Origin: Acidimicrobiaceae bacterium
GTDB lineage: Bacteria; Actinomycetota; Acidimicrobiia; Acidimicrobiales; RAAP-2
NCBI GenBank assembly: GCA_003153575.1
Contig: PLZW01000035.1
Location: 176,148 to 240,147 of the forward strand
Direction of reading: 5' to 3'
DNA length: 64,000 nt
The position numbers and the translations under genes were made by a program. Shown here piece by piece: positions 1 to 64,000 of the stretch. The notes under the pieces are model-generated. The model did no database searches. It saw only the letters and a program-made list of their open reading frames with translations, and had not been told where the DNA came from. Position 1 is the stretch's first letter; every line of letters begins with the position of its first letter.

Positions 1-1
1 C

Positions 2-775
2 GGCCGCCGCTACCTCGACCTGGACCACCCAATCCACCACGTGGGCGCCGCCCTCGAGGCCACCAGCTTCCACCCGAGTCGTCGGGCCGAGGACCACCTG
101 AAGACGGTGGCGCTGGCCAGCGGCATCCCGCTCACCCGCGTGGCGGAGACGCTGGACCTCGTCGGCCTCACTGATGTGGCCCGGCGGCGGGTCGGCAAGT
201 TCTCCCTCGGCATGCGCCAGCGCCTGCAGCTGGCCACCGCAGTGCTTGGTGACCCCGAGATCCTGATCCTCGACGAGCCGGCCAACGGGCTCGACCCCCA
301 GGGCATCCAGTGGCTGCGCACCTTCATCCGCCATCAGGCCTCGCTCGGTCACGCCGTGCTGGTCTCCTCCCACCTCCTGTCGGAGATGGAGGAGACGGTC
401 GACGACGTGGTCATCATCTCGCAGGGGAAGCTGGTGCTCCAGACCACGCTCGCCGACATGGCCGCCCAGGCCGGCACCGGCACGGGCCTGCGCATCCGGA
501 CCCCCGAGATCAACCGGCTGGCCGAAGTGCTCAACGCCGTCCCCGTGGGCTGGCGCCAGACCGCTCCCGACACCCTGGTCATCGACGGAGCCACACCGGA
601 ATGGTTCGGTCCGTTCGCCGCCCACCACCGGATCGTCCTCTACGAGCTGATCAACGAGCGGGGCAGCCTGGAGGACGTCTTCCTCCGACTGACCCACGGG
701 TTCGATACGGCCCATCCACCCGACCACTCCGGCGGCCAGTCGGCGCCTTTCCGCATGCCCGAGGCGTCAGCATGA
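2..775 (+). CDS. ABC transporter ATP-binding protein, 5' truncated by window edge
   Basis: Frame open from base 2 (GRRYLDLDHPIHHVGAALEA...); signature FSLGMRQRLQLA and Walker B LILDEPANGLDP; ends in a TGA overlapping the ATG of the next gene. Confidence 0.93.
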   Translation, partial: GRRYLDLDHPIHHVGAALEATSFHPSRRAEDHLKTVALASGIPLTRVAETLDLVGLTDVARRRVGKFSLGMRQRLQLATAVLGDPEILILDEPANGLDPQGIQWLRTFIRHQASLGHAVLVSSHLLSEMEETVDDVVIISQGKLVLQTTLADMAAQAGTGTGLRIRTPEINRLAEVLNAVPVGWRQTAPDTLVIDGATPEWFGPFAAHHRIVLYELINERGSLEDVFLRLTHGFDTAHPPDHSGGQSAPFRMPEASA

Positions 776-1542
776 TCGCCGTCATCCGCTCGGAGCTCCT
801 CAAGATCCGGACCACTGCGGTCCCGTGGGTGCTGGCCGGCATCGCCGTCCTCATCAACGGGCTGCTGATCCTGGTCATCTACCTCAGCCAGAACTACGGC
901 GGGCCTGGCGACGATGTGCCCCACACCACCCAGCAGCTGCGGAACCTACTCGGCTCCGGATTCCAGGGCTACCTGCTGGCCCTGATCCTGGGCGTGCTCC
1001 TCATCACCATCGAGTTCCGGCACAAGACGGTCACCACCTCGTTCCTGGTCACGCCCCGGCGCCCGGCCTTCGTGGCCGGCAAGCTGATCACCGCGGCCAT
1101 CCTCGGTGCGCTGCTCGGCGTGCTGATGCTGATCGTCGCCCTGGTCGGAGGCGGGCTGACGCTCACGGCCCGGGGCGGGTCGTTCACGGGCCTCGTCCAC
1201 CAGATCCCGGCTGTCGCCCCCGGCTTCATCCTGGTCTTCGCCCTGTTCTCGATCCTCGGGGTGGGCATCGGGTCGATCCTCACCAACCAGGTGGCGGCCA
1301 TCATGGTCAGCCTCGGGTGGTTCATCATCCTCGAGGCGATCCTGGTCGGCCTGGTCCACGGCGCCTTCAAGTGGGTGCCGACGGGCGCGGCCGACGCCGC
1401 GTCCAACCTGACCCGCAACGGGGGAAATGGGATCCACCTCACTTTGTTCTCCTGGTGGCAGGGCGGCCTGCTCATGCTCGTCTACGGGCTGGTCTTCGCC
1501 GGCATCGGCTCGATCCTGCTCACGAGCCGCGACATCACCTGA
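772..1542 (+). CDS. ABC-2 type transporter permease
   Basis: MIAVIRSELLKIRTT... with about 6 hydrophobic segments; ATGA overlap with upstream ATPase. Confidence 0.88.
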   Translation: MIAVIRSELLKIRTTAVPWVLAGIAVLINGLLILVIYLSQNYGGPGDDVPHTTQQLRNLLGSGFQGYLLALILGVLLITIEFRHKTVTTSFLVTPRRPAFVAGKLITAAILGALLGVLMLIVALVGGGLTLTARGGSFTGLVHQIPAVAPGFILVFALFSILGVGIGSILTNQVAAIMVSLGWFIILEAILVGLVHGAFKWVPTGAADAASNLTRNGGNGIHLTLFSWWQGGLLMLVYGLVFAGIGSILLTSRDIT

Positions 1543-1586
1543 GCGCGTCGCGGGCCCGGCCGGGTGCCTCGCCGTAGGCTCGGTCG

Positions 1587-2876
1587 ATGGCCGACATCGC
1601 CGACAACCGGCTCCCCGCCCACGGCGTCGACGCCGACACCGTGCTCGCCCGCCTGGACGCCCTGGCCGGTGACGACCGCGACTGGCGGGGCGGCCGTGTG
1701 TTCAGCCTCGTGTACAACGCCGGCGACGACGTGCTCGACCTGCTGACCCGGGCCGGCAACCGGTTCTCGGCCGAGAACGCTCTCAACACCATGGCCTTCC
1801 CCAGCCTCGGAAGGATGCAGCACGACATCGTGACCATCACCGCCGGCCTGCTGGGGGCCGATCGGCGGCCGGCCGGGAGCGGCCGCGTCCGGGGCTACCT
1901 CACGTCGGGGGGCACCGAGTCGCTCCTCCAGGCCACCAAGACCGCCCGCGACCGGGGTCGGGCCGAGCGGGGCGTGACCCGCCCCAACATGGTGCTCGCC
2001 ACCAGTGGCCACGCCGCCTTCGACAAGGCGGCCCACTACTTCGACGTCCAGGCCCGCCGCGTGCCGGTGCGACCGGACGGGGCGGCCGACGTGGGGGCCA
2101 TGGCCGACGCGGTGGACGACGACACCGTGCTCGTGATCGGCTCGGCACCCTCGTACCCCCAGGGGGTCATCGACCCGATCACCGACCTCGGCGCCCTGGC
2201 CGCCGAGCGTGGCATCCTGTGCCACGTCGACGCCTGCCTCGGGGGGTTCCTCCTGCCGTTCCTCGCCACCCTCGGGCACGTCACGACGTCGTGGGACCTG
2301 GCGGTTCCCGGGGTGACGTCGATCAGTGCCGACCTCCACAAATACGGCTACGCGTCCAAGGGCGTGTCGGTCATCCTCTACGGCGACGCCGCTCTGGCCC
2401 GCCTCCAGCCCTTCGTGACGTCGAACTGGCTGGGCGGCCTCTACGGCTCGCCCTCGATGGCCGGCACCCGGCCCGGCGGACCCATCGCCGCCGGGTGGGC
2501 CGTGCTCCACTACCTCGGCGAGGACGGCTACCTGCGCCTGGCCGCCGACGCCCATCGGGCCGCCGGCAAGCTCCGCTCCACCATCGAGGCGACCCCGGGC
2601 ATCGCCGTGCGGGGCGCTCCCGACGCCACCGTGCTCGCCTTCGGCGACGACGGGACCGGGTCGGTCGACACCTTCAGCCTGGGTGACGCCCTCGTCGAGC
2701 GGGGCGGGTGGTTCTTCGACCGCCAGTCCCCTCCCGACAGCCTGCACGCCACGGTCCACGCCGGGCACGCCGAGGTCATCGACGAACTCTGCTCAGACCT
2801 GGCGGACGCCGTCGCCGACGTGTCCGGCTCGGGCGCCCGGGCCGCCGACCGCGGCACCACCTACGGGACGGTGTGA
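1587..2876 (+). CDS. PLP-dependent decarboxylase/lyase family protein, sphingosine-1-phosphate-lyase-like
   Basis: YLTSGGTESLL, HAAFDKAAHYF, HVDACLGGF, SADLHKYGYASKG (PLP lysine) typical of the DPL1/S1P lyase group. Confidence 0.82.
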   Translation: MADIADNRLPAHGVDADTVLARLDALAGDDRDWRGGRVFSLVYNAGDDVLDLLTRAGNRFSAENALNTMAFPSLGRMQHDIVTITAGLLGADRRPAGSGRVRGYLTSGGTESLLQATKTARDRGRAERGVTRPNMVLATSGHAAFDKAAHYFDVQARRVPVRPDGAADVGAMADAVDDDTVLVIGSAPSYPQGVIDPITDLGALAAERGILCHVDACLGGFLLPFLATLGHVTTSWDLAVPGVTSISADLHKYGYASKGVSVILYGDAALARLQPFVTSNWLGGLYGSPSMAGTRPGGPIAAGWAVLHYLGEDGYLRLAADAHRAAGKLRSTIEATPGIAVRGAPDATVLAFGDDGTGSVDTFSLGDALVERGGWFFDRQSPPDSLHATVHAGHAEVIDELCSDLADAVADVSGSGARAADRGTTYGTV

Positions 2877-2929
2877 GCCGGGTCCGCCCAGACCCCGTAC
2901 CCAGGAGTGTGCCCGCCGTCGCCGATCCA

Positions 2930-2958
2930 TTGCCGGTCCGGTGCGCATCGTCTATACA
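2930..2958 (+). promoter_or_regulatory. Candidate sigma70-type promoter of the MFS gene (TTGCCG-N17-TATACA)
   Basis: TTGCCG at 2930-2935 and TATACA at 2953-2958 with exactly 17 nt spacer, about 70 nt upstream of the start at 3031. Confidence 0.55.
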
Positions 2959-3030
2959 TGCCCAGGCACCGGTCGGCGTCGGAGCGTAAGGGACGAGACG
3001 CAGTCGGCGGACTGAGCTGAGGAGATCTAC

Positions 3031-4626
3031 GTGGACCGTAAGTGGTGGACCCTCATCGCCGTCTGCTTCGGCACCTTCATGTTGCTGCTCGACATCACCG
3101 TCGTGAACGTGGCCCTGCCCGACATCCAGGTCGCCCTCCACTCGTCGTTCGCCGACCTCCAGTGGGTCGTCGACGCCTACGCCCTCACCCTGGCCGCCTT
3201 CCTGCTCACCGCCGGTGTCCTCGGCGACATGTACGGGCGCCGGGGAGTGTTCGCCATCGGCCTCACCCTGTTCTCGCTGGCCTCGTTGACCTGCGGCCTG
3301 TCCACCACGCCGCTGATGCTCAACCTGTCCCGGGCGGCCCAGGGGGTGGGCGGGGCCATCATGTTCGCCACGTCGCTGGCCCTCATCGCCCAGGCCTTTT
3401 CCGGGAGGGAGCGGGGCACGGCCATCGGCGTGTACGGCGCCGTGGTGGGCGGCGCCGTCGCCATCGGCCCGCTGGTCGGCGGGGCCATCACCAGTGGCAT
3501 CGGCTGGCGCTGGATCTTCTTCGTGAACATCCCCATCGGGGTCATCGCCGTGGTCATCACCCTGACCAAGGTCGACAATGCCAAGTTCTCCACCGGGCGG
3601 CGCATCGACTGGCTCGGGTTCGTCACCTTCTCCGCCTCGCTGTTCCTGCTGGTCTTCGCACTGGTCCAGGGCAACGCCAAGGGGTGGGGCAGCGCGTACA
3701 TCCTCTCGCTCCTGGTCTCCTCGGCCATCCTGATGGCGGTCTTCCTGGTGGGCGAGTGGAAGCAGGGCGACCCGATGCTCGACCTCGGCCTGTTCAAGCG
3801 GCCGGCGGTGGTCGGCGTGTCCCTCGGGTCCTTCACCCTGTCGGCCTCGATCTTCGCCATGTTCCTCTACCTGACCCTGTACTTGCAGGAGGTGCTGGGC
3901 TACTCACCTTTCCAGGCCGGCCTCCGCTTCCTGCCGCTGACGATCCTCGCCTTCATCGTCGCACCCGTCGCCGGCAAGCTCACCGTGCGGATCCAGTCGC
4001 GGTACATGCTGGGACTGGGCCTGGCCCTGGTGGCGATCGGCTGTCAGCTCATGACCCACACCGAGGCCACCTCGTCGTGGCTGGTCCTGCTGCCCGGCTT
4101 CCTCGTCTGCGGCGTGGGGATCGGCATCACCAACCCGGTGCTGGCCTCCGTGTCGGTGTCCGTCGTCCCCCCAGAGCGCAGCGGCATGTCGACCGGCTCG
4201 GCCAGCACGTTCCGCCAGGTGGGCATCGCCACCGGGATCGCCGGGCTCGGCGCCATCTTCGTCCACCAGATCGGGCCGGCCGTCGTCACCTCGCTCCAGA
4301 CGACGGCCTCCGGCCAGGGCGTCCTGGCCCATGCCGGCTCGCGTCTGGGTGGCGCGCTGGCCTCCGGCAGCGTCCGCCAGGCGACGGCGTCCATCCCCTC
4401 GGCCGCGGCCAGGGACGCTCTGCTGTCGGCCTACCGCACCGGATTCGCCCAGACCCTCAACCACCTCATGGCCATCGCCGCCGTGACCGCCATGGTGGGG
4501 GCGATCGGCTGCCTCCTCCTCGTCCACCAACGTGACTTCGTCCTGAGCATCGCCGAGAGCGGGCGGGCCGCGCAGCCCGAGGCCGACGACGGACCGACGG
4601 AGGTCGCCGCGGCCCAGGCCGGATGA
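3031..4626 (+). CDS. MFS transporter, DHA2 (EmrB/QacA) 14-TM drug:H+ antiporter family
   Basis: LDITVVNVALPDIQ, DMYGRRGVFAIG, WRWIFFVNIPIG motifs; 531 aa, about 14 TM. Confidence 0.93.
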   Translation: MDRKWWTLIAVCFGTFMLLLDITVVNVALPDIQVALHSSFADLQWVVDAYALTLAAFLLTAGVLGDMYGRRGVFAIGLTLFSLASLTCGLSTTPLMLNLSRAAQGVGGAIMFATSLALIAQAFSGRERGTAIGVYGAVVGGAVAIGPLVGGAITSGIGWRWIFFVNIPIGVIAVVITLTKVDNAKFSTGRRIDWLGFVTFSASLFLLVFALVQGNAKGWGSAYILSLLVSSAILMAVFLVGEWKQGDPMLDLGLFKRPAVVGVSLGSFTLSASIFAMFLYLTLYLQEVLGYSPFQAGLRFLPLTILAFIVAPVAGKLTVRIQSRYMLGLGLALVAIGCQLMTHTEATSSWLVLLPGFLVCGVGIGITNPVLASVSVSVVPPERSGMSTGSASTFRQVGIATGIAGLGAIFVHQIGPAVVTSLQTTASGQGVLAHAGSRLGGALASGSVRQATASIPSAAARDALLSAYRTGFAQTLNHLMAIAAVTAMVGAIGCLLLVHQRDFVLSIAESGRAAQPEADDGPTEVAAAQAG

Positions 4627-4656
4627 CCGACAGGGGACGATGATCGACAGGGGACG
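4623..4656 (+). repeat. 17-bp tandem duplication (2 units) forming two ATGA-coupled mini-ORFs MTDRGR* and MIDRGR*
   Basis: ATGACCGACAGGGGACG (4623-4639) then ATGATCGACAGGGGACG (4640-4656), followed by the ATG at 4657. Confidence 0.95.
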
Positions 4657-4893
4657 ATGAGCGGCAACGAGCCGCTGGCCGACCGCGGTCCGGACGAGCC
4701 CCATCCGTCCCGCCTCGCTCCCGACCAACCCCGGCGGGCCGAGATCCTCGCCGCCCACCGGGCAGCCATCGAGGCGGGCGAACCCACCTACGCCGATCCG
4801 GCCACCGGCTACTTCGTCATGACGTCGGCCTACCTGGCCGGCCGGGGGACGTGCTGCCACCAGGAGTGCCGGCACTGCCCGTATGTCGTGTGA
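4657..4893 (+). CDS. DUF5522-like small Cys-rich protein
   Basis: C-terminal GYFVMTSAYLAGRGTCCHQECRHCPYVV. Confidence 0.8.
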   Translation: MSGNEPLADRGPDEPHPSRLAPDQPRRAEILAAHRAAIEAGEPTYADPATGYFVMTSAYLAGRGTCCHQECRHCPYVV

Positions 4894-4899
4894 GCCCCG

Positions 4900-6417
4900 T
4901 CAGGCGTCGCCACCCGACCCTGGTCCATCGGGCTCGAGCACCGTCCGGTCGCCCGCCCGCAGTCCGGCGATGATCCGCCGGTAGGCGCCCGCCGAGTCGC
5001 GGCCCATGGCGTCGGTCTCCATCCACGTGCCGCCGCGGCCGCCGCGGTCGCGGTCCACCCCGTGCAGACCGAAGCGCGGTTCGTAGGAACCCCACTCGTA
5101 GTTGTCGACCAGTGACCAGTGCCAGTAACCCTCTACGGGCACGCCCCCGTCGATGGCGTCGACCACGGCGGCCACGTTGGCCCTCAGGTACCGGGGCCGG
5201 TCCCACCCGTCGAGCCGCCCGTACGACCGGCCGCGGCGCAGCCGGTGGCACATCCCGTTCTCCACCACCCACAAGGGCAGGCCGGGAGCCAGCGCGTGCT
5301 GCACGCCGAGCCACCGGGTCAGTCCGGCGGGGTCGGGCGGGTCGTCCCACAGCTCGCGCACCGGGAGCAGGCTGCGGCCCCCGGCCGTGCGGTGGCCGGG
5401 CAGGCGGAAGTGCCGGGCGGCCATCGGGTCGTAGTAGTCCACTCCGAGCACGTCGAGGGTGCGGTCGTGCGGACTGGCCTCCAACGCGTCGAGGGCCCGC
5501 CGGGGGGCCCACGACCCCTGCCCGCTCGCCCCGTAGGAGGCGAGGCGGGCCCCGGCCCTGCGTAGCAGCTGCTCGCCGATCCCGGGAGTGGGCAACAGCG
5601 CGTAGTGGCCCCGGCGACGCTCGGCGATCCACCCGTCGAGGTCGCGGCGCCCGATGCCGTGGCTGCGAGCCAGCAGCAGGTCGATCAGCATCCGGTCGTA
5701 GTCGTAGACCGACAGGCAGAAGTTGTTGGTCGTGACCACGGCGTCGGGGCGCGCGGCGTGGATCATGTCGTAGCCCAACACGTGGGCCGCCACCAGGTTG
5801 TCGAGAGCCACGGCGGCGTCGCCGAAGGCGGCCGTCCGCCCCGGTGGGAAATCACCGGTCACATAGGTCTGGACCGCGAAGATGTTGAGCTCGTTGAGCG
5901 TCACCCAGTGGCGCACGAACGGGGCCAGGGCCGGGACCACCGTCCCCGCCCACTGAGCGAAGCGGGCCGGGGCGTCGGGCCGGAGCCACAGGTCCTCCCC
6001 CAGCCAGGCCGGGTGGGTGAAGTGGTGGAGCGTCACCAGGGGTGCCATGTCCCGCTCCACGCACCCCGCCACGATCGACACGTACCGGGCGAGGGCCGCC
6101 TCGTCGACCCGGTGGGCGTCGGGCATCACCCTGGCCCACTCCACTCCGAGGCGGAAGCTGTCACATCCGAGGGCGGCCGCCCGGTCGAGGGCCTCCTCGG
6201 GCCGGTCCCAGAAGCCCACCGCATTCCCCGAGGGCTCCACCCGGCCGACCTGCTCCCACGCCAGCCAGTTGTTGGCCGGCTCGCCCGGGCCGTTGAAACC
6301 GCCCTCGACCTGGAACCCGGCGGTGGCCACCCCGAACTGGAACCCCTCCGGCAGCAGGCGGCGGCCGGCGTCCGGCGCTCGCGGTCCCGTACCGGATGTC
6401 TTCCTGGTTGGCGACAC
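4900..6417 (-). CDS. Glycoside hydrolase family 1 (beta-glucosidase-like)
   Basis: LLPEGFQFGVATAGFQVEGG, TLNELN (acid/base region), LWVVENGM (nucleophile region), GYWHWSLVDNYEWGSYEPRFGLHGVD; GTG start chosen at 6417, ORF track extends further upstream without homology. Confidence 0.88.
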   Translation of the reverse strand: MSPTRKTSGTGPRAPDAGRRLLPEGFQFGVATAGFQVEGGFNGPGEPANNWLAWEQVGRVEPSGNAVGFWDRPEEALDRAAALGCDSFRLGVEWARVMPDAHRVDEAALARYVSIVAGCVERDMAPLVTLHHFTHPAWLGEDLWLRPDAPARFAQWAGTVVPALAPFVRHWVTLNELNIFAVQTYVTGDFPPGRTAAFGDAAVALDNLVAAHVLGYDMIHAARPDAVVTTNNFCLSVYDYDRMLIDLLLARSHGIGRRDLDGWIAERRRGHYALLPTPGIGEQLLRRAGARLASYGASGQGSWAPRRALDALEASPHDRTLDVLGVDYYDPMAARHFRLPGHRTAGGRSLLPVRELWDDPPDPAGLTRWLGVQHALAPGLPLWVVENGMCHRLRRGRSYGRLDGWDRPRYLRANVAAVVDAIDGGVPVEGYWHWSLVDNYEWGSYEPRFGLHGVDRDRGGRGGTWMETDAMGRDSAGAYRRIIAGLRAGDRTVLEPDGPGSGGDA

Positions 6418-6538
6418 GGTCGCGCCCTCTCCTCGCAGGCGGGCCCCGACCGACGGGGTCGCCACAGGGAGGCGATGGTAGCTTGCCGCCCCGTGGGGAC
6501 CCCGCCCCCGCGGACCCCGAGCATCAGGACATCCCACC

Positions 6539-8074
6539 ATGCCGCCAGCCATCCTCGATCCCGAGCGCCTACCGGTCGTCATCGCCTCCGGACAGGCCAT
6601 CGAGCGCGACTCGCTGGTGACGCCGGTCGAGCTGATGGCCCGGGCGTGCGAGTCGGCCCTGGCCGACGCGCCGGGCCTGCGGGACCGCATCGACCGCCTC
6701 AGCGTGGTCGACGTGATGACCAAGACGGGTCCGGCGCCGGCCACCGAGATCGCCGCCCAGCTGAGCCTCGGGGCCGACGTGGTCAACGAGGTCACCACCG
6801 TCGGGGGCAACACCCCCCAGTGGCTGGTCAGCAGGGCGGCCTCCGAGATCGCCGCCGGAACGCTGTCGGTCACCCTCATCGCCGGGTCGGAGGCCATCCG
6901 GTCGTCGCGGGCCCGGCGCGCCCAGGGGCTCCCACGCCACGAGGGCGCCACCGACCTGGCCCCCGACGCTGTGGTCGGCGACGACCACCCCGGCTTCGGG
7001 CCGGCCGAGCTGGCCGTCGCCCTGCTGGCCCCCGTGCACGTCTATCCGCTGTTCGAGAACGTGTTGGCGTCCCGGGCCGGTCGCGACGGACCCGCCCAAC
7101 GGATCGCACTCGGCGAACTCATGACACCGTTCACAAAGGTGGCCGCCGCCCACCCCTACGCCTGGTTTCGCCAGGAGCGCTCAGCCGCCGAGATCGCCAC
7201 CCCCTCGGCCGACAACCGCATCGTCTGCGAGCCGTACACCAAGCGGATGACGGCGTTCCTCGGCTCCGACCAGGCGGCCGCCGTCCTCGTCTGCTCGCTG
7301 GCCGCGGCCCGGCGGGCCGGCATCGCCGACCGGGCCGTGTTCGTGTGGTCCGGAGCGGAGGCGGTGGACGTCCGGTTCGTCACGGCCCGGACCGACCCCG
7401 GGCGCTCCCCGGCCATCCGGGCGGCGGGCGAGGCGCTGTTCGCCGCGGCATCGACCGCGGCCAAGCGCACCGTGGGTGTCGACGACCTGGAACGGATGGA
7501 CATCTACTCCTGCTTCCCCTCGGCGGTGCAGATGGCCGCCGAGGCGCTGGGCCTCGCCACCGACGACACCCGGGGACTGACCGTCACCGGTGGACTCCCC
7601 TACTTCGGCGGACCCGGCAACAACTACACGACCCACGGCATCGCCACGCTCACCGACTGTCTGCGCGACGGCACGGGTACGGGCACCCGACTGGGCATGG
7701 CCACCGGCCTCGGCTGGTTCGTCACCAAGCACGCACTCGGCCTCTACGCCTCGACCCCGCCCCCGGGCGGCTTCCAGCGGGGGGACACCACCACCGCCCA
7801 GGCCGCCATCGACGGCACGGCCGCCGACGTCGCCGAGGGGCTCGACGCACCGGAGACGGCCACCGTGGTGGCGGCCACCGTGTGGCGGGACAACGACGGC
7901 ACGGCCGCCGGTGCGCCGGTCGTCGCCCGCCTGGCCGACGGGCGGCAGATGGCGGTCTCGCCGGCCGACGCAGACGTCGTGGCGGCCATGGGCGACACCG
8001 ACATGCCCGGTCTGATCGGTGGCGCCGTGGTCGTCCAGGCCGGCGAGCCGCGCTACCGTCTGGCGGAGCGCTGA
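6539..8074 (+). CDS. Thiolase-superfamily acetyl-CoA acetyltransferase
   Basis: CFPSAVQMAAEALG, GGLPYFGGPGNNYTTHGIATL; thiolase-like layout. Confidence 0.85.
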   Translation: MPPAILDPERLPVVIASGQAIERDSLVTPVELMARACESALADAPGLRDRIDRLSVVDVMTKTGPAPATEIAAQLSLGADVVNEVTTVGGNTPQWLVSRAASEIAAGTLSVTLIAGSEAIRSSRARRAQGLPRHEGATDLAPDAVVGDDHPGFGPAELAVALLAPVHVYPLFENVLASRAGRDGPAQRIALGELMTPFTKVAAAHPYAWFRQERSAAEIATPSADNRIVCEPYTKRMTAFLGSDQAAAVLVCSLAAARRAGIADRAVFVWSGAEAVDVRFVTARTDPGRSPAIRAAGEALFAAASTAAKRTVGVDDLERMDIYSCFPSAVQMAAEALGLATDDTRGLTVTGGLPYFGGPGNNYTTHGIATLTDCLRDGTGTGTRLGMATGLGWFVTKHALGLYASTPPPGGFQRGDTTTAQAAIDGTAADVAEGLDAPETATVVAATVWRDNDGTAAGAPVVARLADGRQMAVSPADADVVAAMGDTDMPGLIGGAVVVQAGEPRYRLAER

Positions 8075-8108
8075 ACCGCTTCCGCAGACCCGCACCAGGG
8101 AGACCACC

Positions 8109-8882
8109 ATGTCCGACGTACTGCTCCGCGAACGCCAGGATTCCATCGAGATCCTCACCATCAACCGGCCGGAGGCCCGCAACGCCGTCAACGGCGCCGT
8201 CTCCAAGGCCTTCGCCGCCGCCTTCGACGACCTCGAGAACGACGACGGCTGCAACGTGGTCATCGTCACCGGCGCCGGCGACAAGGCATTCTGCGCCGGG
8301 ATGGACCTGAAGGCGTTCGCCGCCGGCGAGGCGGGCGACATCATGGGCGCCCGCGGCGGGTTCGGGGGCATCGCCCAGCGCGACTTCCCCAAGCCGATGA
8401 TCGCCGCCCTCAACGGCTCGGCCCTGGCCGGCGGGTGCGAGATCATGCTGTCGTGCGACCTGGTGGTGGCCGTCGAAGGGGCGATGATCGGCATTCCCGA
8501 GGTCAAGCGGGGCCTGCTGGCCGGTGCCGGCGGCCTCTTCCGGCTCCCCAAGCGGATCCCCCGGGCCATCGCCCTCGAGCTCGCCCTGACCGGCGATCCC
8601 ATCGACGCCCAGCGGGCCCTGGCCATCGGGCTCATCAACCGGGTCGTGCCCCCCGCCGAGCTGATGACGGCGGCCCTGGCCCTGGCCGGGACCATCGCCG
8701 AGAACGCACCGCTGGCCGTCCGTGGTTCCAAGAAGGTCATGCTGGAGGCTGGCGAAGTGCCCGACGCCGAAGGGTGGGCGATCAGCAACGCCGCCCTGCC
8801 GCCCGTCTTCAGCTCGTCCGACGCCATGGAGGGCGCCGTCGCCTTCGCCGAGAAGCGCAAGCCGGTCTGGACGGGCAAGTAG
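8109..8882 (+). CDS. Enoyl-CoA hydratase/isomerase (crotonase) family
   Basis: NRPEARNAVNGAV, DKAFCAGMDLKAF, NGSALAGGCEIMLSCDLVVA. Confidence 0.92.
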   Translation: MSDVLLRERQDSIEILTINRPEARNAVNGAVSKAFAAAFDDLENDDGCNVVIVTGAGDKAFCAGMDLKAFAAGEAGDIMGARGGFGGIAQRDFPKPMIAALNGSALAGGCEIMLSCDLVVAVEGAMIGIPEVKRGLLAGAGGLFRLPKRIPRAIALELALTGDPIDAQRALAIGLINRVVPPAELMTAALALAGTIAENAPLAVRGSKKVMLEAGEVPDAEGWAISNAALPPVFSSSDAMEGAVAFAEKRKPVWTGK

Positions 8883-8891
8883 CCGACGCCG

Positions 8892-9332
8892 ATGCCCGCA
8901 GCCATAGTCATGGTCGCCACCGCCCCGACCCTGGCACCGGGGCTGGATGGCTTCCGGCTGATCCTGCACGTGCTGGCCGCCACTGTCTGGGTGGGCGGGC
9001 AGTTCACGGTGGCCGGGCTGCTACCGACCATCCGCACCCTCGGCGACGACGCGCCGAAGAAGGTGGCGCGGGCCTTCGGGCGCCTGCTGTGGCCGGCCTA
9101 CGGTGTCCTCCTTCTGACCGGCTTCTGGAACATCAGCGCCGTCGACGCCAAACACGCCTCGTCCGCCTGGAACGCCGTGCTCGGGATCGAGATCGCCGTC
9201 GTGCTGATCGCCGGGGTGGCCGTCTTCCTCCACCAGCGGTCCACCTCCAAGGTGGGCCTGGCCGTCTGGGGCGCCATCGGCGCCCTGGCGTCTGTGGCCG
9301 CCCTGTGCCTGGGCGTCTTCCTGGCCGGCTGA
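8892..9332 (+). CDS. CopD/DUF2269-like integral membrane protein
   Basis: LILHVLAATVWVGGQFTVAG plus 4 hydrophobic helices. Confidence 0.7.
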   Translation: MPAAIVMVATAPTLAPGLDGFRLILHVLAATVWVGGQFTVAGLLPTIRTLGDDAPKKVARAFGRLLWPAYGVLLLTGFWNISAVDAKHASSAWNAVLGIEIAVVLIAGVAVFLHQRSTSKVGLAVWGAIGALASVAALCLGVFLAG

Positions 9333-9427
9333 CGGCAACGCCGGGAGCCCGTCATCTGATGGACCGGTCGGCAACGAACCCTGGGCACGTCTAACCTGGT
9401 AGTAGCACTCGACAAGGGAGCATCGTC

Positions 9428-9736
9428 ATGCCATTCAGCCCGCCAGCAGAGTTCGCCAGCGTCGACAACATCCTGATCCTGGTCGTAGTCGTCCTCCTCG
9501 TCTTCGGGTCCACGCAGATTCCCAAGCTGGCCCGCTCGCTGGGCTCCGCCCAAAAGGAGTTCAAGAAGGGCCTCGACGAGGGTGCATCCGAGGACCCGAA
9601 GCCCGCCACCGCCGAGGTAGCGGCCCCCGCCGTCGCTCCCGCGGTCGCACAGGCGCCGGCTCCGGCGCCGGCCCCCGCCCCTCCTGTCGCGCAGGCTCCT
9701 CCTGCCGCAGACGGGACCCCGGGCGCTCCCTCCTGA
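9428..9736 (+). CDS. tatA: Twin-arginine translocase TatA/TatE-type subunit with Pro/Ala-rich tail
   Basis: ILILVVVVLLVFGSTQIPKLARSLGSAQKEFKKGLDE; single N-terminal TM, FG hinge, amphipathic helix. Confidence 0.88.
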   Translation: MPFSPPAEFASVDNILILVVVVLLVFGSTQIPKLARSLGSAQKEFKKGLDEGASEDPKPATAEVAAPAVAPAVAQAPAPAPAPAPPVAQAPPAADGTPGAPS

Positions 9737-9749
9737 ACAGACTTCACCG

Positions 9750-10439
9750 ATGACGACGGCGGCTGGAGATCCACCAGCTCCGTCGGACTCCGCTCCGAGG
9801 TGGCGATCTGGACGATGGATTCCCTTCTGGGTACTGCAAGCGTCGGAACTGGCCCTGGCCGTCGTCCTGGCCGACCTCTCCATCCACGTGCCCCACGGTC
9901 AGGCGCTGATCGTCGCCGCGGCGACCCTGTTCGTACTGGCCCTGACGGCCGACGGGCCCCTCGGAATCCTGCGGGTCGTCGGCAAGCGCACGCATGTGCA
10001 GCTGGCGGTGGCGGTGGCGATCGTCTTCGGGGTCGCCGTGTGGCTGCCTGCCCTGCATGCGGACAGCGAGGAGAAGGTCGTCGTCATGGTGGTCTCGATC
10101 GGACTCATCCGGTTGGCCACCCTCACGCGGACCAGTGGCATGACCGGTAGGGGGCGGCGGCGCAAGGGCGCAGGCAACGGCGAGGTAATCGACGCCACAG
10201 CCACAGCCACCGCCACCCCGGTGTCGCCGCCACCGGAGCACCGCGAAGGGGAGTCCGAGGCCGAAACGGCGTTCCGCAAGGCGGGCCGGACCACCGGGGC
10301 GGCGGCGGCTGCCGGCAAGCGGGCCGTCGACGAACACCGTCCCCAGGTGGAGGACCAGGTGAAGCGGACACTCCGGGGTGCGGGCCGCTTGGCCGGCCGC
10401 TTCGCCGGGCCCAAGTCACCCCCCGACCCACCGGCCTGA
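9750..10439 (+). CDS. Hypothetical membrane protein
   Basis: Several hydrophobic segments in first half, charged C-terminal tail; open frame in local operon context. Confidence 0.6.
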   Translation: MTTAAGDPPAPSDSAPRWRSGRWIPFWVLQASELALAVVLADLSIHVPHGQALIVAAATLFVLALTADGPLGILRVVGKRTHVQLAVAVAIVFGVAVWLPALHADSEEKVVVMVVSIGLIRLATLTRTSGMTGRGRRRKGAGNGEVIDATATATATPVSPPPEHREGESEAETAFRKAGRTTGAAAAAGKRAVDEHRPQVEDQVKRTLRGAGRLAGRFAGPKSPPDPPA

Positions 10440-10500
10440 CCGGGTCGGAACGTCCACCTATTCCCACCCAACGCAATCATTCGCTGAGGAGCCGAGCAGC

Positions 10501-11787
10501 ATGCCCGAGGACCACGACGTCCTGGCCATCGCCGAACGCCTGTGGAACGGCGACGGCCCGTCGGGACCGAACCCCATGGCCCCCGGAGGGGGCATGGCCG
10601 AGGTGGCCGACGGGGTGGCCTTCGTGCCCTCGTTCGCCAATGTGTCGGCCGTCCGCACCGACGACGGGCTGGTCCTGGTCGATGTCGGCAGCCCATTCCT
10701 GTCCGGCCAGGTCCACCGGACCCTGCGGACGTGGAGCGACCTCCCTCTCCACACCGCCGTCTACTCCCATGGGCACATCGACCACGTCTTCGGGGTCCAC
10801 CGATGGGAGGCCGAGGCCGACGAGCACGGCTGGCCCGCCCCGTCGGTGGTCGCCCACGAGGCGGTGGCGGCCCGGTTCGACCGCTACGTCCGCACCGCCG
10901 GCTACAACGCAGTGGTCAACCGGCGCCAGTTCGGCATCGACGACCTCCAGTGGCCCACGGAGTACCGGTATCCGGACCGGACCTTCCGGGACCACCTCGA
11001 CCTCGAGGTGGGGGGTGTACGGGCCGAGCTCCACCACGCCCGGGGCGAGACGGACGACCATGCCTGGGCCTGGTTCGCCGAGCAGCAGGTGTTGTGTGCC
11101 GGCGACCTGTTCATCTGGGCCTCCCCCAACGCCGGCAACCCGCAGAAGGTCCAGCGCTTCCCGCTCGAGTGGGCCGAGGCTCTGAAGCGGATGCTGGCGC
11201 TCTACGACACACCGGGCGGCGGGCCCGAGGTCCTCCTGCCCGGGCACGGCTACCCGATCGTGGGAGCCGACCGGATCCGGCGGGCCCTGTCCGAAACGGC
11301 TGAGCTGCTGGAGTCCCTGGTGGCCCAGACCCTGGAGCTGATGAATGCCGGGGCCCGCCTCGACGAGGCGATCCACTCGGTCACCCCGCCCGCCCATCTG
11401 ATGGCCCGGCCCTACCTCCAGCCCGTCTACGACGAGCCGGAATTTGTGGTCCGTGGGGTGTGGCGGCTCTACGGCGGCTGGTGGGACGGCAACCCGGCCA
11501 CGTTGAAGCCGGCCCCGGAGGCCGACCTGGCACGCGAACTGGCCGACCTGGCCGGGGGACCCGGAGCCCTGGCCGACCGCGCGCTGGCCCTGATCGAAGC
11601 GGCCGGGAGCGCCGACCCCGACGCTGCATTGCGTCTGGCCGGACATCTGGCCGAACTGGCCTGGCTGGCGGCACCCGACGACCCCGGCGTGGCGGAGGCC
11701 CGGCGGTCGGTGTGCACCCGACGGGCGGACGCGGCGACCTCCACCATGGCCCGGGGCATCTTCGCGTGGGCGGCCCGGGAGTCCTGA
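10501..11787 (+). CDS. MBL-fold metallo-hydrolase with alkyl-sulfatase-like dimerisation domain
   Basis: YSHGHIDHVFG metal motif; HHARGETDDHAW; LLPGHG; MARPYLQPVYDEPEFVVRGVWRLYGGWWDGNP. Confidence 0.9.
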   Translation: MPEDHDVLAIAERLWNGDGPSGPNPMAPGGGMAEVADGVAFVPSFANVSAVRTDDGLVLVDVGSPFLSGQVHRTLRTWSDLPLHTAVYSHGHIDHVFGVHRWEAEADEHGWPAPSVVAHEAVAARFDRYVRTAGYNAVVNRRQFGIDDLQWPTEYRYPDRTFRDHLDLEVGGVRAELHHARGETDDHAWAWFAEQQVLCAGDLFIWASPNAGNPQKVQRFPLEWAEALKRMLALYDTPGGGPEVLLPGHGYPIVGADRIRRALSETAELLESLVAQTLELMNAGARLDEAIHSVTPPAHLMARPYLQPVYDEPEFVVRGVWRLYGGWWDGNPATLKPAPEADLARELADLAGGPGALADRALALIEAAGSADPDAALRLAGHLAELAWLAAPDDPGVAEARRSVCTRRADAATSTMARGIFAWAARES

Positions 11788-11914
11788 GGGGACGTCGGCG
11801 GAGGTCCTGCGGACCGGCGCCGAAGGGCCCCATTCGCACGCCTGTGACCAGGCAGTTCTCCGACGCCAGGCACCCACATTCTCAACTTCTCAATTTGGTT
11901 CGGTCCCCACTAGT

Positions 11915-12891
11915 GTGACCCCCGTGAACGCCTTCACAAACGGATCTCCGACCTCCCTACTCGCACGCGACCCCTCGTCCGACGCGCACCCGGCGGGGCC
12001 TTCGGACCCGGCCCGCGGCCGTCGTTGGAAGCGTCTGGCCGTCGGCCTGGCCATCGGGGCGCCGCTCGTGCTCGGGGGCTGCAACTTCTACCCGACATAC
12101 GGCGCCAGCCGGGGGGTCACCACCCAGGGGCAGGACACCTTCAAGCTCTACTCGGGGATGATGACCACGGGCATCATCATCGGCGGCTTCGTCGGCATCC
12201 TGATCCTGTACACCGTCCTGCGCTACCGCCGGCGCTCGGACGACATGCCGAAGCAGTTCCACGAGAGCATTCCCATCGAGATCCTGTACACCGCCATCCC
12301 GGTGTTCGTGGTGGCCGTCCTGTTCCTGTTCACCGTGCTCACCGAGAACAACGTCGACGCCACCGTGCCCAACAACGCCCGGATCACCACCACCGGCGCC
12401 CCGGTGCTGGAGGTGAAGATCACCGCCTTCCAGTGGGGTTGGCGGTTCGACTATCCGAACAACAACGTGAGTGTCTCAGGTGAGGTGACCGACGGCCCCG
12501 GCGGCCTCGGGCCCCAAATGGTCCTGCCCGTCGGCGAGACCGTCCAGATCCTGCTGGTCTCCAACGACGTCATCCACGGGTTCTACGTACGGGACTTCAA
12601 CTTCAGCCGCTACGCCCTGCCCGGCGTGCAGAACCGGTTCGACCTCAACATCATCAAACCTGGTCTCTTCCCCGGGCAGTGCACCCAGATCTGCGGCCTC
12701 TACCACTCGGAGATGCTCTTCACCGTGAAGGGCGTGACCCCGTCGGACTTCGCCACGTGGACGACCTCCGAGATCGCCGCCGGCCACACGTTGCAGCGCT
12801 ACCCGGTGCCGGCGGCCAACACCCCGCCCCCCTACACCCACGTGACCCCGTCCAACGCCCTGGCTGCGCCTTCCGCCAAGAAGGGTTCCCT

Positions 12892-12895
<4 letters not shown>
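11915..12895 (+). CDS. ctaC: Cytochrome c oxidase subunit II
   Basis: CuA site [12 protein letters not shown]; two N-terminal TMs; [11 protein letters not shown]. Confidence 0.95.
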
Positions 12896-14648
<1,753 letters not shown>

Positions 14649-14652
<4 letters not shown>

Positions 14653-15041
14653 GAATCAGCGGGACGTTCCTCGCCGCCATCGGCTTCTTCTTCGGCGTCA
14701 TCGCCCTCATCTACTGGTTCACGGCCTACGAGGACGCCGGATTCCTGATGCTGATCGGCTCCGCCATCCTCGGGCTCCTGCCCGGTGGCTACTACCTCTG
14801 GTGGTCGAGGCGGATGCGTCCCTTGGAGGGAGACGTGGACGATGCCGACATGAGCGACGGCGCCGGCGTCATCGACGCCTTCCCGGGCTCCAGCATCTGG
14901 CCCTTCCTGCTCGGCATGGGGGCCTTGTTTGCCGCCCTCACCTTCATCTTCGGACTGTGGCTGGCGCCCATCGCCGCCGCCCTCGGCCTGTCCGCCGTCA
15001 TCGGTGGCGTGATCGAGAGCCGCCGCGGCGGCGCCGTCTGA
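14649..15041 (+). CDS. ctaF: Actinobacterial cytochrome c oxidase subunit IV
   Basis: [31 protein letters not shown]..., 4 TMs, overlap with ctaD. Confidence 0.9.
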
Positions 15042-15073
15042 CCGGCGCGGTTGCCGATACTCAGGCCCCTCCG

Positions 15074-15814
15074 TCAATGCTCCTGTGCGACCTCTCGTGC
15101 GATCTTCCACATGGCCTGGATCTCCTCGGTGGACAGATTCGGATCGGCGGTCTTCCGTTCGGCAACCTCCAATATCCTCGGTCTCAATGCCGAACGGTCA
15201 CGGCCGCCGAGGAAACCACGAATCAATTGCGTGCGACCCCAGCCCAGGATCTTCTGTTCGAACCTTCCGCCTGGAATTGTGCCTGAGGCGATGAGCAGAT
15301 ATGCCAACGTGACATCGACCAGAGGATCGCCTCTTCCCGCGTTCGTCCAGTCGATGACCACCGGCCCGTGGGGACCGATCAGCACGTTGAGGGGATGAAG
15401 GTCCATATGGACAAGTGACTCTCCCTGGCCGAACGCAGCGGGACCGAGGAAGTCCGGCGGAGGGATCTCGTGCAGTTGCCGGTGCAGCCCGGCCAGGGTT
15501 CGCCCAAGGTGCCGAATCTGCCACGGTCTTCGGCTCAGGTAGTCCACCATCGTGGGGCCATCGATCCGCTCCATGACGAGTTCGGTCCCGTCATCGGACA
15601 CGCCGTGGATAGCAGGGACCGGATAGCCGCTCCCATGGAGATACTCCATGACTCGGGCCTCGTGTGCGACGGAGCGTCCTTTGCGCGAACGGCGGAGCAC
15701 CAGGCCGGGCCCAAATTCGAAGATGTCGGCGTCACGGCCTGACGCCAGCTTGCGGCCCGGCTGTCCCATCAGAAGAACGTAGCGGAACGGCAGTCCCGTG
15801 AACGCCTGCGCCAC
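15074..15814 (-). CDS. Aminoglycoside phosphotransferase-like kinase
   Basis: VHMDLHPLNVLIGPHGPVVIDWTNAGRGDPLVDV catalytic motif. Confidence 0.85.
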   Translation of the reverse strand: MAQAFTGLPFRYVLLMGQPGRKLASGRDADIFEFGPGLVLRRSRKGRSVAHEARVMEYLHGSGYPVPAIHGVSDDGTELVMERIDGPTMVDYLSRRPWQIRHLGRTLAGLHRQLHEIPPPDFLGPAAFGQGESLVHMDLHPLNVLIGPHGPVVIDWTNAGRGDPLVDVTLAYLLIASGTIPGGRFEQKILGWGRTQLIRGFLGGRDRSALRPRILEVAERKTADPNLSTEEIQAMWKIAREVAQEH

Positions 15815-15835
15815 ATGCGGGCATCGCTGTCATCG

Positions 15836-16189
15836 CTAAGCGGGCTGCCAGAGCTCGACGCGGTTGCCCTCGGGGTCGGTCACCCAGCCAAATCGGCCGA
15901 CGCCTTCCATATCCTGGATTTCGTCTGCCACGTCGGCGCCCGTGTCGCGGAGCTGGGTGAGCATGGCCTCCAGGTCGCCAACCCGAAAGTTGAGCATGGT
16001 CTGCTGGGATCGGGAACCGAAATAGTCGGTCCCAACCTCGAACGTCGCAAATACTGTGGGGCCCGTCACTTGGTGCCACAGGCCGTGCTCATCGGCATCG
16101 AGGCCAAGGCAGCCCCGATACCAGGCGCCCAGAGCCGTCGGATCCGAGGCGCGAATGAAGTATCCACCGATTCCGAGCACGCGTTCCAT
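15836..16189 (-). CDS. VOC (glyoxalase/bleomycin-resistance) family protein
   Basis: GIGGYFIRASDPTALGAWYRGCLGLDADEHG...WVTDPEGNRVELWQP. Confidence 0.88.
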   Translation of the reverse strand: MERVLGIGGYFIRASDPTALGAWYRGCLGLDADEHGLWHQVTGPTVFATFEVGTDYFGSRSQQTMLNFRVGDLEAMLTQLRDTGADVADEIQDMEGVGRFGWVTDPEGNRVELWQPA

Positions 16190-16287
16190 GACGGGATCTT
16201 GCCAGACCGGGCCACGAGGATCCTCTGAGATGCGCCTACCCGATGGTCCTGAGTCGCGGTCACGTCGACCTCGGACATACTGGTCGG

Positions 16288-16602
16288 ATGCACCGATCTG
16301 AGGCGAGGCACGTCGATAGCGCCGCCCTCAGGGTCCGGGTCGGGATCGCCCTCTGGTTGGTTTCGTGGATCCCGTTCGGCGTGATCTTCCGCGTCAACGG
16401 CTGGGCATTCCTGGTGGCGATTGCGGTAGAGATCATTGTGGGTCTCATCGGTCTCGCCCTGGCCGGGTCGGAAGTGGCGCGAAGTGCGGCGTGCCGGGTG
16501 GCAGCAAGGATTGCGCTCCGGTTGGGAGCTCTTCAGGTGAGGCCGCAGGCGAAAGTCGGCAGACGCGATCTGAGCGATCACGCTTCTCCCCCCGCAGCAT
16601 GA
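16288..16602 (+). CDS. Hypothetical small membrane protein (2 TM)
   Basis: VGIALWLVSWIPFGVIF and AFLVAIAVEIIVGLIGLALAG hydrophobic segments. Confidence 0.5.
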   Translation: MHRSEARHVDSAALRVRVGIALWLVSWIPFGVIFRVNGWAFLVAIAVEIIVGLIGLALAGSEVARSAACRVAARIALRLGALQVRPQAKVGRRDLSDHASPPAA

Positions 16603-16618
16603 GACGCGTGGTCGTACG

Positions 16619-18142
16619 TCAGTCGAAGTGTTTGAGCTGCGGCCAGAGGACCCAGGGCACCCGCTGATTCCTGCAGATCCAGATCGGCACCCCGCGTTCG
16701 TGGGGATCGATGGGAGTCGATCCCGACTCCAGGGTGTCGACCCGGACGACTGAGCCCCAGTACCGCCGCACGACATCGCCGGGTAGGCCCACCGCCAGGA
16801 CTGTTGCCTGGGCTGCCGGTCGACCGTAGCCCCACGTCCAGAACGAGTTGTGTCCACTGATGGCGTCGGGCAGCCCATAGGTTGCAGCGTAGAAGTCGAT
16901 CGCGCCGGCTTCGGAGTAGTTGCTCGTCAAGATGACCGCATGACGCTGTTGGCCGACCGGCAGCCGATGGAAGTCGCGGGAGATGTACGCCGTGGTCGTC
17001 GCCCACCCCATCATCCCGCCGATGTCGGCGTTCGACGTGTCGATGTGCAGCCGCACGGCGGTCGCCTCTGGTACCAGTGGCGTGGCGAACGGCGCGAAGA
17101 GCAGACCGGTGACGGCTACGGCGCCGAGGACGACTCCCCGGGCGCGCCGTCGCCACCGGTGCTCGATGGCCACCGACCCGACCGCCACCAATGGTAGGTA
17201 CCACGAACCGAGGTAGTAGGGCTTTCCGGCCAGCGCGATGAGGATGGTGAAGGCGACGACGTAGCCGATCAGCAGCCAGCGCTGGGGCCGCCACTCGGGC
17301 CGGGCCAGGACGATGAGCGCCGTGATCCAGACGATGGCTCCCCCGAGGGTCACGAGCAGGAGTTGCACCGGCGCGAACTGGATGAGATTGCTGTGTGCGC
17401 CGCTTGTCCGGATGTTCCGGAGGAACTGCCAGGTGGGCCAGTGGTTGTCGATCTCCCACAGGATGTTGGGTGCCACCATCACCCCTGCGACGATGGCGCC
17501 GATGGGGAGCCAGACACTGGCCATGAGGCGCCGTTGCGACGTGAGGAGGAGCCCGGCCACCGTCGCCACGATCCAGAAACCCATCGTGTACTTATTCAGT
17601 AGACCGAAGCCGCAGACCACGCCGATCCAGATCCATAGACGACGGTCGCCGGTCCGGGTCATCCGGAGCACGAGCAGGGAGCCCAGTGCCCAGAAGACCA
17701 GGTCGAGACTGAGCGTGCTGAGGAAATGGCTGGTCGTGAGGAAGATCGAACCGAGACAGGCAACGACACCGGTGAGCAGCTGGGCGTACCGCCGTCCGCC
17801 CAGCTCACGGGCGAGCAGACCTCCGAGGATCACGTAGACGCCTCCAAGGAAGGCCGGCACCACCGCCAAGGCGGAAACGGAGTGACCGAATACGAGCTCC
17901 TGCAGCCGGTAGACCACGGGAACAAGGGGAGGATTGTCGACATACCCCCACGCCAGGTGGTGGCCACTCTCGAGGTAGTAGAACTCGTCCCGATGGGCGC
18001 CGTAGAGATTCGAGGTCAGGAGCTGGAGGACGACCTTTGCGCCGGCCAAGGGCCCGAGGAATCGCCATGCAATGGGAGCAAGATCGGCGACCGCCGGGTC
18101 AGCGCCGTCCCTATCGGCTTCCACGTCGCCAACCATTGACAC
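16619..18142 (-). CDS. Glycosyltransferase family 39 (ArnT/PMT-like) membrane protein
   Basis: HRDEFYYLESGHHLAWGYVDNPPLVPV, multi-TM. Confidence 0.88.
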   Translation of the reverse strand: MSMVGDVEADRDGADPAVADLAPIAWRFLGPLAGAKVVLQLLTSNLYGAHRDEFYYLESGHHLAWGYVDNPPLVPVVYRLQELVFGHSVSALAVVPAFLGGVYVILGGLLARELGGRRYAQLLTGVVACLGSIFLTTSHFLSTLSLDLVFWALGSLLVLRMTRTGDRRLWIWIGVVCGFGLLNKYTMGFWIVATVAGLLLTSQRRLMASVWLPIGAIVAGVMVAPNILWEIDNHWPTWQFLRNIRTSGAHSNLIQFAPVQLLLVTLGGAIVWITALIVLARPEWRPQRWLLIGYVVAFTILIALAGKPYYLGSWYLPLVAVGSVAIEHRWRRRARGVVLGAVAVTGLLFAPFATPLVPEATAVRLHIDTSNADIGGMMGWATTTAYISRDFHRLPVGQQRHAVILTSNYSEAGAIDFYAATYGLPDAISGHNSFWTWGYGRPAAQATVLAVGLPGDVVRRYWGSVVRVDTLESGSTPIDPHERGVPIWICRNQRVPWVLWPQLKHFD

Positions 18143-18283
18143 GTGGTGAGTATCCCGCGACTCTCGTCAATCCGCCTCGAACCCCGGGGAACTCGCTCGA
18201 CCTGGATGAACGCGGTCACCGGATCGGTCCCTGCCGCAACGACCAGAGCGGACCCACCGATCGAGCCTGCATCAACGGTGGAC

Positions 18284-19087
18284 TTACCAGCGTGCGGCCA
18301 GTGCCTTGGCCTGCTGCTGGTCGAATGAACCGGCCAGCTGGAGCTCCCCTTCGAATGACGTGAACGACGACTGTGTCGGCTGTGTAATCGGAGCCGAGAT
18401 CACGTGACCGTCGACCACGACACCGACGAAGGCGTGAAACTGCTCTTGAGCCAGTGCGTCCCACTGGGCCGATCCGGCATCGGTGAGTCGGAGCAAGACG
18501 GCCCACTGACCGTCGATGTGAACTGCCGTGGCGGATTGGATTCCCGCGCCGGTCAGTCCGGCAGGACCGAGCACATAGCGGCCGTCCGATGCAGTCGCAC
18601 CGGGCAGCAGCACGGTGGCATCTTTGGTGTCGTCCTGCGACGACGTCGACGGAACGGCTGCCAAGGAGGGATCTGCTCGACCGGGGTTGTCGACGATGAA
18701 CCCGCCAACTCTGTTGGTCTCCGGAGTGACTCCCAGGTGCGCTGGGGTCAGCTGGAATGCCTGGCCGCACGTAGGAGACGTCCCGGCGCTGACCGACAGG
18801 CCAGTGGGTGCGAACACAGGGGCAAAACACAGCAACGGGCGCACGCTGAAGTCGGCAGCTGACACGGCGGAAGCGGCCGGGACGGCGGCCGACGGTACCG
18901 GGGGCTGCGTGCCCCCTCCACGTCGACCGACGGACAGGCCGAAGGTGACACCCATGACCACGAGGATCACCAGTGAGACGATGCCGGAGACCAACCACCG
19001 ACGCCTTCGGCGCTGCTTGGCCTCCTGGAAGAGGAGCTGGGCCGCGTCGAACTCGGGCGGCGCGGTCCGGGATTCGATGAGAGTCAA
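18284..19087 (-). CDS. Membrane-anchored protein with SecD P1-head-like domain
   Basis: N-terminal single TM (WLVSGIVSLVILVVMGVTFG); C-terminal YVLGPAGLTGAGIQSATAVHIDGQWAVLLRLTDAGSAQW...VVDGHVISAPI...LAGSFDQQQAKALA resembles the SecD periplasmic P1 region. Confidence 0.72.
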   Translation of the reverse strand: MTLIESRTAPPEFDAAQLLFQEAKQRRRRRWLVSGIVSLVILVVMGVTFGLSVGRRGGGTQPPVPSAAVPAASAVSAADFSVRPLLCFAPVFAPTGLSVSAGTSPTCGQAFQLTPAHLGVTPETNRVGGFIVDNPGRADPSLAAVPSTSSQDDTKDATVLLPGATASDGRYVLGPAGLTGAGIQSATAVHIDGQWAVLLRLTDAGSAQWDALAQEQFHAFVGVVVDGHVISAPITQPTQSSFTSFEGELQLAGSFDQQQAKALAARW

Positions 19088-19730
19088 CGTCGGCCCCGCC
19101 TCGAGTAGTTCATGGGACTACTATGACTAGTACCATGTTGCCTGTCAAGGCGGACAGGTCGATCCGGCGATGGCGCACGGCGACCTGCCAACGGCGATCC
19201 GCCGTTCCGACGCTGAATACGCAACCGGATCAGTGCCAAGGAGGGCGACCACGCGCACGGCGATCAAGACCAGCGGGAACGTCGCAGGCTCGAACCGAAC
19301 GCGTCCGGCTGTACGTGACCTCGAGCGAGTGCACACCACGTCTGGTGAACCCGGCCGCAGGGCGAACCCATGTGTCGGTGGAACAAACGCGCAACTCCCG
19401 ATCGCGGTAATTGCTCCCCACGTCGGCCGGAAACCTAAATTCATTTTCAACCTCTTCAGTGCTGACGCAGACGTCCACGTCCCTGGTGAATCGGCAATTC
19501 GACAGAGGATCACGATCGCGGGCAACAAAGTACATCCGGACGCACCTCGGCTCCGAAGAAGCATCGAAAGGTGAAAACCGATCGAGCTCGACTTCACCAA
19601 CGACCGACCATCCTGACCGTTTCGCCACGCATCGGAAACGTGATCCATTGGTAGGATCACTGGCATCCGCCGATGCGGGGCGCATCGAACGGGGAGCCTC
19701 GGCCGTCAGTGGGTTGGACGAGTCCGTCGG

Positions 19731-19761
19731 CCAGATGCAACATCAGTCCAGATGCAACATC
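19731..19761. promoter_or_regulatory. Two direct copies of palindromic GATG-CAA-CATC, operator-like
   Basis: CCAGATGCAACATC at 19731-19744 and 19748-19761, period 17 bp, just upstream of the start at 19780. Confidence 0.45.
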
Positions 19762-19779
19762 CAAACAAGGGGGTAGGAC

Positions 19780-20403
19780 ATGAACAAGTTCGTACGAAGA
19801 TCGGCACTCGTCGCCGCACTGTGCGTGGCACCGGCCGGGGCGACGCTCGCCACGGTGATGCCCGCCGGCACGGCGTCCGCCACTTCGGCGTCAGGGATAC
19901 CGGTCAACTACGTCGTCAACGCGTCGACCACGCTGGCCAAGCTCCACCAGACCGTGGTGGTGCCGCCCGGCACGTTCAAGGGGAGCGTCTCGATACCGGG
20001 CTTCATCCTGACGGGCGTGCTCAAGCTTCCACCGGCCAGCGACACCATCGCGTTGGCCGGAGTCGGCTTGGCCACGGCCACGTTCAAATTGGCCGAGACG
20101 AAGCCGGTCACGGGGGTGGTCGACCTGTCCAACCTGACCGTGACGGCTACGTCCACCTTCAACGTCCTGATCACCTCGGTGAACCCACTGGGACTCCCGA
20201 TCAACCTCGTGGGGAACAGTTGCGGCACGTCCAAGCCCGTGTCGGTCACCTTCTCGGGGAAATTCTCGTTCGGGGGTTCGTCGTCGTTCTCCGGGAGCTA
20301 TAAGATCCCACAGCTCAGCAACTGTGGTGCGCTCACCGCGGCCCTGAACCTGGTGATCCCGGGCCCTGGAAACCAATTCAACGCGTCGTTCGCACCGGCC
20401 TGA
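19780..20403 (+). CDS. Secreted protein of unknown function
   Basis: MNKFVRRSALVAALCVAPAGATLATVMPAGTASA signal peptide; Ser/Thr/Gly-rich beta-type composition. Confidence 0.72.
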   Translation: MNKFVRRSALVAALCVAPAGATLATVMPAGTASATSASGIPVNYVVNASTTLAKLHQTVVVPPGTFKGSVSIPGFILTGVLKLPPASDTIALAGVGLATATFKLAETKPVTGVVDLSNLTVTATSTFNVLITSVNPLGLPINLVGNSCGTSKPVSVTFSGKFSFGGSSSFSGSYKIPQLSNCGALTAALNLVIPGPGNQFNASFAPA

Positions 20404-20510
20404 GCCGGTAGCCCGGCCGTTACCCCCGGCTGACTCCACGCCGGCCCGGTTTCCTCGTCGAAAGCAAACGACGGGGTACCCGGCTCGGCTGGAGCATCCG
20501 GCAAGTTCAG

Positions 20511-20548
20511 AGGGCGGTGTGGTGGCGGCAGGGCGGTGTGGTGGCGCA
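20511..20548. repeat. 19-bp tandem duplication at the start region of the putative lipoprotein gene
   Basis: AGGGCGGTGTGGTGGCGGC followed by AGGGCGGTGTGGTGGCGCA. Confidence 0.85.
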
Positions 20549-20903
20549 CAGCATCGATCGGTGGCGGCGGCATCCGGTCGATACTGTGCAACTTCGTTGT
20601 GCCCCGAGGGTCCTCAGCATCGCGTTGATCGGATCGCTCGGTGTGGCGATGGCAAGTTGCTCGTCGGGTACGGGTCCTCTGGCCGGTTCCTTCTGCGCCG
20701 GAATCAGGCACGATGCCGCCGTGCTCCACCAGGCTGCCGGGGGCGTGTCGACGTTCACCGGAACCCATGACGGCCTGGGCGATGCCGGGCTCGATGCGGC
20801 CTCGACCGACCTGTTCCATGCCCTGGGTGGATCCGACCAAGCCGACAAGGTGCGGGCGGTGGCCGAGGTCCACACCGCCTGCAGCCGCCTGCGGCTGTGG
20901 TAG
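20517..20903 (+). CDS. Putative lipoprotein (start uncertain)
   Basis: VLSIALIGSLGVAMASCSSG lipobox-like sequence. Confidence 0.55.
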   Translation: MWWRQGGVVAHSIDRWRRHPVDTVQLRCAPRVLSIALIGSLGVAMASCSSGTGPLAGSFCAGIRHDAAVLHQAAGGVSTFTGTHDGLGDAGLDAASTDLFHALGGSDQADKVRAVAEVHTACSRLRLW

Positions 20904-21064
20904 CCGGCTCCCGGAGGCACCCTCCCCGACGGCCCTAGGGACGAACCCTCCACCAGGGAGGTCTCGACGATCCGTCGTGCGAGGTGTTCAAGGTCCACCT
21001 CCCCAGTATGGGTCGGGGGGTCGGAGGACGCTCTGACCTTCGTCCGACGACGGGCCGCAAACCC

Positions 21065-21574
21065 CTACTCGCCGACCGTGCCGTCGATCGCCTCGCGGAG
21101 CAGGTCGGCGTGCCCGGCGTGCCGGGCCGTCTCCTCGATGAGATGCAGCACCATCCAGCGCAAGGAGAACTGCTGGCCGCTGTCCAGCGGCATGACCGAC
21201 AGCGCATCCAACGACGCCGCTTGGAGGACGACGGTCCGGGTCCGGTCACAGGCCTGGCAGTAGCGGTCGTGGAGCTGGTCGGGTGAGCATTCGGCGGCGG
21301 TGCGGAACTCCCAATCAGGGTCGGCCGTCCAATCCACCTGCGACCACGGCTCGCCTTCGGGCAGACCCAGGAACCGGACCTGGGCCCAAGAGTCCTCGAC
21401 GAGGGCCAGGTGGTTCAAGATGCCGCCCAACGACAGAGTGGACGGAGGGTGGATCTGGGCCATCTGCCCGCCTGAGAGCCCGTCGGCCTTCATGACGACG
21501 GTGGCCCGTTGGAAGTCCAGGAACTGAGTCAGGAGCTCTGTCTCGGGGGCGGTCCCGACCGTTTGATTGCGCAT
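21065..21574 (-). CDS. DinB/DUF664 family protein
   Basis: ILNHLALVEDSWAQV, HLIEETARHAGHADLLREAIDGTVGE. Confidence 0.88.
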   Translation of the reverse strand: MRNQTVGTAPETELLTQFLDFQRATVVMKADGLSGGQMAQIHPPSTLSLGGILNHLALVEDSWAQVRFLGLPEGEPWSQVDWTADPDWEFRTAAECSPDQLHDRYCQACDRTRTVVLQAASLDALSVMPLDSGQQFSLRWMVLHLIEETARHAGHADLLREAIDGTVGE

Positions 21575-21704
21575 CCTTCGATACTGCCCCGTCCGCGGGG
21601 ATCAGGCCACCGCGATCGACCGACACGACCGTCGGCGACACCGGACTGTCGCAGCCTCCCGGATCTCCCGTATCCCGTGCCCGGGCCAACGGTAAGTTGG
21701 CGCG

Positions 21705-22109
21705 ATGGCAACCACGCACGATGATCTTCCCCCAGGTCTCGGAAATGCCCGGTTCGTGGGCTTCGTGCCGGTCCGGGATCTCGGCGTCGCCCGAATGTTC
21801 TACGAAGGGACGCTGGGCTTGGCCGTCACCACGGCGAGCCCGTTCGCCGTAGTCGTCGACGCCGGTGGCACGTCACTGCGTCTGACCGAGGTGCCCGGCC
21901 TCGAGCCGCAGCCGTTCACCATCGCCGGATGGGAGGTGTCCGACATCACCGCTGTCGTCGACCTCCTGGCGTCGCGCGGAGTCGCCTTCCGTCGCTACGA
22001 CGGCATGGAGCAGGACGAGCGTGGGATCTGGACCACGCCCGGTGGTGACCGGGTGGCCTGGTTCGGTGACACCGACGGGAACACCCTGTCGTTGACGATG
22101 TTCGCCTGA
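21705..22109 (+). CDS. VOC family protein
   Basis: FVGFVPVRDLGVARMFYEGTLGLAV...WFGDTDGNTLSLTMF. Confidence 0.88.
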   Translation: MATTHDDLPPGLGNARFVGFVPVRDLGVARMFYEGTLGLAVTTASPFAVVVDAGGTSLRLTEVPGLEPQPFTIAGWEVSDITAVVDLLASRGVAFRRYDGMEQDERGIWTTPGGDRVAWFGDTDGNTLSLTMFA

Positions 22110-22147
22110 CCGCCGCGGCCCGGCCGGCGGTGCCTCGTGCGTCCGCC

Positions 22148-22996
22148 CTACTCCTCGGCGTTGCCGATGTCGGCCAGCATGCCCACCATCGACTCGGTCC
22201 GGGACCGCGAGTTGCGGTAGGTGGGCCCGGTCGTGAGTCCCCCGTCCACGGCGATGGCCTGGCCGTTCACGAAGCTCGACGAGTCACTTGCGAGCCACAG
22301 CGCACACTCGGCGATGTCGATCGGCTGGCCGGAGCGCTTCATGGGGGCCACGTCGGCCAGGACCACCTCCATGACGGCAATCGTCTTCTGGGCCGCCTGC
22401 CCGTCGAGGCCGGCGCCCCGCCCGAAGATCGAGGTGGCGATGCCGCCGGGGCAGATGGCGTTGACCCGGACTCCGTCCTCGCCCAACTCGTTGGCGGTGG
22501 TCCTGGTCAGGTGGGCGATGGCCGCCTTGCAGGCGCTGTAGTCGTGGCCGCCGTAGTTGGCCTGGAGGCCAGCCACACTGGCCGTGTTGATGATGCTGCC
22601 GCGTCCTTGGGGACGCATCACCCGGGCCGCGGCCCGGATGCCCAGGAACACGCCCCGAAGGTGGATCCCGACCGTCTTGTCGAACAGCGCCATGTCGATC
22701 TCCTCGACACGGCCGAGCGAGCCCGGATTGCCGGCGTTGTTGAACACGCAGTCGAGGCCACCGAAGGCCGACAGCGCCTCGTCGATGGCGTGCTCGATGG
22801 CACCCTCCTCGGCCACATCGACATGCACGTAGCGGGCCTGGTCGCCGAGCTCGACGGCGATGGCCTTCCCGCGCTCGTCGTCGACGTCGGCCAGGATGAC
22901 TGTGGCCCCCTCGGCCACGAACAGCCGGGCTGTCTGCTCGCCGATCCCGCTGGCGGCTCCGGTGATGACGGCACGGCGGCCTTCGAGACGCGACAT
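22148..22996 (-). CDS. SDR family oxidoreductase
   Basis: GRRAVITGAASGIGEQTARLF, NNAG, YSACKAAI motifs. Confidence 0.92.
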   Translation of the reverse strand: MSRLEGRRAVITGAASGIGEQTARLFVAEGATVILADVDDERGKAIAVELGDQARYVHVDVAEEGAIEHAIDEALSAFGGLDCVFNNAGNPGSLGRVEEIDMALFDKTVGIHLRGVFLGIRAAARVMRPQGRGSIINTASVAGLQANYGGHDYSACKAAIAHLTRTTANELGEDGVRVNAICPGGIATSIFGRGAGLDGQAAQKTIAVMEVVLADVAPMKRSGQPIDIAECALWLASDSSSFVNGQAIAVDGGLTTGPTYRNSRSRTESMVGMLADIGNAEE

Positions 22997-23099
22997 GGCG
23001 GGACTCCGATCGATCGCGGGTGGGTCCGGGCGCATCGTGGCACGCCCACCCACGAGCGTCAACGCAGAGCGCGTACGGTACCGACTCGGGCGGTGGCGG

Positions 23100-24584
23100 C
23101 TAGCGGATCACCCGGCGGACGCCGGCCGCCGTGGCCAGGTCCGGGTGGGTGGTGTCGATGTAGGTCGGCACCGGGATGGCCTCGAGCTCCTCGTGCGCAT
23201 CGCCGGGGCGGGGCTCCGACTTGACTGTCGAGTACTCGCCCTCGGCCGAGCGGGACACCACAAGCGCGCGCTTGCGCTTGCCGATGCCCTCGGCGGCCCG
23301 CATCTCGTTGCAGATCTTGTACGTGAGGAAGTACGCCACGATCGGTGCCAACGGCACGAAGAAGCGGAAGAACCAGAGCACATCGAGGAGGGGCAGCTGG
23401 AAGAAGTTGGCCATCACGTCGGTCGAGGAGGCGAAGAACACGGCGAACAGCAGGGTCAGCATGGATGCACCGGCCGCCGTCCGCTTGGGGCGGTCCCGCG
23501 GGCGGTCCAGCAGGTTGTGGTAGTTCGTGTCCTTCGTGTAGATCGACTCGATGAACGGCCAGACGATCAGGATGTTGAAGACCAGGCCCGGGAAGACCAC
23601 GGCCGGCAGGAACACCTCGAGCGGGATGGTGTGGCCCCAGCCCACCCACTCCCAGCTCGGCATGATCCGGAGCGCACCGTCGAGCCAGCCCATGTACCAG
23701 TCCGGCTGCACGGCGTACGAGATCTGATAGGGCTCGTATTGACCGAACTGCCAGATCGGGTTGATCTGGGCGAAGCCACCGAGTCCGAAGGTGACGGCGC
23801 TGGCCATGAAGAGGAAGCCGGTCGTCTTGGCGATGAAGGTCGGGAACATCGGCGAGCCGACCACGTTGTGTTCGGTCTTGCCCTTACCCGGAAACTGGGT
23901 GTGCTTCTGTTTGACCAGCAGCCCCAGGTGGGCCGCCAGCAGCCCGACGATGATCGCCGGGACGATCAGCACGTGGAGCACGTAGAACCTCGGAATGATG
24001 ATGCCCGAGCCCGGGTAGTTGCCCCCGAAGAGGAAGAAGCTGAGGTACGTGCCGACCAGCGGGATCGACTCGGTGATGGAGTAGGCGATGCGGATACCGG
24101 TACCGGACACCAGGTCGTCGGGAAGCGAGTAGCCGAGGAACCCGTTGACGATGCCCAGGATGAGCATCAGGGTGCCGACGATCCAGTTGAACTCGCGGGG
24201 CTTGCGGAAGGCCCCGGTGAAGAACACCCGGGCCATGTGGACGGCGATGGCGCCGAGGAAGATGTCGGCCGCCCAGTGGTGGGCCTGGCGCATCAACAGG
24301 CCGGAGCGGACGTCGAAAGAGAGGCCGACGGTCGACGCGTAGGCCTCCGACACGCGCTGGCCGCGCAGCGGCACGTAGCTGCCGTGGTAGACGATCTCGT
24401 GTCCGGAGGGTACGAAGTAGAGGGTGAGGAAGACTCCCGTGCCCAGCAGGATCACGAACGAGTACAGGGCGATCTCGCCCAACATGAACGACCAGTGATC
24501 GGGGAAGATCTTGTCGAGGAAGGTGCGGCCGCCCTTGGCGATGCCCAGGCGGTCGTCCACCCAGTTGAGGGATTTGTCGATCAT
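23100..24584 (-). CDS. qcrB: Cytochrome bc1 complex cytochrome b subunit
   Basis: RQAHHWAADIFLGAIAVHMARVF haem ligands, PDWYMGWLDGALRIMPSWEW; start at MIDKSLNW overlapping qcrA stop. Confidence 0.95.
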   Translation of the reverse strand: MIDKSLNWVDDRLGIAKGGRTFLDKIFPDHWSFMLGEIALYSFVILLGTGVFLTLYFVPSGHEIVYHGSYVPLRGQRVSEAYASTVGLSFDVRSGLLMRQAHHWAADIFLGAIAVHMARVFFTGAFRKPREFNWIVGTLMLILGIVNGFLGYSLPDDLVSGTGIRIAYSITESIPLVGTYLSFFLFGGNYPGSGIIIPRFYVLHVLIVPAIIVGLLAAHLGLLVKQKHTQFPGKGKTEHNVVGSPMFPTFIAKTTGFLFMASAVTFGLGGFAQINPIWQFGQYEPYQISYAVQPDWYMGWLDGALRIMPSWEWVGWGHTIPLEVFLPAVVFPGLVFNILIVWPFIESIYTKDTNYHNLLDRPRDRPKRTAAGASMLTLLFAVFFASSTDVMANFFQLPLLDVLWFFRFFVPLAPIVAYFLTYKICNEMRAAEGIGKRKRALVVSRSAEGEYSTVKSEPRPGDAHEELEAIPVPTYIDTTHPDLATAAGVRRVIR

Positions 24585-25549
24585 GGACGCTCCCAGAATC
24601 CCGGGCCGACGGCCTGGTCGAAGGTGCCGTTGGCCCGCATCTGACCGGTGGCGTCCACCGCCAGCGGCAGCTGGGGCAGCGGGCGGGGGGCGGGGCCGAA
24701 CTGCGGGATGGCCCCGGCGTTGACGTTGAAGATCGACTGGTGGCACGGGCACACCAGCTGCTGGGTCTTCTCCTGGTAGAGGCCCACGGGGCAGCCGAGG
24801 TGGGTGCACAGCTTCGAGTAGGCCACGTAGCCGGCGGCCGTCCACTCCGTGTTCCCGGGTGGCTCGAGCGTGTAGTGCTCGTTCGGTGCCTGCTGGGCCA
24901 AGCGAATCAGGATGACCTGGTCGGGGGACGAGCCCTCGTAGCCCTGGGGGAAGACGGTGAGTACGCCGCCCACGTCGAGGTCGTCGACCATGACTTGGCG
25001 ACCCCCGACGGTCACCAGCTTCGATCCCTGGCGCCAGTTGGTGGTGAACAACGAGACGTCGGTCGAGCCGTGCGGGTCCTCGGACTTGGCCGGCTTGGGG
25101 CCGAGTGAACGCACGCCCGGAATGAGGAGGGCGAGGGTCATGATGCCGCCGCCGACGGCGAAGAGGCCGAGGAGCAGTCCCCGGCGCTTGACCTCGAGGC
25201 CACCGCGTCCGGTGATCGCCGCGTTGAAGGCGGACCGCTCGTCGTCGGTCGAGTGGAAGTCGTGACGCTCCTCCACGAAGGGCCCCTGGGGCATCAGGTA
25301 CTTGCCCCAGGAGATGGTGCCGATGCCCAGTCCGAGCATGCCCACAGTCAAGGTGGCGGCCTGCCACTGTGTGCTGGCGTCGACCCAGTAGGCCCAGATG
25401 AAGCCGACGAAGCCGATCATGCCGATGACGATGGCCACCGCGGCCAGGGCCTCCATCCGCTCGGGGTGCCCGGTGGCGGGCTGCAGGTGGGGGTCGTCGA
25501 GTGCGGCCGGTGGCAGCGGGCCGTCGAGGCGAATGTTGTGGTCGCTCAC
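24581..25549 (-). CDS. qcrA: Cytochrome bc1 complex Rieske iron-sulfur subunit
   Basis: CTHLGCPVG...CPCHQSIFNVNAG Rieske cluster motif; three N-terminal TMs. Confidence 0.95.
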   Translation of the reverse strand: MSDHNIRLDGPLPPAALDDPHLQPATGHPERMEALAAVAIVIGMIGFVGFIWAYWVDASTQWQAATLTVGMLGLGIGTISWGKYLMPQGPFVEERHDFHSTDDERSAFNAAITGRGGLEVKRRGLLLGLFAVGGGIMTLALLIPGVRSLGPKPAKSEDPHGSTDVSLFTTNWRQGSKLVTVGGRQVMVDDLDVGGVLTVFPQGYEGSSPDQVILIRLAQQAPNEHYTLEPPGNTEWTAAGYVAYSKLCTHLGCPVGLYQEKTQQLVCPCHQSIFNVNAGAIPQFGPAPRPLPQLPLAVDATGQMRANGTFDQAVGPGFWERP

Positions 25550-26499
25550 TGGCGATCTCCGATCCAGAAGCAGACGAGCATCAGCACACCGACACCGATC
25601 AGGAGCCCGACGAAGCCCTCACCGACCGGGCCGATGCCGCCCAACCCGGCGCCGCCGGCGTTGTTCGGGTGCTGGAGCACGCCGGTCACGTAGGCCGTGA
25701 TGTCTCGGGCCTCGGTGTCGGTAATGTTGCCCGGGCTGAACCGGGGCATGTTGCCCGGTCCCGAGCGGATGGCTTCGATCACCTGGGTCGGGGTGGCGAG
25801 GTGCAGGCTCGGGGCGTAGGCGCCGAAGGCCAGTGCGTCACCCGCCCCGGAGATGGTGTGGCAGGCAGCACAGTTGAGGGTGAACAGCGTGTTGCCGGAC
25901 TCGAGGTCGGCCCCTGCCGTCTTGACCAGGGGGACCTTGGTGCCCTGGCCCGGGGCCAACGACTGCACCCAGGCGGCGATCTCCAGGGTCTGGATCCGGT
26001 TGAATCGGGGCGGCTTGCGGATGGCCTGGGCGCTGATGTTCTCCAGCGGCATCCGACCGGTGGAGACCCAGAAGTCGACCGTCCCGGCGCCCAGACCCTC
26101 GAGGTTGGGTGCGATTGCCACGCCGTTTTTCACGACCCCGTTGGCCAGGGGTCCGTGGCAGCTGGCGCAGTTGGCCGCGAACAGCGCCTGGCCGGGGGCG
26201 ATGAACGACGCTGGCAGATCGGTGTAGATGATGCCGCCCTGGTTGGACGGCGCGGCGTTCTTGGCCGCGGCCGATGGCGACGGTACGGCGGTGACGGCGG
26301 TGGGCGTCTGCTGGACGGTGCCGGGCTGGGCGCCGGGCACGGTCGAGACGGTGGTCGGAGCGGTGGTGGTCGAGCTGGTGTCGGCCCGGGCCGGACCGGA
26401 GGAGAAAGCGACCAGACCGAACACGGCCACGGCGCCCACCAGGGCGGCGGGTGCGGCCAGCCGGGCCGTCATGGGGCGGCGGGAGGTGCGCTGACTCAC
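25546..26499 (-). CDS. qcrC: Cytochrome bc1 complex dihaem cytochrome c subunit
   Basis: Two CxxCH motifs (CASCHGPLANG, CAACHTISGAG), signal and C-terminal TM; GTG start at 26499 overlapping ctaE stop. Confidence 0.93.
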   Translation of the reverse strand: MSQRTSRRPMTARLAAPAALVGAVAVFGLVAFSSGPARADTSSTTTAPTTVSTVPGAQPGTVQQTPTAVTAVPSPSAAAKNAAPSNQGGIIYTDLPASFIAPGQALFAANCASCHGPLANGVVKNGVAIAPNLEGLGAGTVDFWVSTGRMPLENISAQAIRKPPRFNRIQTLEIAAWVQSLAPGQGTKVPLVKTAGADLESGNTLFTLNCAACHTISGAGDALAFGAYAPSLHLATPTQVIEAIRSGPGNMPRFSPGNITDTEARDITAYVTGVLQHPNNAGGAGLGGIGPVGEGFVGLLIGVGVLMLVCFWIGDRQ

Positions 26500-27110
26500 T
26501 TGAGGAGGAAGAGGCAGCTGTAGAGGCCGACCCACACCACGTCGACGAAGTGCCAGTAGTAGCTGACGCCCTGGAAGACCGGCGTCTCGCCGGGGTCGCC
26601 GGCCGGGCCCCGCAGGCGGGTCAGGAGGAAGAGCATGGCGGCCAGGCCCAGGAACACGTGGAGTCCGTGGAGTCCCGAGGAGATGTAGAAGATCGACCCG
26701 TAGGACGTCTGGGTGGGGTTGGTGGCGTGGTCGTGGGACAGGCTCACCCACTCGAAGAACTGGTTGGCCACGAACAGGCTGCCCAGGACCAGGGTGATCC
26801 AAATCCAGAGCTTCGCGCTCTTGCGCTCGCCCCGCTCCTGGTCCCAGACGGCCTTCTGCATGGTGAAGCTCGAGGCCACCAGGATGATGGTGAAGATTCC
26901 CGCCCGCACGGTGTCGAGGTGGGCCCCCGGGGGCGGCCAGACCGACGAGTGGGCCCGGAGGGTGAAGAAGGCGGCGAAGATGGAGCTGAAGAACATCACC
27001 TCGGAGCCGAGCCAGATGATCACGCCTACCGCCAGCATCGGCGGCCGGTCGGGTATGTGGCGCGGCGGGCGTGCGCTGATGGCCGGATCGGCGGCGAGAG
27101 CCTGGGTCAC
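26496..27110 (-). CDS. ctaE: Cytochrome c oxidase subunit III
   Basis: LGSEVMFFSSIFAAFFTLRA, SGLHGLHVFLGL, SYYWHFVDVVWVGLYSCLFLLK. Confidence 0.95.
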   Translation of the reverse strand: MTQALAADPAISARPPRHIPDRPPMLAVGVIIWLGSEVMFFSSIFAAFFTLRAHSSVWPPPGAHLDTVRAGIFTIILVASSFTMQKAVWDQERGERKSAKLWIWITLVLGSLFVANQFFEWVSLSHDHATNPTQTSYGSIFYISSGLHGLHVFLGLAAMLFLLTRLRGPAGDPGETPVFQGVSYYWHFVDVVWVGLYSCLFLLK

Positions 27111-27230
27111 GGCGTACGTTTTAGTCGATACGGCGCTCGGAGAGCCAACTCGCCCCGCACCCCGGATCGAGGCTTGCTGACCTGGGTCTTCGACGCCATC
27201 GCCCGGGGTCCGACCGGGAGCGCCCGAGCC

Positions 27231-29510
27231 TCAGTCCAGGGCGGACAGGGCCGTCGGGGGGGTCGTCAACGACACCACCGCCAGGCGCTGGGTGGGCCGG
27301 GTCAGGGCAACGTACAGCGTGCGCAGGCCCCGGGCCGTTTCGCCGGCGATGACGGCCGGCTCGACAACCACGACCGAGTCGAACTCCAGCCCATTGGCCG
27401 AGTCGGCCCCCAGCAGCACGAGGGGCTCGGACAGCCCTCCCTTGCGCATGTCCCGGGCGTCGACCACCGGGACACCCGACTCCTCGAGGGCGGCAGCCAG
27501 TACGTCGCGGAGCGACTCGGGGGTCAGGATCGCCACCCGGCCGGGTCGCACGGCGTCGACCTCCTCCTCGGCCGCCCTGGCCACGGCCCGGGCCAGGTCG
27601 CTCGTGGTCGCCGGGCCGTCGCTGCCCGTCACCTGCAGCATCCTGGGCTCGACCCCGGTGCGCCGCACCGGGGTGGGCGGGGCGAGCTCGGGAGCGGCCA
27701 CGGCCAGGACCCGGCTGGCCACGGCCAGGACCTCGGCGGGAGTGCGGTAGCTCACCGTGAGCTCGACGGTGCGGGCCGACCGCCGCCGCGGCAGGTGCTC
27801 GACGATGTCGTCCCACGAGGCCGGGGCCCACGGCGCGGTGGCCTGGGCGATGTCCCCCACCACCGTCATCGAGCCGGCCAGGGACCGTCTGGTCAGCATC
27901 CGCAGCTGCATGGGCGAGAGGTCCTGGACCTCGTCGACCACGATGTGCCCGTACTTGCGCACCGCCTCGTCGGCGCCCCCGTTGCGCGGCCCGAGCAGGT
28001 GCCGGGCCTCGTCGACCAGCGCGGCGTCGGCCGGGGTCCACGACACGTCGTCGAACGACGCCGAACGCGGACGCCGCAGCAGGGCCTGCTCCTCGGGGGA
28101 GAGGACCCCCCGGGCGGCGGCGGCGATCAGCGCCGGCGCGCCGTAGAGGTCGTGAAGCAGCTCGTGGGGCGACAGGCGGGGCCACATCCGGTCGAGGGCC
28201 TCGGCCAGCTCCGGAACCCGCTTCACTTTGCGTGAGAAGTCCTCGAAGTCGAACTCGTCGTCGTCGAGCTCGGCCGGATCCTCGTAACCGGGGAAGGCCG
28301 TCACCGACGACGGCGAGCCGGCGCCCAGCCGCTGCTGGGTCTGTCGGGCCCGGTCGGCCAGCACCTGGGCCACCGAGCGCTCGACCAGGCGCCGTCGGGC
28401 ATTATGGGTGCCCGGGCGGCGGCGGGCGCCCTCCACGATCGTGCGCGCGTCCTGCGAGCTGAGGCGCAGCACCAGTGCCCCGTAGGGCACCGCTACGTCC
28501 CCCGACAACGGGCGCTGGCGGGTGCGCACGGCCCGGGCGATCACTTTGGCCATCCGCACGTCGCCCTTCAGGCGGGCCACGTCGGCCGGGCCGTTCTCGC
28601 GGATCTTGATTTCGGGGACCAGGCCGGCCACGGTCGACAGTGTGACCCCCGTCTCGCCCAACGATGGCAGGACCTGTTCGATGTAGCGCAGGAACAGCGG
28701 GTTGGGCCCGACCACCAGCACCCCCTGGCGCTCGAGCGGGAACCGGTGGGTGTAGAGGAGGTAGGCGGCGCGGTGCAGGGCCACCGCCGTCTTGCCGGTG
28801 CCCGGACCACCTTGGACGACCAGGACGCCGCTGAGCGGCGAACGGATGATCTCGTCCTGCTCGGCCTGGATGGTCGAGACGATGTCGGTCATCCGGCCCG
28901 ACCGGGCCCGGTCCAGGGCGGCCAACAGGGCGGCGGGACCGCCGATGGGCAGGTCGCCCACGATCAACTCACCCGACGGGTCCCCGGGATGCTCCACCCC
29001 GTCGCTGCCCTCCACGGTGTCGGTCACATGGCCCGGGCTGGTGAATCGCTCGTCCTCGACGCTCACCACTTTGCGGCCCTGGAGGGCCAGGTGACGGCGC
29101 AGGACGAGACCGAGGGGGTCCCGTCCGGTGGCCCGGTAGAAGGGCTCGGCCACCGGTGCCCGCCAGTCGACTACCAGCGGCTCGTGGTCCGGCCCGTGGA
29201 TGGCCAGACGACCGATGTGGAAGGTCTCGGTGTCGGGGGGGGAGCCGTTGCCGTCGGGCCCGTCCTCGTCGACCACCCGGTCGATCCGCCCGAAGGTCAG
29301 CGCCTGGTCGCCGATATCGAGCTGCTCGAGTCGGGCCAGGCTGGTGCGCACGATGACGTCTCGCTCGGTGCGGGACTGGAAGGTGCCGCCCCTCCCGAGG
29401 TCGAGCACCCCTTCGAGCATGGAGTTGGCGTCGCCCCGCATGGCGTCCAGCCGCGCGTAGGCGAGGTCGACGAAGTCCTGCTCGGCCTCCAGCTCCGTCT
29501 CCACCCCCAC
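27231..29510 (-). CDS. HelD-like UvrD/Rep superfamily helicase (RNA polymerase recycling factor type)
   Basis: N-terminal EAEQDFVDLAYARLDAMR..., FGRIDR, VVDWRAPVAEPFYRATGRDPLGLVLRRHL, GPGTGKTAVALHRAAYLLYTHR, VVDEVQDLSPMQLRML. Confidence 0.87.
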   Translation of the reverse strand: MGVETELEAEQDFVDLAYARLDAMRGDANSMLEGVLDLGRGGTFQSRTERDVIVRTSLARLEQLDIGDQALTFGRIDRVVDEDGPDGNGSPPDTETFHIGRLAIHGPDHEPLVVDWRAPVAEPFYRATGRDPLGLVLRRHLALQGRKVVSVEDERFTSPGHVTDTVEGSDGVEHPGDPSGELIVGDLPIGGPAALLAALDRARSGRMTDIVSTIQAEQDEIIRSPLSGVLVVQGGPGTGKTAVALHRAAYLLYTHRFPLERQGVLVVGPNPLFLRYIEQVLPSLGETGVTLSTVAGLVPEIKIRENGPADVARLKGDVRMAKVIARAVRTRQRPLSGDVAVPYGALVLRLSSQDARTIVEGARRRPGTHNARRRLVERSVAQVLADRARQTQQRLGAGSPSSVTAFPGYEDPAELDDDEFDFEDFSRKVKRVPELAEALDRMWPRLSPHELLHDLYGAPALIAAAARGVLSPEEQALLRRPRSASFDDVSWTPADAALVDEARHLLGPRNGGADEAVRKYGHIVVDEVQDLSPMQLRMLTRRSLAGSMTVVGDIAQATAPWAPASWDDIVEHLPRRRSARTVELTVSYRTPAEVLAVASRVLAVAAPELAPPTPVRRTGVEPRMLQVTGSDGPATTSDLARAVARAAEEEVDAVRPGRVAILTPESLRDVLAAALEESGVPVVDARDMRKGGLSEPLVLLGADSANGLEFDSVVVVEPAVIAGETARGLRTLYVALTRPTQRLAVVSLTTPPTALSALD

Positions 29511-29663
29511 CTCCTGTCTGGCCTGCGCCTGTCCGGAGCCCGAACCCCGGGCGGTGCTTCCGGCTCAGGGGAACCCTCGATTGTATGCGCCGGGGGCCGG
29601 GCGCGCTCCAAGGGGCGTGGCGCCGCTCCCGGAGGCGGGGTCGACCACTCCTAGACTCGGCCC

Positions 29664-30767
29664 ATGTCCACCGCAGCGCCGCGCGCGCCCGGCGGGTCCG
29701 CTGATGCGCCCGGCCGCTTCGACGACACCCCGTTCATCCGGGCCTGCCGCGGCCAGTCCGTGCCCCACGTCCCCGTGTGGTTCATGCGCCAGGCGGGTCG
29801 GTCCCTGCCCGAGTACCGGGCGGCCCGGGGGGCGGGCAGCATCCTCGACGCCATCGCCCAGCCGGAGCTGGTGGCCGAGCTCACCCGCCAGCCCGTCGAT
29901 CGCTACGGCACCGACGCCGCCATCTTCTTCAGCGACATCGTGGTGCCGGCCGCCGCCGTCGGCTTCGGCGTCGACGTCGCTCCGGGCACCGGCCCCGTGG
30001 TGGCCGAGCCCTTCCGCTCGGCAGCCGACCTCGCCCGCCTGCGGCCCCTCGAGCCCGAAGTCGACACCCCCTACGTGATCGAGGCGGTAGACCTGCTCAG
30101 CCGATCGCTCGACGTGCCCCTCATCGGCTTCGCCGGTGGGCCGTTCACCGTGGCCAGCTACCTGGTCGAGGGTGGGCCGTCCAAGAACTTCACCCGTGTC
30201 AAGTCGCTGATGCAATCGGATCCCGGCCTGTGGCACGACCTGGTGGAGCGCCTGACCGACATGGCATTGGCCTCGCTGCGTTCGCAGCTGGACGCCGGGG
30301 TCGCAGCCGTGCAGGTCTTCGACAGCTGGGCCGGCATCCTGAGCCCCCGCCACTACGCCGAACTGGTGCTGCCGGCCACCACCCGCCTGTTCGCCGACCT
30401 GGAGGCGTCCCACCCCGGCACCCCCACCATCCTCTTCGGGGTGGGCACGGGCGAGCTCCTCGGACTCATGTCGACCGCCGGCCCATCGGTGGTGGGCATC
30501 GACTGGCGGGTGCCCCTCGACGAGGCACGCCGCCGGGTCGGTGCCGGCGTGGCCGTGCAGGGCAACCTCGACCCGGCGATGTGCCTCGGATCGTGGAAGG
30601 TGGCCGCCGCCGAGACCCGGGAGGTGCTCGACCGGGCCGGCACCACCCCTGGCCACGTCTTCAACCTGGGCCACGGCGTGCTGCCCGAGACCGACCCGGG
30701 CATCCTCGAACAGGTGGTGGCGCTGGTCCACGCCGAAGGCCGGGCCGGCGTGGGGACGCTTCAGTGA
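29664..30767 (+). CDS. hemE: Uroporphyrinogen decarboxylase
   Basis: VPVWFMRQAGRSLPEYR, FAGGPFTVASYLVEGG, DSWAGILSP. Confidence 0.96.
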   Translation: MSTAAPRAPGGSADAPGRFDDTPFIRACRGQSVPHVPVWFMRQAGRSLPEYRAARGAGSILDAIAQPELVAELTRQPVDRYGTDAAIFFSDIVVPAAAVGFGVDVAPGTGPVVAEPFRSAADLARLRPLEPEVDTPYVIEAVDLLSRSLDVPLIGFAGGPFTVASYLVEGGPSKNFTRVKSLMQSDPGLWHDLVERLTDMALASLRSQLDAGVAAVQVFDSWAGILSPRHYAELVLPATTRLFADLEASHPGTPTILFGVGTGELLGLMSTAGPSVVGIDWRVPLDEARRRVGAGVAVQGNLDPAMCLGSWKVAAAETREVLDRAGTTPGHVFNLGHGVLPETDPGILEQVVALVHAEGRAGVGTLQ

Positions 30768-31708
30768 CCGCTCGCACCGGCGTCCTGGTCATGGCCCATG
30801 GGACACCTGACACCCCGGAGGGGATCGAGCCCTTCTACACCCGGATCCGCCGGGGCCGGCCGCCGACACCGGCGCAGCTGTCGGAACTGACCCGGCGCTA
30901 CGAGGCCATCGGCGGCACGTCGCCGCTGACCGCCCGCACCGTTGCCCAGGTCGACGGGCTGGCCGCCGCCCTCGAGGCGACCGACCCCGGTCGGTTCGTC
31001 GTGCGCCTCGGGACCAAGTACGTGCCGCCCACCATCGAGGAGGGCATGGCGGAACTGGCCGCCGAGGGTGTCGATGGCGTGGTGGGCATCGTCCTCACCC
31101 CGCACCAGTCGACCATGGGCTCCGGCGAGTACTTCGCCCGGGCCAGCGCCGCAGCCGGACAAGTGGAACCGCCGCTCGAACTCACCGTGATCCCCTCGTG
31201 GCACCGGACCGCGCCGCTCGCCACGCTGCTGGCCGCTCGCACCCGGGCCGCGCTCAACACGCTCGGGCCCGAGGCCCGTGCGCAGGTGGCGGTGTTCTTC
31301 ACCGCCCACAGCCTTCCGGTCCGTGCCGTGGCTGACGGCGACCCCTACCCTGCCCAGGTGGCCGAGTCCGGGGCCGACATCGCCGGTCTCCTCGACCTCG
31401 ACGCCGATCCCTTTGTCACCTGGAGCACCGCCTGGCAGAGCGCCGGCCGCACCGACGACCCCTGGATCGGCCCCGACCTGCTGGCCGAGATGAAGCGGGT
31501 GGCGGCCGACGGGGCCACTGCGGTGGTGGTGTGCGCCGTCGGGTTCGTCTCCGACCACCTCGAGGTCCTCTACGACCTCGACATCGAGGCCCGGGACGTG
31601 GCCTGTGCCCTCGGAATGGCCTTCGCCCGCACCATCTCGCTCGACGACGACCCCGCCTTCCTCGCCATGTTGGCCGCCGTCGTGGTGGCCGCCGTGGACG
31701 GCGCGTGA
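30764..31708 (+). CDS. hemH: Ferrochelatase (coproporphyrin ferrochelatase type likely)
   Basis: VLVMAHGTPDTPEGIEPFYTRIRRGRPP, FFTAHSLPVR, VVVCAVGFVSDHLEVLYDLDIEA; GTGA overlap with hemE. Confidence 0.93.
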   Translation: MTARTGVLVMAHGTPDTPEGIEPFYTRIRRGRPPTPAQLSELTRRYEAIGGTSPLTARTVAQVDGLAAALEATDPGRFVVRLGTKYVPPTIEEGMAELAAEGVDGVVGIVLTPHQSTMGSGEYFARASAAAGQVEPPLELTVIPSWHRTAPLATLLAARTRAALNTLGPEARAQVAVFFTAHSLPVRAVADGDPYPAQVAESGADIAGLLDLDADPFVTWSTAWQSAGRTDDPWIGPDLLAEMKRVAADGATAVVVCAVGFVSDHLEVLYDLDIEARDVACALGMAFARTISLDDDPAFLAMLAAVVVAAVDGA

Positions 31709-33243
31709 CCGACGATCCGGTCTCTACCGGGCCGATCATCGCCGTGGTCGGAGGCGGCATGGCCGGCCTGTCCGCCGCCTGGGAGCTGACCCGGACCCGT
31801 GTCGGCCGGGAAACGCCGCGTGTGATCGTCCTGGAGGCCGGCAACCGGGTCGGCGGCAAGGTGCGCTCGACCGAGTTCTGCGGCCGCACCGTGGACCTGG
31901 CGGGTGACGCATTCCTGGCCCGACGCCCCGAGGCCACGCAGCTGTGCGACGAGCTCGGCCTGACCGGTGCTCTGGTGGCGCCGGGAACGAGCGGCGCCTC
32001 GCTGTGGGTCCGCGGCCGGCTGCGGATGATGCCCGCCGGGGTGAACCTCGGGGTGCCGACGAAGGCGTGGCCAATGGTGCGGTCGGGCATCCTCAGCCCG
32101 GCCGGCCTGCTGCGGGCCGCCGTCGACCTGGTGGCCCCCCACCGCGGGGAGCCGCAGGCCACGGGCGACCGGTCGGTGGGCGACATCGTGGGGTCCCGCT
32201 TGGGCCACCAGGTGGTGGAACGCTTGGTCGACCCCCTGATCGGCGGGATCCACGCCGGGGGCGTCGCCGACCTGAGCGCCGAGGCCACCTTCCCGCCCCT
32301 TCTGACCGCCGACCGCCGGCCCGGCAGCCTGGTGCGCGCCCTCCGGCGGGGACCGTCGCCCGGGGGATTGGCGCCACCGCCGGACGCCGCGCCGGCGCCG
32401 GTGTTCTGGTCGCTCGACGGCAGTGCCGCCCGCCTGCCCGCCGAACTGGCGTCCGCCCTCGCCGTCCAGGGGGTGCCCGTCCACACCGGGGTGGCCGTGG
32501 AGTCGCTCGCCCGCAGACCTGTTGATGACGCGGGACCGACGTGGCGTCTGACCCTGGCCGGCGATGCCGACGCCGTGCCCGGCACCGCCGGGTCGTCAGA
32601 CTCCGTGCGTCACCTGGACGTGGACGCGGTGGTGCTGGCCGTGCCGGCCGGCCAGGCCGCGGGGCTGCTGGCCGGCCACGCCCCGCTCGCCTCGTCGCTG
32701 CTCGGAGACGTCGAGCACTCGTCGGTCACCGTGGTCACCCTGTCGATGGCGGCCGGCTCCGTCCGCAGCCCGCTCGTCGGCACCGGATTCCTCGTCCCGC
32801 GGACCTCGACGATAGGTGGCCGGCCCGCCCTGATCACCGGGTGCACCTACCTCAGCCGCAAGTGGCCGGGTCTGGCCCGAACCGAGGACGAGCTGATCCG
32901 CCTATCGGTCGGCCGCCACGGCGACACCCGGCCGGACTCCCTCGACGACGATGAGCTGACGGCCGCCGCCGTGGCCGAGCTGGGCGCCGTGCTCGACGTC
33001 GCCGGCCGCCCCCGTGCCTCGATGGTCACCCGTTGGGACGGCGCCTTTCCGCAGTACCGGGTCGGGCACCTCGCCCGGACGGCCACCATCGAACTGGCCG
33101 TGGCCGCGCTGCCCGGTGTGGCCGTGGCCGGTGCCACCTACCGGGGGGTGGGCATCCCTGCGGTCATAGGCAGCGGCCGGACGGCGGCCCGCACCGTGCT
33201 CCGGTCGCTCGACGGAGCTGCACCGGCCCGACCCGGCCGATGA
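31705..33243 (+). CDS. hemG: Protoporphyrinogen/coproporphyrinogen oxidase (HemG/HemY/CgoX type)
   Basis: IIAVVGGGMAGLSAAWELTR FAD motif; GGKVRSTEF; position after hemH, GTGA overlap. Confidence 0.9.
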   Translation: MTDDPVSTGPIIAVVGGGMAGLSAAWELTRTRVGRETPRVIVLEAGNRVGGKVRSTEFCGRTVDLAGDAFLARRPEATQLCDELGLTGALVAPGTSGASLWVRGRLRMMPAGVNLGVPTKAWPMVRSGILSPAGLLRAAVDLVAPHRGEPQATGDRSVGDIVGSRLGHQVVERLVDPLIGGIHAGGVADLSAEATFPPLLTADRRPGSLVRALRRGPSPGGLAPPPDAAPAPVFWSLDGSAARLPAELASALAVQGVPVHTGVAVESLARRPVDDAGPTWRLTLAGDADAVPGTAGSSDSVRHLDVDAVVLAVPAGQAAGLLAGHAPLASSLLGDVEHSSVTVVTLSMAAGSVRSPLVGTGFLVPRTSTIGGRPALITGCTYLSRKWPGLARTEDELIRLSVGRHGDTRPDSLDDDELTAAAVAELGAVLDVAGRPRASMVTRWDGAFPQYRVGHLARTATIELAVAALPGVAVAGATYRGVGIPAVIGSGRTAARTVLRSLDGAAPARPGR

Positions 33244-34961
33244 GTCCCGGGCCCGAGGGCGGCCCGGCCCTCGCCGCCGATCCGGCCACCTCCGAGAAGG
33301 TCCCGTGGCGACCGTCCCGCATGTCGATGACACCGCGACCCGACACCGTCCGACCCGGCCGGGGACGGGTAACCGTGCCGGCGGTGGCGTCCGGACTCGG
33401 TCTGGCGCTGTCCCTCCCCCCCTGGGGCTTCTGGGTCCTGGCCTTCCCGGCAGCCGGCCTGCTGTGGTGGCGGCTCGGCGGGCTCCGACCGCGGACCCGG
33501 CTGTGGGCCGGGTGGCTGGCCGGCCTCGGGTGCTACATCCCCGGTCTCTTGTTCGCCCGCGCCTTCACCCTGCTCGGCGCAGCGGTGCTCATCGCCGTCG
33601 AGGCGCTGTTCGTCGGCGTCGCCTGCCTGGCCGTCCCCCGCGGTCCGGCGGTGGCCCGGGCCCTGGCCTTCCCCGCCGCCATGACGTTGGCTGAGGCGGC
33701 CCGCCAGGCGTGGCCGTTCGGGGGCCTGCCCATCGGCGGGGTCTTCCTCGGCCAGGCCGGCGGGCCGGTGCTGGGCGTGGCACGAATCGGCGGCCCGCTC
33801 GGCCTCACTCTGGCCGTGTACGTCGGCGGGGTCGGACTCGGCGCGCTGGGCACAGCCGTGGCCCGTGCCGTCCGCGACCGTTCCCGCATCCGCGAGTTCG
33901 ACCTATCGGGCGCCGGGTCGGACAGCGGAGGCGACCACGCCGGCGCGCCGCTCGGCGGGTCCGGGTGGCGCGGGGCCCTGGCCGGACTCGGGACCCTGGC
34001 CGCCACCGGCGCCGTCGCCGTGGTGGCGATGGTGGGGGCCGGAGTGGCGGCCGCCCACGCCCCGGACGGCGGCCCGTCGGTGGGCACGGTGACGGCGGCG
34101 GCTGTCCAGGGCGGCGGGGTGCGCGGTGTGGCCAAGTCCCAGGTCGATCCGGCCGTGGTGCTCGCCGCCGCCGTGGCCGGCACCGAGCCGCTCACCCACC
34201 GGTCCCCCGGCACCGGACCCCAACTGGTGCTGTGGCCCGAGGACGTGGTGGCCCTCGACGGGCCCCTCGATGGTTCGGCCGAGGAGGCCGCACTCGCGCA
34301 GCTGGCCGTCGCCCTGCACGCCACCCTCGTGGTCGGCGTCACCGAGACCCTGTCGGACACCGCCTTCCGGAACGAGGTGGTGGCGTTCGGCCCCGACGGC
34401 TCCATCGTGAGCCGGTACGAGAAGGTGCACCGGGTCCCCTTCGGCGAGTACGTCCCCTGGCGTCCGTTCTTCGCCAAGCTGGCGAACCTGTCGGCCGTGT
34501 CCCGGGACGCGGTGCCCGGCACCGGGACGGGTTTGCTCACCACGCCGGCTGGCCCGCTCGGGGCCATGATCTCCTACGAGGTGTTCTACGCCGACCGCGG
34601 CAGGTCGTCGGTGCGGGCCGGAGCCCAGCTGCTCGTGGTCCCCACCAACACTTCCTCGTACGCCGCCGCCCAGATCCCCACCCAGGAGATCGCCGCCAGC
34701 AAGGTCCAGGCCGTGCAGCTGGGCCGCGACCTCCTCCAGGCCGCGCCCACCGGTTTTTCGGCCTGGATCACCCACCGCGGCGACCTCCTGGCCCGGTCGG
34801 TCCTCGGCACCCGCCAGGTGGTCCCGGCCGTGCTCGACCGGCGCACCGGGACGACGGTCTACGTGCGGTGGGGCGACCTGCCGGTGCTGGTCGCCTCGGG
34901 ATCGGCCCTGGCGGCCGGTTGGTGGCTGGCGGTCCGCCGGAGGGGGCCGGACTACTCGTAG
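33240..34961 (+). CDS. lnt: Apolipoprotein N-acyltransferase
   Basis: LVLWPEDVV nitrilase motif, YEKVHRVPFGEYVPWRPFF, MISYEVFYADRGR, N-terminal multi-TM; ATGA overlap with upstream gene. Confidence 0.9.
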   Translation: MSPGPEGGPALAADPATSEKVPWRPSRMSMTPRPDTVRPGRGRVTVPAVASGLGLALSLPPWGFWVLAFPAAGLLWWRLGGLRPRTRLWAGWLAGLGCYIPGLLFARAFTLLGAAVLIAVEALFVGVACLAVPRGPAVARALAFPAAMTLAEAARQAWPFGGLPIGGVFLGQAGGPVLGVARIGGPLGLTLAVYVGGVGLGALGTAVARAVRDRSRIREFDLSGAGSDSGGDHAGAPLGGSGWRGALAGLGTLAATGAVAVVAMVGAGVAAAHAPDGGPSVGTVTAAAVQGGGVRGVAKSQVDPAVVLAAAVAGTEPLTHRSPGTGPQLVLWPEDVVALDGPLDGSAEEAALAQLAVALHATLVVGVTETLSDTAFRNEVVAFGPDGSIVSRYEKVHRVPFGEYVPWRPFFAKLANLSAVSRDAVPGTGTGLLTTPAGPLGAMISYEVFYADRGRSSVRAGAQLLVVPTNTSSYAAAQIPTQEIAASKVQAVQLGRDLLQAAPTGFSAWITHRGDLLARSVLGTRQVVPAVLDRRTGTTVYVRWGDLPVLVASGSALAAGWWLAVRRRGPDYS

Positions 34962-35440
34962 TAGCCGGAGTGGATGTACACGCAGGGGATGCCCATGGCG
35001 TGGAACATGGCGAAGTTGTTGGGGTCGTCCTCGAATGCCAGACGCAGGTCGAACCCGAAGTGGCGGAGCTCGTCCACCGAGTCCCGCTTGTACCAGGTCA
35101 CCTGGGAGTAGTCCCCCCTGGCCCGCATGACGAGCAGGTCCCAGCGCAGGTCGTAGCGGTCGAGCCAGGCCAGGGTCTGGGGCTGGACCCGCATGGGGCG
35201 TCCGGTCAGCAAGACGATCTGGAGCTTCGGGTCGAGCAGCTCGAGTACGCGCGCCAGCTCGGCGATGACGGCGTCCTCGGCGCACGCGTCGAAGAAGGCG
35301 TCCCAGTTGCGCCGGCCCTGCTCGATGAAGTGCTGGCGGCCGACGGCGTCGGACAGGACACCGTCCATGTCGAAGACCACCGCCTCACCGGGCTGTTCGA
35401 TCCGTCCATCGCGCCACGCCCAGTTGCCCGGTTCGCCCAC
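34952..35440 (-). CDS. HAD-superfamily hydrolase (polynucleotide-kinase-phosphatase-like)
   Basis: VVFDMDGVLSDAV, IVLLTGRPM, LAFEDDPNNFAMF. Confidence 0.83.
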   Translation of the reverse strand: MGEPGNWAWRDGRIEQPGEAVVFDMDGVLSDAVGRQHFIEQGRRNWDAFFDACAEDAVIAELARVLELLDPKLQIVLLTGRPMRVQPQTLAWLDRYDLRWDLLVMRARGDYSQVTWYKRDSVDELRHFGFDLRLAFEDDPNNFAMFHAMGIPCVYIHSGYYE

Positions 35441-35444
35441 GCCG

Positions 35445-37454
35445 CTACTCCTCGCCCGACGAGGCGGCCGAGAGCCGTCGGATCTCCTCCACCACCGCCG
35501 GGTCGGCCAACGTGGTGGTGTCGCCGAGGACGCGGCCCTCGGCGACGTCGCGGAGCAGCCGGCGCATGATCTTGCCGCTGCGGGTCTTCGGCAGCTCGTC
35601 GGTGAAGATCACCGTCTTCGGCCGGGCGATGGGCCCGATCTTGGCGGCCACGTGGGCCCGCAACTCCTGGCCGCGGGCGTCGTCGACCGGGCCGGCGTCG
35701 GCCACCAGGGTGACGAAGGCCACGATGGCCTGACCGGTGGTGGCGTCCGCGGCGCCGACCACCGCCGACTCGGCCACCAGATAGTGGTCGACCAGCGCCG
35801 ACTCGACCTCGGTGGTCGAGATCCGGTGGCCCGACACGTTCATGACGTCATCGACCCGGCCGAGCAGCCAGAGGTAGCCGTCGTCGTCGATCTTGGCGCC
35901 GTCACCCGCGAAGTAGCGGCCTGCGAACCGGCTCCAGTACGTGTCCATGTAGCGCTCGGGGTCGCCGTAGATGCCGCGCAGCATCGACGGCCACGGCGTG
36001 GTCAAGGTGAGGTAGCCGCCCCCGTGCTCGATCATCTGCCCCTCCTCGTCCACCAGCTCGGCGCTGATGCCGGGCAGGGGGAAGGTGGCCGACCCCGGCT
36101 TGGTGGTGGTGATACCGGGCAGGGGGGCGATCATGATGGCGCCCGTCTCGGTCTGCCACCAGGTGTCGACGACCGGGCAGCGGCCGCCGCCGATGTGGTC
36201 GGCGTACCACATCCACGCCTCGGGGTTGATCGGCTCGCCCACCGAACCGAGCAGACGCAGACTGGAGAGGTCGTGCCCGGCCGGCTCCTCGGCGCCCCAC
36301 TTCATGAACGTCCGGATGGCCGTGGGCGCGCAGTAGAGGATGGTCACCCCGTAGCGCTCGATCATCGACCACCAGCGGTCCCGGCCCGGCGTGTCGGGAG
36401 TGCCCTCGTACATCACCGAGGTCGCCCCGTTGGCCAGCGGCCCATAGACGATGTAGCTGTGTCCCGTGACCCAGCCGATGTCGGCCGCGCACCAGTAGAC
36501 GTCCTCCTCGGGATGGAGGTCGAAGACCGCCTTGTGGGTGTAGGCCACCTGGGTCAGGTACCCGCCGGTGGTGTGCATGATCCCCTTGGGGGCGGCAGTG
36601 GTGCCCGACGTGTACAGGATGAAGAGCAGGTCCTCGGCGTCCATGTGCTCCGGTTCGCACGTGTCGTCCGGCGCGCCCCCGGCCGCCGGGTCCTCGCCGG
36701 TCATCAGTTCGTGCCACCAGTGGTCGCGGCCGGCAACGAGGGACACCTTCCCCCCCACCGTGTCGTCGCCGGTCCGGCGGACCACGACCACGTGGTCGAC
36801 GCACGGCGTCTCGGACACGGCCGCGTCGACGTTGCCCATCAGGCCGACCCCCTGGCCCCGGCGCCAGCCGCCGTCGGCGGTCACCACCACCCGGGCCTCG
36901 GCATCGAGGATGCGGTCCCGGAGGGCGTCGGAGGAGAAGCCGCCGAACACCACGGAGTGGACGGCGCCGATCCGGGTGCAGGCCAGCATGGCCACGGCCA
37001 GCTCGGGCACCATGGGCATGTAGATGGCCACCCGGTCGCCCCGGGCCACCCCGAGGCCCCGCAGCACGTTGGCGAAGCGGCACACTTCGACCAGCAGGTC
37101 GGCGTAGCTGATGGTCCGGGTGTCGCCGGGCTCGCCCTCCCAGTGGAAGGCCACCTTGTCGCCCCGGCCGGCCGCCACATGCCTGTCCAGACAGTTGTAG
37201 GAGACGTTGAGCGTGCCGCCGTCGAACCACCGGGCGAACGGGAGGTCCCAGGTCAGGACGGTGTCCCACGGGCGGAACCAGTCGAGCGACCCGGCCTGGC
37301 GGGCCCAGAACTCGGGCCCGAGGGCGGCCGCCTCCTCGTAGACACCGGGATCGGTGACCACTGCACCGGCGCGGAAGGCGGGCGGGGGCGGAAAGATCCG
37401 CTCCTCGGTGAAGTAATCCTCGATTGTGGGCTCGTGACGCACGTCTTCGGACAC
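35445..37454 (-). CDS. acs: Acetate--CoA ligase
   Basis: [68 protein letters not shown]. Confidence 0.96.
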
Positions 37455-37605
37455 TGCTCCCCCTTTCGCGACTGAGTGTCGGGGCCGACCACTGTGCGCC
37501 CGGCCCCGGCCCCGGCGACGCACATCGTCCCAGGTCCCGGCCGATGCGACCGTAGGCCCCGGCCGCCCCAGACTAACGCCGACGGGGCTTTAGACTGGAG
37601 GGGCC

Positions 37606-40600
37606 GTGACCACGACTACCCACACCGAGGGACCGGACTCGGCGGACGAGGACGCGACGGGGCCGGGCCCCGTTCCCGTCCCCGGCTACGCCCACCCCGG
37701 CACCTTCACGCCGGACCCGGGGGGAACACGGGTCGACGTCCCGCTCGGCCGGCGGGTGATGGTGGTCAGCGACCTCCTCCTGACGCCGTCCGCCACCGCG
37801 TCGACACTGGCCCTGACGGCCGAGCTCGCCCGGGCCCTGGATGCCTGGGACGGGCCGGGCATCCTCATCATCGCCGGGAACCTGTTCGACCTGAACGGGT
37901 GCGACGACCCGCTCGGCACCGCCGGGCGGGCCATCGACGCCCACCCGGCACTGGCCCGGTCGTTCCTCCAATTCCTCCAGATCGACGATCGTCGTATCCT
38001 GCGCCAGCGGGGCACCCACGAGCCGGAGGAGATCGCCCAGGGCCTGCGCGACCACGTCGATGGTGCCTCCGACGTGGTGGCCTGCCTGGCCGAAGCCGGC
38101 GTGGAGCACCTGGGATCGGTGGACCTCCACGTGCAGACCGGAACGGGCGAGCGGGTGGTGCGGGTCGAGCCCGGTACGCATGTCTACGGGAACGCCCACG
38201 ACGAATCCGCACTGCCCACCGCCGACACGAAGCCCGGCATCGCCTCCGGCGCTGGGCGGCACTGGCACAACCTGGTCCACGAATCGCCTGACGACGCGCC
38301 GTGGTTGCACGGGTTGCACCAGCTGTGCGACCCGTCAGCCCTTTCCCGTTTCGTCGTCTCCCGCACCCTCTACCGGCGGTTCGGCAAGTACGCATGGTGG
38401 CTCCTCGTCCCCTTCGGCGTGGCCGTCCTCCTGCGGGTGGCCGTCACCCCGTGGCTGCTCGGACATCTCGGGAGCGGGTTGCCGGCCCGGGCCCTGCGCC
38501 ACGCCCATGCCGCCGACCTCAACGACCAGCTCGTCATCGCCCTGGTGGTCGCCCTCGTGGTGCTGGCTGTGCTCGCCGTGGTGCTCGGACTGCTCAGCCG
38601 GCGCATGTGGTCGATCCTGGGCGGCGGTGCGCTGGAGGAGGTCAGGAACGAGGCCGGGGCCAACGACTCGGCGCGAGATGACGCCCGGCGCCTCGTGGCC
38701 CAGGGCTATGCCGGGCTCATCACCGCCGCAACCTTCCGGTCCGAGCTCACCAATCTCGGAACCGGGTTCTACGCCAACGTGGGCGCTACCGCCGAGGTGG
38801 TGGCCGAGCACAAAGGCCGGCTCGGCCTCCCGCCCGTATTCCTGCAGAGCCAGTGGGTGAGCTGGGTCGAGATCGAGTCCGGTGCCGAGCTGCACGTCCG
38901 GATGTTGCTGGCCCACAACGAACTCCCCTCGCCCAGTCGCCTGGAACGGGTCGTCACCCGGAGCCGCGTCGGCGGCTCGCTCCATCCCTCGCTGGTCGCC
39001 TCCTATCCGGTGGGCGACTCCTGGCCGCCCCCCTCCGACCTCCGCCAAGGCCACCGTCGCACCCGTCGTGTCCGCCGGTGGGCGGCCGTCGCCATCCTCG
39101 TCACGGGGATCATCGACCTCCTCGACTCCATCACCCCGCCACTGCACGGCCGGCTCCATGCCCTCGAGCAGTTCCTGCCGCTCCGGGCCAGCGTGGCCGC
39201 CGGGACTCTGGTGGCGCTGGCTGGACTCGCTCTCATCGCCCTGGGCCGCGGCATCCTGCGGGGCCAGCGTCGGGCCTGGCGAGTGTCGGTGGCCCTGCTC
39301 GGCGGCACCATCTTCCTCCACGTGGTGGCTGGAGCCGACATCGAGGAGTCGCTGATCACCGGGGTGGTCCTGGCCTTCCTGCTGGTCAACCGCAAGGAGT
39401 TCCAGGCTGCCTCCGACGCCACGTCGATGCGGTCGGCCTTCATCGCCCTCGGCGCGGTGGCGCTCGGCATCGCCGTCGTGGCCACCGCGTCGATCGAGCT
39501 CTTCACCCACATCGGCCGCCATCACAGCCAGACCCTCCAATGGTGGACCACCTTCTGGGCCGTGTCCGAGCGGTTCGCCGGGATCACCACCATCGATCTG
39601 CCGGAACGGGCCGACCGGTTCCTGGCGCCGGCCCTCCTGGCCATCGGGATCTGCCTGGCGGCCGTCACCCTCTACCTGCTGACCCGGCCGGTCGTCGACC
39701 GGCGCCTGGGCTCGGGCCGGGCCGCCGAGTTCCGGGCCCGCGACATCGTCCGCCGCCACGGCTCCTCCACCCTCGACTACTTCGCCCTGCGGTCGGACAA
39801 GAGGTGGTTCTTCCACCGGGACAGCCTGGTGGCCTATGCCGTCTACGGAGGTGTCTGCCTCATCTCCCCCGACCCCATCGGCCCCCGCAACGAGCGCGAG
39901 CAGGTGTGGGGCGCCTTCCGCGCCTTCGCCGACACCCACGGCTGGACCACCGCCGTCATGGGGGCGGGCGAGGAGTGGCTCGCCACCTACCGGGACTCGG
40001 GGATGCACAACATCTACCTGGGCGACGAGGCCGTGGTGCGGCTGCAGGAGTTCAGCCTGGCCGGCAAGCACATGAAGGGCCTGCGCCAGGCCCACAACCG
40101 GATCCACAAGTACGGCTACACCGTCAGCTTCCACGACCCGTCGCGGATCGACACGGGCCTGACCCAGGAGCTCACCTCGCTGATGCGGCTGTCGCGCCAG
40201 GGCGAGCACGAGCGGGGATTCTCGATGATGCTGGGCCGGGTCTTCGACCCCCGCGACGCCGGGATGCTGCTGACCGTGGTCCGCACACCCGACGGGGCGG
40301 CGGCGGCCATGTGCCAGTTCGTCCCGGCGACCGGCATCAACGGCTTCTCCCTCGACTTGATGCGCCGGGATCCGGGCGACCACCCGAACGGCCTCCTCGA
40401 CTTCGCCCTGTGCTCCACCATCGAACACCTGGCCGCACGCGGCTTCGACGGGCTCAGCCTCAACTTCGCCGCCATGCGCTCCACGCTGGCTGGCGAGAAG
40501 GGCGACGGGACCGTCCAACGGGCCGAGCGCTGGTTCCTCAAGCGGCTCTCGAACTTCGCCCAGATCGAGTCACTGTGGAAGTTCAACGCCAAGTACGAGC

Positions 40601-40896
40601 CCGAGTGGCTGCCCCGCTACGTCGTGTTCGACACCGCCGAGCACCTGGTGCCGGTGATCATGGCCATCCTGCGGGCCGAGTCGCTGTGGGAGATCCCGGT
40701 CCTCGGGAGACTGCTCGCCGCCGGTGCCGAGAAGCGGATGCTGGCCGCCCAGCAGGACACCGACGAGTTCCTGGCCTCCATCGTCCCGTGGGACGAGGAC
40801 GGTGTGCGTGTGGCCGACACCGGCGGGCCGGTCATCGTCGGCACGGTCCCGGCACCGGACCGCGCTGAGCAGCCGACCGTCACCCCCCAGGCCTGA
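37606..40896 (+). CDS. Fusion protein: degenerate metallophosphoesterase-like N-domain + multi-TM + MprF/LPG-synthase-like (DUF2156) C-domain
   Basis: VMVVSDLLL...LIIAGNLFDL...RGTHE in N-terminus; C-terminal DYFALRSDKRWFFHRDSLVAYAVYGGVCLISPDPIGP...GINGFSLDLMRRD...LSLNFAAMRSTLAGE...KFNAKYEPEWLPRYVVF. Confidence 0.85.
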   Translation: MTTTTHTEGPDSADEDATGPGPVPVPGYAHPGTFTPDPGGTRVDVPLGRRVMVVSDLLLTPSATASTLALTAELARALDAWDGPGILIIAGNLFDLNGCDDPLGTAGRAIDAHPALARSFLQFLQIDDRRILRQRGTHEPEEIAQGLRDHVDGASDVVACLAEAGVEHLGSVDLHVQTGTGERVVRVEPGTHVYGNAHDESALPTADTKPGIASGAGRHWHNLVHESPDDAPWLHGLHQLCDPSALSRFVVSRTLYRRFGKYAWWLLVPFGVAVLLRVAVTPWLLGHLGSGLPARALRHAHAADLNDQLVIALVVALVVLAVLAVVLGLLSRRMWSILGGGALEEVRNEAGANDSARDDARRLVAQGYAGLITAATFRSELTNLGTGFYANVGATAEVVAEHKGRLGLPPVFLQSQWVSWVEIESGAELHVRMLLAHNELPSPSRLERVVTRSRVGGSLHPSLVASYPVGDSWPPPSDLRQGHRRTRRVRRWAAVAILVTGIIDLLDSITPPLHGRLHALEQFLPLRASVAAGTLVALAGLALIALGRGILRGQRRAWRVSVALLGGTIFLHVVAGADIEESLITGVVLAFLLVNRKEFQAASDATSMRSAFIALGAVALGIAVVATASIELFTHIGRHHSQTLQWWTTFWAVSERFAGITTIDLPERADRFLAPALLAIGICLAAVTLYLLTRPVVDRRLGSGRAAEFRARDIVRRHGSSTLDYFALRSDKRWFFHRDSLVAYAVYGGVCLISPDPIGPRNEREQVWGAFRAFADTHGWTTAVMGAGEEWLATYRDSGMHNIYLGDEAVVRLQEFSLAGKHMKGLRQAHNRIHKYGYTVSFHDPSRIDTGLTQELTSLMRLSRQGEHERGFSMMLGRVFDPRDAGMLLTVVRTPDGAAAAMCQFVPATGINGFSLDLMRRDPGDHPNGLLDFALCSTIEHLAARGFDGLSLNFAAMRSTLAGEKGDGTVQRAERWFLKRLSNFAQIESLWKFNAKYEPEWLPRYVVFDTAEHLVPVIMAILRAESLWEIPVLGRLLAAGAEKRMLAAQQDTDEFLASIVPWDEDGVRVADTGGPVIVGTVPAPDRAEQPTVTPQA

Positions 40897-40910
40897 GTGG
40901 CCACGGTGGG

Positions 40911-41762
40911 TCAGTCGGGCCGGGGCAGGCCCATCGGGTTCGGGTAGGAGATGATCTCGGCGGCACGTACGGCCGCCGCCACCGAGGACAGCCCCCGGAA
41001 GAGCACGGCGGCGTCCTCGTCCGACGCGCGTCCGGTCACCATGCCGGCCAGGTCGTCGGTCGTCCCTTCGATCCACCGGCGCAACCCCGCGCCGTCCGGC
41101 GTGACGCCCCCGGCATCCACCAGGCCGCGGCGGACGAGCCGGCCACGGGCGTAGGACCACTCGTCCTCCGACCATCCCCGAGACTTGCGGAGCAGTTCGA
41201 CGGGCAGATCCTCGGACGCCGCGAAGAGGACGAGAGCCTCGCATCCGTCCAGCCCGGCCGCGGTCAGGGCGGCCACGTGCCCGTCCCCACGGTGCTCCCG
41301 CAGGCAGGTGCACCAATACCAGAGGGCCGCTACCGGATCGTCGGGCTCGCCCGTCGCCCGGGTGGCGGCGAACAGGGGCCGGCCGGCATCGGGGACGCCG
41401 TCGAGGAGCGCCCGCAGACCCGGCACCAGGGTCCCTGCGGTCCGGGCCACCCCGGAGTCGACCCGGCCCAGCACCTGGGCGGCGGCGTGGGATCTCGTGG
41501 TCCACACGTCGGCCGGCGAAGCGATCGTCCACGCCTCGGGCAGGGCTCGGCGGGCCCGATCCGGGTGGAAATTGAAGAACGATGCCGTCACCGGCTCGGG
41601 CCCTACCGGACCGAAGGGCGCCGCCCGACCGGCGAAGTAGCCCATCCAGAAGCCCCGGAACCCGAGGCCGTCCATGGCGGCCAGGCACTCGGGGTCGAAG
41701 TAGACGACGGCGTGTACCGATTCGAATGCCATCCACCAGTCCCGTGGCGTGGGTACCGTCAT
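40911..41762 (-). CDS. SCO6745-like family protein (unknown function)
   Basis: WWMAFESVHAVVYFDPECLAAMDGLGFRGFWMGYFAGRAAPFGPVGPEPVTASFFNFHP. Confidence 0.72.
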   Translation of the reverse strand: MTVPTPRDWWMAFESVHAVVYFDPECLAAMDGLGFRGFWMGYFAGRAAPFGPVGPEPVTASFFNFHPDRARRALPEAWTIASPADVWTTRSHAAAQVLGRVDSGVARTAGTLVPGLRALLDGVPDAGRPLFAATRATGEPDDPVAALWYWCTCLREHRGDGHVAALTAAGLDGCEALVLFAASEDLPVELLRKSRGWSEDEWSYARGRLVRRGLVDAGGVTPDGAGLRRWIEGTTDDLAGMVTGRASDEDAAVLFRGLSSVAAAVRAAEIISYPNPMGLPRPD

Positions 41763-41781
41763 GTCATCGGTCGCGACGGGC

Positions 41782-43101
41782 TCAGTCCGTGGCGGTGCCG
41801 GCGCCCGCCGCCGGACCCGACCCGACCGGGGTGGCTTCGACGGGTGGATCGCCCGCGGGGGCGCGCCGTGCCCCGTACAGGCCTACGAGCATCACCACGA
41901 ACAACGTGACCAGGACGATGATCAATGCCACCAGGACCGTCGGCTGGTTCCACAGCACGAGTACCGCCAGGCCGAGCACGAGCACGCCCCACTGGAATGC
42001 CTTCCGGTGCCCAGCAACGGTGTTGTAGACGGGACCACTCGACAGCCACGACGGTGTCTTGCGCTCGTGCATCCAGCGCCGGACCGGGCCGAGTCCCACA
42101 ACAAAGGCCACGATCGCCACGATGGCGGCAATGGCCAGGATCCACCGGACGGAGTCGAGCAATGCGGCGTCGACGGTGTCGATGACAGCGGCGGTCGCCT
42201 CCTTCGACTGGTGGACATCGAGGGACGACAGGTACTGATTCCGACCGACATTGGCCGCGATCAACAACAGAGCCATCGACACGGCGAGGCCCGACGCGGC
42301 ATGGACCAGGCCCCGTCTCCGATCACGGGCCAACAAGACGGCGCCGGCAAACATCAGGATCGAGACGATCGGCAGCACCAGTGCCAGGTGATTGAGGAAC
42401 TTGATCCATCGCTGCAGCTTGGCCAACTGGTCCGATTGGAAGAGCACTAGAGGGGCGCCGTTGTAGTTCGGGATCTTGTTGAACACCGAGAGACCGCGTG
42501 CAGACAGCTGTTGCTTGGCCGCGTTCTCCACCTGGGTCAGATCCACGGTCACCTGACCGTTGGTTGACTGGAAGGCGCCGACTTTGTTGCCGAGCAACAG
42601 GTCGTCGACCTGCGCATGCGAGCGGCGGACCGACTCCTCCCAGAGGCTCTGGAATCGGGGGCTCTGCACCAGCTTCAACGTGATCTGGTACGTGGCGGTG
42701 TGGACGGCATCCGTGATCGGATTGGCGAGGAACCCGGCTTTCTCAGGTAGGGCGTTCTTCACCCGCTGCTCGACGTTGGTCCGACCGACAAGGTTGTCGC
42801 TGACCTTGGTGGCGACGACCGTCTGGATCGCCTTGTCCTTGGCCAGCGGAGCCACCGTGGCCACGAACGTGTCGGTGTTGAGCAACTCGTTGCGGGCGTA
42901 GACAATGACCACCGACAGGACCGCCAGCAGACAGGCGAGGACGATCAGTACCCAGGACGCGATCGTGCGGCCCGGGCGGCCCCTGGGCTTCGACGACGCC
43001 GCCACCTGGTGCCGGAGCGACTCGTTCTCCTCCTCCAGGACCTCGACTTCGCGCTGGGGTTCGTCCGGGTCCCGCTCACCCGCCAGAGGTTCGTTCGTCA
43101 C
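41782..43101 (-). CDS. Hypothetical membrane protein with N-terminal coiled-coil segment
   Basis: EVEVLEEENESLRHQV coiled coil, then TM, extracellular region and C-terminal TMs; GTG start at 43101. Confidence 0.75.
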   Translation of the reverse strand: MTNEPLAGERDPDEPQREVEVLEEENESLRHQVAASSKPRGRPGRTIASWVLIVLACLLAVLSVVIVYARNELLNTDTFVATVAPLAKDKAIQTVVATKVSDNLVGRTNVEQRVKNALPEKAGFLANPITDAVHTATYQITLKLVQSPRFQSLWEESVRRSHAQVDDLLLGNKVGAFQSTNGQVTVDLTQVENAAKQQLSARGLSVFNKIPNYNGAPLVLFQSDQLAKLQRWIKFLNHLALVLPIVSILMFAGAVLLARDRRRGLVHAASGLAVSMALLLIAANVGRNQYLSSLDVHQSKEATAAVIDTVDAALLDSVRWILAIAAIVAIVAFVVGLGPVRRWMHERKTPSWLSSGPVYNTVAGHRKAFQWGVLVLGLAVLVLWNQPTVLVALIIVLVTLFVVMLVGLYGARRAPAGDPPVEATPVGSGPAAGAGTATD

Positions 43102-43222
43102 CCGGTCAACTGTACCGGCGGCTCCAGCCGCCGCCGGGGACGCCCCACATCCCGGACGCGGCGATGGCCGCCCATCGTGCGCCAGGCACAACGGCGGCCA
43201 TCCACCGGGACAACCAGGTGCG

Positions 43223-43615
43223 TCAGGCCAGAATCTTCGCCTTCTGGGTGTCGAACTCGGCCTGGGTGATCGCGCCCTTCTCCTTGAGGTCGGCCAGCTT
43301 CGTCAGCTCGTCGGCGCTGCCACCGGAGCTGGCGGCCTCCTGCACGTAGGCGTCGAACGCCTTCTGCTGCTGGGCTGCCTGCTCCGCTGCACGCTCGTGC
43401 ATCTTGCCGCCACGGGCGATGAGGTACACGAGCACGCCGAGGAACGGCAGGATGATCACGAAGAGCACCCAGAGCGCCTTCGCACCACCGCCGAGGTCGT
43501 GGCTCCGGAAGATGTCCATGAAGATGGAGATGAGCAGCCAGATCCAGAGGACGAACACGAAGAACATGAACATCATCCAGATCAGGCTCAAAATCGGATA
43601 GTTGTAGGCAAGCAT
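43223..43615 (-). CDS. PLDc_N-like membrane protein with C-terminal SHOCT domain (paralogue A)
   Basis: GGGAKALWVLFVIILPFLGVLVYLIARGGKMHER...LTKLADLKEKGAITQAEFDTQKAKILA. Confidence 0.88.
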   Translation of the reverse strand: MLAYNYPILSLIWMMFMFFVFVLWIWLLISIFMDIFRSHDLGGGAKALWVLFVIILPFLGVLVYLIARGGKMHERAAEQAAQQQKAFDAYVQEAASSGGSADELTKLADLKEKGAITQAEFDTQKAKILA

Positions 43616-43803
43616 GTGGTGTTGCTCCTTACACGGGATTGAAGCCGCCTTACGCGCCGGCGGCGGGACCACATTAACCGGCAGGCCCCGTCGCATCGGG
43701 GACCTGGAGTGGAGGCGCCCACCAGGCCCATAGGCCGTGATCTCGCCGCGGACGCCCCTGGTCACCTAACCTCGGACCAGCACCGAACCGGAGGCCGACG
43801 ACC

Positions 43804-43902
43804 TTGTTCTACATCCTGATCTTCGGACTCCTGGCCGTCGTGCTGATCGTGGCCTTCGCCAAGAAGTGGAGCTCGCGCAACAAGTGGCCCGACGATGAGT
43901 GA
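43804..43902 (+). CDS. 32-aa single-TM microprotein (absent from ORF track)
   Basis: LFYILIFGLLAVVLIVAFAKKWSSRNKWPDDE from TTG; GGAGG SD at 43790-43794 with 9-nt spacing; stop overlaps the ClC start region. Confidence 0.55.
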   Translation: MFYILIFGLLAVVLIVAFAKKWSSRNKWPDDE

Positions 43903-45343
43903 CGCGGCGACCCCTGCTCCGGCGCCGGCGGCGGCTTCTCCCGACCCGGCGCAACTGCTGCAGTCGAAGAGCTACCTGCAGTTGCTGGCGCTGGCTGCAC
44001 TGATCGGTGTCCCGATCTCGGCTGTCGCCTACTTCTACCTGGCACTGGTCGGCCACCTCCAGACGTGGCTCTTCACCTCCGTCCCGACCGCCCTCGGGTT
44101 CCACGGCACACCCGTGTGGTGGCCGCTGCCGATGCTGCTGGTGGCCGCCGTGCTGGTCGGCCTCACCATCACCTACCTCCCAGGCACGTCCGGTCACGAG
44201 CCGGCCGAAGGGTTCCATACGGGCGGCACCCCGCTCCCGGTCGACCTCCCCGGCATCATCGTGGCCTCAATTGTCACCCTGTCGCTCGGGGCCGTCCTCG
44301 GACCCGAGGCACCGCTCATCGCCGTCGGCGGCGGACTGGGCGTGCTCGCCGTCCACCTCGCGGCCCGGGACGCGCCGCCCATGGCGGCCACGGTCATCGC
44401 CGCGGCCGGCAGCTTCGCCGCCATCAGCACGCTGCTCGGCTCACCCATCATCGGAGCATTCCTCCTGATGGAGGCATCCGGTCTCGGCGGCCCGCTGCTC
44501 GGAATGGTGCTCGTGCCCGGACTCCTCGCCGCCGGCATCGGCACCCTGATCTTCATCGGGCTCGACCAGTTGACCGGTCTCGGCACGTTCTCCCTGGCCA
44601 TCTCCGGACTGCCGACCTTCAGCCATCCGACCGGCACCCTCTTCCTGTGGGCCGTCGCCATCGGGGTACTGTCCACGTTCCTGGGAACGGCCATCCGGCT
44701 CGGTGGGCTTGCCGCCCAGTCCCTGGTCCTGAAGCATCGGCTGGCCTGGACGATTGCGGCGGGCACGGTGGTGGCCGGATCGGCGATCGCCTTCGCCGAA
44801 CTGACCCACAAGAGCGCCCAGAACGTCCTGTACTCGGGGCAGAACGCACTGCCCGGACTCGTGCTCCACGCGTCGACCTGGACCGTCGGCGCACTCATCG
44901 TGCTCATTGTGGCCAAGTCGATCGCGTACGCCACCTCGCTGTCCGCGTTCCGGGGCGGCCCGATCTTTCCCGCCATGTTCATCGGAGGAGCCATCGGCGT
45001 CGCCGGCTCACACCTGCCGGGCATGGTCCTGGTACCCGCCGTGGCCATGGGAATCGGAGCCATGACGACGGTCATGCTCCGTCTTCCCCTCACGGCGACG
45101 CTGCTCGCCGTGCTGCTGGTCTCGAGCGACGCGCTGGCCGTCACCCCCCTGGTCATCGTGGCCGTCGTCGTCGCCTACGTGCTGACCGCCCGGTTGCCCC
45201 AGCGTCCGGCCGACCTCCGGGGCCACCGTGCACCACCGACTACGCCAGCAACTCCGACAGCACCTGCAGCACCTGCAGCACCTGCAGCACCGGCAGCACC
45301 TGCAGCACCGGCAGCACCTGCAGCACCGGCCGGAGCCGGCTGA
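43895..45343 (+). CDS. ClC-family chloride channel/transporter
   Basis: LPGTSGHEPAEGFHTGG, SLGAVLGPEAPLIAVGGGLG, FRGGPIFPAMFIGGAIG motifs; multi-TM. Confidence 0.88.
   Translation: MSDAATPAPAPAAASPDPAQLLQSKSYLQLLALAALIGVPISAVAYFYLALVGHLQTWLFTSVPTALGFHGTPVWWPLPMLLVAAVLVGLTITYLPGTSGHEPAEGFHTGGTPLPVDLPGIIVASIVTLSLGAVLGPEAPLIAVGGGLGVLAVHLAARDAPPMAATVIAAAGSFAAISTLLGSPIIGAFLLMEASGLGGPLLGMVLVPGLLAAGIGTLIFIGLDQLTGLGTFSLAISGLPTFSHPTGTLFLWAVAIGVLSTFLGTAIRLGGLAAQSLVLKHRLAWTIAAGTVVAGSAIAFAELTHKSAQNVLYSGQNALPGLVLHASTWTVGALIVLIVAKSIAYATSLSAFRGGPIFPAMFIGGAIGVAGSHLPGMVLVPAVAMGIGAMTTVMLRLPLTATLLAVLLVSSDALAVTPLVIVAVVVAYVLTARLPQRPADLRGHRAPPTTPATPTAPAAPAAPAAPAAPAAPAAPAAPAGAG
45258..45329 (+). repeat. 9-bp tandem repeat (CAGCACCTG/CAGCACCGG) x8 encoding the Ala/Pro tail of the ClC protein
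   Basis: Eight contiguous 9-mers with T/G alternation at position 8. Confidence 0.95.
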
Positions 45344-45346
45344 TCG

Positions 45347-46546
45347 GTGCTCGCCGACGCGTCCCAGGCCGCCCACTCGGCCGTCGCCCAGATCACTGCG
45401 ATCGCACTCGGGGCTGCACTGGTCGCCTCGGTCCTGCTCTCCGCAGTCGAGACGGTGGTGCTCCCCCGTAACTCCTTCACCCGGATCACCCGGGCGACCT
45501 TCGCCGTGGCCAACCGCGTGCTTGTCCACGACGGTCCGAACCGCGAGCGCTCCACCCGCAGGCGCGGCCTCTACGCACCGGTGGCCCTGGTGACGCTGCC
45601 CCTGGTGTGGATGCTGGCGGTCATCGTCGGCTTCACCTTCATCTTCTGGGGGGCCGACGCCGGCTCGTGGCAGAAGTCGTTCGAGGTCAGTGGCTCGTCG
45701 GTCACCACACTCGGGTTCTCGGCCCCCTCGGGGAGCCTCCGCACCTGGATCAGCTTCGTCGAAGCCATCATCGGGTTGGGGCTCGTTGCCCTCCTCATCA
45801 GCTATCTGCCGACCATCTACGCCGCCCATCACGACCGGGAGAAGGGCATCCGCACCCTCCGTCCCTTCGCGGGAACACCACCCTCGGGAGTCGGGCTACT
45901 TCTCAACCTGAGCCGGTTCCAAGCGGTGGACAACCCCGACCTGTGGCGGACAGCATCGGCGTGGCTGCTCGAACTCGATCAGACGCACTGCTCGTTCCCC
46001 GCCCTGTGCTACTTCCCCGAAAGCGATGACACCCAGTCGTGGGTGGCCACAGTGGGCTCGCTCCTCGACGCTGGGGCCCTCCTCCTCTCGGCCAACCCCA
46101 TCGAATGGGGCGAAGAGGCCACGATCCGCCACCAGGGTCCGATGATCGTCCTCGCCAACGGCGTGCCCACTGTGATCGAGATCGGTCGGGCGGCGGGGCT
46201 CCCGATCGCCCAGCCCGTCCCGCTCGTCGAACTCCTCCCCGACGGTTCCGGAGTCGCCCCGCCGATCTCCGTGTCCCGGGACGAGTACCTGGCGGCCGTC
46301 GACCGCCTCACCGACATCTTCACGATCGTCGACGATCAGCGCCAGGACGCCTGGCTGCGGTTCGCCGCAGTGCGCGCCTCCTACGACGAGGCGCTCCGCG
46401 GGCTCGCGGGCCTGACGCTCTCGCTGTCTGCTCCCTGGACCACGGACCGACCCGCCGCCGTCGGACGACCACGTCTGCTGACCAGCAAGCCGATCCCCGT
46501 CGACTGGTCGTTGCCCGCCTCCGAGCAAGACACAGGTGGTGGCTGA
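45347..46546 (+). CDS. Ion-channel-like membrane protein with K+-channel-like P-loop remnant
   Basis: FEVSGSSVTTLGFSAPSGSLRTWISFVEAIIGLGLVALLISYLPTIYAAHH; GTG start 3 nt after ClC stop. Confidence 0.65.
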   Translation: MLADASQAAHSAVAQITAIALGAALVASVLLSAVETVVLPRNSFTRITRATFAVANRVLVHDGPNRERSTRRRGLYAPVALVTLPLVWMLAVIVGFTFIFWGADAGSWQKSFEVSGSSVTTLGFSAPSGSLRTWISFVEAIIGLGLVALLISYLPTIYAAHHDREKGIRTLRPFAGTPPSGVGLLLNLSRFQAVDNPDLWRTASAWLLELDQTHCSFPALCYFPESDDTQSWVATVGSLLDAGALLLSANPIEWGEEATIRHQGPMIVLANGVPTVIEIGRAAGLPIAQPVPLVELLPDGSGVAPPISVSRDEYLAAVDRLTDIFTIVDDQRQDAWLRFAAVRASYDEALRGLAGLTLSLSAPWTTDRPAAVGRPRLLTSKPIPVDWSLPASEQDTGGG

Positions 46547-46752
46547 AGGGCTCGCAGCCGGCGAGGTGGCGGGGAGATCTCGCGCCAAAAACGGCACACC
46601 GCCCGCTGCGGCGGCCGCCGCCCTCGACGCCAAAGCGCAGACCCGCTGGAACCATTCCACCGCCAGCGGTCGCCGTAAGGCACGCAGACCCCGTCGGGAC
46701 TTTGCCTGCGTTACGTTATCGACAGGTTCAACATCCTGAAGGAGAATCCGCT

Positions 46753-47145
46753 ATGACTGCCTATACGTATCCGCTGGCCGACCTGTTCGGCACCATGCTC
46801 GGCATCTTCGTATTCCTCATCTGGTTCTGGCTGCTCGTCATCATCTTCGGCGACATCTTCCGCAGCCGGGACATGGGCGGCGGTGCCAAGGCGCTCTGGG
46901 TGCTTTTCGTGATCATCCTCCCCTTCCTCGGAATCCTCGTCTACCTGATCGCCCGCGGCGGCAAGATGCACGAGCGGGCCGAGCAGGCGGCCCAGCAGCA
47001 GCAGCAGGCGTTCGACTCCTACGTGAAGGAGACCGCCGGTGCCGGCAACAGCGTCGACCAGCTGGCCAAGCTGGCCGACCTGAAGCAGCAGGGCGTCATC
47101 ACCGATGACGAGTTCGAGGCGCAGAAGGCCAAGCTCTTGGCGTAA
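46753..47145 (+). CDS. PLDc_N-like membrane protein with C-terminal SHOCT domain (paralogue B)
   Basis: GGGAKALWVLFVIILPFLGILVYLIARGGKMHER...LAKLADLKQQGVITDDEFEAQKAKLLA; AGGAG SD. Confidence 0.9.
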   Translation: MTAYTYPLADLFGTMLGIFVFLIWFWLLVIIFGDIFRSRDMGGGAKALWVLFVIILPFLGILVYLIARGGKMHERAEQAAQQQQQAFDSYVKETAGAGNSVDQLAKLADLKQQGVITDDEFEAQKAKLLA

Positions 47146-47286
47146 GGAGTGTGCTCGAGGCGGGTCGGTGCGCGATGCTCCGGCCTGCCTCGATCCGCTT
47201 CCGGGGCTGGGAGGATCGTCAGTTCCCCGATGCGATGGGTCATCGGAATCCGCCGACGCGGTTTCGGACAGCGCCGACTGAGGGAG

Positions 47287-47601
47287 ATGCGTGTGGGTCG
47301 ATTTGCACAGCACACGAAACTGGTAGCTACCAGGGGGAATGCCGATCGGCTGGCCCGGAAGTTTCTCGATTCAGTCGAGATTCAGCGGGAAAATCCAGCC
47401 TGCGAGTTGATGATCGTCAGCAGATCGCCCGTGGATGTTGACGTTGTCTTTCTTACCGAAGTGTGGACGAGCGAATCCGATTGGGACGTAGCTCGAAGCA
47501 GTCCTGTCATCGCCGACTGGGCCAAGGACATGCCATCCCTGGTAGCTGAAGCGCCGCAGAGCGTCCGGCTCGATCCGCTCGGAGGGAAGGGGCTCTCGTA
47601 G
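47287..47601 (+). CDS. Antibiotic biosynthesis monooxygenase (ABM)-like protein
   Basis: KLVATRGNADRLARKFLD...NPACELMIVSRSPVDVDVVFLTEVWTSESDWD...LDPLGGKGL. Confidence 0.75.
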   Translation: MRVGRFAQHTKLVATRGNADRLARKFLDSVEIQRENPACELMIVSRSPVDVDVVFLTEVWTSESDWDVARSSPVIADWAKDMPSLVAEAPQSVRLDPLGGKGLS

Positions 47602-47678
47602 CGCAGCAACGGTCCCTTGTCTGTGGGAGCCACCCTGACCCCCACACCCGCGTATTGAGTGATCGGGGACACCTGGAA

Positions 47679-48104
47679 TCAGCGCAGTTCGGCCCGTGGG
47701 CGCACTGCAATCGTCACCCGTGCCGTGGCGCAGAGCCGGCCCTGATCGTCACGCATCTCGACGTCCCACACCCAAGTCGTCCGTCCCCTGTGTATGGCAA
47801 CGGCATTGCCGTAGACGGAACCTTCGGTGATCGGCCGCAGGAAGCTGGTGTTGTTCGACATTCCAAGAGCGGCACCGCCAGTGGAGTAGACCCCGCGTGC
47901 CGTCCCAGTCGAGGCGAGGGTCTCGGCAATGGCCGCATAGACGCCACCATGAATCATGCCCAAGGGCTGACACACCTGTGGTCGAACTGGCAAGCGGCCA
48001 GAGCAGTGGTCGACCGCGTCTCCATCATCCACGACAAGTCCGATCGTCGCGTCGAACGCCGACTCCAGAGGAACACGCAGGTTGTAGGGAGGAGAATCGG
48101 GCAT
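47679..48104 (-). CDS. PaaI-type hotdog-fold thioesterase
   Basis: GMIHGGVYAAIAETLAS, TSFLRPITEGSVYGNAVAIHRGRTTWVWDVEM; start at 48104 with GGAGGAG upstream on minus strand. Confidence 0.85.
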   Translation of the reverse strand: MPDSPPYNLRVPLESAFDATIGLVVDDGDAVDHCSGRLPVRPQVCQPLGMIHGGVYAAIAETLASTGTARGVYSTGGAALGMSNNTSFLRPITEGSVYGNAVAIHRGRTTWVWDVEMRDDQGRLCATARVTIAVRPRAELR

Positions 48105-48270
48105 GTTGCCGAGGTTACCTCTGGCCCAACCAGGTGCGATCATCCACGCCGAAGCTCCCGCACTGCCGGCGACGTTCGGGGGCAGGCGTACAGGGCGGGG
48201 CCATCGGTGGCGGGTGGCAGGTCGGAGGGTATTGCTAGCTTTGTCGAAGATCGACCGCAGGAGGAGCCAG

Positions 48271-48654
48271 ATGGAGAGCCCGATCGAAGTAGTGCGCAGG
48301 TTCTGCGCGGCCTGGTCCGAAAATCTTGAGGCCGTCGAGCTGGCCACATTCTTCACCGAAGACGCCATCTACCACAACATTCCGCTGGAACCGGTAACCG
48401 GCAGAGAGGCCATCGCCGACATGATCGGCACCTTCATCCGGCCAGGTGCGCCAGGCATCGAGGCCCTCGAGTTCCGCGTCATCAACATCGCAGCCGACGG
48501 TCCGATCGTGATGACCGAGCGGGTGGACGTCTTCACGCTCCCTGGCAAGTCGTTCGAGTTGCCGGTTATGGGGACCTTTGAGGTCAGGGACGGCAAAATC
48601 AACGCCTGGCGCGACTACTTCGATATGAACCAGTTTGCCAGCCGGATGGGATAA
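48271..48654 (+). CDS. Limonene-1,2-epoxide hydrolase / SnoaL-like protein
   Basis: VVRRFCAAWSENLEAVELATFFTEDAIYHNIPLEPVTGREAIADMI...WRDYFDMNQF; GAGGAG SD. Confidence 0.87.
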   Translation: MESPIEVVRRFCAAWSENLEAVELATFFTEDAIYHNIPLEPVTGREAIADMIGTFIRPGAPGIEALEFRVINIAADGPIVMTERVDVFTLPGKSFELPVMGTFEVRDGKINAWRDYFDMNQFASRMG

Positions 48655-48711
48655 GGCTGGACCCGCTACCGTCAGATCTGACGTTGCCCAACTCAACCGT
48701 GGCCCGGGCAG

Positions 48712-49575
48712 TCACCGCTGAAGTTCCGCCACACTTCCCAGCCCTCCCAGTTTATGTGGGTTGCGGATGGCGTAGATCCGGGTGATCTGACCGTCTTCTA
48801 CCATCAGACTGACCGCGGTTATTCCGCCATCGACGTCGAACCGAGCGCCCGGCATCCCGTTGAGCCAGATCGTGGTCACCGCGAGGTCCGGGAGCTCCAC
48901 TACGCGGGCCAGGAACGCCGCCACCCGTTCGATTCCCGCTATGGGTTTCCGCGCAGCCGTCACCAGTCCGCCGCCGTCGGCGATCAGTACCACATTTGGA
49001 GCAAGGATCTCCAACAATCCGTCCATGTCGCCAGAGGAGATGGCGGCCAGGAATCTCTTAACGGTCGCCTCCTGCTGGGCTCGGTCTACTGGCATTCGAG
49101 GCCGCCGCGCCGCCACGTGCTCACGGGCACGGTGTTCGATCTGCCGGACCGCCGCCGGACTCTTGCCTACGACGTCGGCAATCTCGTCATACGGCGTCTC
49201 GAATACCTCGTGCAGCACGAATACCACCCGCTCGGCCGGACCGAGGGTCTCCAGCACGGTGAGCATCGCGATCGAGACGTTCTCGGCGAACTCGACGTCT
49301 TCGGCCACGTCGGCCCTGGTGAGCAGCGGCTCGGGCAGCCACTCCCCCACATACTCCTCCCGACGACGGGACACGGTGCGCAGGCGATTCAACGCCTGGC
49401 GAGTGACGATTCGGACGAGATAGGCCCGCGGGTCACCAACCTCTGCCTGGTCAACGTCCGCCCACCGCAGCCAGGTCTCCTGTAAGACATCTTCGGCGTC
49501 GACCGCAGAGCCAAGCATTTCGTAGGCGACCGTGAAGAGCAGGCCGCGATGGGTGACGAACGGGTCGTCGATCAT
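48712..49575 (-). CDS. sigJ: ECF41-type RNA polymerase sigma factor (SigJ-like) with C-terminal SnoaL-like domain
   Basis: Sigma2 AYEMLGSAVDAEDVLQETWLRW, Sigma4 FETPYDEIADVVGKSPAAVRQIEHRAREHV, SnoaL-like C-term. Confidence 0.9.
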   Translation of the reverse strand: MIDDPFVTHRGLLFTVAYEMLGSAVDAEDVLQETWLRWADVDQAEVGDPRAYLVRIVTRQALNRLRTVSRRREEYVGEWLPEPLLTRADVAEDVEFAENVSIAMLTVLETLGPAERVVFVLHEVFETPYDEIADVVGKSPAAVRQIEHRAREHVAARRPRMPVDRAQQEATVKRFLAAISSGDMDGLLEILAPNVVLIADGGGLVTAARKPIAGIERVAAFLARVVELPDLAVTTIWLNGMPGARFDVDGGITAVSLMVEDGQITRIYAIRNPHKLGGLGSVAELQR

Positions 49576-50150
49576 GCCGACGAGGCTAGGGCGATCGGTT
49601 TGAGCTCACAGACGGCCGAGAACTCCTGCGACTCGACGCCCATGGCAACGTTGGAGCGGGCCATGAGGTTGGCGAGCGCAATGAACATGGTCAATTCCAC
49701 GAGGGCGGCCGGGCCGAGTGCCTTCAGCAGCCTGGCTGACAATTCGTCAGTGACGGTCGGTGGGGTCTGGGTCATTGCCTCGGCGTACTCCATGACGTCG
49801 CGCTCGAGCGGCGTGAATACTTCCGACACCCGCCAGCGGGGCACCTCACGCGCCTTGTCTAAATCGAGCCCCTGGTTGTGGGCAAAGAAGTAGCCCAAGT
49901 CCAAGCAGAAGCTGCAGCCGACCAGGCTGGCTGTCGCCATGTGGGCGAACGACTTCAGGCTCTCGTCACACTGGTCCCACTTCTGCGCCTTACGCCCGAC
50001 GTTGAAGCTGAAGTTCAGGACCTTCCGATTGTGCCAAGCCACCCCGACCGGATCTGGCACCTCGCCGAACATCTTGCGGGACATCCGCTTGACCAAAGCG
50101 CCATATAAGCCGGTCAACTCCGCTTTGGGGATCCTGAGGCTGCTCGACAT
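49572..50150 (-). CDS. Carboxymuconolactone decarboxylase/AhpD-like family protein
   Basis: ATASLVGCSFCLDLGYFFAH CxxC motif region; ATGA overlap with downstream sigma factor. Confidence 0.87.
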   Translation of the reverse strand: MSSSLRIPKAELTGLYGALVKRMSRKMFGEVPDPVGVAWHNRKVLNFSFNVGRKAQKWDQCDESLKSFAHMATASLVGCSFCLDLGYFFAHNQGLDLDKAREVPRWRVSEVFTPLERDVMEYAEAMTQTPPTVTDELSARLLKALGPAALVELTMFIALANLMARSNVAMGVESQEFSAVCELKPIALASSA

Positions 50151-50187
50151 GATGTCTCCTCCGATCGGTTGCTTGCTCTAGGCATAG

Positions 50188-50214
50188 GACACCGGCGACG
50201 CGTCGAATGTGACA
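50188..50214 (-). promoter_or_regulatory. Candidate ECF41-dependent promoter (minus strand TGTCACA-N16-TGTC)
   Basis: TGTCACA on minus strand at 50214-50208, TGTC at 50191-50188, 16-nt spacer; about 40 nt upstream of the carboxymuconolactone decarboxylase start. Confidence 0.6.
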
Positions 50215-50338
50215 CAAAAGCCGGAATTTGCCGTCCGCCACCGCGGTGCACTGTTGCGTTTCGTCGGGGCCGAGGGAGATCGGCCGGGGGGTGGATGGCC
50301 TTCGGACTGTCGCTCATCAGTAGGCCGAGCGCACCGAA

Positions 50339-50842
50339 TCAATCTCGGCGACCCGGTAAGGGTGTTGCCCCAGGCTTCGTTTGCCGTTCGATGGCGACAA
50401 GACGACCGCCGGGGAGCAGCACTCGGCGGGCTTCTCGCAGTCCGCCGTCGATGTCCCCCCAGTGGTGCACGGTGGCGATCGACCAAACGATCGAAGCGGA
50501 GCCATCCTGCAGCGGGATCGCCTCGACGACGCCTTCGACATACTTGACCCTCGCCGGGTGAAGTGTCAGTAACCTCGCCATACGAAGCATGACCGGCGCC
50601 GGATCGATTCCGACGACGGTCGCGCCCAGCCGTGCCGCGTCGCGAACAGCGACCCCAGGTCCGCACCCGATGTCCACGACCGTGTCGCCGGAACACAGAT
50701 CGCTCAGGCGTGCGGCAAGTCGAGCGTCGCCCTTTCGGCCGAACGCCATGCTGAGCGCAGCGATGAGTCCCGCGATCCCGGCAGCAGCAGGCCCGGACCT
50801 ACCTCGCCGGTGCGCTGTTCTGCCGATTCGACCATCCAGCAA
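50339..50842 (-). CDS. Class I SAM-dependent methyltransferase, possibly C-terminally truncated
   Basis: DTVVDIGCGPGVAVRDAARLGATVVGIDPAPVML...ATVHHWGDIDGGLREARRVLLPGGRLVAIER then early stop. Confidence 0.7.
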   Translation of the reverse strand: MLDGRIGRTAHRRGRSGPAAAGIAGLIAALSMAFGRKGDARLAARLSDLCSGDTVVDIGCGPGVAVRDAARLGATVVGIDPAPVMLRMARLLTLHPARVKYVEGVVEAIPLQDGSASIVWSIATVHHWGDIDGGLREARRVLLPGGRLVAIERQTKPGATPLPGRRD

Positions 50843-50985
50843 CAGACTGCCAAGTGATGGGGACCGAGATCAACAGGCGACTTACGGTCAGCAGCACAAC
50901 CTGACACGCCCGGTGATCAGCAGACCTTCCGGACTCAACAATCGAGCGGCGAGCTGGCCCCATGGCTCGCGTGGGCCTCGTGGGC

Positions 50986-51765
50986 TCAGCGTCGAAATAC
51001 TTGTTCGAAGATCCCGTCGACTCCCGATCCATGCAACGTCATACCTCCATCGACGACGATGTTCTGCCCGGTGATGAAACGTGCCAGGTTCGAGCACAGA
51101 AAGACCACTACGTCGGCAATGTCGTCGGGCTGTCCGATGCGTCCCAGTGGGGTCGTCCGCTCGAATCGAGCTTGCTCATGGGGAAGGAACTGCAACAGGG
51201 GTTCCGTCAAGGCGGTGAGGATCATTCCGGGGGAGACCGCGTTCACGCGAATCTCCGGACCGTACTCGAGTGCTGCGGATGCCGTGATTGCGGCTACTCC
51301 TGCCTTCGCTGCGGCATATGGTGCCTCCCCTGATGCCGGCCTCGTGCCGCTGATCGATGCCGTTGAAACGATGCTGCCCCCGCCTGAGGCACGAATATGC
51401 GGTATGGCAGCCCGGAAGCCCAAATACACCCCGGTCAGATTTACGGCCAGCAAGTGATCCCACTCTTCGGGAGCCCATTCGTGGAGCGGCGACTGGCTAC
51501 CCACTCCGGCATTGTTGAACATGATCGTGATCCCACCCATGGCCGTTGCCGCGGCATCAACGGCGCCGCGCAGTCCGTCGGCGTCGGTGACATCGGCCAC
51601 GTAGGCGGTTCCACCGATCTCCGCGGCAACCTCGTGGGCGGCATCACCGTTGATGTCTATGACAGCCACCAATGCGCCCTCGTCAGTCATGCGCCGCGCC
51701 GTTGCCCGTCCGATGCCCGAGCCGCCCCCGGTTATGACGGCACGCTGGCCTTCAAGTAATCCCAC
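50986..51765 (-). CDS. SDR family oxidoreductase
   Basis: GQRAVITGGGSGIGRATARRM, NNAG, YAAAKAGVAAIT; GTG start at 51765. Confidence 0.9.
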   Translation of the reverse strand: MGLLEGQRAVITGGGSGIGRATARRMTDEGALVAVIDINGDAAHEVAAEIGGTAYVADVTDADGLRGAVDAAATAMGGITIMFNNAGVGSQSPLHEWAPEEWDHLLAVNLTGVYLGFRAAIPHIRASGGGSIVSTASISGTRPASGEAPYAAAKAGVAAITASAALEYGPEIRVNAVSPGMILTALTEPLLQFLPHEQARFERTTPLGRIGQPDDIADVVVFLCSNLARFITGQNIVVDGGMTLHGSGVDGIFEQVFRR

Positions 51766-52004
51766 GATCGCATTCCTACCGTGTGCAGTTGAATCGTGCC
51801 AGTGAGCGACCGCAATGATCTGGACCGACATGAGCCCGCGGCCCGTAGGGAATGACTTTGAGGGCAACCGGGTCCTCCACGCCTGCCGAACGGACCACGC
51901 GCCCGGCGGTCTAGGACACAGTGCCCTCCACGGCCCCACTGCCGAAGAGGTGACTCAGATTCGGTCTCGGGCCACCTCGCCATACGGTGCCACCCAACCG
52001 AGAG

Positions 52005-52190
52005 CTACTCGGCAGCTTCACCTACATCGACCGGCCGCTTGAATAGGGCGTAGGGGTACTCGCCGACGGTTTGAACGCCGACGAATTCCCAGCCCTCATC
52101 CCCCAACCGGTTGAGGGATTCCTCGACAGCGGTGTGTCCGCCATCTGCCATGAGGTCGAATCGCTCCAACTTGTAGGACCAGATGATCAT
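52005..52190 (-). CDS. DUF4177-like small protein
   Basis: WSYKLERFD...LNRLGDEGWEFVGVQTVGEYPYALFKRP. Confidence 0.72.
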   Translation of the reverse strand: MIIWSYKLERFDLMADGGHTAVEESLNRLGDEGWEFVGVQTVGEYPYALFKRPVDVGEAAE

Positions 52191-52289
52191 GCTCAGACCT
52201 TACCTCTGGGGCATCTCGAGTGGAAGAAGGACGTGCACTCCCGACCGGCGGTGGGGGTCAGGGGGCACGGGGTCACGTAGCCTTGGTCC

Positions 52290-52838
52290 GTGACTTCAGC
52301 CTGGACTGACGAGCTTGCCGCTGGGCCCCGGACTCGACTCGTGCTCATCTGCGGGCTCCCAGCCTCGGGAAAGTCGACACTCGCTCGTGAGCTCGCACCC
52401 AAGATCCGTGCCATCCGGCTGGACAAGGACGGGTGGGTGACCCAACTAGGCGCCGATGTGTGGGACGACGAGTTCCGAGTCCGTCTCGAACGACAATTGT
52501 GGGCTCTCACCCAGGAACTTCTCGCCCATGGTCAGAGCGTGATTTTGGAGTGGGGCCACTGGGCGCGAGTTGAACGAGACGAGAAACGACTCGGGGCGCG
52601 AGCGCTGGGCGTGGGAGTCGAACTGCATTACCTCGATGCGCCCTTGGAGGAGTTGATCGAGCGAGCTGATGGTCGCACTAGTTCGGGCGAGTGGACAGCC
52701 TTGCCCATGTCACGGGACCACTTTGAGAAGTGGGCGACGATCTTTCAGCCACCCGACGAGGCCGAGTTCCTGTTGTTCGACAAGCCCGTTGCCGGAGTTT
52801 CCCTAGGCCAGTCGCCAGGCAGCAGGATTCAAGCGTAG
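52290..52838 (+). CDS. P-loop AAA/zeta-toxin-like kinase
   Basis: LVLICGLPASGKSTLARELAP Walker A; VILEWGHWARVERDEKRLGARALGVGVELHYLDAP. Confidence 0.82.
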   Translation: MTSAWTDELAAGPRTRLVLICGLPASGKSTLARELAPKIRAIRLDKDGWVTQLGADVWDDEFRVRLERQLWALTQELLAHGQSVILEWGHWARVERDEKRLGARALGVGVELHYLDAPLEELIERADGRTSSGEWTALPMSRDHFEKWATIFQPPDEAEFLLFDKPVAGVSLGQSPGSRIQA

Positions 52839-52869
52839 GGTGAGTATAGGACGTAGGGTGAGTATAGGA
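52834..52869. repeat. Perfect 18-bp tandem duplication spanning the kinase stop codon
   Basis: CGTAGGGTGAGTATAGGA x2. Confidence 0.95.
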
Positions 52870-52954
52870 ACGGAGCGGCACCGGTAGGGCGCCCTTCAGA
52901 TTCACCCCAGATGGCCGCTGCCGCTGAGCCGGTTAAGCGGTCGATTGGAGGCAC

Positions 52955-53182
52955 ATGCTTCCAGAATGCGACACCCCAACGGGAAGTCAGCTCGACGAGC
53001 ACCATGCGCCGGAGACGAACGGGCGCATGGCAGTCTGTCGGCGCTGTGGATCCCGGACAGATGGCCCGGCTGGACGACTACACATGCCAGCTGAACGTCA
53101 GATGACCCGCATCGGCGAGTGGCTGACCGCCGAGTCGAAGAGAGCGCACATCAAACAGGTGAGAGATGGCCGCGAACACTGA
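52955..53182 (+). CDS. Small hypothetical protein with CxxC motif
   Basis: GRMAVCRRCGSRTDGPAGRLHMP...GEWLTAESKRAHI. Confidence 0.42.
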   Translation: MLPECDTPTGSQLDEHHAPETNGRMAVCRRCGSRTDGPAGRLHMPAERQMTRIGEWLTAESKRAHIKQVRDGREH

Positions 53183-53250
53183 ACGATCAACGGCGATCAT
53201 CCCGGTGATCGGGTGACAAACGAACGCTCGGGCTGTCATACGGTAGGACG

Positions 53251-53538
53251 GTGGATTTCAGCCAGGAGCTTCGTGCCGCCGTGCTGTCAGGTGACATTAC
53301 GCTGACGTTCCGTTTGTGGCGGCGTCCCCACGTGAAACCTGGCGGTCGGTACCGCGTCGGCGACGGTCAGATCGAAGTCGATTCGGTCGAGCTGATCCCA
53401 TTCGCATTCATCGACGAAGCTGACCTGCGCCGATCTGGCGAATCAGACCTGGAGTCACTTCGAATACGCGCCGCCCATGCCGGGCCCATCCACGATGAAA
53501 CCGCCCTTTACCGGATCGAGTTCCACATCGTGAGTTAG
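53251..53538 (+). CDS. ASCH/PUA-like domain small protein
   Basis: LRAAVLSGDITLTFRLWRRPHVKPGGRYRVGDGQIEVDSVELIPFAFIDEADLRRSGESD. Confidence 0.72.
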   Translation: MDFSQELRAAVLSGDITLTFRLWRRPHVKPGGRYRVGDGQIEVDSVELIPFAFIDEADLRRSGESDLESLRIRAAHAGPIHDETALYRIEFHIVS

Positions 53539-53561
53539 GTTGCTGGCGCTCGGAGCCCCAG

Positions 53562-54596
53562 TCAGTACCTAGGGGGACGGCGACGCCGCCAGGCCTGGGT
53601 GATCGAGGGCGGGTCGTAGCCGGCATCTTCGGCGAGGAGGTTCTGCCCGGGTGGCACGATGTTGTCGATTTGGTCCAGGACCTCGGCGTCGAGGGTCACG
53701 TCCGCCGCCCCGATCTGGCTCTCGAGGTGCTCCATGGTGCGAGGTCCGATGATCGCTGACGTCACTGCAGGATGGTTGGTGACGAAGGCCAGTGCCAGGT
53801 GGATCAAGCTGATCCCGGACTTGTCCGCCAGATTGGCCAAGGCGTCGGCGGCGTCGAGCTTGGCCTGGTTGCCGGGCTTGGACAGGTCGTAGCGGTCGGG
53901 CAGCATCGCCGACCGCCGGCTGCCGAGCTCGCTGCCGTCCTTGCGCCACTTGCCGGACAGCCATCCGCCGGCCAGCGGACTCCACGGGATGACCCCCATG
54001 CCGTACTTGAGGCAGACAGGCAGGACCTCGGCCTCGACGCCGCGGGCCAATAACGAGTACGGCGGTTGTTCGCAGACGAACCGCTCCCGCTGCCGCCGCT
54101 CGGCCGTCCATTGGGCTTCGACGATCGATGAGGCCGGGAACGTCGAAGACCCGGCATACCGGACCTTTCCCTGGCGGATCAGGTCGGTCAGGCCCGCCAG
54201 GGTCTCGTCCACGTCCATCTCGGGATCGGGCCTGTGGATCTGATACAGGTCGATGTAGTCGGTGCCGAGACGTCGCAGACTGTTCTCGCATTCCCGGATG
54301 ATCCATCGCCGGGAGTTTCCCTGCTCGTTGGGATCGAAGCTCATCGCCCCGTGGACCTTGGTGGCCAGGATGACGTTGTCACGCCGACCGGCCAGTGCCT
54401 TGCCGACGATCTCCTCCGATTCGCCGGCCGAATACATGTCCGCGGTATCAACGAAGTTGATCCCGGCGTCGAGGGCGGCGTGGATGATCCGGATCGAGTC
54501 CTCGTGGTCGGGGTTGCCCCACGCCCCGAACATCATGGCGCCGAGGCACAGTTGGCTCACCTTGATCCCGGTCGATCCCAGGTTGCGGTTCTTCAT
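53562..54596 (-). CDS. Aldo/keto reductase
   Basis: MKNRNLGSTGIKVSQLCLGAMMFG, GINFVDTADMYSAGESEEIVGKAL, GTDYIDLYQIHRPD. Confidence 0.95.
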   Translation of the reverse strand: MKNRNLGSTGIKVSQLCLGAMMFGAWGNPDHEDSIRIIHAALDAGINFVDTADMYSAGESEEIVGKALAGRRDNVILATKVHGAMSFDPNEQGNSRRWIIRECENSLRRLGTDYIDLYQIHRPDPEMDVDETLAGLTDLIRQGKVRYAGSSTFPASSIVEAQWTAERRQRERFVCEQPPYSLLARGVEAEVLPVCLKYGMGVIPWSPLAGGWLSGKWRKDGSELGSRRSAMLPDRYDLSKPGNQAKLDAADALANLADKSGISLIHLALAFVTNHPAVTSAIIGPRTMEHLESQIGAADVTLDAEVLDQIDNIVPPGQNLLAEDAGYDPPSITQAWRRRRPPRY

Positions 54597-54851
54597 CGAA
54601 TCGTTCCTCCTCTTGGCGCGGCACGTCTACAGAGCACCTTATCTTTTCGTTTGCTCTCATCCTCGAGGCGGCTCAGCACGTGGGTCGCCGGCATGCGCTC
54701 CCGGGATCGGTGCGAGTTCAGGGGGCATTCTTCAATCAGACGGTGCCCGCCAGTCCCCCTGCTCCCGACCCTGTGTGGGGGCTCCAACGTCGATCTGGAC
54801 GAAGTATGCCCCGAAAGCCCATCTGGTGCCTCAGCTTGAAAGGCGCCGCGT

Positions 54852-55346
54852 TTATCCTCGGGCCGCGGTCTCGATGGCAGCGATGTCGATCTTGGTCATC
54901 GTCATCATCGCATCCATAGACCTCTTTGCAGCGGCCGTGTCCTGGCTGTTCATCGCCTCCAGCAAGGCTCGAGGTGTGATTTGCCAGGAGAAGCCCCACC
55001 GGTCTCTGCACCAGCCACACACACTCTCTTCACCTCCATTGTCGACGATCGCGCTCCAATACCGGTCAGTCTCGGACTGGTCGTCGGTCAGCACCATGAA
55101 GCTGACGGCCTCGTTCGGAACGAAGTTCGGTCCACCGTTCAGACCCACGAATGATCGACCAAGCACGGTGAATTCGACCGTCAGCTCGTTCCCGGCTGAT
55201 CCCTCCGGATATTCCGATGGAGCCAGGTGGACTGCGTCGACGTGGCTGCTGGGAAAGGTCCTCGCGTAGAACTCAGCTGCCGTGCGGGCCTCACCGTGAT
55301 CGAACCACAGGCAAGTCGCCAGTTTGTCGGACATCCAAAACCTCAA
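54852..55346 (-). CDS. PhnB-like VOC family protein
   Basis: CLWFDHGEARTAAEFYARTFP...CGWCRDRWGFSWQITPRALLEAM. Confidence 0.88.
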   Translation of the reverse strand: MRFWMSDKLATCLWFDHGEARTAAEFYARTFPSSHVDAVHLAPSEYPEGSAGNELTVEFTVLGRSFVGLNGGPNFVPNEAVSFMVLTDDQSETDRYWSAIVDNGGEESVCGWCRDRWGFSWQITPRALLEAMNSQDTAAAKRSMDAMMTMTKIDIAAIETAARG

Positions 55347-55550
55347 CTCTCTCTCGGGAGCCGTGAACGCATTCTCGGAAAGCCCCGTTAGTTTTGTTCA
55401 ATTCCCGTAGCAATGTGGCCCGTCCAAGCCCGGCTCATCGGTTCCTGGCCCTTCGTCGCTCCCCGTCGGTCCGGTGCGATTCGATTCGGTCGAACTGTCC
55501 GGTCCATTCGGTGAGAACTACTGCACCACCGCTCGGTCTATGTTGCGGAT

Positions 55551-56048
55551 GTGCCTAAGTGGCGACTGGCCCTGGTGGTGGTGGCGAGCACGTTCGTAGC
55601 CGGATGTGCCTCGCCGTCGACGTCGGCCAATTCGACGCAACCGCCCGGCTCGTCACAAATCTCGGCGACCACGCAAGGGATTGCCGAGCCGTCAACGAGC
55701 CACTCTGGCCCGGGGTGTGCGAGCGGAACGGTCAGCGTGGAGGAGCAACCCAGTGAGGCCGTGACCCTGGTCTGCGTGACAGTTGGTTCGATCCTGATGC
55801 TGACTGGTGGCTATGGAGGGTCCGGTGGATCTTGGCCCGGACCCCCGACCATCTCAAACGGTCGGGTATTGGCACTGATGTCGAGTGGCGCCAACGGCAT
55901 TGTCTTCAAGGCCCATCTCAGAGCGATCGGAGTCGGGTCTGCCATCGTCGAGGTACCTTTCGTTGCAGGTCCCGATGTGTGCAACCCCACCCCGTGCACC
56001 CCCATACCGGGGCGACCACTGGACTGGAAGGTCACGGTTGTCGGATAG
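55551..56048 (+). CDS. Putative lipoprotein of unknown function
   Basis: LALVVVASTFVAGCASP lipobox, Ser/Thr-rich linker. Confidence 0.65.
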   Translation: MPKWRLALVVVASTFVAGCASPSTSANSTQPPGSSQISATTQGIAEPSTSHSGPGCASGTVSVEEQPSEAVTLVCVTVGSILMLTGGYGGSGGSWPGPPTISNGRVLALMSSGANGIVFKAHLRAIGVGSAIVEVPFVAGPDVCNPTPCTPIPGRPLDWKVTVVG

Positions 56049-56288
56049 CTCGGAGCTGCCGATTGCGCCCGGCTCCGGCGCCCTACCGGTGCCGGTCACG
56101 GCCAGCTAGCGGTTGGCAAGCAATCGTCCGCTGACAATGAGCCCACGGCCGGTGATCGGGGGCACGCCCGCCCCAGTGCCTCAGGCCATGGCCACGCCAC
56201 CGTGTAACACTTTGCCTAGAAGGGTGCCCCGACGCGCCCACCCGATATCTACGAGGATCCACTCGACGTCGTGGTGCGTCACGTCCGC

Positions 56289-57689
56289 CTACAGGTGGCT
56301 GAAACCGCCCGACTCCTCTGGGGTCATGGCGACGGACACGGGGTGCCTGTCGAAGTGGTGGATGGATTCGCCGATGTCGTGGAGCAGGAGGAAAGCCAGG
56401 TCGTGGCTCACGTCCTGGCGGACCAGGATGCGCTGGACCGAAATGTCCGACACGGTGCCGGTCAGGGGATAGGCGGGTACCTGCCAGCCCTTGACCCGCA
56501 GACGGTCGGCCACGTCGTAGAGGGTGTACCCGGGGTCCTCACCCTCCTTGATGCGCCATGCCACCGACGGGATCCCGGTCAGCGGGTTGCCGTCGCACAG
56601 CAGTTCGAACGGTCCGAGCTTGACGATCTCTTCGGCGAGGAATTGGCTGACCCCGTAGCAGGAGTCGTGCACAGCCCGGTAGCCCTCGCGCCCCAGGCGC
56701 ACGAAGTAGTAGTACTGCGCCACGATCTGGCCGGCGGGGCGCGAGAAATTGATCTGGAAGACCGGCATGTCACCACCGAGATAGGTGACATGGAAGATCA
56801 GGTCATCGGGCAGATCCTCGGCATGGCGCCACAGCACCCACCCGACCCCGAGCGGGGCCAGCCCGAACTTGTGGCCAGAGGTGGAGATCGACTTCACCCG
56901 GGGGATCCGGAAGTCCCAGATCACGTCCGGCGCGCTGAACGGGGCGAGGAAGGCGCCCGAGGCGCCGTCCACGTGGATGTCGATATCGAGTCCGGTGTCG
57001 GCGGCGAGCTTGTCGAGCGCCTTGGCGATCTCCTGCACCGGCTCGTAGGTCCCGGTGTAGGTGACGCCGAAGGTGGGCACCACGAAGATGGTGTTCTCGT
57101 CGACCTGGGCCAGCATCTGCTCCACGTCCATGAAGTACTTGCCGGGCGACATCGGGATCTCGCGGATCTCGACGTCCCAGTAGCGGGCGAACTTGTGCCA
57201 CACCACCTGGACCGGGCCGCAGACGAAGTTGGGCGTGTCCGTCGCCTTGCCCGCAGCCTTGCGCTTCGCCCGCCACCGCCACAGGGCGGCCATGCCGCCC
57301 AACATGCACGCCTCCGATGACCCGATGGCCGAGCAGCCCACCGCACCACCCTCTTCCGGGGCGTTCCACAAGTGGGCCAGCATCTGGACGCAGCGCCGCT
57401 CGATCTCGGCCGTCTGGGGGTACTCGTCCTTGTCGATCATGTTCTTGTTCATCGACAGGTCCATGAGCTGGTGGACCTCGTCCTCCTCCCAGGTCTGGCA
57501 GAACGTGGCGAGGTTCTGTCGGGCGTTCCCGTCGAGCAGCAGCTCGTCGGAGATGGCCTCGAAGGCATCCTGCCGGCGCATCTCATTCGTCGGGAAGAGA
57601 TGCGACGGCAGGGTGGTCAGGAGGTCCTTGCCGGAGTAGACCGAGTCGAGGAGCTCGTTGCGCAGGGATTCGTGCTTGTGGAGGGGCAT
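56289..57689 (-). CDS. gadB: Glutamate decarboxylase
   Basis: [55 protein letters not shown]. Confidence 0.95.
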
Positions 57690-57779
57690 GACTGGATTGT
57701 AGGCACGGCCACCGCCCACCGCTCATAGCCGTGTCGGGGCACGCGAACCGCTGTCGGAAGGCCACGCCGGCCCGCCGGT

Positions 57780-59171
57780 TCACACGTCGCTGATGGCGTG
57801 GACCTTGTTGGTGGCGATGGCCAGCTTCAGGGCCTCGTGGTCGAGTTCGTTCTGGTCGGCGTAGGCCGAAGCGAACGAGCACATGGCCTCGTCGAACCGG
57901 GTGCCGGCGCCGAGGTAGGAGCCGATGGCCAAGGCGTCGCCGGACCGGGCGTGACCGAGGGCCAGGACCCAGCCGCACATCTGGGCGTAGATCTCGAACA
58001 TGGCGGGTGCCATGTTCTCGACGTCGGGGGAGAGCTTCCAATCCCACATCTGGCGGAAGTAGAAGTCGCGCTGGACACCGTCGATGCCGACCAAGGTGTC
58101 CCATCCGAGGAAGATGTCGCTGGCGCTCTGGACGAGGCGCTGGCCCTGCACCACCCGCTCACCCATGGTCCGGTACACGCTCGGCTGGAGGAAGGGCTCG
58201 GCCACCGAGTGCTCGGCCTCCTTGACCTGCAGCACCAGGGGGTCGCCCTCGTCGCGGCCGGCGAAGAGCGCGACCCAGCAGCGGGCGCCGACCGAACCGA
58301 CCCCGACCACTTTTCGGGCGAGATCGGCGAACTGGTAGCGGCTGAGCAGGTGCTGGCGGTCCCCGGCCAGGGTGACGCGATAGGCGTCGAGCGCGCCGAG
58401 CAGGCCGTCGATCGTCTTGGCCCCGTCACCGGCATCGACCAGGTCGTCGATGGGCGTCAGCAACGGCGGGTCGGCCCGGAACCGGAGCTTGCCGTCACGC
58501 TGCTCCGTCAGCTTGGCCACCGCCTTGAGGTGGTCCTTGCCCCGGGCCTTCTCCGCCCGCTGCTGGAATCCGGCGATCATGGGGGCGCCGGCTTCGGACC
58601 CCCACCGGTCGATCAGGGTGACGGCGTCGAGCCGCAGATACCAGACGTCGAGGTGGCGCATCCCCCCGAAGTCCCGGATCGCCTCGCGGTAGCCCTTCGA
58701 CGACAGACCCACGAGCTTGCGGCACAATGGCTCGTCGAAGCCTCGGCTGCGCGCCGCCACCTCGATACTGGCCGCCAGGCGCTTGAGGTCCCACTCGAAC
58801 GGACCGGGGATGGTCTCGTCGAAGTCGTTGACGTCGAAGATCATGTCCCGCTCCGGGGACGCGAATCCGCCGAAGTTGACCAGGTGGGCGTCGGCGCACA
58901 GTTGGACGTCCAGGTGCGAGTGCTCCTCATGGGCCAGGTCGGCGGCCATCACCGCGGCCGCTCCCCGGAAGAAGGCGAACGGCGACGCGGCCATCCGCCC
59001 GTAGCGGATGGGGACCAGGTCGGGCACCCGGGTCACGGCCTGCAGGGCCAGGATGTCGAGGGGGTCGGTGCGGTCGGCCGGGGGGGCCCACTCGCCGTGC
59101 CTCGAGCGCGGGACCAGTTCGCGTGCCTGGCGTCCGTGGGCGGCTCGTTCCTCGGGAGTCTGTTGGGTCAT
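57780..59171 (-). CDS. DUF2252 family protein
   Basis: MAASPFAFFRGAAAVMAADL, CADAHLVNFGGFASPERDMIFDVNDFDETIPGPFEWDLKRLAAS, RDFYFRQMWDWK. Confidence 0.92.
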   Translation of the reverse strand: MTQQTPEERAAHGRQARELVPRSRHGEWAPPADRTDPLDILALQAVTRVPDLVPIRYGRMAASPFAFFRGAAAVMAADLAHEEHSHLDVQLCADAHLVNFGGFASPERDMIFDVNDFDETIPGPFEWDLKRLAASIEVAARSRGFDEPLCRKLVGLSSKGYREAIRDFGGMRHLDVWYLRLDAVTLIDRWGSEAGAPMIAGFQQRAEKARGKDHLKAVAKLTEQRDGKLRFRADPPLLTPIDDLVDAGDGAKTIDGLLGALDAYRVTLAGDRQHLLSRYQFADLARKVVGVGSVGARCWVALFAGRDEGDPLVLQVKEAEHSVAEPFLQPSVYRTMGERVVQGQRLVQSASDIFLGWDTLVGIDGVQRDFYFRQMWDWKLSPDVENMAPAMFEIYAQMCGWVLALGHARSGDALAIGSYLGAGTRFDEAMCSFASAYADQNELDHEALKLAIATNKVHAISDV

Positions 59172-59248
59172 GGGTCCATCATCGCGCCCCACCCGGTGGT
59201 CGACCACCGGTGCCGGCTCGACCGGTGCGATCTCCCCGTGGGACCCGG

Positions 59249-59512
59249 CTACTCCTTCTTCTTCCGGCGCTTCCTGAGCGCGATGACCAGGCGGTCGACC
59301 AGTACGCCGAGCACGGCCGATACCAGGATCACCCAGATCAGGCTGGTGGAGTGGTGGAAGAAGACGAAGTTGACCTTGACATCGCTCGAGTTCCCGATGA
59401 TGAAGGCGATCAGCAGGACGAGGCCGAGGGCGAAGACGACCAGCCGGGCAATCTCACGGTTGTCACGCTTGGTGCCCGATCTGCCCCCGGACCGTTCTGG
59501 TGCCTCTGCCAT
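59249..59512 (-). CDS. LapA/DUF1049-like small membrane protein
   Basis: FIIGNSSDVKVNFVFFHHSTSLIWVILVSAVLGVLV, poly-basic tail. Confidence 0.82.
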   Translation of the reverse strand: MAEAPERSGGRSGTKRDNREIARLVVFALGLVLLIAFIIGNSSDVKVNFVFFHHSTSLIWVILVSAVLGVLVDRLVIALRKRRKKKE

Positions 59513-59612
59513 GCCGTGCTCCTCGGTTCGCGCCGCCGGGATCGACAGTACCGCCGTAACGGGACTGCCGCCGGGATGCGGGTGCGGCCCGCGGCAAGGG
59601 GCGGTGGGACTA

Positions 59613-61259
59613 CTAGCGCAGAAGGAGCAGCGTGGCCTGGTGGGCGAAGTTCAAAATGGGACCGGGGATGACCCCGAACACCACGGTGAACGCCACGCAG
59701 GTGCCGATGGCCACCTTGGTGAGAGCCGGGACCGGCACCGGTCCATGGGCCGCGACGTCGGCCTCGGGCGCAGCATCGGTCAGGACCTGGATGCTGGCCG
59801 GCTGGTCGTCGGGAGCGGACCTGGCCCCGGAGCCGTAGGTGTCCGCGGCATCCGGGCCGTTCGTGGTGCCCGCCTCGTCGTCGGGGATGTCACCCACCGG
59901 GCCGACGGGCGAGAACATGGTGACGGCCAGGCGTAGGTAGAAGAAGGCGGCGACGGCGCCGGACAGCATGGCGATGACGGCCAACGAGTAGCCCTGGTCG
60001 GCCACCGAGGCCTCGATGACACCCAGCTTGGCCAGGAAACCGGTGGTGAACGGTGCACCGGCCTGGCCGAGCAGCAGCACGGCGAACGACAGGGCCAGGA
60101 GTGGCTGGCGTTTGGCCAGCCCCCGGTAGTCGGTGATCGAGGACCGGGTGTCGCCCCGACCGGCCACCACGGTGATGACGGCGAACGTGCCGATGACCAT
60201 GAACAGGTAGGTGAACACGTAGTAGAGCGAGGCCGACACGCCCCGGGCGCTGCACGCCTCGACGCCCAAGAGGATGAAGCCGACGTGATTGATCGACGAG
60301 TAGGCCATCATCCGCTTCACGTCGCGCTGGGTCAATGCCACCACCGCTCCGAGTACCAGGCTCAGGCAGGCCAGCGCCCAGATGACGGGCTGCCAGTCGG
60401 CCCGCACGGTCGGGAAGGAGGTGACGAACACCCGTAACAGTGCGGCGAAAGCCCCGACCTTGGCCACCGCGGCCATGAACCCGGCGACCGGCGACGGCGA
60501 GCCCTCGTAGACGTCGGGCGACCACATGTGGAAGGGCACCGCGGCGATCTTGAACCCGAAGCCGACGAGCAGGAGGGCCAGTCCGCCGAGCAGGACGCCG
60601 TTGTGGACGATCACGTTGCGCGACAGGTAGTCGGCGATCTGGACCAGGTTGGTCGTGCCCGTGGCGCCGTAGGTGAGGGCGATGCCGTAGACGAAGACTG
60701 CGGAGGAGAAACCGCCGAGGACGAAGTACTTGAGCGCGGCTTCGCCCGACTCGGCCCGCCGGTGGTTGAAGGCGGCCAGCACATACAGGGCGATGGACAG
60801 GATCTCGAGGCCCAGGAAGATCACGATGAGGTCGTTGGCCGCCCCCATCATCATCGCCCCTGACGCCGACACCATGGCCAGCACGTGGAATTCGGGACCG
60901 TCGATGCCCTCGCGTCGCAGGTAGCCGTCGCCCACCAGGGCGGTCAGGAGCATGGCGATCGACACGGCGATCTGGATGAAGACGTCGAACCCGTCGAAGG
61001 CGATGGCGCCGGCGATGGTGACCGAGGGGCCGTGGGTGGCCACGTGGTCCCACTGGACGAGGGCGGCCACCAGTGCCGCGGCCGACACCGTCACGGCCAC
61101 GATGGTGCCCGACCGGGCGTCCATGATGCGCTTCAGCAGGGACGACACCACCATGAGCCCGATAGCCCCGCCCAGCATGATCAACATGGGCAGGATGCTC
61201 AGGTAGTCCACGTGCGGCACGTGGATGGTGGGTGCCGCCGAGGCCACCAGGCCGGTCAC
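59613..61259 (-). CDS. nuoN: NADH-quinone oxidoreductase subunit N
   Basis: Proton-pumping domain; KIAAVPFHMWSPDVYEGSP, VKRMMAYSSINHVGFILLG. Confidence 0.95.
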   Translation of the reverse strand: MTGLVASAAPTIHVPHVDYLSILPMLIMLGGAIGLMVVSSLLKRIMDARSGTIVAVTVSAAALVAALVQWDHVATHGPSVTIAGAIAFDGFDVFIQIAVSIAMLLTALVGDGYLRREGIDGPEFHVLAMVSASGAMMMGAANDLIVIFLGLEILSIALYVLAAFNHRRAESGEAALKYFVLGGFSSAVFVYGIALTYGATGTTNLVQIADYLSRNVIVHNGVLLGGLALLLVGFGFKIAAVPFHMWSPDVYEGSPSPVAGFMAAVAKVGAFAALLRVFVTSFPTVRADWQPVIWALACLSLVLGAVVALTQRDVKRMMAYSSINHVGFILLGVEACSARGVSASLYYVFTYLFMVIGTFAVITVVAGRGDTRSSITDYRGLAKRQPLLALSFAVLLLGQAGAPFTTGFLAKLGVIEASVADQGYSLAVIAMLSGAVAAFFYLRLAVTMFSPVGPVGDIPDDEAGTTNGPDAADTYGSGARSAPDDQPASIQVLTDAAPEADVAAHGPVPVPALTKVAIGTCVAFTVVFGVIPGPILNFAHQATLLLLR

Positions 61260-62842
61260 TTGGAGCCTCCCGTCGCCCGGTTGGCCGAGGTCGCCGACCC
61301 CGGGGTCCGGATGGCCACCACCGGGTTGCGCAGGTCGGCCGGCACCGGGGTGTGGGTGACCTGGTCCACGTGGATCACGAGGCGGTCGACCGAGGGGGTG
61401 ATCCGGTCGAGGACCGGCTTCGGGAACACGCCGAGCAGGACGATCAGCACCATCAGCGGCGCCACGATCAGGCGCTCGTTGACCGACAGGTCGCGGGTGG
61501 TGGTGTCCTCGGCGGTGGGCTCACCGTGGAAGACCTGCTGAAAGCCCCAGAGCAGGTAGATGGCGGCCACGATCAACCCGACCGAGGCGGCCACGGCCCA
61601 CCAACGGTGGGCCACGAAGGTGCCGAGGAGGATCAGGAACTCGCCCACGAAGCCGTTGAGGCCGGGCACGCCGATCGAGGCCAGCATGGCCAAGGTGAAG
61701 ACGCCGGCCAGCACCGGTGCGGGCGACTGGAGCCCCCGCAGCGAGCCGATCTGCCAGGTCTTCCGCCGCTCGTAGATCCAGCCGACCAGGATGAACAGCG
61801 TGGCCACGACCAGACCGTGGTTGACCATCTGGAGGACGCCGCCGCTCAGGCCCTGGCTGTTGAGGGCGAAGGTGCCGAGGGCGATGAAGCCGATCTGGGC
61901 CAGCGACGAGTAGGCCAACAGGCGCTTCAGGTCCCGCTGGGCGCAGGCCACCAGGGCGCCGTACACGATCCCGATGACCGCCAGGGTCAACAGCACGGGC
62001 GCCAGCGTGCGGCTGGCCTGGGGGAAGAGATTGAGGTCGAAGCGGATGACGCCGTAGGTGCCGAGCTTGGCCATGATCCCGACCAGCAGGATGGCACCGG
62101 CCGTCGGGGCCTCGGCGTAGGCGTCGGGCGACCAGGTGTGGAACGGGAAGATCGGCGCCTTCACGGCGAAGGCGGCGGTGAAGGCGCAGAACAGCAGGAC
62201 GCCCTCGGTGCCGGACAAGTGGGTGTGCATGAGCGCCGGGAGGTCGAAGGTCAGCACACCGGTCTGCGACTTGTGGATGAAGGCGATCGCCACGATCCCG
62301 ACAAGCAGGAAGGCCGAGCCGGCGAACGTGTAGACGAAGAACTTGATGGCCGCGTAGCCGCGCCGGGCGAAGCCCCACCCGCCGATGAGGAAGTAGGACG
62401 GGACCAGGGTCAACTCGAAGAACAGGAAGAACAGGATCAGGTCGAGGGAGATGAAGCTCCCCATGCACGCCGCCTCCAACAGGAGCACCCAGGCCACGAA
62501 CGCCCGGGTGTCGCGTCGGGCCCGGGCCCCCAGCATGGTGAGCGGGAACAGCACGCCCGTCAGCACGACCAGGAACAGCGAGATGCCGTCGACGCCCACC
62601 GACCAGTGGATGCCGAGCCCGGTGGCCCAATTGTGCTCACTGACCATCTGGTAGCCGGCGACGCCGGACTTGAAGGCGACCAGGACAGCGATCGACACGG
62701 TCAGCGTGACCACGGTCACGGCCACGCCCAGCGCCTCGTGGAACCAGGAGGCCACACCCTTCTTCGGGACGACGGCCACCACGGCGGCACCGATGGCCGG
62801 GACCAGCACCAGGACGGTCAGGTACGGGAAGTCGGCGGCCAT
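61256..62842 (-). CDS. nuoM: NADH-quinone oxidoreductase subunit M
   Basis: KAPIFPFHTWSPDAYAEAPTAGAILLVGIMAKLGTYG, DLKRLLAYSSLAQIGFI; start MAADFPYL at 62842. Confidence 0.95.
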   Translation of the reverse strand: MAADFPYLTVLVLVPAIGAAVVAVVPKKGVASWFHEALGVAVTVVTLTVSIAVLVAFKSGVAGYQMVSEHNWATGLGIHWSVGVDGISLFLVVLTGVLFPLTMLGARARRDTRAFVAWVLLLEAACMGSFISLDLILFFLFFELTLVPSYFLIGGWGFARRGYAAIKFFVYTFAGSAFLLVGIVAIAFIHKSQTGVLTFDLPALMHTHLSGTEGVLLFCAFTAAFAVKAPIFPFHTWSPDAYAEAPTAGAILLVGIMAKLGTYGVIRFDLNLFPQASRTLAPVLLTLAVIGIVYGALVACAQRDLKRLLAYSSLAQIGFIALGTFALNSQGLSGGVLQMVNHGLVVATLFILVGWIYERRKTWQIGSLRGLQSPAPVLAGVFTLAMLASIGVPGLNGFVGEFLILLGTFVAHRWWAVAASVGLIVAAIYLLWGFQQVFHGEPTAEDTTTRDLSVNERLIVAPLMVLIVLLGVFPKPVLDRITPSVDRLVIHVDQVTHTPVPADLRNPVVAIRTPGSATSANRATGGSK

Positions 62843-64000
62843 CAGCCCCACCACAATCGGGTCAGCATGAAGCCGAGCACCACCACGGTGCCGAAGGCGA
62901 TCCCGGCCACATAGTTGCGGACATAGCCGGTCTGGGTGCGGCGGAGCAGGGTCCCGGACCCCCGGAAGGCGCCGGCCACGCCGTTGACGGCGCCGTCGAT
63001 GATCCTGGGGTCGACGACCTCGGCACAGAAGGCGGCCAACCGCTCGCTCGGTCGACCGAAGACCGTGTCGTAGAGCTCGTTGATGTACCACGCCCCCCGC
63101 AGGAACGCCGCCTCGAGCACGGGGCGGTCCGAGCGGGTCGACCACAGACGCAGGCCGATGGCCACGAAGGCGATGGCCACCAGGGCGTCGACGATGGCGA
63201 GGATCCACAGGGCGGCCGTCGACAGGTTGTTCTGGTAGAGGGTGGCTCCGAAGACCGGGTCCACCCAGTTCGACAACGAGAACTGGCTGCTCGAGATGGC
63301 CATCACCCCGGCCACGGCCGCGAAGAACGAGAGGATCCACAGGGGCACGGTCATGACCCAGGGCGACTCGTGGGGCTCGGACGAGACGCCGTCGGCATGG
63401 TGGGCGTGGGCGGCGTCGAGTTGGACGGCTCCGTCGCCGTCGTTGGCCCAACGGTCCCTCCCGAAGAAGGCCAGGCCGGTGAGGCGGCTCATGTAGTAGG
63501 CGGTGAGGGCGGCGGTGACGATGCCCACCACCCACAGTGCCGGGTGGGCGGCCCACGTGTTGTCGAGCACGTCGCCCTTGGCCCAGAATCCGGACAGCGG
63601 GGGCACGGCGGCGATGGCCAGCCAGCCGATGGCGAAGGTGATGAAGGTGATCGGCAGGTAGGCCCGCAGGTTGCCCATCCGCTTGAGGTCCTGCTCGTCG
63701 TGGAGCCCGTGGATGACCGACCCGGCACCGAGGAAGAGCAGGCCCTTGAAGAAGGCGTGGGCCACCATCAAGAAGATGGCGGCGGTGTACGCCCCGCACC
63801 CGATGGCCAGGAACATGTAGCCGAGCTGGGACACGGTCGAGTAGGCCAGCACCTTCTTGATGTCCTGCTGGGCGCAGGCGATGGTGGCGGCCACGAAGGC
63901 CGTCGCCGCTCCCACGATGGCGATGGTCAGAGCGGCCGCCGGCGAGGCGTGGAGCAGCGGGCTGACCCGGCACAGCAGGTAGACGCCGGCGGTCACCATG
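62842..64000 (-). CDS. nuoL: NADH-quinone oxidoreductase subunit L, truncated by window edge
   Basis: MVTAGVYLLCRVSPLLHASP, DIKKVLAYSTVSQLGYMFLAIG, AHAFFKGLLFLGAGSVIH; real N-terminus lies beyond the window. Confidence 0.93.
   Translation of the reverse strand, partial: MVTAGVYLLCRVSPLLHASPAAALTIAIVGAATAFVAATIACAQQDIKKVLAYSTVSQLGYMFLAIGCGAYTAAIFLMVAHAFFKGLLFLGAGSVIHGLHDEQDLKRMGNLRAYLPITFITFAIGWLAIAAVPPLSGFWAKGDVLDNTWAAHPALWVVGIVTAALTAYYMSRLTGLAFFGRDRWANDGDGAVQLDAAHAHHADGVSSEPHESPWVMTVPLWILSFFAAVAGVMAISSSQFSLSNWVDPVFGATLYQNNLSTAALWILAIVDALVAIAFVAIGLRLWSTRSDRPVLEAAFLRGAWYINELYDTVFGRPSERLAAFCAEVVDPRIIDGAVNGVAGAFRGSGTLLRRTQTGYVRNYVAGIAFGTVVVLGFMLTRLWWG

Follow-up and report, generated by a model that had tools for sequence, protein, structure and literature searches.

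Two chained mini-ORFs between an MFS transporter gene and a DUF5522 gene: a probable near-neutral slippage duplication of a 17-bp stop-start junction

Introduction

The window analysed here, a 64,000-nt stretch of the genome of an Acidimicrobiaceae bacterium, contains a junction at which an MFS transporter gene and a DUF5522 gene are linked through two successive six-codon ORFs, and this raises the question of whether these ORFs hand ribosomes from one gene to the next or are the by-product of a short duplication. An initial annotation of this DNA had considered both readings, namely that a 17-bp duplication inserted successive termination-reinitiation steps that tune the stoichiometry of the downstream protein, or that it is a neutral product of slippage. 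The source genome is metagenome-assembled and fragmented (2.98 Mb in 43 contigs, about 76% complete), and the comparison covered 14 genomes of the genus, with one genome per species and with named relatives belonging to the Acidimicrobiaceae/Acidimicrobiales. Literature searches found no paper on DUF5522, and none on tandem duplication of ribosome-binding sites at stop-start overlaps.

Organisation of the junction

The features of the junction are as follows:

3031..4626, + strand: MFS transporter gene (ORF, 531 aa as listed from GTG 3031; stop TGA 4624-4626)
4622..4660, + strand: 17-bp tandem duplication, 2.3 copies (GATGACCGACAGGGGAC / GATGATCGACAGGGGAC / GATGA)
4623..4643, + strand: putative mini-ORF 1, MTDRGR and stop; its ATG overlaps the MFS stop
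4632..4637, + strand: Shine-Dalgarno (SD)-like AGGGGA core of unit 1, 3 nt from ATG 4640
4640..4660, + strand: putative mini-ORF 2, MIDRGR and stop; its ATG overlaps the stop of mini-ORF 1
4649..4654, + strand: SD-like AGGGGA core of unit 2, 3 nt from ATG 4657
4657..4893, + strand: DUF5522 gene, 78 aa (PF17653, E 1.8e-19); its ATG overlaps the stop of mini-ORF 2

The MFS protein matches MFS_1 (PF07690, E 1e-54), and its gene is chained to DUF5522 by three ATGA overlaps that pass through mini-ORF 1 (ATG ACC GAC AGG GGA CGA TGA; stop 4641-4643) and mini-ORF 2 (ATG ATC GAC AGG GGA CGA TGA; stop 4658-4660). The direct distance from MFS to DUF5522 is +30 nt, the ATGA joints running only via the mini-ORFs. 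The positions initially given for the MFS stop, both 6-aa ORFs, the DUF5522 start and the ATGA joints are all exact on the sequence. An alternative start for DUF5522 was rejected, as no in-frame start other than ATG 4657 exists from the MFS stop up to the conserved N-terminal part.

The repeat at 4622-4660 is reported by TRF with a period of 17, 2.3 copies and a 95% match; its units differ at a single base (C4627/T4644), and GATGA is present at 4622-4626, 4639-4643 and 4656-4660. At a threshold of at least 21/22 identical positions at an offset of 10-60, no repeat as good as this one was found in 120 randomised windows (60 first-order simulated and 60 triplet-shuffled), and the 17-bp duplication is therefore regarded as a real event. 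Its copies are adjacent, near-identical and alike beyond chance, as in slippage duplications. No dispersed family of the 17-bp unit was found; allowing 2 mismatches, the genome has a single further copy of the 17-mer (C39:279308), which is consistent with chance matches in other genomes. A dispersed mobile repeat like the mycobacterial interspersed repetitive units (MIRUs) was ruled out by this lack of a copy family elsewhere in the genome.

It is highly improbable that the second unit is an artefact of assembly. The genome is fragmented and incomplete, and it is the only one for its species, which would leave room for such an error; however, sequencing reads are much longer than the unit, and with one base distinguishing its copies an expansion error is unlikely.

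The junction in related species

DUF5522 homologues are present in 11 of the 14 genus genomes, and the same MFS gene lies directly upstream in all 11; in G007 the MFS gene is present without DUF5522. The MFS-DUF5522 link may be specific to the genus, and the neighbourhood could offer a hint to the role of DUF5522. MFS homologues of other genera of the family (for example at L026, L028, L030 and L033) had no DUF5522 match in the stretch examined.

When the junctions of the five nearest species were aligned with both genes as anchors, the gap relative to the window was exactly 17 nt in G002, G013 and G010, and the intergenic distance was 13 nt in G002 and G013 as opposed to 30 nt in the window. 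In the MFS tree, the window and these relatives fall in one clade of five species (support 82/94). The alignment that the initial annotation had proposed thus reveals a difference in unit number, with one unit in G002 and G013 and two in the window, which supports the claimed 17-bp duplication; the relatives have one copy fewer between conserved flanks, again as in slippage duplications. Because the window has exactly one 17-nt unit more than its nearest relatives, the second step appears to be a lineage-specific duplication, and the second unit is best read as an insertion in the lineage of the window, the one-unit form being ancestral in the five-species clade.

An unbroken chain from the MFS stop to the DUF5522 start is found in four of the five clade species. 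In G002 (GTGA - VTASVR - TTGA) and G013 (GTGA - VTDINR - ATGA), it consists of one unit of 17 nt whose spacer is unrelated to that of the window, which had been named beforehand as a sign against a relay. G004 has a one-step chain of 10 codons (VTRTDRRRGR), its spacer being longer by 12 nt, which is divisible by three. The leading V of these peptides is a GTG translated literally, which as a start would be M. In G010 the chain has been lost, with CTGA at the MFS stop and the DUF5522 start shifted to -11. The chain is likewise absent from the 6 other pair-bearing species, outside the clade, where the junction is a direct -4 overlap (G008), lies at -11 (G011), at +1 or further upstream (G012), at +2 with a TAG stop (G005) or at +34 or +40 nt with a TAG stop (G001), or has the same 30-nt gap as the window with a TAA stop and no mini-ORFs (G003). 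Junction distances in the genus thus comprise -11, -4, +1, +2, +13, +25, +30 and +34/+40 nt. As a sign of selection, the chain retained in four of five clade species is a weak argument, since these species share ancestry and the frame is kept by chance in one case out of three.

None of the spacer sequence, the peptides and the SD-like core is conserved in the relatives. A conserved mini-peptide was rejected, the peptides of the different species (MTDRGR/MIDRGR, VTASVR, VTDINR and VTRTDRRRGR) being unrelated.

Translation initiation at the junction

Each 17-bp unit does carry an AGGGGA core of its own, as had been annotated, and the core of unit 2 is presumed from its position to be the ribosome-binding site of DUF5522. 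No comparable core lies upstream of ATG 4623, and no SD-like core was found at this place in the relatives. No 16S match was obtained in the genome itself, and the 16S of the congener G001 supplied the anti-SD sequence. AGGGG pairs with it through one G-U, and the 3-nt spacing to each ATG is short. The predicted anti-SD duplex at the AGGGG cores is about -8.3 kcal/mol (including an upstream pair), compared with a median of -7.2 at gene starts, where the best of four candidates was taken, and of -4.7 at random positions. The 12 bases before ATG 4640 and ATG 4657 are identical, and for this reason the start context of DUF5522 is taken to have been kept.

These identical contexts bear on the suggestion that the extra start at 4640 and its copied core act as a decoy, capturing ribosomes and lowering DUF5522 output below that of the one-unit ancestor. 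With the same 12 bases before both starts, about equal ribosome binding would be expected, and the predicted pairing of -8.3 kcal/mol is equal for the two units. However, ribosomes that started at 4640 would reach their stop right at 4657, where they could start again, and a core only 3 nt from its start may be weak, and we consider such a decoy very unlikely.

An RNA element at the junction was also rejected, as the window has no Rfam match and the predicted mRNA fold of the junction is no better than that of shuffled sequences (z 0.15).

Frequency of mini-ORF chains in the genome

The frequency of such chains was assessed in 1.84 Mb of the same genome, fetched in stretches, in which genes were called by a simple rule based on GC by codon position and the start nearest to a -4 overlap was chosen; the chain counts, observed and shuffled alike, are approximate because of these gene calls and this choice of start. 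Direct -4 overlaps make up 131 of the 910 same-strand neighbouring pairs. Among the 406 junctions with a spacer of 1-100 nt, 29 one-step chains were seen versus 23.9 expected by shuffling of the spacers (Poisson P 0.17), and 2 two-step chains versus 0.35 expected (P 0.05), one of them being the junction studied here. When the flanking bases were permuted as well, the expected numbers were 12.3 one-step and 0.59 two-step chains; the one-step excess over 12.3 reflects the bases that adjoin stops and starts, not the spacers. Mini-ORF chains were not clearly over-represented among these 406 junctions. TGA is the stop in 846 of 1,099 long genes, and half of the glycine codons are not GGC, which together make a gene-terminal NTGA common. 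The bare spacing motif has a single occurrence in the genome, and its reversed control has 3. The reading-frame chain alone is far less special than the duplication.

The other two-step chain, at L116:16375-16421 on contig C33, is unrelated; it follows a called gene and links mini-ORFs of 6 and 9 codons through NTGA overlaps.

Termination-reinitiation across the junction

A two-step termination-reinitiation relay from 4623 through 4640 to 4657 could keep DUF5522 coupled to MFS over the 30-nt gap, at which coupling would otherwise be lost. Such a relay is mechanically plausible and has precedents: every step would be a -4 overlap, the commonest coupling geometry, and the delivery of ribosomes to a downstream gene by short ORFs or uORFs, also where that gene is coupled at -4, is an established mechanism (PMC12548453). 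In native gene pairs, little reinitiation was left once the gap reached about 20 nt, with 22-23 nt having abolished or nearly abolished it in H. volcanii pairs and +38 nt having removed 80-100% of it in E. coli pairs (PMC10666635). Reporter work, as reviewed in PMC12548453, found coupling undiminished up to +25 nt, and a relay may accordingly be unneeded here; the published measurements disagree on the effect of a 30-nt gap. A one-step version of the relay is present in G002, G013 and G004, but G003 and G001 manage without one at +30 and +34/+40 nt, the peptides and SD-like cores are not conserved, and the genome shows no clear excess of chains. Moreover, the three starts are 17 nt apart and fall inside one ribosome footprint, so that they would compete with as well as relay to one another. 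Taken with these points, the relay is an unlikely explanation of the junction.

A related suggestion is that the serial six-codon ORFs form a relay whose unit number, one in relatives and two in the window, is a slippage-adjustable setting of downstream output, and this is still more doubtful. The one-step chain in three other species of the five-species clade, one of them across a 12-nt difference in length, gives tuning of this kind a small probability. The proposed effect on the stoichiometry of the downstream protein gained no positive support, with spacer, peptides and SD-like core unconserved, a 30-nt gap without mini-ORFs in G003 and chains that are not clearly enriched genome-wide. If a relay were nevertheless in operation, the junction would be a natural test of chained reinitiation and of the bridging of a +30-nt gap, where published reinitiation studies conflict.

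Origin of the mini-ORFs

Replication slippage between small direct repeats makes short tandem duplications. The explanation that we regard as quite likely for this junction is a lineage-specific, near-neutral replication-slippage duplication of 17 bp that preserved the initiation site of DUF5522. The ancestor would have had one unit, made up of the MFS stop, a 13-nt spacer and the DUF5522 start, with GATGA at both ends (MFS ending in GGATGA, and the DUF5522 start lying in CGATGA). Mispairing of these two GATGA copies, 17 nt apart, would have duplicated one whole unit, with stop, spacer, SD-like core and start copied together and GATGA again at every new boundary. Initiation at the DUF5522 start would then differ little from before, relying on its own ribosome binding and on any coupling that reaches it. 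Since a single GATGA-to-GATGA slippage yields the ATGA joints, the hexacodon length and the AGGGGA core all at once, none of these needs selection. We infer slippage as the mechanism, as well as its near-neutrality, and slippage from GATGA to GATGA would also have kept the frame.

The unrelated spacers and peptides, the free drift of the junction, the many short tandem duplications of the genome, the near-chance frequency of chains and the ordinary fold count in favour of this reading. Counted against it are the chain-keeping in four of five clade species, including G004 despite its 12-nt longer spacer, and the 2 two-step chains versus 0.35 expected. A GGG-to-GGA change, which would have turned GTG 4623 into ATG and so made GATGA, may have preceded or followed the duplication, and this also counts against this reading. 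Of the two readings in the initial annotation, neutral slippage nevertheless fits best with the one-unit relatives, the GATGA repeats and the drifting junctions. A stop-start motif that doubles as a short direct repeat would make a junction prone to slippage copies with every joint in frame.

Comparison with known systems

MIRUs resemble the 17-bp unit in that they bring to the start of a gene an ORF which is joined to it at -4 nt spacing, and according to the account in PMC12548453 (citing Supply et al. 1997) an insertion with this joint disturbs expression little. MIRUs are, however, longer, dispersed and apparently mobile, whereas the 17-bp unit is a single local duplication without a family. 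The number of tandem MIRU copies is variable between senX3 and regX3. Each joint of the window is a standard ATGA overlap, as in -4 nt (NTGA) pairs with termination-reinitiation (PMC6728339, PMC10666635), but here the joints link genes with putative six-codon ORFs. Ribosome-delivering uORFs (PMC12548453) and bicistronic designs with a short leader cistron (PMC5995908) similarly couple a short ORF tightly to the next start, although these follow a 5' leader or are engineered, while the mini-ORFs of the window stand two in a row behind a gene in a likely operon. Being a local copy of a unit with a GATGA direct repeat at either side, the junction resembles slippage tandem duplications, and it differs from ordinary ones only in that the repeat is a stop-start motif, from which the copies emerge as chained mini-ORFs. 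The junction belongs to kinds already known and is most probably a near-neutral slippage duplication.

Other tandem repeats in the genome

The genome is rich in short tandem duplications: TRF gave 94 rows of period 10-60 in the 1.84 Mb. In 29 of them, a few of which overlap, the period is not divisible by three, and 21 of these 29 lie at gene edges or between genes. In the window, a 9/18-bp tandem array of the CAGCACCTG-type unit (4.3 to 7.8 copies) occupies 45254-45330, and this array, at 45258, is the only other one in the window to pass the repeat-quality test applied to the junction. A perfect 18-bp tandem duplication, CGTAGGGTGAGTATAGGA, is located at 52834-52869 and is unusually A+T-rich for this genome. 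Elsewhere in the genome, an array of 4.9 copies of a 17-bp unit that contains TAG, CCAAGGCCGAGTAGTCA, lies at the edge of a called gene (L137:12409-12492, corresponding to C15:252409-252492).
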